From: Anaerolineales bacterium
Lineage (GTDB): Bacteria > Chloroflexota > Anaerolineae > Anaerolineales > Villigracilaceae
Direction: 5' to 3'
Assembly (NCBI GenBank): GCA_023382575.1
Contig: JAHDWC010000012.1
Location: 1-40,776 of the forward strand
DNA: 40,776 nucleotides
The position numbers and the translations under genes are program-made. This document shows positions 1-40,776 of the stretch, one piece after another. A model generated the notes under the pieces. It did not search any database and was not told where the DNA came from. It was given only the letters and a program-made list of their open reading frames with translations. The number at the start of each line of letters is the position of its first letter. Within the stretch, counting starts at the first letter, position 1.

Positions 1-438
1 CTTGCCGAGCAAATTCTCCAGAATCCATTTTCGCAGGTTGCGTGTGTCGAGATAAAAACTCGCATCGCGGTTCATCATCAGGTCAAGCGCGTACCACACG
101 CCATGTTCTTTGATCTTCCGGTCGGGCAGGTCGCCAAAGAGCAGTTCGCCTCGCTTCGCGGACTGAGTCTCACCGTTTCGCGTTTTGAGAATACCTGCGC
201 GTAGCCAATCAAGGCTGTTTTTGACATAGTCGGCTACTTCGCGCATCAACATTGGGTTGGGCGCATCCGCGTAATCATGAATGACCAATGTCCGTGCGTA
301 TACATCCAGAACGAGGTTGGGATAGCCTTCGTAGAATCCATTGAAGAGGCGGAAAGCTCCCTCATGATGCGAGTCGCTTTCAGTCGGGTGTGAAGCGAGG
401 GCTTGGTCAAGCAGGGGTTTTATGGAATCAAAAGTCAT
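1..438 (-). CDS. RlmI/RlmK-like 23S rRNA methyltransferase (partial)
   Basis: This is the first 146 codons of a minus-strand gene that runs off the left edge. The visible part has FRLFNGFYEGYPNLVLDVYA near residues 30-49 and ends with DASFYLDTRNLRKWILENLL. That matches the linker region and the entry to the SAM-binding domain of the RlmI/RlmK family, which methylates C5 of a cytosine in 23S rRNA; those proteins carry a related FFLDQR segment just before the Rossmann fold. The SAM motifs themselves lie outside the window, so substrate specificity is inferred. The ATG at 438 has no Shine-Dalgarno. A TACAAT (-10-like) sits 6 nt upstream of it at 445-450, which suggests a leaderless transcript. 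Confidence 0.72.
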   Translation of the reverse strand, partial: MTFDSIKPLLDQALASHPTESDSHHEGAFRLFNGFYEGYPNLVLDVYARTLVIHDYADAPNPMLMREVADYVKNSLDWLRAGILKTRNGETQSAKRGELLFGDLPDRKIKEHGVWYALDLMMNRDASFYLDTRNLRKWILENLLGK

Positions 439-457
439 ATATCGATTGTACTTGAAG

Positions 458-485
458 AAAAAAGCCCCGCGTCAATTCGGGGCTT
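458..485 (-). terminator. Intrinsic terminator overlapping a CDS end
   Basis: On the minus strand AAGCCCCG pairs with CGGGGCTT across a short loop and is followed by a run of T (plus-strand A's at 458-463). The first arm and the stop codon (472-474) belong to the upstream 73-codon ORF, so the gene's last codons double as terminator stem. Confidence 0.85.
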
Positions 486-693
486 CGAGCTTTTGGATGT
501 TCTTTGGGTTGAAGACGGAGATTTGAGCCATGCCCAAAACCGCTTGTGCCTCCGGGTTTAACTTGACCCAATAAAAACAACGATGTTCCGAATACGGCTC
601 GATCTTGAAAACTGTGCCTTCATACCAACCTTCATGCTCCTTGAACTTTGCATCGAAGTGGACTTGAACGCGGTCGCCGATCTGAATGGTCAT
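472..693 (-). CDS. Small SH3/KOW-like hypothetical protein
   Basis: A 73-residue soluble protein beginning MTIQIGDRVQVHFDAKF. It contains a GDRVQV...GWYEGTVFKI pattern, typical of small SH3-like or KOW-like beta barrels. No specific family is recognised. The start at 693 is chosen because its ATG overlaps the TGA of the upstream gene (ATGA), so the two are probably translationally coupled. A longer frame open to 765 would run into the upstream membrane protein. Function is unknown; a nucleic-acid or protein-binding role is only a guess from the fold-like pattern. Confidence 0.7.
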   Translation of the reverse strand: MTIQIGDRVQVHFDAKFKEHEGWYEGTVFKIEPYSEHRCFYWVKLNPEAQAVLGMAQISVFNPKNIQKLEAPN

Positions 694-878
694 GATTTTT
701 TGCGGCTGAAGAACCAAAATAACGCGAGCCCGATCCCGGCGGAGATTGCGCCATTGATCGCCCATTGCGGGTTGCCGGTCATGAAGCTGCCCGGCAGGAT
801 GTTAACTCCCTGTAGTATCCAGATGATTCCTACCAGCACCAATAGAATGCCAACGATCTTTCCAAGCGTGTTCACCAT
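690..878 (-). CDS. Small two-TM membrane protein
   Basis: A 62-residue protein starting MVNTLGKIVGILLVLVGIIW. It has two hydrophobic segments (about residues 6-25 and 40-58) around a short GNPQ-containing loop, and a basic C-terminus (SRKKS). The start at 878 is supported by a GGAGG Shine-Dalgarno 5 nt upstream; the same frame is open to 956 but would read through a terminator. It overlaps the following 73-residue gene by ATGA. Proteins of this size and shape are common and unassigned. No function can be given. Confidence 0.72.
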   Translation of the reverse strand: MVNTLGKIVGILLVLVGIIWILQGVNILPGSFMTGNPQWAINGAISAGIGLALFWFFSRKKS

Positions 879-901
879 ACGATCCTCCGAGTTGGATTTG
901 G

Positions 902-933
902 AAAAACTCCCTGTCAACTTATGGACAGGGAGT
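902..933 (-). terminator. Intrinsic terminator of the LysM gene
   Basis: On the minus strand ACTCCCTGTC pairs perfectly with GACAGGGAGT around an 8-nt loop and is followed by TTTTTC. It lies 30 nt beyond the stop of the zinc-ribbon/LysM gene and just upstream of the two small coupled ORFs, so it separates two transcription units. Confidence 0.9.
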
Positions 934-962
934 GATGTGAAAATCTTTCGCTTCAAACCAGA

Positions 963-2132
963 CTATGGGTTGGGTGTGCCTTGGACGGCGACTCCAACCC
1001 AGGTGAAGACGCGTTTGTCGCTGATGGCGCCAGAGGTGACCCAGACCGGCTGCCCCTGATCGTCCACGCCCGCCTGACGGACTGGGACGACCCACCAACG
1101 CATGACATGCGCAACATTATCGCGCGGGCGGAAGGTGGTCGGCACGATGTATTTCGTGTCGGTGACGTAATCGGTGATGCGGTTGGTCTGGCTGGCAGTG
1201 ACATCTTCCACGATGACTTGATATGCTTCGCCATCGCGCAGCACACCGACGGACGCCCACTGCAAGGTCACGACGTCATTTGCCAGAGTGAAGGCAGCGC
1301 CGTCCGCAGGCAGGAGCAGGTTCGGGGCGGGGTAGGGCGGCGGAATTGTCGCTGTGGGTGTGGGGTCATTCGGGTTTGCCGCCCGTCGACACAATGGAAT
1401 TACCAATGTGGAGCCGAGGAAGACGTTATCGGTGGTTAGCCCGTTATATTCCTTGATATCCTCTGATGAGACGGCGTAGTTTGCTGCAATACTGGAGAGA
1501 GTATCGCCATCTTGAACAGTGATAACCACGGTCTCACAGGCTTCCTTGGTGGCAATATCAGGCTGTGGCGTATTAGTCGCTGGCGGCGGGATAGTAGGGG
1601 TGGGATATGGAATTTTCAGGACCTGTCCCACCGAGATTGGACAGCTTGACGCCAGATTATTCAGCACAATGATGCTTTGCACTGAGACGTTAAAGGTATA
1701 TGCAATTTGAGAACATGAGCCATCTGAAGCTTTAACTTCATAGTCGAAGGGAGGTTGCAGCGTTGCAGTGGGGATATCGGTAGGCGGTATCGTCATTGTA
1801 GGAGAAGGCGACGCCGTTGGGGTTTCGGTTGGGGTGGGGGTATCTTGTGTTTCGAAGGTTCCTTCCGGTGCGCTGGCGCGGACCGTGAAGAAGACAATCG
1901 CAGCAACTGCGATGACCACCACCACGAGGATACCAATCGCCGCTGGCAGGCTGAGTTTGACCTCCGGCATGCGGCTGGCTTGCACTGATTTCTCAGTCTT
2001 TTTGATAGCCTTGGGTGCTGGCTGTGCGGTAAATTCAGTGCCACACACGAGACAACGCACAGCATTCTCGCTGAGACGCGTGCCACAGGTGGGACAGATC
2101 TTCGTTTTATTGGAAGTAGGTTCAGGTGCCAT
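963..2132 (-). CDS. Zinc-ribbon / single-TM / double-LysM membrane protein
   Basis: A 389-residue protein with a clear modular order. An N-terminal zinc ribbon has two CxxC knuckles (CPTC and CLVC, residues 14-33). One transmembrane helix lies at about 64-88. A Thr/Pro-rich linker leads to two LysM domains (about 130-175 and 205-250), and a C-terminal beta-rich domain of about 110 residues follows. The ribbon should be cytoplasmic and the LysM domains outside, binding glycan. This layout is common in Anaerolineae, but its role is not established; coupling an internal signal to wall binding is inference. A TATAAT at 2143-2148 lies only 10 nt before the ATG and no Shine-Dalgarno is visible, so the mRNA may be leaderless. 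Confidence 0.85.
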   Translation of the reverse strand: MAPEPTSNKTKICPTCGTRLSENAVRCLVCGTEFTAQPAPKAIKKTEKSVQASRMPEVKLSLPAAIGILVVVVIAVAAIVFFTVRASAPEGTFETQDTPTPTETPTASPSPTMTIPPTDIPTATLQPPFDYEVKASDGSCSQIAYTFNVSVQSIIVLNNLASSCPISVGQVLKIPYPTPTIPPPATNTPQPDIATKEACETVVITVQDGDTLSSIAANYAVSSEDIKEYNGLTTDNVFLGSTLVIPLCRRAANPNDPTPTATIPPPYPAPNLLLPADGAAFTLANDVVTLQWASVGVLRDGEAYQVIVEDVTASQTNRITDYVTDTKYIVPTTFRPRDNVAHVMRWWVVPVRQAGVDDQGQPVWVTSGAISDKRVFTWVGVAVQGTPNP

Positions 2133-2199
2133 ACGGGAAAAAATTATACCATCTAAAGGGTGACCGAATTTAAGGGCATGATTTGAAAAAATTAAGGAA

Positions 2200-3498
2200 T
2201 CACGCCTGTTCGGTGACAGGTTTTTGCTTGGTGGTGACCAAAACCTTGTCCACGCGCCGCCCGTCCATGTCGATGACCTCGAAGCGCAGGTTGTGCCATT
2301 CGAAATGGTCGGCAGTTTGTGGCAAGCGTCCGAGCGAAGTCATGATGAATCCGCTCAGGGTTTCGTATTCGTCTTCATGGGGGAGGTCATTCAAGTCGAA
2401 GATCTCCTTGAATTCGTCCACTTCGAGCATGCCATCCAACAACCAGGAACCGTCCTGGCGCTGTGTGGCTTGCGGCTCGGATTCATCCATTTGTCCGACG
2501 ATCTCTTCGAGGATGTCGTTGATGGTCAGCAAACCTTGTAGTCCGCCAAATTCATCCACTACCAGCAGCATCTCTGTGTTGTTCTTTTTGAGAACTTCCA
2601 GCGCGCGTGAGGCGAGCATCGTCTCAGGAATGAAGTAGGAAGGTTTGGCCAAATCCTTGAGATTAATATCCTTATTGGATAGGCTGGTTACCAGCAAGTC
2701 ACGCGATTTGACTATGCCGATGATGGTCTCGAGCGAATCCTGCCGGACCGGGAAGCGCGAATACGGACTGTTGGCGATCTTCCCCAGAATTTCTTCGGTC
2801 GAATCGTTTACATCCAGCCAGACGATCTCTGTGCGCGGGGTCATCAAAGAATAAACGCGTCGGTCTCCGAGGCTGAACACGCCTTCGACCATATCCTGCT
2901 CGGATTCTTCAAAGACGCCAGCTTGTGTACCTTGGTCGATCAGCACTTGTAATTCTTCTTCTGTGATGGGCGGCTCGGTGGAGGGTTTGACGCCAAAAAG
3001 CGCCAGAATAAATTCCGTTCCCAAACTCATCAACTTGATGAGCGGCGAAAACAACGTCGAAAGGATCGCCATCGGTCCCGCCACCAATTTGGTGATGCGT
3101 TCCGGGCTGTGCAAGCCGAGGCGCTTGGGGACCAACTCTCCCAGCCAGATGGTGAGGATGGTAATGGTGACAACGACCAGACCGAAGGAAATGGATTCGG
3201 CAAATTCGGCAATCGCTTCGATCTTGACCAGTTGCTGACTCAACGCATCGGCAATGGTTGCACCGCCGACGGCGCCTGCGAACACGCCAATCAAGGTGAT
3301 GACGATCTGGATCGTGGAAAGAAAAACGTTTGGGTTCTTTAATATCTCCAGTGCCGCATGCGCAGCCTTATCGCCCTCATTTGCCAGTTGTTGTAGTTTT
3401 GCCTTGCGCGTTGCCAGCATGGCAGCTTCTGACATCGCCAGAATACCATTGACAACGATCAGCGCAAGAATGGTCAATATTTCACTTGTAATACTCAT
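2200..3498 (-). CDS. CorC/HlyC-family (CNNM/DUF21-CBS) membrane protein
   Basis: A 432-residue protein with the standard order of this family. The N-terminal DUF21 membrane domain has several hydrophobic helices to about residue 190. A pair of CBS domains follows (about 215-335, including MTPRTEIVWLDV). The C-terminal CorC_HlyC domain (about 350-425) contains a DEYETLSGFI motif. Homologues are implicated in magnesium or cobalt efflux and in membrane stress tolerance; many are annotated 'hemolysin family' without haemolytic activity. An AGGAA lies just upstream of the ATG. The gene appears monocistronic. The family call is firm, the transported ion is not. Confidence 0.93.
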   Translation of the reverse strand: MSITSEILTILALIVVNGILAMSEAAMLATRKAKLQQLANEGDKAAHAALEILKNPNVFLSTIQIVITLIGVFAGAVGGATIADALSQQLVKIEAIAEFAESISFGLVVVTITILTIWLGELVPKRLGLHSPERITKLVAGPMAILSTLFSPLIKLMSLGTEFILALFGVKPSTEPPITEEELQVLIDQGTQAGVFEESEQDMVEGVFSLGDRRVYSLMTPRTEIVWLDVNDSTEEILGKIANSPYSRFPVRQDSLETIIGIVKSRDLLVTSLSNKDINLKDLAKPSYFIPETMLASRALEVLKKNNTEMLLVVDEFGGLQGLLTINDILEEIVGQMDESEPQATQRQDGSWLLDGMLEVDEFKEIFDLNDLPHEDEYETLSGFIMTSLGRLPQTADHFEWHNLRFEVIDMDGRRVDKVLVTTKQKPVTEQA

Positions 3499-3699
3499 TG
3501 GTTCCTATGAATTTGGTTTGTAGTCGCTTTAACTGAAAACAAAATATCCCGCTGGGTGGCAGGCTAAGAAACATGTCAGTTTGTTGGAAACGACAGGGGG
3601 AAAACTAGAGTCCGGTTCTATGGGGATTTCAGACATGATGTTCTTGCAAAATTACATTCCTATTGTACCTGATGGACAAGCCAATTGACAACTTTCAGA

Positions 3700-3846
3700 T
3701 CATTTCTTTTTATCCAGCTTCTTTTCGATTTTATCCAGACGTTTATCCGTCCGCCGTGCGAACATGACAACGATCGTCGGGACGATGACCAATAGAATTA
3801 ACAGACCACACGTCAGCGCCAGCTCGAAGACCCCGATCCGAAACAT
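3700..3846 (-). CDS. 48-residue membrane protein coupled to selD
   Basis: Starts MFRIGVFELALTCGLLILL. One hydrophobic helix (about residues 5-30) is followed by a strongly basic amphipathic tail ending DKIEKKLDKKK, probably a short cytoplasmic helix. The ATG at 3846 shares one base with the selD stop codon (TAATG), so translation should be coupled to selD. A longer frame to 3897 would lie inside selD. The single-TM plus charged-helix design resembles TatA-like or spacer peptides only superficially. Function is unknown; the junction with selD is the main clue. Confidence 0.7.
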   Translation of the reverse strand: MFRIGVFELALTCGLLILLVIVPTIVVMFARRTDKRLDKIEKKLDKKK

Positions 3847-4907
3847 TATGGCTTGACCTCGATCCCTTTGCCGGTGCGAACTTCGCCTACCACCCAAACA
3901 GGCTGATTCAGTTCCTCTGCGCGCTTCATGAACACATCCAGCTTTTCGCGCTTCAAGCCGAACAGTAAACCGCCACTGGTCTGTGGATCGAACAGGAGCA
4001 TTTGTGCGGGTTCGTCGATTGCTTCATCGAAAGTGACCATCGCTTCGCAAAAAGCTTTGTTGTCGAATGCGCCGCCGGGGAAAATGCCGCGTTCGGCATA
4101 TCCGCGTGCGCCGCTCAACAGCGGAATTTTCGAATACTCAACGTGTAAGGATACACCAGACGCTTCTGCCATCTCTGCGGCGTGACCGAGAAACCCAAAG
4201 CCGGTGATATCCGTCCCGCCACGCGCATCGAATTCCACCGCCAGTTGACCCGCGTCCCGATTGAGGCGTGACATCCATTCGATGGCTTCTGCGACGTGTA
4301 CTTCGTCTACCTTTTCCTGCTTGAGTGCAGTTGTTGTCACACCGCCGCCCAACGGTTTGGTCAATACCAACAGATCACCGGGTTTGAGTCCGCTTTTGCT
4401 GATGATCTTTTGCGGATGGACAAACCCCAGCACCACCAAACCGAACTTTGGTTCTTTATCTTTGACGGTATGACCGCCCGCGACGACCACGCCCGCCTCG
4501 CGCGCCTTCTCTGCTCCGCCGCGCAAAATCTCGCTGGAGATTTCAGCCGGGAGGTGGTCGGGCAGTGCGGCTATGTTCAACGCGAGGAAGGGACGTCCGC
4601 CCATCGCGTATACGTCCGAAAGGCTGTTCGCGGCCGCGATCGAACCATATTCATAGGGAGTATCCACCACTGGCGTGAAAAAATCTGTGGTGACGACGAT
4701 GGCTTGCTCGTCACTTAAACGCCAAATGGCCGCATCATCCGGGGACGATAGACCCACTAACAGGTCCGGGTATGAAGCGGGATCGAAGATATCTTTGACA
4801 GGACGCAGAACCTGCGTCAGCGCATCAGCGCTTAGTTTGGACGCTCAACCCGCGCAGGCGGAAAGAGTGGTCAGGCGAATTTCGCGTCCGGTTTGTGGAA
4901 TGGGCAT
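3846..4907 (-). CDS. selD: Selenide, water dikinase SelD, a selenoprotein (Sec at codon 21)
   Basis: SelD makes selenophosphate from selenide and ATP for selenocysteine and selenouridine synthesis. From 4757 leftwards the frame encodes the AIRS-like ATP-binding core (VVAGGHTV, TDITGFGFLGHA, DPQTSGGLLFG). Automatic calling stops there. Read back to the ATG at 4907, the same frame gives an N-terminus with SACAG-UGA-ASKLS. The in-frame UGA at 4845-4847 occupies the position of the catalytic Cys/Sec, three residues before the conserved Lys (K24), as Cys17/Lys20 do in E. coli SelD. A SECIS-like hairpin follows the UGA directly. The full product is 353 residues, a normal length. GGAAGTGA upstream is a plausible ribosome site. 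It overlaps the next small membrane ORF by one base, and the terminator of the upstream SPFH gene ends 13 nt before the start. Confidence 0.93.
4814..4847 (-). promoter_or_regulatory. Bacterial SECIS element of selD
   Basis: Immediately after the UGA (4845-4847) the RNA reads GCGTC, a 7-nt 5' bulge, AGCGC, loop UGAU, GCGCU, GACGC. Both 5-bp helices are perfect. The apical loop starts 17 nt after the UGA and has G as its second base. As I recall the bacterial SECIS model, it asks for an apical loop about 16-37 nt after the UGA and a G among the first two loop bases. A competing 7-bp hairpin (GACGCAG/CTGCGTC) lies just downstream. Confidence 0.82.
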
Positions 4908-4919
4908 TGATTCACTTCC

Positions 4920-4951
4920 AAAAAGAGGTGACCGTCAGCGACGGTCACCTC
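4920..4951 (-). terminator. Intrinsic terminator after SPFH gene
   Basis: On the minus strand GAGGTGACCGTC and GACGGTCACCTC form a perfect 12-bp stem with a 3-nt loop, then TTTTT. It ends 13 nt before the selD start codon, leaving no room for a conventional selD promoter downstream of it. Confidence 0.92.
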
Positions 4952-4962
4952 ATGATAACAGA

Positions 4963-5979
4963 TTACGGAACGGATGGTTCTGTGTTGGGCAATGGCAAGA
5001 TGAATTGCTGGTCGCTGGGGATGAAAATCGTTTCAACGCCCGGAGCGAGACTCAAAATGTATTGATATTGGATCAACGCAGGGGTGAGCGACTGTGCCAA
5101 AAGGGTGTTCGCTTCTGCCTCCGCCTGAGCCTCGATCAAACGTGCCTCAGCCGCGCCTTGCGCTGCGATCACGGCGGCATCCGCCTGTCCTTGTGCCACT
5201 TGACGGGCCTGCTCGGCTTCCTGTCGCTTTTGTTCGACAACGAAGGCCGCTTGCTGCGCCTGTTGTTCAGCGATCTGTTTCTGTTCCACGGCTGCTGCGT
5301 ACTCGTCACTGAAGCGGATGTTGCGCAGAACAAAGTCGCGCATGACAAGGTTATTTTCTGTGAAAACCTGCGCCAATTGATCGCTGATGAGTTGTTCCAT
5401 CTCCGCGCGTTTGGTGCTGACAATTTCCTCGACCCCATACTGCGATGCCACATCGCGAATCACGCCGCGCGCCTGCGGCCGGACCAAGCCATCTTCATAG
5501 TTGAAGCGCCAGGTGCTGTACAAATTCACCACCTTGAGCGGATCCACGGCGTAGATCACCGAAGCGTCGATGTACACCTGCTGACCATCTTTGGTGCGTA
5601 CTTGAATGGAATCATCACCCTCTTGAATGCCCTCGTCTATGGCGGAAGACAAGGTATAGGTTTGATTCAACTTTGGAAATCGTTCCACACGTTCAGCAAA
5701 TGGAATGATCCAATGTAAACCCGATTCAAGCGGATCGGGACGAATACCGCCCTGACCCAAGACCGTCACCACGACCGCCAGTTCATCCGGCTCCACAAAG
5801 ACGATTCCCGCTCCCACCGACGTCAACACGATGGCAGCCACAATCAGCACAATCGCGGCGGTGCTCAACCCACCGACCGGTTGTCGGCGACTGGCGCGCA
5901 CCGAAATGGCGATCAGAATACCGATAAAACCGATCCACGCAAACGACGCAATCCCCTGTAACAGACTCGAAATATTCAT
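4963..5979 (-). CDS. SPFH/prohibitin-family membrane protein
   Basis: A 338-residue protein. Two N-terminal hydrophobic segments (about 8-28 and 40-62) precede an SPFH/band-7 domain (about 62-230, with GIVFVEPDELAVVV and LESGLHWIIPF). A long Ala/Glu/Gln-rich coiled coil follows (about 225-300, EQKQIAEQQAQQAAFVVEQ), then a short hydrophobic tail. Prohibitin-like proteins form ring-shaped oligomeric scaffolds on membranes. No NfeD partner is adjacent, unlike the second SPFH protein at 10975. The start is supported by GGAGG 4 nt upstream. The promoter shares a symmetric -10 with the divergent PyrK-like gene. Confidence 0.9.
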   Translation of the reverse strand: MNISSLLQGIASFAWIGFIGILIAISVRASRRQPVGGLSTAAIVLIVAAIVLTSVGAGIVFVEPDELAVVVTVLGQGGIRPDPLESGLHWIIPFAERVERFPKLNQTYTLSSAIDEGIQEGDDSIQVRTKDGQQVYIDASVIYAVDPLKVVNLYSTWRFNYEDGLVRPQARGVIRDVASQYGVEEIVSTKRAEMEQLISDQLAQVFTENNLVMRDFVLRNIRFSDEYAAAVEQKQIAEQQAQQAAFVVEQKRQEAEQARQVAQGQADAAVIAAQGAAEARLIEAQAEAEANTLLAQSLTPALIQYQYILSLAPGVETIFIPSDQQFILPLPNTEPSVP

Positions 5980-6004
5980 GGTTCCTCCAGTTTCAATGCC
6001 AAAA

Positions 6005-6012
6005 ATTATAAT
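6005..6012. promoter_or_regulatory. Symmetric divergent -10 element
   Basis: ATTATAAT is its own reverse complement and presents TATAAT on both strands (6005-6010 read on minus, 6007-6012 on plus), between the divergent SPFH (start 5979) and PyrK-like (start 6053) genes. No good -35 is visible in either direction. The plus-strand gene also has a closer TAATAT at 6040-6045. Confidence 0.5.
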
Positions 6013-6052
6013 CGGCTTGCATTGCGCCCCGAAGCATGTTAATATTTTTCAA

Positions 6053-6724
6053 ATGAAGACCGCCACTGGCAGCATCGAAGAAATTTTTTTGGATGGCTCC
6101 GCCCGGATCACTTGCCCGCCCGAACTGATCCCCGCGCCCGGACAATACCTGCTCGCCCACGCCGCCGCTTCAGACTCCCCGCTAGCGATACCACTTTTCT
6201 CCAGCCTTCCCGCCTCACATGGATTCCGCTCCGCGCCCATAGTACCAACTTACTGGCGCCCCGGTGACCTGCTCCATTTGCGTGGACCCATCGGGCATGG
6301 ATTCGTCCTCCCAACTTCTGTGCGTAAACTTGCCTTGGTCGCTTTTGATGATTCTCCCAGCCGCTTGCTTGGTTTAATTCCGCTGGCATTGAAGCAAAGC
6401 GCCGAGATCGTCCTAGTCAGCGATTCGCCCGCGACAGATCTTCCCGAAATTGTGGAAGTCCAGCCGCTGCGCGCGTTGATGGATGTTCTGCAATGGGCGG
6501 ACTATTCTGCGTTGGACATCGATAGGGAGAATCTCTCTCAGTTAGAGGGAAGGCTTGAGGCGAATCCACAGGTTACGGCGAAGTGCGAGGCGCAGGTTCT
6601 TGTCCGCGCACCCATGCCATGCGGCGCACTCGCCGATTGCGGAGTCTGCGCGTTGATCTTGCATCATGAATGGAAGATGATTTGTAGGGAAGGTCCCGTG
6701 TTTGGGTTGAGGGAATTGTTATAA
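6053..6724 (+). CDS. PyrK-like FAD/[2Fe-2S] electron-transfer subunit
   Basis: A 223-residue protein. Its C-terminus carries CGALADCGVCALIL followed 11 residues later by a fourth Cys (ICREGPVF). This C-x5-C-x2-C-x11-C arrangement and the REGPVF ending match the iron-sulfur domain of dihydroorotate dehydrogenase electron-transfer subunits (PyrK). The first 150 residues resemble a reduced ferredoxin-reductase-like flavin domain (PGQYLLAH; GDLLHLRGPIGHGF). PyrK normally partners PyrDB, but no pyrD is adjacent and the protein is shorter than usual, so the partner may differ. The ATG at 6053 follows a TAATAT by 7 nt with no ribosome site; the frame is open to 5831, but that part is antisense to the SPFH gene. 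Confidence 0.75.
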   Translation: MKTATGSIEEIFLDGSARITCPPELIPAPGQYLLAHAAASDSPLAIPLFSSLPASHGFRSAPIVPTYWRPGDLLHLRGPIGHGFVLPTSVRKLALVAFDDSPSRLLGLIPLALKQSAEIVLVSDSPATDLPEIVEVQPLRALMDVLQWADYSALDIDRENLSQLEGRLEANPQVTAKCEAQVLVRAPMPCGALADCGVCALILHHEWKMICREGPVFGLRELL

Positions 6725-6751
6725 AAAACCTCCCGATATTGGGAGGTTTTT
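6723..6751. terminator. Bidirectional intrinsic terminator
   Basis: AAAAACCTCCC, a short loop and GGGAGGTTTTT form a stem with A/T runs on both sides. It lies between the convergent PyrK-like gene and the secreted repeat protein gene, and can stop transcription in both directions. Confidence 0.9.
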
Positions 6752-6753
6752 GC

Positions 6754-7692
6754 TTAGTACCAAATTCTGAAGGATGTCGTTGTGGTTGCGCTTAGGTTGC
6801 CGTATGTGCACACGATGTCGGTGGAGATCAGGCTTCCGTAAGGTTGGTTGGAGAATGAAAGTGAGATGATGCCCACTCCGTTGGTGTTCGTGCGGATGGC
6901 GGTGGAGTCTTTCGTGCCGCTTGGCCAGTTAACTACAGCCGTGCAGTTTGCATCGGGAACGGGCAGCATGTTTTGGTCTTGCAAAATGACGAAGAAGACT
7001 TGATTATCCGTCGCGAGCGTGACTGCCTTCCACGCAAAAGCGCGGACTTGCAGCGCCGTAATCACGCGCGGCGCATTGCCAATGGGACTGGTGGGGTTGA
7101 GCAAGGCTGGTTCTTCGACGAGTTTGTCGAAGTAAACACGCCCAAGGTCAGAGACTACCACACGCTGACCCTCCGGCATCCAGGGTTGCCATTCGAGACG
7201 GGTGTTTTCAAAGTATTGCACCAGTTTGTTTTCGTGATATTCAAAACCTGAGATCGGGTAACCAAACTGCGTCACGCCACCGTACTTATCGAAGAACTCT
7301 AAAAATGCAAAACAGACGGGGAAACCCGTCTCTGGATAGGTGCGGCAGGCGAATGAGTTGCTCACGCTCAGCGTCCCTGCGCTGATGTAGGTTTCCCGCC
7401 CCAATGGGGTCAGTTGTACCCGTTGCCCTTCGGGCAGGTCGGCGCGATACTCAAAGCGCGCGCGCTGAAAATATTGAACAGTTTTCCCGTCTTTGCTGGT
7501 GAACTGTTCCGTGATCGGGTAGCCATACAAAAACGTGGCATTGAGGTTGCTATTATAAAACTTGAGAAATTCACCGGTTACATTATGTCCCGTTTCGCTA
7601 AAATATTGAGAATCTTGAGATTGCGCATGCACAAGTCCCCAACTTGAGATGAGCAATACAAAAGAAAGAAGAAGCGCAAACGGTTTTCTCAT
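6754..7692 (-). CDS. Secreted protein with two GYPI/VQYF repeats
   Basis: A signal peptide (MRKPFALLLSFVLLISSWGL, cut near VHAQ) is followed by two homologous repeats of about 60 residues. The first runs from FLKFYNSN through FLYGYPITEQF and VQYFQRARFEYR to PEGQRVQLTPLGRETY. The second runs from FLEFFDKYGG through FGYPISGFEY and VQYFENTRLEWQ to PEGQRVVVSDLGRVYF. A C-terminal Ig-like beta domain of about 100 residues follows. The repeats resemble ones frequent in secreted Chloroflexota proteins; function is unknown, possibly wall binding or an enzyme accessory. An upstream ATG at 7710 lies inside a TATAAT promoter box; the ATG at 7692 has AGGCGGA before it and fits the signal peptide better. 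Confidence 0.82.
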   Translation of the reverse strand: MRKPFALLLSFVLLISSWGLVHAQSQDSQYFSETGHNVTGEFLKFYNSNLNATFLYGYPITEQFTSKDGKTVQYFQRARFEYRADLPEGQRVQLTPLGRETYISAGTLSVSNSFACRTYPETGFPVCFAFLEFFDKYGGVTQFGYPISGFEYHENKLVQYFENTRLEWQPWMPEGQRVVVSDLGRVYFDKLVEEPALLNPTSPIGNAPRVITALQVRAFAWKAVTLATDNQVFFVILQDQNMLPVPDANCTAVVNWPSGTKDSTAIRTNTNGVGIISLSFSNQPYGSLISTDIVCTYGNLSATTTTSFRIWY

Positions 7693-7708
7693 AAATTCCG
7701 CCTGTTTC

Positions 7709-7714
7709 ATTATA
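7709..7714 (-). promoter_or_regulatory. -10 box of secreted repeat protein gene
   Basis: On the minus strand GAGTATAATGAAAC contains TATAAT whose last two bases begin an apparent ATG. With the start codon at 7692, transcription would begin about 10 nt upstream, leaving a short leader with AGGCGGA as ribosome site. This argues against the upstream ATG. Confidence 0.55.
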
Positions 7715-7814
7715 CTCAGAAATCCCCCAAAATTCCTATTTCGACATTACAAACGGTTATCTTCTTGCGAATATGTAAGGTCGTAGGCAGATTGAAACGC
7801 AACAAATGCATGAC

Positions 7815-8915
7815 TTAACTTTCCAGTAACGCTTGGACGATTTTTTCTGCCGCGTGACCATCCCCGTACGGGTTCGTCGCCTGTGACATGGTCGCATAGG
7901 CAGCAGCGTCAGACAGTAACCGCTTCGCCTCCGTGACGATGCGGCGGGTCTCAGTTCCCACAAGTTTGAGCGTACCCGCTTCCACGCCTTCCGGTCGTTC
8001 GGTCACATCACGCAGCACAAGGGTTGGAATGCCAAATGCTGGCGCTTCTTCCTGAATTCCACCTGAATCGGTCAGGATGAGTGTGGCGCGTTTCATCAAA
8101 TGCACGAGCGGAAGATAATCCAGCGGCGGCAAAAGGGTGATATGGTCCACGCCTCTTAACAGACGGTTGACGGGTTCCTGTACATTTGGGTTTAGATGAA
8201 CCGGATAGATAATCTCGACATTGCCGAGGCTGGCAAGTTCAATCAACGCCTGGCAAATCTCTTCCATTGGCTTGCCAAAATTTTCACGGCGATGCGCCGT
8301 GACCAGAATGAGTTTTTTCGTTTTCAGTTCGGATGTTGCCAGCGCGGAAATTTCTTCTGGCTCCGGTTGTTTCGCTACAAATTGCAGTGCATCGATGACT
8401 GTGTTGCCGGTCACTTTGATGATGGCTTCGTCCACACCTTCGCGCAGAAGATTCTGCTTGGACCATTGGGTGGGGGCGAAGTGTAAATCCGCTGTTACAC
8501 CTGCCACACGACGGTTGATTTCTTCTGGAAATGGCGCCCACTTGTCGTGCGTCCGCAAACCGGCTTCTACATGACCAAACTTGATGCGGCGGAAATATGT
8601 CAGCAGAGCGGTGATGGCGACGGTAGTTGTGTCGCCTTGCGCCATCACCCAGTCGGGTTGGAAATCTGTCAGCACAGGATCAAGATGAGTGAAGATGGAG
8701 GCGCTCAATTCTGCCAGCGATTGGTTGTCGCGCATCAAGTTCAAATCATAATGCGGCTGGATGTTGAACAAGTCCAATACCTGATCGAGCATCTGACGAT
8801 GTTGCGCTGTCACACATACGCGCGCCTCAATGCCGGATGTTTCCGCGAGTCGCTTCACCACTGGAGCCATTTTGACGGCTTCAGGTCTTGTGCCAAAAAC
8901 GGAGAGGATCTTCAT
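7815..8915 (-). CDS. wecB: UDP-N-acetylglucosamine 2-epimerase (non-hydrolysing)
   Basis: A 366-residue protein that interconverts UDP-GlcNAc and UDP-ManNAc in the cytoplasm. It has the N-terminal FGTRPEAVKMAPVV motif, GDTTT, the EAGLRTHDKWAPFPEEINRR segment, and the C-terminal UDP-binding DSGGIQEEAPAFGIPTLVLR. Length is normal for the family. It lies 4 nt downstream of wecC on the same strand, so the two form an operon giving UDP-ManNAc and then UDP-ManNAcA for a surface polysaccharide. No glycosyltransferases are nearby in this window. Confidence 0.95.
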   Translation of the reverse strand: MKILSVFGTRPEAVKMAPVVKRLAETSGIEARVCVTAQHRQMLDQVLDLFNIQPHYDLNLMRDNQSLAELSASIFTHLDPVLTDFQPDWVMAQGDTTTVAITALLTYFRRIKFGHVEAGLRTHDKWAPFPEEINRRVAGVTADLHFAPTQWSKQNLLREGVDEAIIKVTGNTVIDALQFVAKQPEPEEISALATSELKTKKLILVTAHRRENFGKPMEEICQALIELASLGNVEIIYPVHLNPNVQEPVNRLLRGVDHITLLPPLDYLPLVHLMKRATLILTDSGGIQEEAPAFGIPTLVLRDVTERPEGVEAGTLKLVGTETRRIVTEAKRLLSDAAAYATMSQATNPYGDGHAAEKIVQALLES

Positions 8916-8919
8916 GCAG

Positions 8920-10224
8920 TTATTTGCCCACGCCTAATCTCACCAGTTGAAAGCCCGCATTTTGCCATGCAGATGTGTTCCAACCATTGATAGTGTCGAT
9001 GGCGATTCGGGCTTTCGTCCATTGAGAGACTTGGGCAGGATCGAGTTCGAGAAACTCTGTGTGTCTGACCAGTAACAGTATGGCATCTGCGTCAACGAGC
9101 GCATCTTTCAAAGAGGTAGAGATGACGATGCCCGGAAGTTTGGCATTCGGTTTGAACGGTTCCCATGCCTGAACTTGCGCGCCGTGTTTCTGCAACAGAT
9201 GTATCACTTCAACTGCGGGACTCTCGCGCAGGTCATCTACATCTGGTTTGTAGGCGAGCCCCAATGCAACGATCTTTTTCCCTTGCAATGAACCAAGTGC
9301 TTTCTGAACCATGTCTAATACGAAGTGGGGCTGTGAGTCGTTGACCTGACGGGAGTTGTAGATGAGCGGTGTGATCTCAGGTGCGGTCTCAACGAAGAAC
9401 CACGGGTCCACGCTGATGCAGTGACCGCCCACGCCGGGACCCGGGCTGAGAATCTTCACGCGCGGATGCAGGTTGGCAATCGAGATGGCTTCCCACACGT
9501 CCACGCCAAATTTGTCGGCGAGGCGTGAGAATTCGTTGGCGATGGCGATGTTGACATCGCGATATGTATTTTCCATCAGTTTGACCATCTCGGCAGTGCT
9601 GGCGTCGGTTTGGATGATCTGTCCCTTGACGAAGATGGCGTACATGTCCGCGCCAGCTTGTGCGGATTCGGGAGTCACGCCGCCGATGACGCGTGCGTTC
9701 TCGATCAGCTCGCGCATGATCTGACCAGGCAGGACGCGTTCCGGCGAATAGCACAGATAGAAGTCTGTGCCGGCTTTCAGCCCGGAACGTTCCAAAATGG
9801 GGGCAACCAACTCGATGGTCGTGCGAGGCGGTGAGGTCGATTCGAGGACAACGAGATTTCCCTTCTTTAGAACTGGCAGGATGGATTCTGTCGCGGCGAT
9901 GACTGCGCTCATATCAGCCAGTTTGTACGTTTTGCCTTCGTATTCGCCCAGTTTGTTTTCATGAAAAGGCGTGGGCACAGCGATGATGAAAGCGTCGGCT
10001 TCTTCGGGTTTGAGTGCGGCTTTGAAGTTTCCCGATTGGATGGCTTTCGAAACCGCGTCGCGCAGACCCGGTTCATGGATGTGGATCTCGCCACGGTTGA
10101 GGGTGTCGATGATGGCGGGATTGACGTCTACGCCAAGGACGTTAACGCCATGGGCGGCAAATGTAGAGGCGGTGGGGAGTCCGATATACCCCAGACCGAT
10201 GACACAAATTTTATTGAAGTTCAC
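8920..10224 (-). CDS. wecC: UDP-N-acetyl-D-mannosamine dehydrogenase
   Basis: A 434-residue NAD-dependent UDP-sugar dehydrogenase. The Rossmann GLGYIGLPTA lies at residues 10-19, the ESTSPPRTT and YSPERVLPG motifs follow, and the catalytic-cysteine motif GPGVGGHCISVDPWF places Cys near residue 269. A C-terminal UDP-binding domain (GLAYKPDVDDLRESPA) completes it. The GHCISVDPWF variant and the adjacent wecB favour UDP-ManNAc over UDP-glucose as substrate. The start is a GTG at 10224 with AGGTG upstream; a TATAAT lies at 10257-10262. Confidence 0.93.
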   Translation of the reverse strand: MNFNKICVIGLGYIGLPTASTFAAHGVNVLGVDVNPAIIDTLNRGEIHIHEPGLRDAVSKAIQSGNFKAALKPEEADAFIIAVPTPFHENKLGEYEGKTYKLADMSAVIAATESILPVLKKGNLVVLESTSPPRTTIELVAPILERSGLKAGTDFYLCYSPERVLPGQIMRELIENARVIGGVTPESAQAGADMYAIFVKGQIIQTDASTAEMVKLMENTYRDVNIAIANEFSRLADKFGVDVWEAISIANLHPRVKILSPGPGVGGHCISVDPWFFVETAPEITPLIYNSRQVNDSQPHFVLDMVQKALGSLQGKKIVALGLAYKPDVDDLRESPAVEVIHLLQKHGAQVQAWEPFKPNAKLPGIVISTSLKDALVDADAILLLVRHTEFLELDPAQVSQWTKARIAIDTINGWNTSAWQNAGFQLVRLGVGK

Positions 10225-10256
10225 TGAAGCACCTATGGTTGAAAATTATCCTGTCC

Positions 10257-10262
10257 ATTATA
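10257..10262 (-). promoter_or_regulatory. -10 box of wecC-wecB
   Basis: TATAAT on the minus strand, 32 nt before the wecC GTG. No convincing -35 was found. Confidence 0.45.
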
Positions 10263-10333
10263 CAGCCGACAGAGGAAAAAGGCTTTGCAACATTAAGGTG
10301 GCTTTGTCGTAGTTAAAGATGAATATGGTGTTG

Positions 10334-10339
10334 TATAAT
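10334..10339 (+). promoter_or_regulatory. -10 box of nfeD-slipin
   Basis: TATAAT 14 nt before the nfeD ATG. The GGAGG ribosome site (10345-10349) would fall almost at the transcript's 5' end. Confidence 0.5.
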
Positions 10340-10353
10340 CAAATGGAGGAACT

Positions 10354-10956
10354 ATGGACTTCCTGCTTGACCCGAACATTGCTTATTTGATCTTGTTAGG
10401 TGGAATCCTGCTGGGCTTGATGGCAATTGTCACGCCGGGGACGGGGCTGTTTGAGGTGGGGGCCTTCTTCTGTCTTGTACTGGCAGGATACGCGGTCTAT
10501 AACCTGTCTTTTAACTGGTGGGCGTTGTTATTGATGCTCATTAGTTTAGTCCCCTTTGTATACGCCACACAAAAACCGAAGCGGGAACTGTATTTGGGGA
10601 TTTCCATCCTGTTGTTGCTGGTCGGTTCCATCTTCCTGTTTGCTGTGAATGGTTGGAGACCGGCGATCAATCCGCTGGTGGCGTTGCTGGCTTCTGGTTC
10701 GCTGGCGGTCTTTTTGTGGGTGGTCGTCCGCAAGTCTGTGCAGGCGGCAGCCATCCGCCCGACGCATGACCTCGATGCTTTGGTGGGACAGCGCGGCGAG
10801 GCGCGGACTGCCATCAAAGATGACGGTAGTGTGTACGTCGGCGGTGAGATGTGGACTGCTCGCAGTGATGATATGGTTCCGTCTGGAAGCCGCATCCGGG
10901 TCGTTCGACGCGAGGGGTTCATCCTCGTTGTAGAGAAAGAAAAATCTGACAGCTAA
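10354..10956 (+). CDS. NfeD-like membrane protein
   Basis: A 200-residue protein with four hydrophobic helices in the first 130 residues (starting near YLILLGGILLGLMAIVTPG). A C-terminal OB-fold NfeD domain follows (about 145-197, VGQRGEARTAIKDDGSVYVG then RIRVVRREGFILVV). It lacks the large ClpP-like protease domain of long NfeD proteins, so it is the short form. Short NfeDs pair with slipin/stomatin partners, and the gene is followed 18 nt later by one. GGAGG precedes the ATG. Confidence 0.88.
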   Translation: MDFLLDPNIAYLILLGGILLGLMAIVTPGTGLFEVGAFFCLVLAGYAVYNLSFNWWALLLMLISLVPFVYATQKPKRELYLGISILLLLVGSIFLFAVNGWRPAINPLVALLASGSLAVFLWVVVRKSVQAAAIRPTHDLDALVGQRGEARTAIKDDGSVYVGGEMWTARSDDMVPSGSRIRVVRREGFILVVEKEKSDS

Positions 10957-10974
10957 TCTTGAAAGGAGAATCGT

Positions 10975-11880
10975 ATGGATGGTCTTTTAGGTGGTAGTCT
11001 TGCTTGTATTGTGGGTGCGATTGCTGTAGTTGGTTTTGTGTTTGTTGCCAATTCCATTCGGATTGTGCCCGAGTATCAACGTATTGTGGTCTTCCGGCTT
11101 GGGCGCAGTATTGGCGCCAAGGGACCTGGTATCGTCTTTTTGATCCCTGTGGTAGATCGCGGTGTGAAAGTGGACTTACGTGAACAAGTGCGCGAGGTTC
11201 CACAGCAGACGTCCATCACCAAGGATAATGCGCCGATCTCCATCGACTTTTTGTGGTACTTCAAGGTCATGGAACCGACCCAGTCTGTGTTGCAGGTCGG
11301 TAATTTTGAAACGGCGGCGGCGGGTATTGCGGCGACGACTTTGCGCGCGGTCATCGGTGGGATTCCGCTCGATGATGTGCTTTCACAGCGTGAGCAGATC
11401 AATAACATGCTTCGCACCCGTCTCGACGAAGTGACCGAGCGCTGGGGTGTGAAAGTGACCAACGTGGAAATTCGTGAGATCGTCCCGCCGCGTGACGTGC
11501 AGGATGCGATGAACCGCCAGATGTCGGCTGAACGCATCCGCCGTGCAGTGGTGACCGAGTCCACGGGTACGCGTGAAGCGGCCGTCAACGTGGCAGAAGG
11601 TGAAAAGCAAGCTGCCATTCTGCGGGCAGAAGGTCAGAAGCAAGCTGCGATCCTCGAAGCTGAAGGTCAGCAACAGGCGCAGGAGCTGAAAGCGCAAGGT
11701 TTTGCGAAGGCTCTCGATGCGATCTTCAATTCCGCCAAGGGCGTGGACCAGAAGACCATGACCCTGCAATACTTCGAAACGCTCAAATCACTTGGCATGA
11801 GCCCGTCTACCAAGTACATCTTCCCAATGGAATTTACCAGCATGTTGGATAACTTCCTCGGCAAAGACGGCAAGAAGTAA
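10975..11880 (+). CDS. Slipin/stomatin-like SPFH protein
   Basis: A 301-residue protein with an N-terminal membrane helix (about 5-27). The stomatin-type SPFH domain has VPEYQRIVVFRLGR and GPGIVFLIPVVDR, plus the typical LREQVREVPQQ. A C-terminal helical region repeats EGEKQAAILRAEGQKQAAIL (about 200-240). Slipins oligomerise on the inner face of the membrane; with NfeD they form a conserved two-gene module linked to membrane microdomains. The ribosome site GAAAGGAGAAT lies before the ATG. A strong terminator follows directly. Confidence 0.93.
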   Translation: MDGLLGGSLACIVGAIAVVGFVFVANSIRIVPEYQRIVVFRLGRSIGAKGPGIVFLIPVVDRGVKVDLREQVREVPQQTSITKDNAPISIDFLWYFKVMEPTQSVLQVGNFETAAAGIAATTLRAVIGGIPLDDVLSQREQINNMLRTRLDEVTERWGVKVTNVEIREIVPPRDVQDAMNRQMSAERIRRAVVTESTGTREAAVNVAEGEKQAAILRAEGQKQAAILEAEGQQQAQELKAQGFAKALDAIFNSAKGVDQKTMTLQYFETLKSLGMSPSTKYIFPMEFTSMLDNFLGKDGKK

Positions 11881-11896
11881 GAACAATTTGTAATAA

Positions 11897-11930
11897 AATA
11901 AGGTCTCTCACACGAGAGACCTTATTTTTT
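11897..11930 (+). terminator. Intrinsic terminator after slipin gene
   Basis: AATAAGGTCTCTC, loop ACAC and GAGAGACCTTATT form a perfect 13-bp stem followed by T's. The T-run ends at the base before the ATG of the next gene (11931). Confidence 0.93.
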
Positions 11931-12362
11931 ATGGAAATTATCCCCGCTTCCATCCTTGACCTCAACGCGCTTCGCAAACTTGAAAAAGAAAGTTTCGACC
12001 GCGATGCCTGGCCGCTCTTCGACCTGATTGCGGTATTGACCTTTCCAGATGTGGTCCGACTCAAAGCCGTGGAAGATGGCAAAATGATCGGGTTTGTGGC
12101 AGGCGACCCGCGTCCGCGCGACGGATGGGGCTGGATCGCCACCATCGCAGTGGATCAAAACTTTCAGCGGCGTGGAATCGGGACGGCACTCTTGCATGAA
12201 TGTGAAAGCAAGTTGGGCACGCCTCGTTCTCGGCTGACAGTTCGATTGTCCAATCACGGAGCGATTGCTTTGTATCAACGCGAAGGCTATCAGACCATTG
12301 ATGTATGGAAAGCCTATTACAGCGATGGGGAGGATGCGATGGTGATGGAGAAAACCCTATGA
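11931..12362 (+). CDS. GNAT-family N-acetyltransferase (RimI-like)
   Basis: A 143-residue GNAT protein. The acetyl-CoA binding motif A is visible as IAVDQNFQRRGIGTALL (residues about 71-87), and the C-terminal motif B as LSNHGAIALYQREGYQT. Length and order resemble RimI-type protein or small-molecule acetyltransferases; the substrate cannot be told. The ATG follows directly on a terminator T-run without any ribosome site, so expression depends on read-through or a leaderless start. It overlaps the next gene by ATGA. Confidence 0.85.
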   Translation: MEIIPASILDLNALRKLEKESFDRDAWPLFDLIAVLTFPDVVRLKAVEDGKMIGFVAGDPRPRDGWGWIATIAVDQNFQRRGIGTALLHECESKLGTPRSRLTVRLSNHGAIALYQREGYQTIDVWKAYYSDGEDAMVMEKTL

Positions 12363-13357
12363 GCGAAAAACCGAATCGCATGCAAGAGTTCGAGGCGCTG
12401 CGCGGACTCTCCATCCTGTTGCTGTTAGCGCTTCATAGCGAGGTCTTCGATGCGAGCGTCTTCGGCTTTGATGTTGGACCTTTGTCTGGCGTGGTGGCTT
12501 CGCTGCTGCTGGGTTCATTTTTCTTTTTGGCGGGTTTCTTCGCGGAGTTGTCACGTCAGCGTGGAAATATTCTCGCTTTCATGAAGTCGAAATTCATTCG
12601 CATCTTTCCGCCGTATTGGCTGGCGTTGGCGTTATTCATTTTTGTGCTTGGCTATACTCTGAAACGATTTGATACGGCCGTCTATGTGGCGAACATGCAA
12701 TGGCTTCTTTCTCCGACGTTTGTCAAACGCGTGCTGACCTTGTGGTATATCAGCGTGTTGGTGGGATATTACATTCTGTTCGGCATTTTGCTTTTTACGG
12801 TCAAATCCAATCTGGGATTATTTATTGCATCTGTCGTTGTCTTTGGTGTGACGTATCTGACGAACCTGATCTTCGGTTTGTTCGAGCCGCGCTTCTTCCA
12901 ATATTATTTTGTCTTTCTGGCAGGGATATTTTTCTTTCGCTTCGAATCCATCCGCAAACGTTTGATGGATGTGAAGCTATTTTTCACTGTCGTTGTTGCC
13001 GCGATTGCCATCCTTCCATTCTGGGTGGTCTCCGCCGGTGACTATGAAATTACCCATCCCCTCTATATCTTGACTGCTCTTCTGTTCATCCTCGGTTGGG
13101 TATGGATGTTATTGTCTTTCTTTCGGCTGCCGCTGGGAGGTTGGAAATTTTGGGCGATCCTCTCCACAGCTTCTTTCTTTACATATCTTTATCACCGTCC
13201 GATTTGGTATCTTCTCAATGTTGCGGTTGGCTTGGAGGAAGGTGGAATCGCGAAAGTTTTCTTCAACCTCATTCCCGGCTCGATCGTGGCGCTGGGGATC
13301 GGTTATTTCCTCCAGCGCGGCTACGACCGTTTGCTGGCGTCTCTGCATTTGAAATAA
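12359..13357 (+). CDS. Acyltransferase-3 family membrane protein
   Basis: A 332-residue integral membrane protein with about ten hydrophobic helices. The N-terminal MQEFEALRGLSILLLLALHS is the family signature (conserved Arg and His) of OafA/YrhL-type O-acyltransferases, which modify surface sugars or lipids. A further SKFIRIFPPYWLAL segment is also typical. The start at 12359 overlaps the GNAT stop (ATGA); a longer frame to 12305 lies inside the GNAT gene. The substrate is unknown. Coupling to a GNAT gene may be fortuitous. Confidence 0.86.
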   Translation: MSEKPNRMQEFEALRGLSILLLLALHSEVFDASVFGFDVGPLSGVVASLLLGSFFFLAGFFAELSRQRGNILAFMKSKFIRIFPPYWLALALFIFVLGYTLKRFDTAVYVANMQWLLSPTFVKRVLTLWYISVLVGYYILFGILLFTVKSNLGLFIASVVVFGVTYLTNLIFGLFEPRFFQYYFVFLAGIFFFRFESIRKRLMDVKLFFTVVVAAIAILPFWVVSAGDYEITHPLYILTALLFILGWVWMLLSFFRLPLGGWKFWAILSTASFFTYLYHRPIWYLLNVAVGLEEGGIAKVFFNLIPGSIVALGIGYFLQRGYDRLLASLHLK

Positions 13358-13397
13358 CATGGGAAAGAAGTAATGTTCCCTGTGTATTCATCGGGTT

Positions 13398-13403
13398 TAT
13401 AAT
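13398..13403 (+). promoter_or_regulatory. -10 box of rnd, leaderless arrangement
   Basis: TATAAT only 8 nt before the rnd ATG with no Shine-Dalgarno between; transcription would start at or within a base or two of the start codon. Confidence 0.5.
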
Positions 13404-13411
13404 CAGCCAAT

Positions 13412-14548
13412 ATGTCCGAAGTTCTAACACCGCCCGTTTGGGTCAATACAACCGAATTATTAAAACGCATGGCAGACGACATTGCCTCCCAGCCCCGTGT
13501 GGCAGTGGATACCGAGTCAAATAGCCTGCATGCTTTTCGTGAACAGGTTTGTTTGTTGCAGTTCTCCACCAGCAAAGCCGATTATCTGGTTGATCCGCTG
13601 GTTCTGAAAGACCTTTCCATTCTTGCCCCTCTTTTTTCCAACCCAACTATCGAAAAGGTTTTTCACGCCGCCGAATATGACCTGATCTGTCTGCGGCGTG
13701 ACTTTGGCTTCTCGTTTGCCAGTCTGTTCGATACCATGCAAGCCGCGCGCGTGTTGGGGTATCCCGCCGTCGGTTTGGACAAATTGCTCGGCGACAAATT
13801 TGGTATCAAAATGGACAAGCGCCATCAAAAGGCGGATTGGGCCGCCCGTCCATTGCCGAAGGACCAGATCCATTATGCGAGGTTGGATACGCACTATCTC
13901 TTTGACTTGCGCGATGTGCTCGAACAGGAATTGCGCGAAAAGGAGCGCCTCGATTTTGCGCTGGAAGACTTTCGACGAGCCTGTGTCTTGGATGAACATC
14001 GATCACGGTCGAATGGCGATTCGTGGGAACGTTTCGCTGGGCGGAAGGATTTGTCGCTGCGCGAATTGACCATTGTGGCACAACTCTGCAAATGGCGTGA
14101 CAAAGAAGCGGAGCGCCTCAACCGTCCGCCGTATAAGGTGGTGATGGACGATGTCTTTGTTGCGCTGGCGAAAAATCCGCCGGAGAAGAAAGTAGACCTG
14201 TCAGGTGCGGGACTGAGCGAGAAGCAGATCCGCTTGTGGGGCGACATGATCTTGGGTGCTGTCCGCTATGGGGAGGAGGCTCCACTTGTGGAGCGGAAAC
14301 AGGCTGAACGTAAGAATGATGCGGTCCTCAAGCGGCTGGAAAAGCTCAAGGCGTGGCGAAAAAATGTCGGGTCTGAGATGCAGGTCGAGTCGGATGTCAT
14401 CCTGCCCAAACCCTATCTGATGATACTTTCGGAGAACCCACCGAAGAACTTGAATGATCTGGTGTATTTGATGAAGGATTCTCCCTCTCGTGTCGAGAAA
14501 TTTGGGCCACAGATATTAAAGGCTTTAGGAGTAAAACATGCGAATTAG
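13412..14548 (+). CDS. rnd: Ribonuclease D
   Basis: A 378-residue 3'-5' exoribonuclease of the DEDDy family, acting in tRNA and stable-RNA 3' maturation. The catalytic residues are visible: Asp33 and Glu35 in VAVDTES, Asp90 in FHAAEYDLICLRRDFGF, and Tyr155 with Asp159 in HYARLDTHYLFDL. An HRDC domain follows (about 205-285, with ELTIVAQLCKWRDKEAERLN), then a second helical region. The order and length match bacterial RNase D. The last 11 nt overlap the start of the beta-CASP nuclease gene, so the two RNA enzymes are co-expressed. Confidence 0.94.
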   Translation: MSEVLTPPVWVNTTELLKRMADDIASQPRVAVDTESNSLHAFREQVCLLQFSTSKADYLVDPLVLKDLSILAPLFSNPTIEKVFHAAEYDLICLRRDFGFSFASLFDTMQAARVLGYPAVGLDKLLGDKFGIKMDKRHQKADWAARPLPKDQIHYARLDTHYLFDLRDVLEQELREKERLDFALEDFRRACVLDEHRSRSNGDSWERFAGRKDLSLRELTIVAQLCKWRDKEAERLNRPPYKVVMDDVFVALAKNPPEKKVDLSGAGLSEKQIRLWGDMILGAVRYGEEAPLVERKQAERKNDAVLKRLEKLKAWRKNVGSEMQVESDVILPKPYLMILSENPPKNLNDLVYLMKDSPSRVEKFGPQILKALGVKHAN

Positions 14549-15932
14549 TTTTCACGGTGCGGCACATACGGTGACGGGGAGTCAGCATTTGCTGGAGATC
14601 AATGGGAAGAAGTTGCTGTTGGATTGTGGTTTGTATCAAGGCCGCCGTGCGGATACGTATGAACGCAATTTGAACTTTTACTATAACCCGCAGGATGTTG
14701 ATGCGGTCATTCTTTCGCATGCGCACATCGACCATGCCGGGAATTTGCCCAATCTCGTCAAACAAGGATATGAAGGAAATATCTTTGCCACACACGCTAC
14801 GGCTGACCTGTCAAGTTTGATGCTGGCGGATTCCGGTCACATTCAGGAATCGGATGCAGAGTTTGTCAACAAGAAACGGGCGCAGCGTGGCGAAGAGCCC
14901 ATCGAGCCGCTTTATACAAAAGAGGATGCCGAACAGGTTGCCTCGATGTTTGCCGGGATGAATTATGAACAAGCATTTGAGCCCATTCCTGGTGTGATCG
15001 CGCGCTTCCACGAAGCCGGACATATCCTTGGTTCCGCCAGCGTTTCTCTGGAGATAGAAGAAAAAGGACGAAAGACCCATTTATGGTTTTCCGGCGATAT
15101 TGGACGGTATAAACTTCCGCTGTTGCGTGACCCGGTCCTGCCAACTCATGCAGATTATATGATCATGGAGTCTACGTATGGTGATAAGCGCCACAATGAC
15201 CCGGAACAGGCATTCACCGAATTTCGTGCTGTTGTCAAACGGACCATTGAGCGTGGCGGAAAAGTGATCGTGCCCGCATTTGCCGTGGGACGTACTCAAG
15301 AATTGGTCTATGATCTGAATCAGATGATGTTTGAGAATGGCGTGCCGCGTGTGCCTGTGTATGTGGATAGCCCGCTGGCGGTGAATGCGACGGATGTTTT
15401 CAAGCGTCACCTGGAATGTTTTGATGCGGAGACGCGCAAGTTCGTGGAAGAAGCACGTCATCCCGCCTTGGATTTCAAGATGCTGACTTATATCCGCTCG
15501 GTGGATGAATCAAAAGCGTTGAACGAACGTACTGACCCGATGATCATCATCTCTGCGTCGGGTATGGCGGAAAACGGTCGCATTCTGCATCACATCAAGA
15601 ATAATATCGAGAATCCGAAAAACACCATTTGTATCGTCTCATGGCAGGCGCCGGATACGCTGGGGCGTAGGCTGGCAGACCGCGAACCTGAAGTACGTAT
15701 CTATGGTGAGACCTACAAACGCAAATGCGAGGTATCAACCATCGGCGGGCTTTCCGGTCATGCCGGGCAGGATTTGCTGGTGAAATACGCGATGGGCGTG
15801 AAGGACAGCGTCAAGCAGATCTTTTTGGTACATGGCGAAGAAAGACAAGCCAGGACATTGAAAGATCTTTTGAGAGAGCAAAAGCTGAGTCAGGTACATT
15901 ACCCGGGCTTGCATGAAAGTGTAAATCTATAA
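14538..15932 (+). CDS. MBL-fold beta-CASP ribonuclease (CPSF-like)
   Basis: A 464-residue metallo-beta-lactamase fold nuclease. The zinc ligands appear as HAHIDHAG (residues 61-68), HEAGHILGSA and SGDIG. The beta-CASP motifs follow as MIMESTYG, IISASGMAENGRILHHIKN and GLSGHAGQDLL. This is the bacterial/archaeal 'RNA specificity factor' group related to CPSF-73, expected to cleave or trim RNA; it lacks the long C-terminal domain of RNase J. The start at 14538 has TTTAGGAG upstream, inside the rnd coding sequence. A bidirectional terminator follows. Confidence 0.93.
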   Translation: MRISFHGAAHTVTGSQHLLEINGKKLLLDCGLYQGRRADTYERNLNFYYNPQDVDAVILSHAHIDHAGNLPNLVKQGYEGNIFATHATADLSSLMLADSGHIQESDAEFVNKKRAQRGEEPIEPLYTKEDAEQVASMFAGMNYEQAFEPIPGVIARFHEAGHILGSASVSLEIEEKGRKTHLWFSGDIGRYKLPLLRDPVLPTHADYMIMESTYGDKRHNDPEQAFTEFRAVVKRTIERGGKVIVPAFAVGRTQELVYDLNQMMFENGVPRVPVYVDSPLAVNATDVFKRHLECFDAETRKFVEEARHPALDFKMLTYIRSVDESKALNERTDPMIIISASGMAENGRILHHIKNNIENPKNTICIVSWQAPDTLGRRLADREPEVRIYGETYKRKCEVSTIGGLSGHAGQDLLVKYAMGVKDSVKQIFLVHGEERQARTLKDLLREQKLSQVHYPGLHESVNL

Positions 15933-15934
15933 GC

Positions 15935-15970
15935 AAAGCGGACTTGGAAATTTTTCCAAGTCCGCTTTTT
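15935..15970. terminator. Bidirectional intrinsic terminator
   Basis: AAAGCGGACTTGGAAA and TTTCCAAGTCCGCTTT form a perfect 16-bp stem with A/T tracts on both sides. It separates the convergent beta-CASP nuclease and alpha/beta hydrolase genes. Confidence 0.94.
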
Positions 15971-15975
15971 ATTAT

Positions 15976-17034
15976 CTACTTTGTGAGGCGTTCTTTGAAA
16001 TCGAACAAGAGTTGAATGAATTCACGTGGCTTCTCGAAATGGAATCCATGACCTGAATCTGCTTTATAGAATTGGACATCCTTAATCAAGGAGCGAGCTT
16101 GTTCCGCGTCTTGATTGTCCATCGCTGCCATTAGGATGCCGTCAGCATCATAGCTCCAATTGGTGTGGATCAAAACGGCAGGGACGCTGATGTTGGACAA
16201 GGCCTCAGCGTGGTCAAAGCCGTCGTTCCAGGAACCAGTATAAAAGCTATCGCCGAAGCGCGGATCGTAGCTGTTGAATCCGCGGAACAGTTCGTTCATC
16301 ACTGGCGGCATGTAATAGATCTTGACTGGCTCACCGGGGTGCTTGCTGCGATAGTCCAAAACATCCCTGGTTAGACGCGGTTGTATTTCTTTGAAGAGGG
16401 TGAAGAATTTTCCATGCACAGTATTGTAGGAGACAAAGTCCGTTTCGCCGCTTTCCAGGAAGTTGTGTGCCGAAGTAGCGAGATCGACATAGTTCCAGGA
16501 TTTTTCTGCTCGCGGCAGAATCGAAGTAAAGAATGGCGGGTCTTCGAGGACAACACCCAAAACGTAGTCTGATGCGTTGGCAGCCAACCATGCTGCGATC
16601 AGCCCGCCGGAAGAGTGACCTGAAACCACGGCTGGTTCCCCGATCACGTCCTTGATGAAAAGGGCTAGATCCGTGCCAATGGCTACCGCAGAATATTTTT
16701 CAGGTACGCGGGCAGAGCTGCCATGCCCGTAATAATCCACAGCGAAGACATGATAGTGTTTGGCGAGGCTTGGCAAAACTTTCGCGTAATTTTTCCAATC
16801 GACAGCCTGCCCATGAAGCAGCACAAGTGGGGGACCATTATCCGGACCTTCGGCATAGTTCAGTTGGCTGCCATTGATCGTGGCTTGTTTTTCGACAAAC
16901 CCGGCACGCCTGACAGCAGCCATTTCCCAGTCGAAGTAATTCATATTATTGACGATATATCCGCCAACGATGAGCGCAACAAGCGCCAATAGTCCGCCCA
17001 GAATTCCAAAAAACATACGAATCGCCTTTCTCAT
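15976..17034 (-). CDS. Membrane-anchored alpha/beta hydrolase
   Basis: A 352-residue protein with one N-terminal helix (about 9-30, FFGILGGLLALVALIVGGYI). The alpha/beta hydrolase domain has the oxyanion segment LVLLHGQAVDW, a GHSSGG nucleophile elbow (Ser of G-H-S-S-G), and late GHGFHFEKP with the catalytic His. The acidic residue is probably in SWSYD-like or DPRFGD segments and is not certain. The ATG at 17034 is chosen because AAAGGA lies 5 nt upstream; a TTG 24 nt earlier is less likely. It follows the AbrB-like gene by 33 nt, so the two probably form an operon. Confidence 0.88.
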   Translation of the reverse strand: MRKAIRMFFGILGGLLALVALIVGGYIVNNMNYFDWEMAAVRRAGFVEKQATINGSQLNYAEGPDNGPPLVLLHGQAVDWKNYAKVLPSLAKHYHVFAVDYYGHGSSARVPEKYSAVAIGTDLALFIKDVIGEPAVVSGHSSGGLIAAWLAANASDYVLGVVLEDPPFFTSILPRAEKSWNYVDLATSAHNFLESGETDFVSYNTVHGKFFTLFKEIQPRLTRDVLDYRSKHPGEPVKIYYMPPVMNELFRGFNSYDPRFGDSFYTGSWNDGFDHAEALSNISVPAVLIHTNWSYDADGILMAAMDNQDAEQARSLIKDVQFYKADSGHGFHFEKPREFIQLLFDFKERLTK

Positions 17035-17067
17035 TTTTTCCTTTCGTGCATAAGACAAACAATGAGG

Positions 17068-17295
17068 TTAGTCTTCAGCCTCGCTGGGGGATTCCCCTGT
17101 TTGGAGGATGCTGTCAGTAAACTCCTCAAATAATTCGCGCTTGACAATGGCGATGCCTCGATTGACATCTGCGAGAAGTAAAAGTGTATCTCCCGGCTTA
17201 ATTCCAAACATTTCCCGCGCGGCTTTGGGGATGACAATCTGCCCCTTTTCACCGACACGAACTGTACTGGCAAACTTTCCTTCAGGAATGGTCAT
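17068..17295 (-). CDS. AbrB/MazE/SpoVT-family DNA-binding protein
   Basis: A 75-residue swapped-hairpin regulator. VGEKGQIVIPKAAREMFGIK (about residues 14-33) followed by PGDTLLLLAD is the classic AbrB/MazE fold signature. The acidic C-terminus (TGESPSEAED) could be a protein-binding tail. The start is the ATG at 17295, which has TTGGAGCA upstream; a TTG at 17307 is an alternative. A perfect 15-bp inverted repeat lies 20 nt upstream of the start and probably serves for autoregulation. MazE-like antitoxins belong to this family, but no toxin is directly downstream; the next gene is an alpha/beta hydrolase. Confidence 0.88.
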   Translation of the reverse strand: MTIPEGKFASTVRVGEKGQIVIPKAAREMFGIKPGDTLLLLADVNRGIAIVKRELFEEFTDSILQTGESPSEAED

Positions 17296-17315
17296 TTTCT
17301 GCTCCAAGTGGGGTA

Positions 17316-17349
17316 GTTATACTAGTTATATAAGTATAACTAGTATAAC
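17316..17349. promoter_or_regulatory. 15-bp perfect inverted repeat, probable AbrB-type operator
   Basis: GTTATACTAGTTATA, spacer TAAG, TATAACTAGTATAAC. Both arms match perfectly, and each arm is itself nearly palindromic around CTAG, giving four related half-sites. On the minus strand TTGAAT (about 17370) and a TATACT inside the repeat at 16-nt spacing form a plausible abrB promoter, so binding would block its own transcription. Confidence 0.75.
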
Positions 17350-17381
17350 ACCTTGAGACTATGATTCAAGAGAAAAGTTTA

Positions 17382-17431
17382 TTGTCAAATCTCTTGATGG
17401 TCCTGATAACATATGTTACTATTAACATATG
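17382..17431 (+). promoter_or_regulatory. padR promoter with ATGT-N8-ACAT operator
   Basis: A -35 TTGTCA (17382-17387), 17-nt spacer and -10 GATAAC (17405-17410) are followed at once by ATGT (17413-17416), eight bases, ACAT (17425-17428). ATGT-N8-ACAT is the known operator form of PadR-family repressors. The longer pattern AACATATG occurs twice, 16 bp apart. The operator covers the expected start of transcription. Confidence 0.72.
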
Positions 17432-17459
17432 CCGTTGATAAAACAAAGGAAGAAATCCC

Positions 17460-18035
17460 ATGTCAATTGAACATGCGATCCTTGGACTGTTGAGTTTGAA
17501 TCCGCTATCTGGTTACGACATCAAGAAGATGTTTGCGGGGTCGGTGGCGCTTGCCTGGTCTGGGAACAACAACCAAATCTATAAGACCCTAGTCAAGCTT
17601 CATGAACAGGGATGGGTGAGCCGCGAGACTCAGATTCAAGAATCCAGCCCGACGCGCAAGATCTATCGCATCACCCCAACAGGAGAAGAGGAACTTCGAC
17701 GTTGGGTGTTTACCAACCCGGAAGTTCCACAGGTCAAGAACTCATTCCTGATCCAGCTTGCCTGGGCAGATGCCTTATCCACAGATGAGCTTGATGATCT
17801 ATTGAAGCGATATGAGAATGAGCTTCAGATTCAACTATCCATGTTGAGTTTTCAGCGACAACAAAGTAATGTGTCGCCATCTGGAGTATCACGAGATGCC
17901 TACATCCACATTCCAGCAGCTAGAACGCCGCGTGAAAAATTCCTCTGGAATGCGATTCTGGAAAATTGGTCATCCTATTATCAAGCCGAGTTGGACTGGG
18001 TCCGCAAGCTGCGGAAGGGATCGAAAAATTTTTAG
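17460..18035 (+). CDS. PadR-family transcriptional regulator
   Basis: A 191-residue PadR-type repressor. The N-terminal winged helix begins MSIEHAILGLLSLNPLSGYD and contains QIYKTLVKLHEQGWV and RKIYRITPTGEEELRRWV (residues about 30-85). The C-terminal helical dimerisation domain is of the Vir/PadR type (about 95-185). PadR proteins sense small phenolics or drugs or control transporters; the effector is unknown here. The region before the gene has a fitting ATGT-N8-ACAT site, suggesting autorepression. It appears to be the first gene of a four-gene operon with gaps of 13-22 nt. AAAGGAAG precedes the ATG. Confidence 0.92.
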   Translation: MSIEHAILGLLSLNPLSGYDIKKMFAGSVALAWSGNNNQIYKTLVKLHEQGWVSRETQIQESSPTRKIYRITPTGEEELRRWVFTNPEVPQVKNSFLIQLAWADALSTDELDDLLKRYENELQIQLSMLSFQRQQSNVSPSGVSRDAYIHIPAARTPREKFLWNAILENWSSYYQAELDWVRKLRKGSKNF

Positions 18036-18049
18036 AAGGAAGGTCAAAG

Positions 18050-18268
18050 ATGAACCTCAAGGATTTAATCGTAAATAAAGTGGCGAAATTCGTTTATTGC
18101 ACAGATGGCGCACTCTGGTATGAGATCGACGGTTTCCGTTTCGCGGTCCCGTTTTCGGATACGACCGGAGCATATTTCATGCCCGAACATAAAGCCATCA
18201 ATCTGATGCGCTGGGTCAGAAAACAATTGGAAGAAAACGCCACCGAACAACAACGGATGCGGCAGTAA
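18050..18268 (+). CDS. 72-residue hypothetical protein
   Basis: A small soluble protein starting MNLKDLIVNKVAKFVYCTDG. It has a central Trp/Tyr/Phe-rich segment (ALWYEIDGFRFAVPFSDTTG) and a charged helical end rich in Arg and Glu. No family is recognised. Start and ribosome site (GAAGGAAGG) are clear, and it lies 14 nt after padR and 22 nt before the yqeY-like gene. The mix of aromatic beta strands and a basic helix would suit a small nucleic-acid or protein binder, but this is only inference. Confidence 0.68.
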   Translation: MNLKDLIVNKVAKFVYCTDGALWYEIDGFRFAVPFSDTTGAYFMPEHKAINLMRWVRKQLEENATEQQRMRQ

Positions 18269-18290
18269 TATTCATCAGGAGAAATTTGAA

Positions 18291-18620
18291 GTGAACCTTA
18301 AACAACGCTTCCAGCACGATCTGCGGGAGGCATTACGCACCCAGGACCAGACGCGTGTCAATGTCATCCGCATGCTGTTGGCTGCTTTCGAACAGACCCA
18401 GGAGATGATGGGGAAACAAGCTTTTGAGCTTTCAAATGGCGCGGATATTTTGCCCGACCGTCATCAGATGCTCGATGAACAGGCTGTACAAGCGATCATC
18501 TTGAACGAAGTTCAGCGCCGCCGCGAGTCACTGGACCTTTTGGTTACCGGTGGACAACACGGACATGCCGAAATGGAAAAGGCCGAGATCGCCATCCTTG
18601 AACGATATCTGGCCGGATAA
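18291..18620 (+). CDS. YqeY/GatB-like domain protein, half length
   Basis: A 109-residue protein similar to the N-terminal helical part of YqeY (GatB/YqeY family). It begins MNLKQRFQHDLREALRTQDQ, continues RVNVIRMLLAAFEQTQ, and ends with ILNEVQRRRESLDLL and AEIAILERYLAG. Full YqeY proteins are about 150 residues and continue after this ILEEYLP-like segment, so the second helical domain is missing. YqeY is related to the tRNA-binding tail domain of GatB. The start is GTG with AGGAG upstream. It sits 13 nt before the MazF-like gene. Confidence 0.78.
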   Translation: MNLKQRFQHDLREALRTQDQTRVNVIRMLLAAFEQTQEMMGKQAFELSNGADILPDRHQMLDEQAVQAIILNEVQRRRESLDLLVTGGQHGHAEMEKAEIAILERYLAG

Positions 18621-18633
18621 GGATGGTAAGCGA

Positions 18634-18978
18634 ATGTCTGTCAGCCAGGGTGATATTTACTGGGTGGCATTGCATGCACCAGACGGGTCTGAACCGGGGT
18701 ATGCCCATCCGCATGTGGTGATTCAGGAGAACGTCCACACCGTGACGGTTTGTGCTATGACGACCAATCGCAAGCGGGCGCACCTTCCCGGAAATATTCT
18801 GCTTGAAGTCGGTGAAGCCAATTTGCCCAAACAAAGTATTGTGATGGTTTCGCGGTTGCTTACCGTGGACAAGACTCAGTTGGGTGAATACATTGGGTCA
18901 CTGACGCAGCAGCGGGTTGAACAGATTCTTGCTGGCGTGCGATTTTTACAACACCTGACCGCACGCCACACGAGATAA
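18634..18978 (+). CDS. MazF/PemK-like endoribonuclease toxin
   Basis: A 114-residue protein of the MazF/PemK/CcdB-like fold. The N-terminal QGDIYWVAL strand, the GSEPGYAHPHVVIQ segment (counterpart of GSEQGGRRPVLVI), the central MTTNRKRAHLPGN and the VSRLLTVDKTQLGEYIGSL end are all typical. Such toxins cleave mRNA or tRNA at short sequences. No canonical antitoxin ORF is adjacent: the upstream neighbour is a half-length YqeY, and the only MazE-like gene lies 1.3 kb away on the other strand. The ATG at 18634 is chosen because the longer frame overlaps yqeY. A tRNA-Ser gene follows. Confidence 0.86.
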   Translation: MSVSQGDIYWVALHAPDGSEPGYAHPHVVIQENVHTVTVCAMTTNRKRAHLPGNILLEVGEANLPKQSIVMVSRLLTVDKTQLGEYIGSLTQQRVEQILAGVRFLQHLTARHTR

Positions 18979-19003
18979 GGGATGTACAGTTAGAATTTTC
19001 GGG

Positions 19004-19009
19004 TATAAT
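19004..19009 (+). promoter_or_regulatory. -10 box of tRNA-Ser
   Basis: TATAAT 19 nt before the mature tRNA 5' end. A TGTACA at 18983-18988 may act as a -35 with a short 15-nt spacer. Confidence 0.5.
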
Positions 19010-19028
19010 TTCGCCCGCTTCAAGCATT

Positions 19029-19115
19029 GGGGAGGTGCCAGAGTGGTTGAATGGGACGGTCTCGAAAACCGTTGTGGGCTTCGGTCCACCGAGGGTTCGA
19101 ATCCCTCCCTCCCCG
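19029..19115 (+). tRNA. tRNA-Ser(CGA)
   Basis: Acceptor GGGGAGG pairs with CCTCCCC, and a D-arm follows. The anticodon stem ACGGT/ACCGT encloses CTCGAAA with anticodon CGA (reads UCG). A long variable arm (GTGGGCTTCGGTCCAC) makes it a class II tRNA as expected for serine. The T-arm is GAGGG-TTCGAAT-CCCTC and the discriminator is G. The CCA end is not encoded. Confidence 0.96.
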
Positions 19116-19118
19116 CAA

Positions 19119-19150
19119 AAGTCCGGTCTTAATGGGTCGGGCTTTTTTTT
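19119..19150 (+). terminator. Terminator of tRNA-Ser
   Basis: AAGTCCG pairs with CGGGCTT (one G-U) and is followed by eight T's. It lies 16 nt before the ATG of the lipoprotein peptidase. Confidence 0.8.
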
Positions 19151-19165
19151 ATTTTAGGAGACCTT

Positions 19166-20395
19166 ATGAAACACGGATTTGTCGGCCTAGCCTTAATGCT
19201 TGTTCTCATGCTCGCCTGTGGAAGTGTAGACGCTTCAGTGCCTGCGACCGAGCCTGTTTCTTCTCTCGAACCTACATCCACGCTGGAAGTGGAAGCCGTC
19301 GCCTCAGAGCCTCCGATGACTGCCGCACCTATTGATGCCTGCAACCTTCAACCATTTGCTTTCACCAATGTTGGGCTTGGTCTGCCGAATCCATCCCATA
19401 AATTACCTTCCTTGGGAGAGGTTAAGACCATCGTCCTGTTTGCAGATTTCTTGGATGTGCCCGCTTCACAAGCTCCACAAACATTGTTTTCCCTCGTTTC
19501 ACCAGATGCCGAAACGTTCTTCTACAAAATGTCTTACGGCAGGATGAATTGGACGTTGGAACCGCATTTCGTGTGGCTGCGGTTGAGCCAACCATCCGCA
19601 TTTTATGGCGATGGGATTCGTTCATACGAAGGTCATCTTCGGTTTATTCAAGAAGCAGTGACATTGGCGGACACCGATGTGGATTTTTCAACAGCAGATT
19701 CAGTTGTGGTCATGGTTCCGCCGGAAGCAACAGCTATAGGGTATGGACCTGCCTTGGGTGCGAATCCGGGTGAAGGTTACACTGCTGATGGGAAGGTTTT
19801 TTCAAATGGCGTGACCTCTGGTGCGGATATGCCTGGATGGGGATATTTATGGTTGAACCACGAAACAGGACATATCATGGGCTTGCCGGATCTGTATTCT
19901 TATCAATTTGACCCTGTCAATTATGATGACCAGCACCGCTTTGCAGGCGGCTTCGGATTAATGGGCTACATTGATGGACTTGCACCGGAGTTCTTTGCCT
20001 TTGAACGCTGGCAGATGGGCTGGCTCGATGATTCACAGATTGTGTGCCAGACGGAGGCTGAGGGGACAATCACCCTCACGCCGATTGAAACAGCAGGTGG
20101 AATTAAGGCGGTGATGATTCCTGTCAGCGAGAGTAAAGTTGTGGTTGTGGAATCCCGCCGCCCCGCAGGGTATGATGCGTCAATTCCCAAGTCAGGTGCA
20201 TTGGTCTATACGGTGGATACGTCCATCTTTTCAGGTGAAGGGACTTTGGTGGTTCATCCTATTTTTGAAAATGACCCGTATCGTTATAAATCGCCGTTGG
20301 CGCTGGGTGAAATGGTGACTGTGGATGGAGTAACGATCACAGTCATTAGCGCGGATGCGAATGGTGATACGGTTCAAGTGGTTGTGACGAAATGA
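19166..20395 (+). CDS. M6-like metallopeptidase lipoprotein
   Basis: A 409-residue exported lipoprotein. The signal peptide ends in a lipobox (LMLAC, Cys18), then a Ser/Thr/Pro/Glu-rich spacer runs to about residue 58. The catalytic region has the zinc motif HETGHIMGLPD (residues 232-242: two His, and Asp242 as third ligand in the HExxHxxGxxD pattern). It is followed by FGLMGYIDGLAPEFFAFERW, the M6-type downstream segment where substrate-pocket residues lie. A C-terminal beta domain follows. It is related to immune-inhibitor-A-type peptidases but lacks their large C-terminal extensions. AGGAG precedes the ATG. Confidence 0.86.
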   Translation: MKHGFVGLALMLVLMLACGSVDASVPATEPVSSLEPTSTLEVEAVASEPPMTAAPIDACNLQPFAFTNVGLGLPNPSHKLPSLGEVKTIVLFADFLDVPASQAPQTLFSLVSPDAETFFYKMSYGRMNWTLEPHFVWLRLSQPSAFYGDGIRSYEGHLRFIQEAVTLADTDVDFSTADSVVVMVPPEATAIGYGPALGANPGEGYTADGKVFSNGVTSGADMPGWGYLWLNHETGHIMGLPDLYSYQFDPVNYDDQHRFAGGFGLMGYIDGLAPEFFAFERWQMGWLDDSQIVCQTEAEGTITLTPIETAGGIKAVMIPVSESKVVVVESRRPAGYDASIPKSGALVYTVDTSIFSGEGTLVVHPIFENDPYRYKSPLALGEMVTVDGVTITVISADANGDTVQVVVTK

Positions 20396-20401
20396 TTCTT
20401 C

Positions 20402-20441
20402 AAGACCTGTCGGGCATAATATCCGACGGGTCTTTTATTTT
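20402..20441 (+). terminator. Terminator after lipoprotein peptidase
   Basis: AAGACCTGTCGG pairs with CCGACGGGTCTT (one G-U) around a 9-nt loop, followed by TTTATTTTT. It separates the peptidase gene from the NAD synthetase pair. Confidence 0.85.
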
Positions 20442-20460
20442 TAGTGGTAAGATTCGCCCG

Positions 20461-21312
20461 ATGAAACTTAACCTTGCCCTGGCACAGATCAACACCAAGC
20501 TTGGCGATGTCGAAGCGAATTTAGCCAAGCATCTTGATTACATCGAGCGAGCCAAAACCGAAAAAGCGGATTTGCTCGTCTTCCCCGAACTTTCTTTAAC
20601 TGGATATGTTTTGCAGGATTTGGTCGCGTCCGCCGCACACAAGCCGACAGAAGATGACCCAGTCTTCAAGCATTTGCTCAAAGCCTCGCGCGATCTCGAT
20701 CTCGTGGTCGGTTTTGTGGATGAGGACTCCCGCCATCGCTTCTTTATCGCTTCTGCTTACCTTTCGGGCGGCAAGACGGTGCATGTTCACCATAAAGTTT
20801 ATTTGCCAACGTATGGGCTTTTCGATGAGGGACGTTTCTTCGCATGGGGCGATTCCGTCCGCGCGTTTGATACGCGCTTCGGACGCGTCGGCATGTTGAT
20901 CTGCGAGGATTTTTGGCACGCATCGCCTCCATACCTGCTCTGGCTTGATGGCGCAGACATCATGCTTTTTTCATCCGCCTCGCCGGGGCGTGGACTAAAC
21001 GACCACGAAAAACTTGAATCTGCGCGTTGGGTGGAACGCGTGAATATGGCTTACGCCAGCATGTTCACTTCGTTCGTGGTACATGCCAACCGCGTTGGCT
21101 ACGAAGATGGACTTCACTTCTGGGGCGGCGCGACGGTCTTCGACCCGAACGGGGAAGAGCTTGTTCATGGACCCTATAACGAGGAAGCCATTACCTACGC
21201 CCAATTGGATTTGAATCAACTGCGCCGCACACGTGCGCGCTTACCGCTTCTACGGGATGAGCGCACGGCGCTTGTCCGCAATGAACTCGATAGGATTCTC
21301 TCTCGTGGTTGA
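20461..21312 (+). CDS. Nitrilase-type glutamine amidase subunit of split NAD synthetase
   Basis: A 283-residue carbon-nitrogen hydrolase. The catalytic triad is Glu43 (FPELSLTG), Lys112 (HHKVYLPTYG) and Cys148 (MLICEDFWH). FDEGRFF after the Lys and the CEDFWH form are typical of the glutaminase domain of glutamine-dependent NAD synthetases rather than of free nitrilases. The product should release ammonia from glutamine for the synthase encoded next. The two genes overlap by a few bases. The ATG at 20461 follows TAAGAT by 7 nt with no ribosome site (leaderless type); a longer frame back to 20392 crosses a terminator. Confidence 0.88.
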   Translation: MKLNLALAQINTKLGDVEANLAKHLDYIERAKTEKADLLVFPELSLTGYVLQDLVASAAHKPTEDDPVFKHLLKASRDLDLVVGFVDEDSRHRFFIASAYLSGGKTVHVHHKVYLPTYGLFDEGRFFAWGDSVRAFDTRFGRVGMLICEDFWHASPPYLLWLDGADIMLFSSASPGRGLNDHEKLESARWVERVNMAYASMFTSFVVHANRVGYEDGLHFWGGATVFDPNGEELVHGPYNEEAITYAQLDLNQLRRTRARLPLLRDERTALVRNELDRILSRG

Positions 21313-22132
21313 TATTAACCTCTCCCTCAATACCGACCTCGCCCGTGAAATTTTGGCGGGTTTTATCAAGTCTGAGATCACGCGCGTCGGCATGACCCGC
21401 GCCATCATCAATCTCTCTGGCGGTTTAGACTCGGCGCTCTCCTGTGCATTGGCAGTCGAAGCCCTTGGCGCGGAAAATGTCTTCGCATTGCGGCTGCCAT
21501 ATCGCGCATCCTCATCTGATTCGCTGGCTCATGCCCAATTGATGATCGACCAGTTCAAGATCCGCGCTGAGACGATTGACATCACGCCAATGGTCGATCC
21601 GTTGATCGCGCACGACCCGAACATGTCGAATGTGCGCAAGGGAAATATTATGGCGCGGATGCGCATGATCGCGTTGTATGACCAGTCTGAAGCCTTCAAG
21701 GCGCTTCCTGTGGGGACGAGCAACAAGACCGAGATTTTGCTCGGCTACAGTACCCTGTACGGTGACTCTGCCAGCGCAATCAATCCCATTGGCGACCTGT
21801 ACAAAACGCAGGTACGTCAACTTTCGCGTGCGATGAACATCCCGGCGCCGATCATTGACAAGCCACCTTCAGCCGACCTATGGGCAGACCAGACCGATGA
21901 AAAAGAACTGGGTTTCACCTACGAAGAAGTCGATAAACTTCTCTACCTTTTGATAGACCAACGTTACAGTCCGCAAGAGGCGGTGGAAGCCGGCTTTGAC
22001 AAAAAATTTGTAGACACCGTCACCGCGCGCATTCGACGTTATCAATTCAAACGCATGTTGCCGCCGATTGCCAAAGTCAGCAATCGCACCATCGGCTATG
22101 ACTTTTTGTATCTCCGTGATTGGGGAACTTAA
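21305..22132 (+). CDS. nadE: NAD+ synthase (synthetase subunit)
   Basis: About 275 residues. The ATP-pyrophosphatase P-loop is LSGGLDSALS. Later GTSNKTEILLGYSTLYGDSAS and IDKPPSADLWADQTDEKELG are the NaAD- and ATP-binding loops of NadE. It converts deamido-NAD to NAD using ammonia, here presumably supplied by the amidase next to it. The start is uncertain: GTG at 21305 overlaps the amidase stop by 8 nt and has AGGA upstream, while an ATG at 21281 is in the same frame. In most bacteria with a glutaminase the two domains are fused; here they are separate frames. Confidence 0.92.
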   Translation: MVDINLSLNTDLAREILAGFIKSEITRVGMTRAIINLSGGLDSALSCALAVEALGAENVFALRLPYRASSSDSLAHAQLMIDQFKIRAETIDITPMVDPLIAHDPNMSNVRKGNIMARMRMIALYDQSEAFKALPVGTSNKTEILLGYSTLYGDSASAINPIGDLYKTQVRQLSRAMNIPAPIIDKPPSADLWADQTDEKELGFTYEEVDKLLYLLIDQRYSPQEAVEAGFDKKFVDTVTARIRRYQFKRMLPPIAKVSNRTIGYDFLYLRDWGT

Positions 22133-22180
22133 GAAACAATGGAGTAGGGCGGGATCATTCCGCTCCTGCAAAATAATAAA

Positions 22181-23425
22181 ATGCTTCACATCCCACCTTC
22201 TCTAAAGCACAAAAAATTCTTCTATCTTTGGCTCGGACAACTCATTTCCATCACTGGCACCCAGATGCAACTCTGGGCTTTGTTTTGGCATGTTAACCAA
22301 CTGGATGAAAACCCCATTGCCCTGGGCGGCATAGGGGTGGCGCGCATCTTCCCGGTCATTATTTTTTCGTTGATCGGTGGAGCACTCGCGGATTCAGTCG
22401 ATCGCCGCAAGGTGATGTTTGCGACTCAATCCATTGCCGCGCTTCTGGCGCTGACATTGGCCTTGTTGACCCAATTTGGAAATGTCACCATCTGGCATAT
22501 TTATTTCATTACGGCCTTGCAGGCTGTGGTGGTCGCATTTGACGGACCCTCGCGTCAGGCGTTGATTCCCAATCTATTACCCAAAAAGGATTTGCCCAAT
22601 GCCTTTAGCATGACCTTCACGGCCTTTCAGGCCGGTGCAGTGTTGGGTCCTGCCTTGAGCGGAATCCTCATCTCCAGTTTCGGGCAGGAAGCGGTCTATT
22701 ACTTCAATGCCATTTCGTTCGTGGCGGTATTGTTCGCCTTATTCATGATTGGGGATGTGCCGCAATCGATTGCGGAGAAAGCCGCCGGTATCAGCGTGGA
22801 CTCGATCAAAGATGGGTTTCGCTTCATTTTTTCCAAGCCCGTTATCTTTTCCACCATGATGCTGGATTTTGTCGCTACGTTTTTTGCTTCTGCCAATACG
22901 TTGATGCCCATCATTGCCACAGATGTTTTGAACGTAGGAGTGGTGGAATACGGCTATCTTTCTGCAGCCTCAGCCGTTGGGGCGGTGACTGTGGCGCTGG
23001 TCATTTCGCAAGTGAAGGAACTTCGCAAACAGGGTACGCTCTTTCTCGGCTCGGTCATTGTCTTTGGTATAACCACTCTCATCTTCGGGCTGACCAGGTC
23101 AGTGGTTGTGGCGTGGCTGGCGTTGGCCGTCACTGGGGCGGCGGATGGCGTCAGCACGATCATCCGCAATACCATTCGACAGTTGCAGACCCCCGACCAC
23201 ATCCGCGGACGAATGACCAGCATCAATCAAATCTTCTTCCAAGGCGGACCTCAACTTGGTGAGATCGAAGCGGGCGTTGTGGCGCAGTTATTCGGCGCTT
23301 CGTTTGCCGTAATCACTGGTGGACTGGGATGTATTTTGGGAACCTTGTGGATCGTCTGGAAATGGCCCCAACTCAGAAGTTACAACGGCGACGAGCCCAT
23401 GTTGGCAGGCGCAACTGCCGATTAA
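22181..23425 (+). CDS. MFS exporter (EntS-like, MFS_3)
   Basis: A 414-residue transporter with about twelve hydrophobic helices. The start FFYLWLGQLISITGTQMQLW, the ALADSVDRRKVM loop between helices 2 and 3, and the PLSRQAL-like FDGPSRQALIPNLLPKK segment are typical of the MFS_3 group (enterobactin-exporter and drug-exporter like). The substrate is unknown. The ATG at 22181 follows an A-rich stretch; no strong ribosome site is visible. The 3' end overlaps the convergent methyltransferase gene by 4 bp. Confidence 0.9.
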   Translation: MLHIPPSLKHKKFFYLWLGQLISITGTQMQLWALFWHVNQLDENPIALGGIGVARIFPVIIFSLIGGALADSVDRRKVMFATQSIAALLALTLALLTQFGNVTIWHIYFITALQAVVVAFDGPSRQALIPNLLPKKDLPNAFSMTFTAFQAGAVLGPALSGILISSFGQEAVYYFNAISFVAVLFALFMIGDVPQSIAEKAAGISVDSIKDGFRFIFSKPVIFSTMMLDFVATFFASANTLMPIIATDVLNVGVVEYGYLSAASAVGAVTVALVISQVKELRKQGTLFLGSVIVFGITTLIFGLTRSVVVAWLALAVTGAADGVSTIIRNTIRQLQTPDHIRGRMTSINQIFFQGGPQLGEIEAGVVAQLFGASFAVITGGLGCILGTLWIVWKWPQLRSYNGDEPMLAGATAD

Positions 23426-24312
23426 TCTCGCGATTTTTTCTTCAGCAAAAAATCCAGTTGATGCGCGATATAAGTCAACTCGCCATTCGAAATTTGACCG
23501 CGTCGCGCAGCCAGCCATTCATCTAATTTTTCTTTGGGGAATTGCGGACACGTCCAAACAGAATCTTCCACAAAATGCAGGATGAATTCCAAAAAATATT
23601 TTTCGTCCTCAGGATACAGCCCATTCACGGAATGCACAACCCAATCCGATGAACCCGCGGCGAAGATCTCCACATCCAAGCTTTTTACATGCGAAAAGAG
23701 ACGGCGTCCGCTGCGGCTGCTTCCGCCTGTTGGACGCGTATCCATCGTCGTGTGATACCGGCTTTCGATCAACGCGTCAGTTTCGTCATCAATGATTGGC
23801 TCAAAGGTTGTCACACCGTCGAAGTTGAGCGTTAACCATGCGAGCTCTTTTGTGAGGTTTAACAATTTTTCGAGGCTGTCTGGCATGGGCAGTAGATCCA
23901 AAAAAGCATGAGCGATCAACACATCGGCTGGCATCGGATTTGTTTTGACAAAATCAAAGACATCCGCTGGGAATAACTCGACTTGGATGTCAAAATCTGT
24001 ATTTGTCAGTCTGATGCGATGCGTGCCGCTTCTTTCCACGCCGAAGCCTGATTCTTCCGCCCATTGCGGAATCCACGCTGACGCATATTCCACGTTCTCT
24101 GACATTTCATCCACCAGCACATACTCAGCCTGATGAATTACCCCCCAGCGGATGAGGCGTCTGAGCATTGTGCCTATGCCCGCTCCCACCTCGATGATGC
24201 GGAGAGGCTCAGGTGGCAGGTTGGATTTCAAGGCATGGAGCACATCTTTATTGAGAGCGCGGTCATCCACGCTTTGCTTGGAGAGTAGGTAACGGGGAAA
24301 GGAATATTCCAT
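23422..24312 (-). CDS. Class I SAM-dependent methyltransferase
   Basis: A 296-residue protein starting MEYSFPRYLLSKQSVDDRAL. Motif I IIEVGAGIGTMLRRL (about 39-53), an acidic end of strand 2 (VLVDEMSEN), and ADVLIAHAFLDLLP (motif IV-like) support a Rossmann methyltransferase. The C-terminal half is less conserved. The substrate is unknown. The start at 24312 is 8 nt after the PlsC-like stop; a longer frame open to 24663 lies within that gene and is not credible. It is the last gene of the aldo/keto reductase-clpS-plsC operon. Confidence 0.85.
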   Translation of the reverse strand: MEYSFPRYLLSKQSVDDRALNKDVLHALKSNLPPEPLRIIEVGAGIGTMLRRLIRWGVIHQAEYVLVDEMSENVEYASAWIPQWAEESGFGVERSGTHRIRLTNTDFDIQVELFPADVFDFVKTNPMPADVLIAHAFLDLLPMPDSLEKLLNLTKELAWLTLNFDGVTTFEPIIDDETDALIESRYHTTMDTRPTGGSSRSGRRLFSHVKSLDVEIFAAGSSDWVVHSVNGLYPEDEKYFLEFILHFVEDSVWTCPQFPKEKLDEWLAARRGQISNGELTYIAHQLDFLLKKKSRD

Positions 24313-24320
24313 GGATTTTG

Positions 24321-25214
24321 TCACTTCAACGCGGAGATGCCAGCATCTTTTGGCGGATTTGTCAGCAACTCGCGCATGCGTCCCAACACGATTTGATGGA
24401 TCGCTTGTGCATCTGTCGAGCCGACTTCTTCCAATGTGACTGGTTTTGCAAACTGAATTTGAACTGTCGTGGGGCGTTCGTTTCGTGAGACCATCGCTAG
24501 GAGTTGCAATGCCGCTGCCAGCTTTTCTCGATCGACACGGGTACGTTTGATGCGTGTCAGCGGATGTCGGGCGGTCTTCTCCCATACCACTCCGCTCACG
24601 AGGGTCGGGACAATGACCGCATCCCGTGCGAAGCGTAGAAAGACAGCGGCAGAATCCATCCATTTGTTCAAAGAGTCCAGTGCGCCTTCGTACACATCAG
24701 GGTCGGGTTCGATCTCACCAGCGGGAAAAGTCAACGCCGCGCCGCCGTTTTTCAAATGCGCCGCCACCTGGCGGACAGCATTCATGCGTTTGGATGGGTC
24801 ATCATCGATAAAAAATAAATGCTCTGTTGTACTTTTCAGCGCCACCAAAAACGGACGATGCATGGCGATAATCTTCAAATCTGCGCGGCGGATGGCAGCG
24901 AAAAGGCTGATGGTATCTGCCACGCCAGGGTGATTGGACAGGAAGAGTGCGGGCCCTGTAGTGGGAATATTTTCGATTCCATGTACGCGCACATCGCGGA
25001 CATATCTGGTTTGTAGGATGCGGCGCGATGCTTCTACCAATCCCAACTCGCTGACCTTGTTATCGAAGTCCAGCATTTGCTCAGCGAATTGACGGGCGGG
25101 GTTGGAAAACAACTTGCGCAGAATTTGTGACGGCAGGGGATAGTCCTGCCAGCCAAAGGAAGCGACCAGATCGTCGAGATTGATTTCGGTCAGGGTTTCG
25201 AAGTTTGAGGTCAT
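24321..25214 (-). CDS. PlsC-like 1-acylglycerol-3-phosphate acyltransferase
   Basis: A 297-residue protein of the LPLAT superfamily. The catalytic H-x4-D is NHPGVAD (His95, Asp100), and the glycerol-phosphate loop is FPAGEIEP at about 159-166, in place of FPEGTRS. It lacks a clear N-terminal TM helix, so it may be peripheral, and it may prefer another acceptor than lysophosphatidate. The ATG overlaps the clpS stop (ATGA), indicating coupling. It is part of the minus-strand operon ending with the methyltransferase. Confidence 0.85.
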   Translation of the reverse strand: MTSNFETLTEINLDDLVASFGWQDYPLPSQILRKLFSNPARQFAEQMLDFDNKVSELGLVEASRRILQTRYVRDVRVHGIENIPTTGPALFLSNHPGVADTISLFAAIRRADLKIIAMHRPFLVALKSTTEHLFFIDDDPSKRMNAVRQVAAHLKNGGAALTFPAGEIEPDPDVYEGALDSLNKWMDSAAVFLRFARDAVIVPTLVSGVVWEKTARHPLTRIKRTRVDREKLAAALQLLAMVSRNERPTTVQIQFAKPVTLEEVGSTDAQAIHQIVLGRMRELLTNPPKDAGISALK

Positions 25215-25507
25215 TCGCGCTCGATGGAAAAATGTAAGGGATATCCTTCCGCATGTGCGGCTTGATGCGCATACTGCACGCGTTTTTCCGCTTCCATCTT
25301 CGGCAGGGTTTGTACGTAAGCCGAGCCTTTGATGTGCGCTGTCAGCATGATGTCGGCGGCGCGGTCATTGGCAAGGAAAAATATTTGCTTGAGCACTTCC
25401 ACCACAAAATCCATCGGCGTGACGTTGTCATTGTGGATGATGACGCGGTAAAGCGGCTCAAGGTCAGTTTCAGTGGTTTCGATGATCTCGATCTCGGGCA
25501 AACTCAT
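25211..25507 (-). CDS. clpS: ClpS adaptor protein
   Basis: A 98-residue adaptor that delivers N-degron substrates to ClpAP or ClpCP. YRVIIHNDNVTPMDFVVEVL (about 20-39) is the diagnostic segment with the N-end-rule pocket residues Asn/Asp, followed by a helical Clp-binding part and the typical C-terminal strand (YPLHFSIE). Length is normal. It overlaps the PlsC-like gene by ATGA and follows the aldo/keto reductase gene by 27 nt. No ClpA/ClpC gene is in the window. Confidence 0.95.
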   Translation of the reverse strand: MSLPEIEIIETTETDLEPLYRVIIHNDNVTPMDFVVEVLKQIFFLANDRAADIMLTAHIKGSAYVQTLPKMEAEKRVQYAHQAAHAEGYPLHFSIERE

Positions 25508-25534
25508 AACTCAATACTCGTTTCTTGTTTCTCA

Positions 25535-26359
25535 CTACTTTTCCCACGCTGTCGCTAATTGTCTCATCTCTACATCACTCAACTCGATATCCGCCGCCTC
25601 AAAATTTTCACGGATATGCTGCGGGTTATACGACATCGGGATCGTGATGACACGCGGCTGCATCACCAGCCAAGCCAATGCAATTTGGAACGGTGTGGCG
25701 GAATGGGATTTCGCGATCTCTCCCAACGTCTTGTTGACGCGCATGCTGCGAAATTTTACCGGGGAATATGCGGTGATGAGAATATCGTTCTGTTGACAAT
25801 ATTCGATGACGCCGTTTTCGACATAAGACGAATCAGGCAGACGATACGGAACCTGATTGGTGATGATTGGCGTTTCAGAAACTTCCTGTGATTTCTGAAG
25901 TTGCTTGAGCTTAAAGTTGCTCACACCCAAATGACGCACCTTGCCATCGCGCACAAGTTTGTTAAGCGCACGAAACGCTTCCGGCAGGTTCATGCGCATG
26001 CTAGGCCAGTGGATGAGATATAGATCGACATAATCCATTCTGAGGCGACGCAGGCTCTTCTCGCAGGACTTCAGCACATCATCGTATGCCAGATGTTCGG
26101 GGGAAACTTTCGTGGTGATGAAGACCTTCTCGCGCGGAGTGTTCATCTCGCGCAGGGCTCGTCCAAGCAATTCTTCACTGTGACCGTCTGCATACGTCTC
26201 AGCGGTGTCGAAGTGAGTGTAGCCAACTTCCAGCGCGGCGCGTAATGCCATCAGCGAAGCGGTATCTTTCGTCGGGTCGGGATGCGAGCCGCCGCCGATC
26301 TCCCACGTGCCAAAGCCAATCTTGGGTAGAGTCGTTTTGTGAACAGTTTCGAATTTCAT
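25535..26359 (-). CDS. Aldo/keto reductase
   Basis: A 274-residue NADPH-dependent oxidoreductase with the (beta/alpha)8 fold. The tetrad is visible: Asp and Tyr in HFDTAETYADGHSEELLGRA, Lys in VFITTKVSPEHL, and His in DLYLIHWPS. The late segment FQIALAWLVMQPRVITIPMS contacts the cofactor. The substrate is not determined. AAGCGG lies before the ATG. It is the first gene of a minus-strand operon with clpS, plsC-like and methyltransferase genes, and is divergent from the MacA-like gene. Confidence 0.92.
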   Translation of the reverse strand: MKFETVHKTTLPKIGFGTWEIGGGSHPDPTKDTASLMALRAALEVGYTHFDTAETYADGHSEELLGRALREMNTPREKVFITTKVSPEHLAYDDVLKSCEKSLRRLRMDYVDLYLIHWPSMRMNLPEAFRALNKLVRDGKVRHLGVSNFKLKQLQKSQEVSETPIITNQVPYRLPDSSYVENGVIEYCQQNDILITAYSPVKFRSMRVNKTLGEIAKSHSATPFQIALAWLVMQPRVITIPMSYNPQHIRENFEAADIELSDVEMRQLATAWEK

Positions 26360-26452
26360 CCGCTTATTTTATCTCCACAAACGTCCTTTTCGCCTGCACA
26401 AATTCTCCACATTTGAAAAGTATCCTACAGGAAACGATCAAGGAGAAACCAA

Positions 26453-27754
26453 ATGTCGAATCTCATAAAAAATAAAAAATTCTGGTGGATCGCCGCTGGC
26501 GTGGTGGTGATCCTTGCCGTGTTGCTCGGTTCGCTTTCCAGCGTCAACGCATCGGACTCCGCCGAAGCCGAAACTGCCCAGGTGGTTTCAGTCACGCTGA
26601 CAGAGACCGTCGACTCGACCGGCAGCCTCGCCGCCGAACCATTCGCCAACCTCAATTGGAAAACGAGCGGCACCGTGGCGATTGTAAACGTCCACCCCGG
26701 CAACTTTGTGAAGGCGGGGGATATCCTGCTGACGCTCGACCCGACCAGCACATCAGCAAGCATCGTCTCGGCCCAAGCGGATCTGATCACCGCCCAGGAG
26801 AATTTGGATGACCTCCTAAATTCTGGCACCGACCTGGCTCAAGCCGCCATTGACTTGAAAGAAGCCAAAGAAGAATACGAAGACGCGGAAAATTATCTGA
26901 AGTATTTGCAGAATAACAATAGCATTCCGCAAACGAAATATCTTGCCCGGCTTGTCCGGCAGGGAAATGGTTGGACGTACAAGTATGAGACCGAAACCTT
27001 CCGCGGACCTGCACCCGCAGACTGGATCACCGAAGCAGAAAATGATCTTGCGTTAAAGAAGGCACAATACGAAGACGCCCGACGCGAATATGACCGTCTG
27101 CTGGCGGGTGACACCTCTCAGGATGTCATTGCCGCGCAAGCCAAAGTAGATGCGGCTCAAGCGACAGTCAACTCGATGAGCATCATCGCGCCGTTCGATG
27201 GGCAGGTCCTCTCGGTGGAGCAGGTGGTCGGTGACGTTATCAGTTCGGGTGAACTCTCGGTCAACATTGCAGACTTGGATCATCTCTACGTGGATGCGCA
27301 GATCGATGAAACAGACATTGCTCAGGTCCAAGTTGGCGATGAGGTTACGGCGGAGTCTGATGCGATGCCTGGCGTTACATTTACAGGTGTGGTGGTTTCC
27401 ATCAACCCAGTAGGGGAAGTCACATCTGGTCTTGTCAAATACGATGTGCGCATCGACCTCGATCAGCCCGAAGGTGACGTGTTCCTGCCGCTCGGCTCGA
27501 CGATGAATCTCGTCATTTTGATCGGCGATGAAACGACGTCGCTGGCTGTGCCGATTACGGCGATCCAAAACGATAGCCAGGGCGAGTTCGTGTGGGTTCT
27601 GCGCGGTGATGAAACGGTCCGCGTGGATGTAGTTGGTGGCGCGATTATCGGTGAGATGGTTGCGGTGACCGGTGACCTGCAGGATGGTGACGTGGTTGCG
27701 ACGGTGCGTGCGAGCGGTTTTGAAGCCCCCAACCCCTTTGGAGGGAATCAATGA
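26453..27754 (+). CDS. MacA/HlyD-type periplasmic adaptor (membrane fusion protein)
   Basis: A 433-residue protein with one N-terminal membrane helix (about 9-30). A biotinyl-lipoyl half-motif (GTVAIVNVHPGNFVKAGDIL), a long coiled-coil hairpin (about 100-230, with an unusual 60-residue insert containing LVRQGNGWTYKYETETFRGP) and a second lipoyl half (SIIAPFDGQVLSVEQVVGDV) follow. The beta-barrel and C-terminal domains complete it. It links an ABC exporter to the cell envelope. AAGGAG precedes the ATG. The stop overlaps the ABC ATPase start (ATGA). In a monoderm it would act without TolC. Confidence 0.92.
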   Translation: MSNLIKNKKFWWIAAGVVVILAVLLGSLSSVNASDSAEAETAQVVSVTLTETVDSTGSLAAEPFANLNWKTSGTVAIVNVHPGNFVKAGDILLTLDPTSTSASIVSAQADLITAQENLDDLLNSGTDLAQAAIDLKEAKEEYEDAENYLKYLQNNNSIPQTKYLARLVRQGNGWTYKYETETFRGPAPADWITEAENDLALKKAQYEDARREYDRLLAGDTSQDVIAAQAKVDAAQATVNSMSIIAPFDGQVLSVEQVVGDVISSGELSVNIADLDHLYVDAQIDETDIAQVQVGDEVTAESDAMPGVTFTGVVVSINPVGEVTSGLVKYDVRIDLDQPEGDVFLPLGSTMNLVILIGDETTSLAVPITAIQNDSQGEFVWVLRGDETVRVDVVGGAIIGEMVAVTGDLQDGDVVATVRASGFEAPNPFGGNQ

Positions 27755-28467
27755 TCCGCGTTGAAGAATTGACGAAGGTTTACCAGATGGGCGAGAGTGA
27801 AGTCCGCGCATTGGATGGAGCCAGCTTCAAGATCGAGAAAGGCGAAATGGTCGCCATTATGGGACCATCCGGCTCGGGTAAGAGTACGCTCATGTCCATC
27901 ATCGGCTGCCTTGATGTGCCCACCAGCGGCAAGTACACGTTGGATGATGTCTCGGTGGAGAACATGGACGAAACTCGTCTTGCCGATGTTCGCGGACGAA
28001 AGATCGGCTTCGTGTTTCAGCAGTTCAATTTGCTGGCGCGCACGAGCGCGTTGGAAAATGTCAAATTGCCGCTGACGTATGCCGGGTATTCCGGCAGGGA
28101 ACGCGATGACCGCGCCATGAAAGCCCTGCAGCGTGTGGGCTTGGGCGACCGCACACATCACGCGCCGAATGAACTCTCCGGCGGACAGCAACAGCGCGTG
28201 GCAATTGCACGTGCCATCGTGAACGAGCCCGCTATTTTATTGGCAGATGAACCCACTGGCGCATTGGATAGTAAGACTGGCGTGGAGATCATGGACCTGT
28301 TTCAAAGCCTGCACCGCGATAATGGGCAGACAGTCATCCTGGTCACGCATGATGCGCATGTGGCGCGTCACACCGAACGCATCATCCGCATCTCGGATGG
28401 CAAGATTGTTTCGGATGAAGCGAATCCCAACCCCATCAAAGCGGGCTCGCCGCGAGAAGAAGCGTAG
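27751..28467 (+). CDS. MacB-type ABC exporter ATPase
   Basis: A 238-residue ATPase with Walker [10 protein letters not shown] (38-46), the Q-loop in [18 protein letters not shown], signature [14 protein letters not shown], Walker [14 protein letters not shown] and an H-loop ([10 protein letters not shown]). The DEPTGALDS form and VFQQFNLL are typical of the LolD/MacB/FtsE-like group. It powers the permease encoded 19 nt downstream together with the adaptor upstream. The cargo is unknown; peptide or antibiotic efflux is common for this set. Confidence 0.95.
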
Positions 28468-28486
28468 GGGCAGAAGGAATATCGAT

Positions 28487-29728
28487 ATGTTATTTTCAGA
28501 AAACCTAAAGATCGCACTGCGTGCGTTGCAGGCAAACAAAATGCGTTCGGTGTTGACCATCCTTGGCATTGTTATCGGTGTAGCAACAGTGGTGGCGCTG
28601 CTTTCCATCGGTGAAGGTGCGACGGCGAGTATCACCAGTTCCATTCAAAGTGGCGGCTCGAATTTGTTGACCGTTTCTCCCGGTAGGATGCAAGCCGGTC
28701 CTGCGGCTCTTAGTGGGAGCTCTCAGCAGGCTAGCCATTTGTATTTTGCCGATTATCAATTGCTTGAGCGCGGATTGACCAGCAATATTTCTGACATTGT
28801 GCCGGTGTATCAATCCAATTACACGGTCAAATTTGGGAACGAGAGTTTTAGCGCTCCTACCGTGGGCGTGGTTGAGGCGCATAAGGATGTCCGCTCTTTC
28901 ACATTGGCGGATGGGCGCTTCATTACAGATGGCGACAATAAATCGCAGACGCTAGTGGCGGTTTTGGGCGCGTCCGTGGCGGAAGACTTGTTTGGCGAGC
29001 TTTCACCGCTCGGCAAGACCATTTCCATCAACGGACTCAAATTCCAAGTAGTCGGCGTACTCGAAGGGAAGGGGTCTTCCATCGGCTCGCCGGATGAGAA
29101 TATCTTTATTCCAATCGAGACCGGGTATACAAAGCTCTTCGGCGAAAATGCAGTTTTCAATGGCAAGAAGACTGTCAACAACATCCTTGTCTCTGTGACG
29201 GATGAAGACGATATGGATACGGTTTCTGCCACAATCGAATACATGATTCGCCGTTCGCATGAACTCAAGACCACCGACGAGCTGGATTTCAACGTCATGA
29301 ACCAGTCTGACACGCTGGAGACGCTCAACACCGTGACCCAAACTTTGACCATCTTCCTCGGCGCGATCGCGGGCATCTCCCTGCTGGTGGGCGGCATTGG
29401 CATCATGAACATCATGCTGGTCTCGGTCACCGAGCGGACAAAAGAGATCGGTCTCCGCAAGGCTGTTGGTGCAACGAAGAATCAGATTCTGACCCAGTTC
29501 CTGATCGAGACGGTTACGTTGAGTCTATTGGGCGGTATTGTCGGCATCTTGCTTGGGGTCGGCATTGCCATGGCGTTCAGCGTCTCCGGTTTGATTGCTT
29601 CTGTCATCACCGCCAATTCAATCTTGCTGGCATTCTTCTTTGCGCTCATCATTGGTATCTTCTTTGGTCTGTATCCTGCCTTCCGCGCTGCGAATTTGCA
29701 TCCGATGGTGGCTTTGCGCTACGAATGA
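28487..29728 (+). CDS. MacB/FtsX-type ABC exporter permease
   Basis: A 413-residue permease. It has one N-terminal helix (about 20-45, SVLTILGIVIGVATVVALLS), a long extracytoplasmic MacB-PCD domain (about 50-275) and three C-terminal helices with the FtsX signature (ISLLVGGIGIMNIMLVSVTE, GLRKAVGATKNQILTQFLIE). The start at 28487 has AGAAGGAAT upstream and excludes an out-of-place 80-residue N-terminal extension that overlaps the ATPase gene. It completes the tripartite exporter. Confidence 0.93.
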   Translation: MLFSENLKIALRALQANKMRSVLTILGIVIGVATVVALLSIGEGATASITSSIQSGGSNLLTVSPGRMQAGPAALSGSSQQASHLYFADYQLLERGLTSNISDIVPVYQSNYTVKFGNESFSAPTVGVVEAHKDVRSFTLADGRFITDGDNKSQTLVAVLGASVAEDLFGELSPLGKTISINGLKFQVVGVLEGKGSSIGSPDENIFIPIETGYTKLFGENAVFNGKKTVNNILVSVTDEDDMDTVSATIEYMIRRSHELKTTDELDFNVMNQSDTLETLNTVTQTLTIFLGAIAGISLLVGGIGIMNIMLVSVTERTKEIGLRKAVGATKNQILTQFLIETVTLSLLGGIVGILLGVGIAMAFSVSGLIASVITANSILLAFFFALIIGIFFGLYPAFRAANLHPMVALRYE

Positions 29729-29771
29729 TCTCCGATGGTCGAGCGCCGAAGGCATATCGAAGCCGACGGTA

Positions 29772-29777
29772 TATAAT
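29772..29777 (+). promoter_or_regulatory. -10 box of response regulator, leaderless arrangement
   Basis: TATAAT with only 6 nt before the ATG at 29784; the expected transcription start coincides with the A of the ATG. No Shine-Dalgarno. This would give the two-component genes their own promoter apart from the exporter. Confidence 0.5.
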
Positions 29778-29783
29778 AATCTT

Positions 29784-30449
29784 ATGCCCAAGAAAATCCT
29801 TCTCGTCGATGACGAACCTGAAATCCTTGAGATCAGCCGTGACTATCTCAAAGCCTCCGCATTTGACGTGGTGACTGCACGCGATGGTGTGCAAGGGCTT
29901 GCGGCGGCTCGGCGCGAAAAGCCGGACCTGATCGTCATGGACCTGATGATGCCTGAAATGGACGGTCTCGACCTGTGCCGGGAAATTCGCCGCGAGAGCA
30001 ATGTGCCCATCATCATGCTCACCGCACGCGTGGAAGAGACGGATAAACTCATCGGGCTTGAGATCGGCGCTGACGATTACATCACTAAACCGTTCAGTCC
30101 GCGCGAGTTGGTGGCGCGGGTCAAGGTGGTGTTGCGCCGTGTCGGCGGTGACTCGGCGGCGGAAGTTATCCGCGTGGAAAACGTTTCACTGGATAGAACC
30201 CATTTCGAAGTCCAGATAAAGAAGCGCACGGTGCAACTCACGCCCACCGAATTTGAAATCATGGCAACGCTCATGAGTCAACCGGGTCGCATTTTTTCCC
30301 GCACTCAATTGCTTAATGCCGCACATGGCGTTGCATTCGAGAGTTATGAACGCGCCATCGACTCGCACATCCGCAACCTGCGCCGCAAACTGGAGCCGGA
30401 CGAGCTCATCATTACCGTTCACGGCGTTGGCTATAAATTTGAGGCATAG
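29784..30449 (+). CDS. OmpR-family response regulator
   Basis: A 221-residue regulator. The receiver domain has acidic pocket DD (9-10), phosphoacceptor Asp53 (IVMDLMMPEMDG), LTA, and Lys in ITKPFSPREL. The C-terminal OmpR/PhoB winged helix is at about 125-220 (QLTPTEFEIMATLM, DSHIRNLRRKL, VHGVGYKFE). It is followed 2 nt later by a histidine kinase and preceded by the exporter genes, so it probably controls that exporter. Confidence 0.95.
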   Translation: MPKKILLVDDEPEILEISRDYLKASAFDVVTARDGVQGLAAARREKPDLIVMDLMMPEMDGLDLCREIRRESNVPIIMLTARVEETDKLIGLEIGADDYITKPFSPRELVARVKVVLRRVGGDSAAEVIRVENVSLDRTHFEVQIKKRTVQLTPTEFEIMATLMSQPGRIFSRTQLLNAAHGVAFESYERAIDSHIRNLRRKLEPDELIITVHGVGYKFEA

Positions 30450-30451
30450 AG

Positions 30452-31798
30452 ATGCATTCATCCACTCATGAAATTCGTCAGCGTTTGTTGATCCTCCTGT
30501 TGCGAGCGTTCGTCATCGTTTTGTTTTTATCGTTCCTGTTCTTTACGCTCATCATCGGATATTTTCTAACATCATCATCGACCCCCATTCCGTTCCCGTT
30601 CGTTAGCACGCTTGAAGGGTATTACCTAGCCAGGGGAAATTGGGATGGGGTTGAATCGGTCTTCACTTCGGTGAATGGGCTGGATGAGATGAGCACGTTG
30701 ATGCTCGATAAAGATCATCGCATAATTCTAGACCGGAGACATGCTGCCGTTTCTGAGACTTCATCCACGCCGGTGATTGGTTTTGTTTACGAAATTCAAG
30801 ACAGGGATGTGGTGTTCAACCTTGTAGCGCATGATGAAACGGTTGGATATTTGGTGCTTGCACCCTTCTCGTTCTCGCAGCGTTTTGGAGTAGCACGCGC
30901 CATTATTTTCCCCGTGGGCATTATTTCATTGACTCTGGTGATCTTCCTGGTGATCGTAGCGACATTGCTCATGCGTCGCTTCGTCAACCCGCTGGCGGAT
31001 GTCATCTATGCCGCCCGCGCAGTTACCGAAGGCAAGCTCGATACCCGTATCACAACGGAGGGACCGCAAGACTTGCGCCGTCTCTCGGAAAGCTTCAACG
31101 AGATGGCGGCTTCTCTCGAACGCAGTGACCGTGAACGCCGTGACATGCTTGCTGATGTGGCTCACGAATTGCGGACGCCGCTCTCCGTCATTCGCGGACG
31201 CCTCGAAGGCATCGTGGATGGGATCTATGCTGAGAACGGCTCGCAGGTCTCCCTTGCACTCGAACAGACGTATGTGCTTGAACGGTTGGTGGATGACCTG
31301 CGTCTGCTCACTCTGGCTGAGACCCGTCAACTGCCATTCGATAAAAAGCAGGTGAATATTGGCGAATTGATCGAGCGGGTTTTGGTCTTGTTCTCTGCCG
31401 AAGCAGAAGAGAAAAATATCTCATTATCCTTCCCGCAGAAGAATGGCGATCTCTCTGCGAGCGTTGACCCTCAGCGTTTCGAACAGGTGATGAGCAACTT
31501 GGTTGGGAATGCCTTGCGCTATGTCTCTGATGGGGGAAGGATATGGGTTACAGCGGATGAAACCGCACAAGGTTTGTGCATTACCGTCAACGACAATGGT
31601 AAGGGAATCCCAGATGAAGACCTGCCATTTATCTTTGACCGCTTCTGGCGCAAAGATAAATCCCGTTCACGAACTTCAGGCGGAACGGGATTGGGTTTGG
31701 CAATTTCCAGGCAGTTGATCGAAGCCCAGGGCGGAGTCATTGAAGCGCGGAATTTGCCCGAGGGTGGCTTGCAGGTGATGATCTCGTTGAGGCGTTAA
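30452..31798 (+). CDS. Sensor histidine kinase
   Basis: A 448-residue membrane kinase. TM1 lies at about 15-42, an extracytoplasmic sensor of about 100 residues follows, and TM2 at about 150-175. A HAMP linker follows (MRRFVNPLADVIYAARAVTE). HisKA has His238 in LADVAHELRTPLS. HATPase has NLVGNALRYV (N box), DNGKGIPDEDLPFIFDRFWR (G1/F) and GGTGLGLAIS (G2). It is the partner of the response regulator 2 nt upstream. Together with the MacA/MacB-type genes it forms an efflux-and-sensing unit; the signal may be the transported compound itself. Confidence 0.95.
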   Translation: MHSSTHEIRQRLLILLLRAFVIVLFLSFLFFTLIIGYFLTSSSTPIPFPFVSTLEGYYLARGNWDGVESVFTSVNGLDEMSTLMLDKDHRIILDRRHAAVSETSSTPVIGFVYEIQDRDVVFNLVAHDETVGYLVLAPFSFSQRFGVARAIIFPVGIISLTLVIFLVIVATLLMRRFVNPLADVIYAARAVTEGKLDTRITTEGPQDLRRLSESFNEMAASLERSDRERRDMLADVAHELRTPLSVIRGRLEGIVDGIYAENGSQVSLALEQTYVLERLVDDLRLLTLAETRQLPFDKKQVNIGELIERVLVLFSAEAEEKNISLSFPQKNGDLSASVDPQRFEQVMSNLVGNALRYVSDGGRIWVTADETAQGLCITVNDNGKGIPDEDLPFIFDRFWRKDKSRSRTSGGTGLGLAISRQLIEAQGGVIEARNLPEGGLQVMISLRR

Positions 31799-31842
31799 GT
31801 CTCAGGGTGATTGAATCGAATACGTTTGAATTAACACTCCAA

Positions 31843-32235
31843 TTATTCGCTCAAGATCGCTGTGACTTCGATCTCCACCAGCAGTTCCGGGCTGATGAGT
31901 CCTTTCACTTCGATCATGGAAGCAGCCGGCTTGATCGTACGGAAGACTTCACCATGCGCTCTGCCGATCTCTTCCCATTTGGAAATATCGGTGACGAACA
32001 TGCGTGTGCGGACAATATCCTTTAGCGATGCGCCCGCTGCTGTCAGCGCCTTCTCGATCTTGGCAAGGATGAATCTGGTTTGTTCATAGGCATCGTTTAA
32101 GCCAACCACATTCCCCTGCTCATCCACGGCAGTTGTTCCGGCGACTTCAACTGTGCTCCCAACTCTCACGGCGCGGGAGTAGCCGACGATATCCTCCCAT
32201 TTTGCACCTGATGAAATATTCATGCGTTTTTGCAT
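31843..32235 (-). CDS. RidA-family enamine/imine deaminase
   Basis: A 130-residue YjgF/YER057c/UK114 fold protein. YSRAVRVGSTVEVAGTTAVD near the start, DIVRTRMFVTDISKWEEIG (with the family's conserved Arg region) and a C-terminal VEIEVTAI strand are typical. RidA members hydrolyse reactive 2-aminoacrylate; other subfamilies differ. The ATG at 32235 is 1 nt past the stop of the Kef-type gene, and GGAG lies at a long spacing within that gene's last codons; an ATG at 32223 is an alternative. Confidence 0.88.
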   Translation of the reverse strand: MQKRMNISSGAKWEDIVGYSRAVRVGSTVEVAGTTAVDEQGNVVGLNDAYEQTRFILAKIEKALTAAGASLKDIVRTRMFVTDISKWEEIGRAHGEVFRTIKPAASMIEVKGLISPELLVEIEVTAILSE

Positions 32236-32236
32236 G

Positions 32237-34255
32237 TTATGAATTCTCCATTTCTTTATCCATTGATTGATTATGTAGTAATTCTTCGACAGCTGCGATC
32301 TGTTCTTCATCACCGATGAAGCCAACGCGGTCATTCGCCTCAAACACCGTGTGAGATTTTGGGTTTGCCATGGCTTCGTTCTCGCGCAATATCGCCACGA
32401 TGGAGGCGCCTGTCCGTGCGCGCAGGTTGGCTTCGGCGAGCGTCTGCCCAATGAGCGGACTGCCCGGCAGCAACGTCAGCCAGGTGACCTCTATATTTTT
32501 GGTAGCATGGATCAGGTCATGTAAGAAGCGATGTTCTTCTTTCGTATTGATCTGCATGTCATAGTGATCGTGGCGGACGGCATCCATATAGCGGATAATT
32601 TCCTGTAGTGGGAAATCCAGTTTTAATAAAGTGTGACGGACGATTTCCAATCCGCCTTCGAGTTCGGGGTGGATGACATCCTGTGCGCCAAGTTCTGCAA
32701 GATGTTCGATGCCCGCTTCGGTGGTGGCGCGCGCAATGATGGGCAGTTCTGGCGCAATATCGCGTGCGGCGGCAACCACCAATCCGCTGGCAGCTTCGTC
32801 GGGTCCTGCCACCACGAGCGCACGCGCACGCTCCAGCCCGGCATGTGTCAATACCTCCGAGTTGGAGGCGTCGCCATATAGGTTGGGAATGCCGCGCTGA
32901 TTGAGTTCATCGATACGTTCTGCATCGGAATCGATCACCAGGTGGGGGATGGACATCTGTCCGAGCAGATTCGAGATATGACGCCCGACTCGTCCGTAAC
33001 CGATGATTGCCACATGCCCCTCGACCTTTTTCTCCGCTGGCAGCGGACTGGGATGATGACGGTCTAACAGCCGCCATAAAGCCGGAATCTTGCGCAACCA
33101 TTTTTCGGCGGGAGTGATGAGGCGGAACATCATGGGGTTGACGGTGATGGAGAGCAGCGATCCCGCCAGAATGAGCGAGTACTGATCCTGATTCAAAATA
33201 CCCAAACTGACTCCCGATTGGCCAAGAATGAAAGAGAATTCGCCGATCTGACTCAAGCCTGCGGCGACGACCAAGGCCGTGCGTCCTTGCCAGGGGAAGA
33301 TCGAGCCAAGCATTAATGTGATGAGGGTTTTTCCAATAACGATCAGCAGGGTGAGAAAAATCACATAGTGAATATTGTTGAAAAGATAAATTGGATTGAC
33401 CAACATACCAATGGAGACGAAAAACAAGACGGCAAACGCCTCACGGAAGGGGAAGACATCTGCGCCGACCTGATGACTGAGCGGCGATTCGCTGACGACG
33501 ACGCCTGCCACAAATGCACCCAACGCAAAGGAGACGCCGAACAATTCCGCGGCGGCAAGTGCTGTCCCAAGGGTGATGGCGAGAATGGCAAGGATGAATA
33601 ACTCACGCGAGCGGGTGTGGGCAATGCGCAACAGAATCCACGGGATGAGGCGCTTGCCGACGAAGAACAGTAATAAAACAAAAGCGCTTGCTTTGACCAG
33701 AGTTAATGCAAGCGCCTGCCAATCAAATGGTCCGTTGATGTGTGCCAATGTCGGCATGAGGACGAGGATCAGGACAGTGGCGAGGTCTTCCAGCACCAGC
33801 CAGCCTACGGCGGCTTGTCCATGGGGTGTGCTGAGCAAGCCATTGTCCATTAAACCGCGCAGCAGGACGACTGTACTTGCGATGGAGATGGCAAGTCCCA
33901 GCACAATGCCGGCAGAGGGTGTCCAACCCCAGAGTTGACTCAGCCCAAATGCCAGTAACGTGGCGAAGGTCATTTGTCCCAGCGCGCCTGGGATGGCAAT
34001 GGAGCGAACTTTCCATAAGTCGTTGAGCGAGAAGTGAAGCCCCACTCCAAACATCAAGAAAATAACGCCCAATTCTGCAAGCTGGCTGATGGTTCCTGTG
34101 TCTCCAACAAAGCCAGGCGTGAATGGGCCAATGGCAATCCCCGCCAGCAGATACCCGACAATCGTCGGCAACCCGATGCGACGTGCAACCACCCCGCCGA
34201 TAAAAGCCACCACCAACGCAACCACAATGTTGATGATCAATGTAATTTCGTGCAT
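32237..34255 (-). CDS. Kef-type cation:proton antiporter with TrkA domains
   Basis: A 672-residue protein. The N-terminal Na+/H+-exchanger domain has about 12 helices (residues 1-385; IGLPTIVGYLLAGIAIGPFT, GVSFALGAFVAGVVV). A TrkA-N nucleotide-binding domain follows (HVAIIGYGRVGRHISNLL), then TrkA-C (about 580-665, LPGSPLIGQTLAEANLRART). This resembles KefB/KefC or YbaL: potassium or sodium efflux coupled to proton entry, gated by a dinucleotide or other ligand. GGAGG precedes the ATG. RidA follows at once on the same strand. Confidence 0.93.
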   Translation of the reverse strand: MHEITLIINIVVALVVAFIGGVVARRIGLPTIVGYLLAGIAIGPFTPGFVGDTGTISQLAELGVIFLMFGVGLHFSLNDLWKVRSIAIPGALGQMTFATLLAFGLSQLWGWTPSAGIVLGLAISIASTVVLLRGLMDNGLLSTPHGQAAVGWLVLEDLATVLILVLMPTLAHINGPFDWQALALTLVKASAFVLLLFFVGKRLIPWILLRIAHTRSRELFILAILAITLGTALAAAELFGVSFALGAFVAGVVVSESPLSHQVGADVFPFREAFAVLFFVSIGMLVNPIYLFNNIHYVIFLTLLIVIGKTLITLMLGSIFPWQGRTALVVAAGLSQIGEFSFILGQSGVSLGILNQDQYSLILAGSLLSITVNPMMFRLITPAEKWLRKIPALWRLLDRHHPSPLPAEKKVEGHVAIIGYGRVGRHISNLLGQMSIPHLVIDSDAERIDELNQRGIPNLYGDASNSEVLTHAGLERARALVVAGPDEAASGLVVAAARDIAPELPIIARATTEAGIEHLAELGAQDVIHPELEGGLEIVRHTLLKLDFPLQEIIRYMDAVRHDHYDMQINTKEEHRFLHDLIHATKNIEVTWLTLLPGSPLIGQTLAEANLRARTGASIVAILRENEAMANPKSHTVFEANDRVGFIGDEEQIAAVEELLHNQSMDKEMENS

Positions 34256-34310
34256 AATTCCTCCAGTACTCTATTAAGTTAGCTCTCGTATCAATAAATT
34301 CATTTTACAC

Positions 34311-34347
34311 AAAAAATTCCGCATCCCTTCTGAGAATGCGGAATTTT
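34311..34347 (-). terminator. Terminator of the liv operon
   Basis: On the minus strand AAAATTCCGCAT pairs perfectly with ATGCGGAATTTT around an 11-nt loop and continues as T's. It lies about 55 nt past the livF stop. Confidence 0.9.
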
Positions 34348-34402
34348 AATAAAAGATTATCCTTACGGGCGGGATTTTGAGACGCTTCGTTCTCGCTGAG
34401 AG

Positions 34403-35113
34403 TTAATGTCCGCCAAGATAAGCTTCGATGACGCTCGAATCTTGCAGCAAGTCGTCGCCGGTACCTTGCATAACGATCTTGCCGGTTTCCAGCACATAGG
34501 CGCGGTCTGCAATTGCCAGCGCCATTTGAGCATTTTGCTCCACCAAAAGAATACTTGTGCCTTGTTCGTTGATATCTTGAATGATGTCGAAGATCTGTTC
34601 CACCAACAACGGGGAAAGTCCCATCGAAGGCTCATCCAGCAGCAGCAGGGAAGGATGCGCCATCAGTCCGCGCCCGATTGCCAGCATTTGCTGTTCGCCG
34701 CCGGAGAGCGTTCCACCGAGTTGGTTGCGGCGTTCTTTCAAACGTGGAAAACGCTCGAAAACGGATTCCATGTCACGGTTAATCGCAGCGCGGTCAGCGT
34801 GAATGTAAGCGCCCATCTCCAAATTTTCGGTGACGGTCATGCGCGGGAAAATTTTGCGTCCCTCCGGCACATGGATCACGCCCTTGCGGACGATGTCCTG
34901 CGGCGGAACTTCCTCAAGCACCTGGCCTTCGAACGTCACCGAGCCTTCACGCGGACGCAGCAGCCCTGAAATGGTCTTCAATACCGTGGATTTGCCTGCT
35001 CCATTTGCGCCGATCAACGCGACTACTTCGCCTTTGTCGAGATGAAAGCTCACGCCCTTGAGGGCGTGAATAGCTCCGTAATAAACTTGTAAATTTTCAA
35101 CGTGTAGCATCAT
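34403..35113 (-). CDS. livF: Branched-chain amino acid ABC transporter ATPase LivF
   Basis: A 236-residue ATPase: Walker A GANGAGKST (35-43), signature LSGGEQQMLAIGRGLMAHP, Walker B LLLLDEPSMGLSP, H-loop ILLVEQNAQMAL. The DEPSMGLSPLLV and VEQNA forms are typical of LivF. It pairs with LivG under the LivHM channel. The start overlaps livG by 17 nt; two ATG codons in tandem (35113 and 35110) are possible. Confidence 0.95.
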   Translation of the reverse strand: MMLHVENLQVYYGAIHALKGVSFHLDKGEVVALIGANGAGKSTVLKTISGLLRPREGSVTFEGQVLEEVPPQDIVRKGVIHVPEGRKIFPRMTVTENLEMGAYIHADRAAINRDMESVFERFPRLKERRNQLGGTLSGGEQQMLAIGRGLMAHPSLLLLDEPSMGLSPLLVEQIFDIIQDINEQGTSILLVEQNAQMALAIADRAYVLETGKIVMQGTGDDLLQDSSVIEAYLGGH

Positions 35114-35921
35114 GGCGCTGCTTCTTTCGTAATTGATATTTCTTCGTCAGGCTGGTCACGTCAGGACCGAGATACGCCTCGATCACGCGCTGATTGGACT
35201 GGATTTCTTTGGGCTTGCCTTCGGCGATCTTCGTGCCATAGTCCAGTACACTGATCTGGTCGGAGATGCCCATGACCACGCGCATGTCGTGTTCGATCAA
35301 CAAGATGGTGATGCCCAACTCATCGCGCAAGTTGCGGATGAAGTGAGTCATGGTGTCGGTCTCCTGCGGATTCATTCCAGCAGTTGGCTCATCGAGCAAA
35401 AGCAGGCGCGGTTTGCTGGCCAGCGCGCGCGCGATCTCCAGCCGACGCTGTGCCCCATAGGGCAGGTTGCGCGCAAGCGTATCGCCCAGCCCTTCCAAGC
35501 CGACAAATTTCAACAGGCGGCGAGCTTCTTCAATGGCTTGCTTCGCTTCGTCCCGCTCGCGGCGCGTGGAAAGGATCGCATCCACCCAGTTCGCTTTGAA
35601 GCGCGGATACTGCCCGACGATCACATTCTCGATGGCGGTCATATCGCCGAACAGGCGGATATTCTGATAAGTGCGAGCAATGCCCATATCTGCAACTTTG
35701 TATGTTGGCTGTCCTTGAATCGCGTTACCAAAGAATTCGATCTGTCCCTGCTCGGGCACATAATATCCTGAAATGCAATTGAAGAGCGTGGTCTTGCCTG
35801 CGCCGTTCGGTCCGATGATGCTGGCGATGGCATGTTCAGGCACAACCACATCAACGGTATTGACGGCCGTCAACCCGCCGAAAATTTTGGAGACTTGTTT
35901 GGTTTCGATGCAGGTGGTCAT
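35097..35921 (-). CDS. livG: Branched-chain amino acid ABC transporter ATPase LivG
   Basis: A 274-residue ATPase: Walker A GPNGAGKTT (37-45), the LivG-type ADMGIARTYQNIRLFGDMT, a signature region NLPYGAQRRLEIARALA, Walker B LLLLDEPTAGMNP, and ILLIEHDMRVVMGISD. The NLPYGAQRRLE replacement of LSGGQ and the EPTAGMNPQET ending are standard for LivG. It overlaps livM upstream by 4 nt and livF downstream. Confidence 0.95.
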   Translation of the reverse strand: MTTCIETKQVSKIFGGLTAVNTVDVVVPEHAIASIIGPNGAGKTTLFNCISGYYVPEQGQIEFFGNAIQGQPTYKVADMGIARTYQNIRLFGDMTAIENVIVGQYPRFKANWVDAILSTRRERDEAKQAIEEARRLLKFVGLEGLGDTLARNLPYGAQRRLEIARALASKPRLLLLDEPTAGMNPQETDTMTHFIRNLRDELGITILLIEHDMRVVMGISDQISVLDYGTKIAEGKPKEIQSNQRVIEAYLGPDVTSLTKKYQLRKKQRHDATR

Positions 35922-37471
35922 GGTTGCGCCTCCTTGCTCGACGTTTGAGCGGATTTTTCCAACACTGGGCGTTTCGCCGGGAGGAAGCCTTCCGGTCGCA
36001 GGCGCATCATCACGATCAACAACACGCCGAAGATCAGCAGACGATAGTTCTCGGTTTCGCGCAGAATTTCGGGCAAGCCCTTCAAAGCGAACGCGCCGAG
36101 GAACACGCCGGGGATGTTGCCGATGCCGCCCACGATCACCAGACAGATGACGTTGATGGATACCATCAGTGCATGGTCATCAGGTCCCGTGAACTGATTG
36201 CGCGAAGCGAACAACACACCCGCAAGTCCCGCCATTGCCGCACTGAGTGATAACGCCAAAAGTTTCGACGCAAAGGCATTGATGCCCGTGGCGCGCGCCA
36301 CCGTCTCATCGAGATTGATCGCGTACCACGCCTTGCCTGTGCGCGAATTTTGCAATCGATAGGCGATGAACGTCACTACCAGTACGGCAATAATGATGAG
36401 ATACATAAAGTCCACATCTGAGACGAACGACCTACCGAACAAAGTTGGTCCGGCAATATCGCGCACGCCGCGAGGTCCCGCTGTGTATTCAGTCATCAGA
36501 TCGCTCTTGAGCAGAATGCGGACAATCTCCGCAAAGCCAAGCGTCACAATGGCCAAATAATCGCCGCGCAAATTCAAAATGGGCAAGCCGATCAACAAGC
36601 CGGAAATGCCAGCAGCCAAGACGCCCAAGCCCAAGGCGAGCCAAAAGTTCATGGTCAGGTTATGCGGCTCCGGCGCGGTCAGAAGCGCGAAGGTGTACGC
36701 GCCCACCGCAAAGAACGCCACATAGCCGATCACCAATTGTCCCGCCCAGCCGGTGATGATGTTCAACCCCAGCCCAAGGATGATGTAAATTCCAACCGTG
36801 CCAAAAACGTAATTCCAATACCCGCCCCACGTGCGCGGAAGGATAATCAACAACGCGGCAACCAGCAGCCAAAATCCATACCGCGCATATGGGCTGTTTG
36901 TCACCCTGGCAACACCTTCAGAGCGAATGGTTTTGCGGACGGATTCTGTGATGTTGCGCGCGCCGGATTTGACTCCGTCATGCGTGCGCAGGTAGAAGGA
37001 TAAACCCGCCGCAGCCGCCCCGGAAACTGTCAGCACTCCCAGAAGCATTAAACTTCCCGTCAGCGGACTCTGATTCATCAAGAACAGTTTGGTCGATTCG
37101 GGAGAAACCATCGGGAGATATGTGCGTGGGTCAATGGCGTTGGCGTTCAGCGTGCCAAAGATGAACCCGACCACTGCTGAAATCAATCCACTCACTGCTC
37201 CAGCGGATGCACCCGCTGTCAAGGCGCGTTTCAATGTGTCTGGTTCGGTCAGCGAACGTGCCGCGGCAGTAATGCCCGCCCACGCGCCCATCAACACCAT
37301 GAAGATGACAAAAAAGGTCAGCGGGGGAGTGTTGTAAGATGATGATACGCCGAACAATTTTCCCACCAAGCCAGCGCCAGTAACCGTGAACCCGATCAGG
37401 AACATGATCGCGATTACGATCCCAAAGATGACTCCGGTGCGAAGTCCTTTATCCAATGCCGATGATCTCAT
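35918..37471 (-). CDS. livM: Branched-chain amino acid permease LivM with N-terminal extension
   Basis: A 517-residue permease. The conserved LivM core occupies about 200-500 (LNIITGWAGQLVIGYVAFFA, NLRGDYLAIVTLGFAEI, AGLAGVLFASRNQFTGPDD, GGIGNIPGVFLGA). The first 190 residues form an extra membrane region with about four helices and no clear relation to LivM; E. coli LivM also has an N-terminal extension but a shorter one. It overlaps livH by 4 nt and livG by 4 nt. Confidence 0.92.
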   Translation of the reverse strand: MRSSALDKGLRTGVIFGIVIAIMFLIGFTVTGAGLVGKLFGVSSSYNTPPLTFFVIFMVLMGAWAGITAAARSLTEPDTLKRALTAGASAGAVSGLISAVVGFIFGTLNANAIDPRTYLPMVSPESTKLFLMNQSPLTGSLMLLGVLTVSGAAAAGLSFYLRTHDGVKSGARNITESVRKTIRSEGVARVTNSPYARYGFWLLVAALLIILPRTWGGYWNYVFGTVGIYIILGLGLNIITGWAGQLVIGYVAFFAVGAYTFALLTAPEPHNLTMNFWLALGLGVLAAGISGLLIGLPILNLRGDYLAIVTLGFAEIVRILLKSDLMTEYTAGPRGVRDIAGPTLFGRSFVSDVDFMYLIIIAVLVVTFIAYRLQNSRTGKAWYAINLDETVARATGINAFASKLLALSLSAAMAGLAGVLFASRNQFTGPDDHALMVSINVICLVIVGGIGNIPGVFLGAFALKGLPEILRETENYRLLIFGVLLIVMMRLRPEGFLPAKRPVLEKSAQTSSKEAQP

Positions 37472-38574
37472 AATTTTTCCTCGGAAAGTTTCTCGCCCAA
37501 AATACCGGACGGGCGCACGATCAGAACCAGCACCAGGATCGAAAAGGCGATCACGTCCTTAAGTTGAAAATCAATGCCCATGCCGGCGGGACCGATGGCT
37601 TCGATCACGCCCAACAGAATCCCACCCAGCATCGCCCCCGGAATGTTGCCGATGCCGCCCATCACCGCGGCGGTGAACGCCTTGATGCCTGGCAGGAAGC
37701 CCGTGAAGTGATTCACCAATCCCATGTGAATGCTCCACATCACGCCTGCCGCGCCAGCCAAAGCGCCGCTGATGATGAAGGTCTTGCTGACCACATCGTT
37801 CACGTCCACGCCCATGAGGAAAGCAGTATTCTTGTCCTGTGCCACGGCGCGCATGGCGCGTCCTAACTTGGTGCGCTGCACCAGAATGAACAAGCCAATC
37901 ATCAAGAGGGTGGAAAGCACCAATGAGAAGACGCCGGTGTACGAGATCAACACGTCATTTCCACCGACGTTGATGACCCAACCTGCAGCTCGATCCAAGA
38001 CATCGGGGTTGACCACATTCTTGCGTTGCGGACCAAAGAGAAGCATCGCCAGGTTTTGCAAAATGGTCGATGCGCCGATGGCGGTAATCAACAGGATCAA
38101 ACGTGGGGCGTTGCGCAGCGGTCGATAGGCGATTTTTTCAAGGTAGAAACCCGCTGTTGCCGAGATCGTAATTCCCACTACGAACGCCAGCAGGACTGAG
38201 AGGAATGGATTGGCGTTGAGAAAGTTCAGGTCTGGGCTGGCAGTTGTCGGGGCGGGAATGAAGCGCAAAATTTCAAATGTAAAATATCCGCCGAACGCTC
38301 CCAACATCATCACTTCGCCATGCGCGAAATTGATCATGAACATGATGCCGTATACAAGGGTGTAGCCGATGGCAATGAGCGCGTACATGCCCCCCAGGAT
38401 CAATCCAGAAAGACCAAAACGGACCCATGTATCGGCGCCAAAATGCTGCTGAAGAACAACTACGTTGTAAATTCGCCAAAAAAGAAATGCGCTGATGACA
38501 ATTCCTATGGCGGTGCGGATATACCGTTCCAAACGCAGCTTGTTATGTGTGGATGTTGAGATGGGTTTATCCAT
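37468..38574 (-). CDS. livH: Branched-chain amino acid permease LivH
   Basis: A 368-residue permease with about eight helices. The core is typical of LivH: GGMYALIAIGYTLVYGIMFM followed by INFAHGEVMMLGAF, a YRPLRNAPRLILLITAIGAS segment, RAVAQDKNTAFLMGVDVNDV and GGIGNIPGAMLGGILLGVIE. It has about 60 extra residues at the N-terminus, including an additional helix. It lies 112 nt downstream of livK, with a hairpin in the gap, and overlaps livM by 4 nt. Confidence 0.94.
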   Translation of the reverse strand: MDKPISTSTHNKLRLERYIRTAIGIVISAFLFWRIYNVVVLQQHFGADTWVRFGLSGLILGGMYALIAIGYTLVYGIMFMINFAHGEVMMLGAFGGYFTFEILRFIPAPTTASPDLNFLNANPFLSVLLAFVVGITISATAGFYLEKIAYRPLRNAPRLILLITAIGASTILQNLAMLLFGPQRKNVVNPDVLDRAAGWVINVGGNDVLISYTGVFSLVLSTLLMIGLFILVQRTKLGRAMRAVAQDKNTAFLMGVDVNDVVSKTFIISGALAGAAGVMWSIHMGLVNHFTGFLPGIKAFTAAVMGGIGNIPGAMLGGILLGVIEAIGPAGMGIDFQLKDVIAFSILVLVLIVRPSGILGEKLSEEKL

Positions 38575-38603
38575 AAAGTTGTGACGCCTTTTCAGTAATC
38601 AAT

Positions 38604-38635
38604 GGGGATTGCCGCATCATCATACGGCAATCCCC
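38604..38635 (-). promoter_or_regulatory. livK-livH intercistronic hairpin
   Basis: GGGGATTGCCG and CGGCAATCCCC form a perfect 11-bp stem with a 10-nt loop in the gap between livK and livH. No T-run follows on the minus strand, so it is not a simple terminator. It may stabilise the livK mRNA 3' end so that the binding protein is made in excess over the permease. Confidence 0.65.
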
Positions 38636-38686
38636 AAAATAGACCCTTAGCCGTCAGGCAGAAGGGCAAACAATATCGCGGCTGAA

Positions 38687-39877
38687 TTATTCAGCGGGAA
38701 TCCATTCGCCGCCTTCGACGATGTAGAACACCGGACCGGAGGCATTGCATTCGCCGTTTTCCTGACAGGAGATGACGCCAGCGATGCCCTGGTAGCCATT
38801 CATCGAGCGGACCGCTTCCACGAGGGCAGCGCGCGGGATGTAGAGGGTGTCACCTTCGACGATCGCCACGCTGTTGATCGCTTGGATCAAAGCGCCGACG
38901 GCATCATAGGAGTTCCAGGTGTAAGCGGAGAGCACACCAGCTTCGGTTCCGTACGCAGCGAGATAGGCTTCGTTGAACGCGAGGATTGCATCGGTTCCGG
39001 GGGGAACGAGGGTCGCGGCGTATACGCCTTCACCCTTGTCGCCGACTTTGGCGAGGAAGTCCTTGCCATAGATGCCGTCACCGCCGAAGAAGATCACACC
39101 GGAGAGACCCGCCTGTTCCATCTGGTTGACAAGCACAGAGGCTTCCGCGTTGTAACCGCCGAAATAGATCGCTTCGGGTTCCGCCGCAGCCACGGCCGCG
39201 AGGGGCGCGCTGTAATCAGATTCGCCCGGAGTGATGGCTTCAAAAGCCACCGATTCGCCGCCAAGGGAGACAAAGGTTTCTTCCACTACTTTGGCGAGTC
39301 CCTGACCGTAATCGGTGCCATCGTGGATGAACGCAAGTTTCTTGATGCCCAGCGTTTCATACAGGTAGGTGGCAGCGCCCTTGCCTTGTTCCGCATCAGT
39401 GAAGGCGTTGCGGTTGAAAACCGCGGAGCCCTGAGCGGTCAGGTCGGGGTTGGTAGCAGAGGGAGACATCATCGGGATGCCCGCCTTTTCGTAGATGGGC
39501 ATGGCAGCTGCAGTCGCGCCAGAGAAGGCATGACCAGCCATGGCAACAAAGGTCGGATCTGAGACCAGTTTATTCGCCACTGCCGCGCCGCCTTCCGCGC
39601 CGCCGCCATCATCTTCGATCGCCATTTCAACTTTCCAGCCCTGAACATCGCCGAGGTCGGCGACAGCCAGTTTCATGGCATTGGACATGTCCACACCAAA
39701 CTGGGAATAATCGCCCGTCATCGGACCGGCAAATCCGATTTTGACGGTTTGATCCTTATTGATCACGGCACAACCCAATTCCGTGTTGCAAACTTCCGGC
39801 GCTGTAGCAGCAGCCGGTCCGCAAGCCGCCAGCACAAATGCGACGACGAGCATGACAAATAGTACGATTCGTTTCAT
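38687..39877 (-). CDS. livK: Branched-chain amino acid ABC binding lipoprotein LivK
   Basis: A 396-residue periplasmic-type binding protein. The signal peptide MKRIVLFVMLVVAFVLAAC has its lipobox Cys at 19. The core has VKIGFAGPMTGDYSQFGVDM, VAMAGHAFSGATAAAMPIYE, FNRNAFTDAEQGKGAATYLY and YNSYDAVGALIQAI-like segments of the LivK/AmiC group. It captures branched-chain or related amino acids for the LivHMGF complex. The start at 39877 has AAGAAGAG upstream; the longer frame to 39964 is not supported by a signal peptide. Confidence 0.93.
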   Translation of the reverse strand: MKRIVLFVMLVVAFVLAACGPAAATAPEVCNTELGCAVINKDQTVKIGFAGPMTGDYSQFGVDMSNAMKLAVADLGDVQGWKVEMAIEDDGGGAEGGAAVANKLVSDPTFVAMAGHAFSGATAAAMPIYEKAGIPMMSPSATNPDLTAQGSAVFNRNAFTDAEQGKGAATYLYETLGIKKLAFIHDGTDYGQGLAKVVEETFVSLGGESVAFEAITPGESDYSAPLAAVAAAEPEAIYFGGYNAEASVLVNQMEQAGLSGVIFFGGDGIYGKDFLAKVGDKGEGVYAATLVPPGTDAILAFNEAYLAAYGTEAGVLSAYTWNSYDAVGALIQAINSVAIVEGDTLYIPRAALVEAVRSMNGYQGIAGVISCQENGECNASGPVFYIVEGGEWIPAE

Positions 39878-40002
39878 CTCTTCTTTGCTCCTATGAAAAT
39901 ATTTCCGCACGAGGCGCACTCCGCTTCCAGACCCAGATGCGAAGCACCCTTGTGATACGGTCAATGTATGACCAACATCCTCCCGCCGGTCAATGCAGGT
40001 AT

Positions 40003-40038
40003 AAAAAAGAACCCCGGGTAGGATTTTGCAGCCCGGTT
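40003..40038 (-). terminator. Candidate attenuator in livK leader
   Basis: On the minus strand AACCGGG pairs with CCC and GGTT, with a 2-nt GG bulge, and is followed by TCTTTTTT. It lies 125 nt before the livK ATG and downstream of the only good -10 in the region, so it would have to be bypassed for livK expression. Confidence 0.45.
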
Positions 40039-40256
40039 GATATCAGGCTGATGGCCTATCCGTTGAAAAGCTGATATTGGATGTAGGGGTATGCTTGCAG
40101 GTACGAGTAAAGGGGAAGGCAGGGAGCATCACATTAAATTGCTCCCACACATGGAATCAAATTTGAAATAGATTGCGTTTAAATACGGTTGTAGGAATCT
40201 ACCCGCTTGGTAGCGCTAAATAATTTGAGATTTTTTTCACAAGCCGTTGGTATTAC

Positions 40257-40262
40257 ATTATA
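40257..40262 (-). promoter_or_regulatory. Candidate livK promoter with palindrome
   Basis: TATAAT on the minus strand. The -35 position is occupied by the perfect palindrome CTCGTAA-TT-TTACGAG (40271-40286), which could be an operator. No TTGACA is present. Confidence 0.4.
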
Positions 40263-40303
40263 AATGGATTCTCGTAATTTTACGAGTGCCAATCTTGACA
40301 AAA

Positions 40304-40339
40304 CAAAAAGCCCGCCTCCATTGTGACGGAAAGCGGGCT
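40304..40339 (-). terminator. Terminator of 2-oxoacid oxidoreductase gene
   Basis: On the minus strand AGCCCGC pairs with GCGGGCT around a 17-nt loop and is followed by TTTTTG. It lies 19 nt past the stop of the oxidoreductase gene. Confidence 0.85.
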
Positions 40340-40357
40340 GTGCCGGTAAAGTGTAGG

Positions 40358-40776
40358 CTACGCTGGGACCTTATCCCATTCTTTCTGCGCGTGTTCAAAA
40401 CCACGCTTTAGTGCTTCGAAGTTCTTCGGCAAAAGATGTTTGTGACGCGCAGGTAAATGACCTTCGAGCGCTTTTTCCACATCTGCCACCTTGATCTCAG
40501 GCAGCGCCGTGAGCAAGGCACCGATTGCCACCATGTTGACCAGCTTGCGGTCACCAAGTTCTTCAGCGATCTCGTTGCATGGCACCAAGATGACGTGAAT
40601 ATCTTCACGCCTTCCCGCGCGATCCACCATGGATTGATTGACGATCAACGTCCCGCCAGTAGCGAGCAATTCTTCATATTTGTCGAACGAGGGCAGGTTG
40701 AGGGCAATTGCCAGCGGCGGATTCTTGACCAGTGGCGAACCGATCTCCGCATCGGCAACAACGACGGTGCAGTTTG
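40358..40776 (-). CDS. 2-oxoacid:acceptor oxidoreductase gamma subunit (partial)
   Basis: The last 138 codons of a minus-strand gene whose start lies beyond the right edge. It reads CTVVVADAEIGSPLVKNPP, then LPSFDKYEELLATGGTLIVN, VPCNEIAEELGDRKLVNMVA and ends near EWDKVPA. This is the C-terminal half of the POR gamma domain (pyruvate, ketoisovalerate or 2-oxoglutarate:ferredoxin oxidoreductase). In these complexes the gamma subunit is one of two to four chains that decarboxylate 2-oxoacids to acyl-CoA with ferredoxin. The substrate cannot be chosen from this piece. An internal TTG at 40669 is not the start, as the frame stays open and conserved to the edge. Confidence 0.9.
   Translation of the reverse strand, partial: NCTVVVADAEIGSPLVKNPPLAIALNLPSFDKYEELLATGGTLIVNQSMVDRAGRREDIHVILVPCNEIAEELGDRKLVNMVAIGALLTALPEIKVADVEKALEGHLPARHKHLLPKNFEALKRGFEHAQKEWDKVPA

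Follow-up and report, generated by a model that had tools for sequence, protein, structure and literature searches.

A putative Rex-type operator and a weak terminator-like hairpin in the 5′ control region of a livKHMGF-type operon of an uncultured Anaerolineales bacterium

Background

In the genome of an Anaerolineales bacterium (Chloroflexota; Villigracilaceae; assembly GCA_023382575.1), an ABC transporter operon of the branched-chain amino-acid type is preceded by 480 nt that contain no evident gene. This raises the question of how the operon is controlled. A preliminary description of the stretch, made from the sequence alone, had proposed an RNA-based control of amino-acid uptake or a separate small RNA. 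Here, the stretch was analyzed in the context of the window, i.e. the whole stretch of DNA under analysis (40,776 nt, positions 1 to 40,776 of contig JAHDWC010000012.1), of the remaining genome and of related genomes.

Genomic context of the livK leader

The stretch extends from 40357 to 39878 on the minus strand. It is flanked by the end of the gene for a 2-oxoacid:ferredoxin oxidoreductase gamma subunit (POR domain) and by the start of livK. Among the ORFs listed within it, other than one continuing into livK, the longest encodes 54 aa, and none is of gene size. livK (38687-39877, minus strand) is the first gene of the operon and encodes a substrate-binding protein of the branched-chain amino-acid type with a Peripla_BP_6 domain. 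Its match to NCBIfam PRK15404 is below the family cut-off. The permease and ATPase genes livH, livM, livG and livF of the same operon (34403-38574, minus strand) were assigned by domain search, and the ribosome-binding region of livK, ATAGGAGCAAAGAAGAG (39878-39894, minus strand), was aligned with that of relatives. The assignment of the stretch as 5′ regulatory region of the livKHMGF-type operon, comprising its promoter and an untranslated leader, is supported.

An antiporter gene follows the liv operon in the window, so that the operon is flanked by this gene and the oxidoreductase gamma gene (34230-40776). Judged by eye, six genomes (G031, G027, G046, G036, G010 and G005) have the gamma gene directly followed by a gene whose start resembles that of the antiporter, so that the liv block was either inserted between the two genes or lost in these genomes. 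A tRNA gene is found elsewhere in the window at 19029-19115 (Rfam, 59.1 bits).

The terminator of the upstream gene lies within approximately the first 60 nt of the stretch (40357-40297), which are not part of the livK leader. On this point, the preliminary description is corrected. The intrinsic terminator of the oxidoreductase gamma gene (40297-40338, minus strand) consists of the stem AGCCCGC..GCGGGCT and a T-run, with an energy of about -20 kcal/mol; its core was found by the terminator scan. A search of 101 genomes, the own genome included, with the leader DNA found this element only, in G056, where 38 nt downstream of the corresponding gene match it. Of fourteen 100-nt segments that were folded, none is exceptional apart from the two in which the upstream terminator lies (z = -3.5 and -3.2).

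Promoter of the liv operon

A TATAAT -10 hexamer is located at 40262-40257. Its sequence context, AATCCNTTTATAAT, was reached in 1 of 3000 shuffles, or in 4 of 3000 if up to one mismatch was permitted; the one-base gap in this test was allowed only after the sequence had been seen. The -10 region AATCCATTTATAAT (40257-40270, minus strand) is unique in the window and is taken as homologous to the promoter of formyltransferase-kynU-liv loci in relatives. Upstream of the formyltransferase gene, eight close relatives carry AATCCTTTATAAT (6/8), ATGCCTTTATAAT (one) or TTGTTTTATAAT (one). No TATAAT-like hexamer is present within 320 nt in G391 and G343, two more distant loci of the formyltransferase type. 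When the promoter region of the window was compared with those of eight relatives, the best local match was GTGAAAAAAATCTCAAATTA with L068, and a match as good was obtained in 1 of 500 shuffles. The livK promoter was not reported by a sigma-70 scan, presumably because no fitting -35 element is evident, and the same scan gave no second promoter on the livK strand ahead of livK.

The perfect palindrome CTCGTAAAATTACGAG (40271-40286), which had been described together with the -10 hexamer, is located upstream of the latter. Its significance is doubtful, as a palindrome with 7-bp arms that is equally good occurred in 58 of 500 shuffles. A role as a regulon operator was rejected: at up to two mismatches, nine places were found in the genome (itself included) and nine for the control. 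The -10 hexamer of the preliminary description stands; the palindrome does not exceed chance.

Formyltransferase-kynureninase-liv loci in relatives

Among 49 loci of relatives, the gene order formyltransferase-kynU-livK is found in ten and kynU-livK in one. In the closest livK orthologs for which upstream sequence is available (L064-L069 and L078, as well as L071 with a short upstream piece), a kynureninase gene is encoded about 75 nt upstream of livK, and the kynureninase gene of relatives is preceded by a formyltransferase gene. L074, with a livK that is 79% identical, has no kynureninase gene upstream. The livK promoter of the window is taken to be the ancestral operon promoter, and the formyltransferase and kynureninase genes are absent from this position. 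The loci L190-L192 and L194 show the order formyltransferase-kynureninase-livKHMGF, which suggests that the liv-type transporter may serve kynurenine/tryptophan breakdown there rather than plain branched-chain uptake.

It is possible, if unlikely, that the stretch is for the most part decayed sequence, i.e. that the loss of the formyltransferase and kynureninase genes left the ancestral promoter and debris including a 3′ fragment of kynU, and that only the promoter matters. Both genes are kept between promoter and livK in close relatives, and the proximal 143 nt of the leader match kynU C-termini (WSYIDRITRVL with WESVDRIRRVI) at a level reached by 1 of 1000 shuffles. However, 12 of 1142 window tiles score equally high against those C-termini, and the corresponding test at the DNA level was matched by 30 of 1000 shuffles. 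The whole leader was equalled in 54 of 200 shuffles against kynU and in 188 of 200 against the formyltransferase gene, and profile searches gave no significant result. A kynU fragment may be present near 39990-39950. As the main reading, a kynU/formyltransferase relic was rejected, being suggestive in one targeted shuffle test but not against tiles or over the whole leader.

A Rex-type operator downstream of the -10 hexamer

The preliminary description had missed a Rex-type palindrome, TTGTGAAAAAAATCTCAA (40225-40242), that is located 14 nt downstream of the -10 hexamer. With the predicted transcription start at 40250, it would span about +9 to +26. It deviates at one position from the relaxed pattern TTGTGAN6TCACAA and at two from the strict consensus. 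Shuffled leaders contained a site like that of livK in 2 of 2000 cases, and the strict consensus with up to two mismatches in 5 of 2000. In the excerpted text of PMC6391272, the Rex operator consensus is given as TTGTGAANNNNTTCACAA.

What led to the Rex reading was a piece of the leader, TTGTGAAAAAAATC, that by eye also precedes focA-like genes (five loci) and a nuoA-like gene in members of the family. Rex is encoded in the genome, on contig C161 (above NCBIfam cut-offs, plus PF06971). The pattern TTGTGAN6TCACAA with up to one mismatch is found at 20 places in the genome, compared to 3 for a reversed-pattern control, and the core TGTGAN6TCACA at 12 places, compared to none for the control. Besides the livK site, there are 19 such places, 18 of which were examined (one on C17 was left out). 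Nine of these 18 are located upstream of respiratory or redox genes. At seven sites the targets were assigned by Pfam, namely cytochrome bd, an MbhD-type protein, a 2Fe-2S thioredoxin/NuoE-type protein, NDH-2 (two sites), NapC/NirT and a protein of the nitrate-reductase-delta type; at two sites the genes encode multihaem proteins, identified by eye. The other nine examined sites are not beside redox genes, and three of them are inside ORFs. Several sites in the genome were seen by eye to lie directly 3′ of a -10-like hexamer, the position expected of a repressor site.

Taken over the own genome, the 20 places represent a putative Rex-type regulon of respiratory and redox genes. None is near rex itself, with no site of at most one mismatch within 2 kb upstream of the gene. 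Rex, a sensor of NADH/NAD+, often regulates its own gene. The motif TGTGA-N6-TCACA also fits regulators of the Crp/Fnr type.

None of 49 liv regions of relatives has a site with at most one mismatch within the 320 nt that precede its first gene; the site of the window, 357 nt before livK, falls outside this cut. Among ten formyltransferase-kynU-liv promoters, three have a site with two mismatches, whereas shuffles gave 0.235 on average and equalled this number in 1 of 200 cases. Over all regions, 5 of 50 have sites with two mismatches or fewer, the region of the window itself, cut at 320 nt, being scored as negative; shuffling gave a mean of 0.97 and a maximum of 4 in 100 rounds. The position of the weaker sites in relatives is not conserved: they overlap the -35 in two genomes and are located downstream of the -10 in one.

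The locus resembles a Rex regulon in having a palindrome of the TTGTGA-N6-TCACAA type beside a -10 hexamer in a genome that encodes Rex and carries such sites at cytochrome bd, NDH-2, MbhD- and NuoE-type genes. It differs in that the livK site is mismatched (one position relaxed, two strict) and in that the putative target is an amino-acid ABC transporter. The best-supported prediction for the operon, albeit not a proven one, is regulation by Rex or another protein that recognizes similar sites, e.g. a Crp/Fnr homolog. A search of the open-access literature found nothing on Rex in Chloroflexi. Concerning Rex-binding sites and branched-chain metabolism, the excerpted text of PMC9600882 has an aminotransferase as its branched-chain item, not a transporter.

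Structure of the leader RNA

The hairpin-forming segments to which attention had been drawn are present, but the livK leader shows no excess of RNA structure over shuffled sequences. For the RNA spanning 40252 to 39998, the folding energy is -53.5 kcal/mol, compared to -49.95 kcal/mol for shuffles (z = -0.76; 35 of 200 as good), and the fold of the whole leader has a z-score of -0.96, with 22 of 100 shuffles as good. A hairpin GGGAGCA-11 nt-TGCTCCC (40122-40146, minus strand; -10.7 kcal/mol) is located in the 5′ untranslated region; 7-bp hairpins at least as numerous as in the leader were found in 145 of 500 shuffles. In the livK-proximal part, a small hairpin GGTCA-TACAT-TGACC (39959-39973, minus strand) follows GGGAGGATG. 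Two unproven readings of this hairpin are a remnant of kynU and a faint analogue of the AAGGAGGTG element seen in other liv leaders. GGGAGGATG itself, 106 nt before livK, was considered as a AAGGAGGTG element and is too short to count.

A terminator-like hairpin, CCGGG(13)CCCGG followed by GGTTCTTTTTT (40003-40036, minus strand; stem 40036-40014, -8.3 kcal/mol), is positioned between promoter and livK as described, which makes premature termination possible. The same pattern occurred in 17 of 1000 shuffles, and in 10 of 1000 with five G-C pairs. Its stem is weaker than the terminators flanking the operon (about -20 and -17 kcal/mol). Over the whole window, the terminator scan gave 21 hits, 11 of them within genes. 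The hairpin at 40036-40003 is moderately unusual and a possible partial terminator or attenuator.

As a full attenuator, the leader would stop transcription at 40014-40003 unless an alternative pairing (e.g. AGCCTG/CGGGCT) formed, governed by translation of a 35-codon GTG frame or by a ligand. Mutually exclusive hairpins can indeed form, since the alternative hairpin AGCCTG-AUAUCAAC-CGGGCT (40030-40049, minus strand; -7.8 kcal/mol) excludes the terminator stem, and the 35-codon frame (40150-40043) ends 6 nt before that stem. The low frequency of the terminator pattern in shuffles also speaks for this reading. However, the competing antiterminator-like pairing was equalled in 85 of 300 shuffles and is thus not better than chance, and the frame begins with GTG, lacks an evident ribosome-binding site and shows no richness in Leu/Ile/Val. 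Nor did any of the listed leader ORFs (at least 20 aa, read by eye) encode a peptide rich in branched-chain residues.

Search for homologues of the leader

No Rfam 15 covariance model matched the leader at its gathering score; only four matches, with E-values of 1 to 8.5, were obtained nearby. A known riboswitch, a T-box or another Rfam family was rejected on this basis, and the statement that no known riboswitch is recognizable holds.

In 152 genomes of the family, the best match to the leader comprises 24 nt (E = 0.0016) and lies within an open frame; in 400 genomes of the order, a single 40-nt match was found, namely of the piece 40083-40044 in G351, which was discarded, as it belongs to the long open frame of an apparently unrelated gene. 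The sets of 101, 152 and 400 genomes overlap, and each includes the own genome. Scoring was limited to 6, 4 and 2 first-look candidates per genome, respectively, and may therefore have overlooked a leader that has diverged. Apart from the TTGTGAAAAAAATC piece, short matches to parts of the leader in relatives (17 stretches) were set aside; among the matches listed, many are within ORFs. The leader as a repeat or mobile element was rejected as well, given a single copy in the genome and no plasmid match. Positions 178-199 of the leader query, the hairpin stretch around CTGCCCTCCCCTTTACTGGTA, were matched in at least ten genomes of the family, two of which were looked at. L138 and L139 contain an intergenic hairpin around CTGCCCTCCCCTTTACTGGTA, with the matched stretch near 509-552 and no Rfam match.

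The RNA-sensor control of uptake that had been proposed is not borne out for this sequence: the stems are unconserved in the relatives searched, an outcome that the preliminary description itself had named as speaking against it, and fold, antiterminator and leader peptide are unsupported. Taken as a whole, the preliminary description is confirmed in part, in that the features it named exist while the majority do not exceed what chance would give.

Attenuator-like liv leaders in other genomes of the order

A terminator scan, run without a shuffle control, gave a hit in 24 of the 49 regions of relatives, 22 of them before a livK without kynU. Alignment A1 comprises 22 loci with a terminator and a small ORF, chosen from 40 (L209, L211-L213 and L215-L232). 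These leaders share a layout of a small hydrophobic ORF, an element GGTTRGG..GGC that is complementary to a terminator arm, the terminator and then livK. The terminators are found 94-209 nt before livK (21 measured). The ORFs have 33-39 codons, with 33% Ile/Leu/Val and 64% hydrophobic residues. Over 11 gapless pairs, codon positions 1, 2 and 3 differ 135, 93 and 108 times, which indicates that the composition of the ORF, not its exact sequence, seems to be kept.

The GGTTRGG..GGC element lies close to the ORF end, and its pairing partner is the 5′ terminator arm. The native pairing has a mean energy of -17.2 kcal/mol, compared to -14.5 and -13.2 kcal/mol for swapped partners, and 20 of the 22 loci reach p values of 0.02 or less against mononucleotide shuffles. 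The antiterminator helix is 77% paired, and 50% or less when slid. Its covariation score is 0.175 (0.089 or less when slid; as high in 18 of 500 column shuffles). Only one pair is changed on both sides, a value as high in 490 of 500 shuffles, and neither the share of paired cells (135/500) nor the pair types (443/500) exceed column shuffles. RNAalifold applied to A1 recovered the terminator stem, with compensated changes in 2 of 10 pairs. Attenuation of the liv operon elsewhere in the order is plausible, with limited support from covariation.

The covariance model of these leaders, R1, scored 79 bits on L076 and 77 bits on L075, which are taken as the contigs of two A1 members, 31 bits on L208 and 25 bits on L045. 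Its best score in the window, 19.7 bits, falls on an unrelated terminator. On the livK leader, it gave nothing with default filters; with filters off, the best score was -0.1 bits, and -2.3 bits near the terminator. The leader of the window resembles the A1/R1 leaders in belonging to the same operon and in having a terminator-like hairpin ahead of livK. However, neither the small hydrophobic ORF nor the antiterminator element is present in it, and R1 does not detect it. It is not a member of the A1 set.

A near-invariant AAGGAGGTG is present 80-105 nt before livK in L197, L199-L203, L206-L208, L210 and L045. It is similar to an extended Shine-Dalgarno sequence, yet without a consistent start codon behind it. 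GGAGGT-like copies also occur in many of the terminator-bearing liv leaders. No prior description of attenuation at livK or in Chloroflexi/Anaerolineaceae was found among the papers listed for the open-access literature.

The 22 genomes of the order in which a terminator, a hydrophobic ORF of 33-39 codons and a complementary antiterminator precede the same operon lend some weight to an attenuator in the window, too. Against it stand the lack of a homologous leader in the relatives searched, the empty R1 search and the unremarkable fold (z = -0.76 and -0.96), and its probability is low.

Proposed control of the liv operon

The best-supported control at the liv operon of the window is at the level of the promoter. 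In the explanation that we prefer, and to which we assign a probability of about one half, an inherited promoter would be combined with Rex-type repression and a weak early terminator that has no sensing switch of its own. A repressor bound to the Rex-type palindrome, 14 nt past the -10 hexamer, would block initiation or early elongation. Rex would repress the liv operon at low NADH and release it when NADH accumulates. Some 215-250 nt into the transcript, the weak terminator-like hairpin may then end part of the transcripts early, probably without a metabolite- or ribosome-sensing switch.

Known attenuation systems are similar in part. As in the leader-peptide transcription attenuators of branched-chain amino-acid genes (PMC5794164, PMC11857589 and PMC1262725), a terminator-like hairpin precedes an amino-acid operon and exclusive hairpins can be drawn, whereas the window has no rich leader peptide, no supported antiterminator and no conservation. 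The 'ABC-leaders' of PMC2965389 are premature terminators found upstream of genes for ABC transporters, and the leaders described there have antiterminators and motifs in common. The livK leader has in common with them the predicted early terminator ahead of an ABC transporter gene, but neither a supported antiterminator nor a shared motif. The terms 'Chloroflex', 'liv' and 'branched-chain' do not occur in the main text of PMC2965389.

Two further arrangements were considered. It seems quite unlikely that control has two layers, with a Rex-type gate on the liv promoter and an independently evolved attenuator (40036-40003, AGCCTG/CGGGCT) that meters read-through as a divergent counterpart of the 22 leader-ORF attenuators. 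Very unlikely is the separate small RNA of about 240 nt that had been suggested as an alternative, which would extend between the promoter (40262) and the terminator (40003) and might respond to the redox state, with livK transcribed by read-through: promoter, Rex-type operator and terminator-like end are in the right order, but no homolog was found in the overlapping sets of 101, 152 and 400 genomes, there is no Rfam match and no excess structure, and the promoter scan gave no second same-strand promoter before livK.

For the liv operon more broadly, leaders composed of a small hydrophobic ORF, an antiterminator and a terminator are found in relatives, with no match to Rfam 15 in the 19 of 22 A1 loci scanned, and in some relatives the liv leader has the appearance of a genuine RNA switch. 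At the locus of the window, the preferred combination of an inherited promoter, Rex-type repression and a weak terminator would tie amino-acid uptake to the redox state by NADH-responsive repression. It represents a candidate link from the NADH/NAD+ balance to amino-acid import in an uncultured lineage of Chloroflexota.
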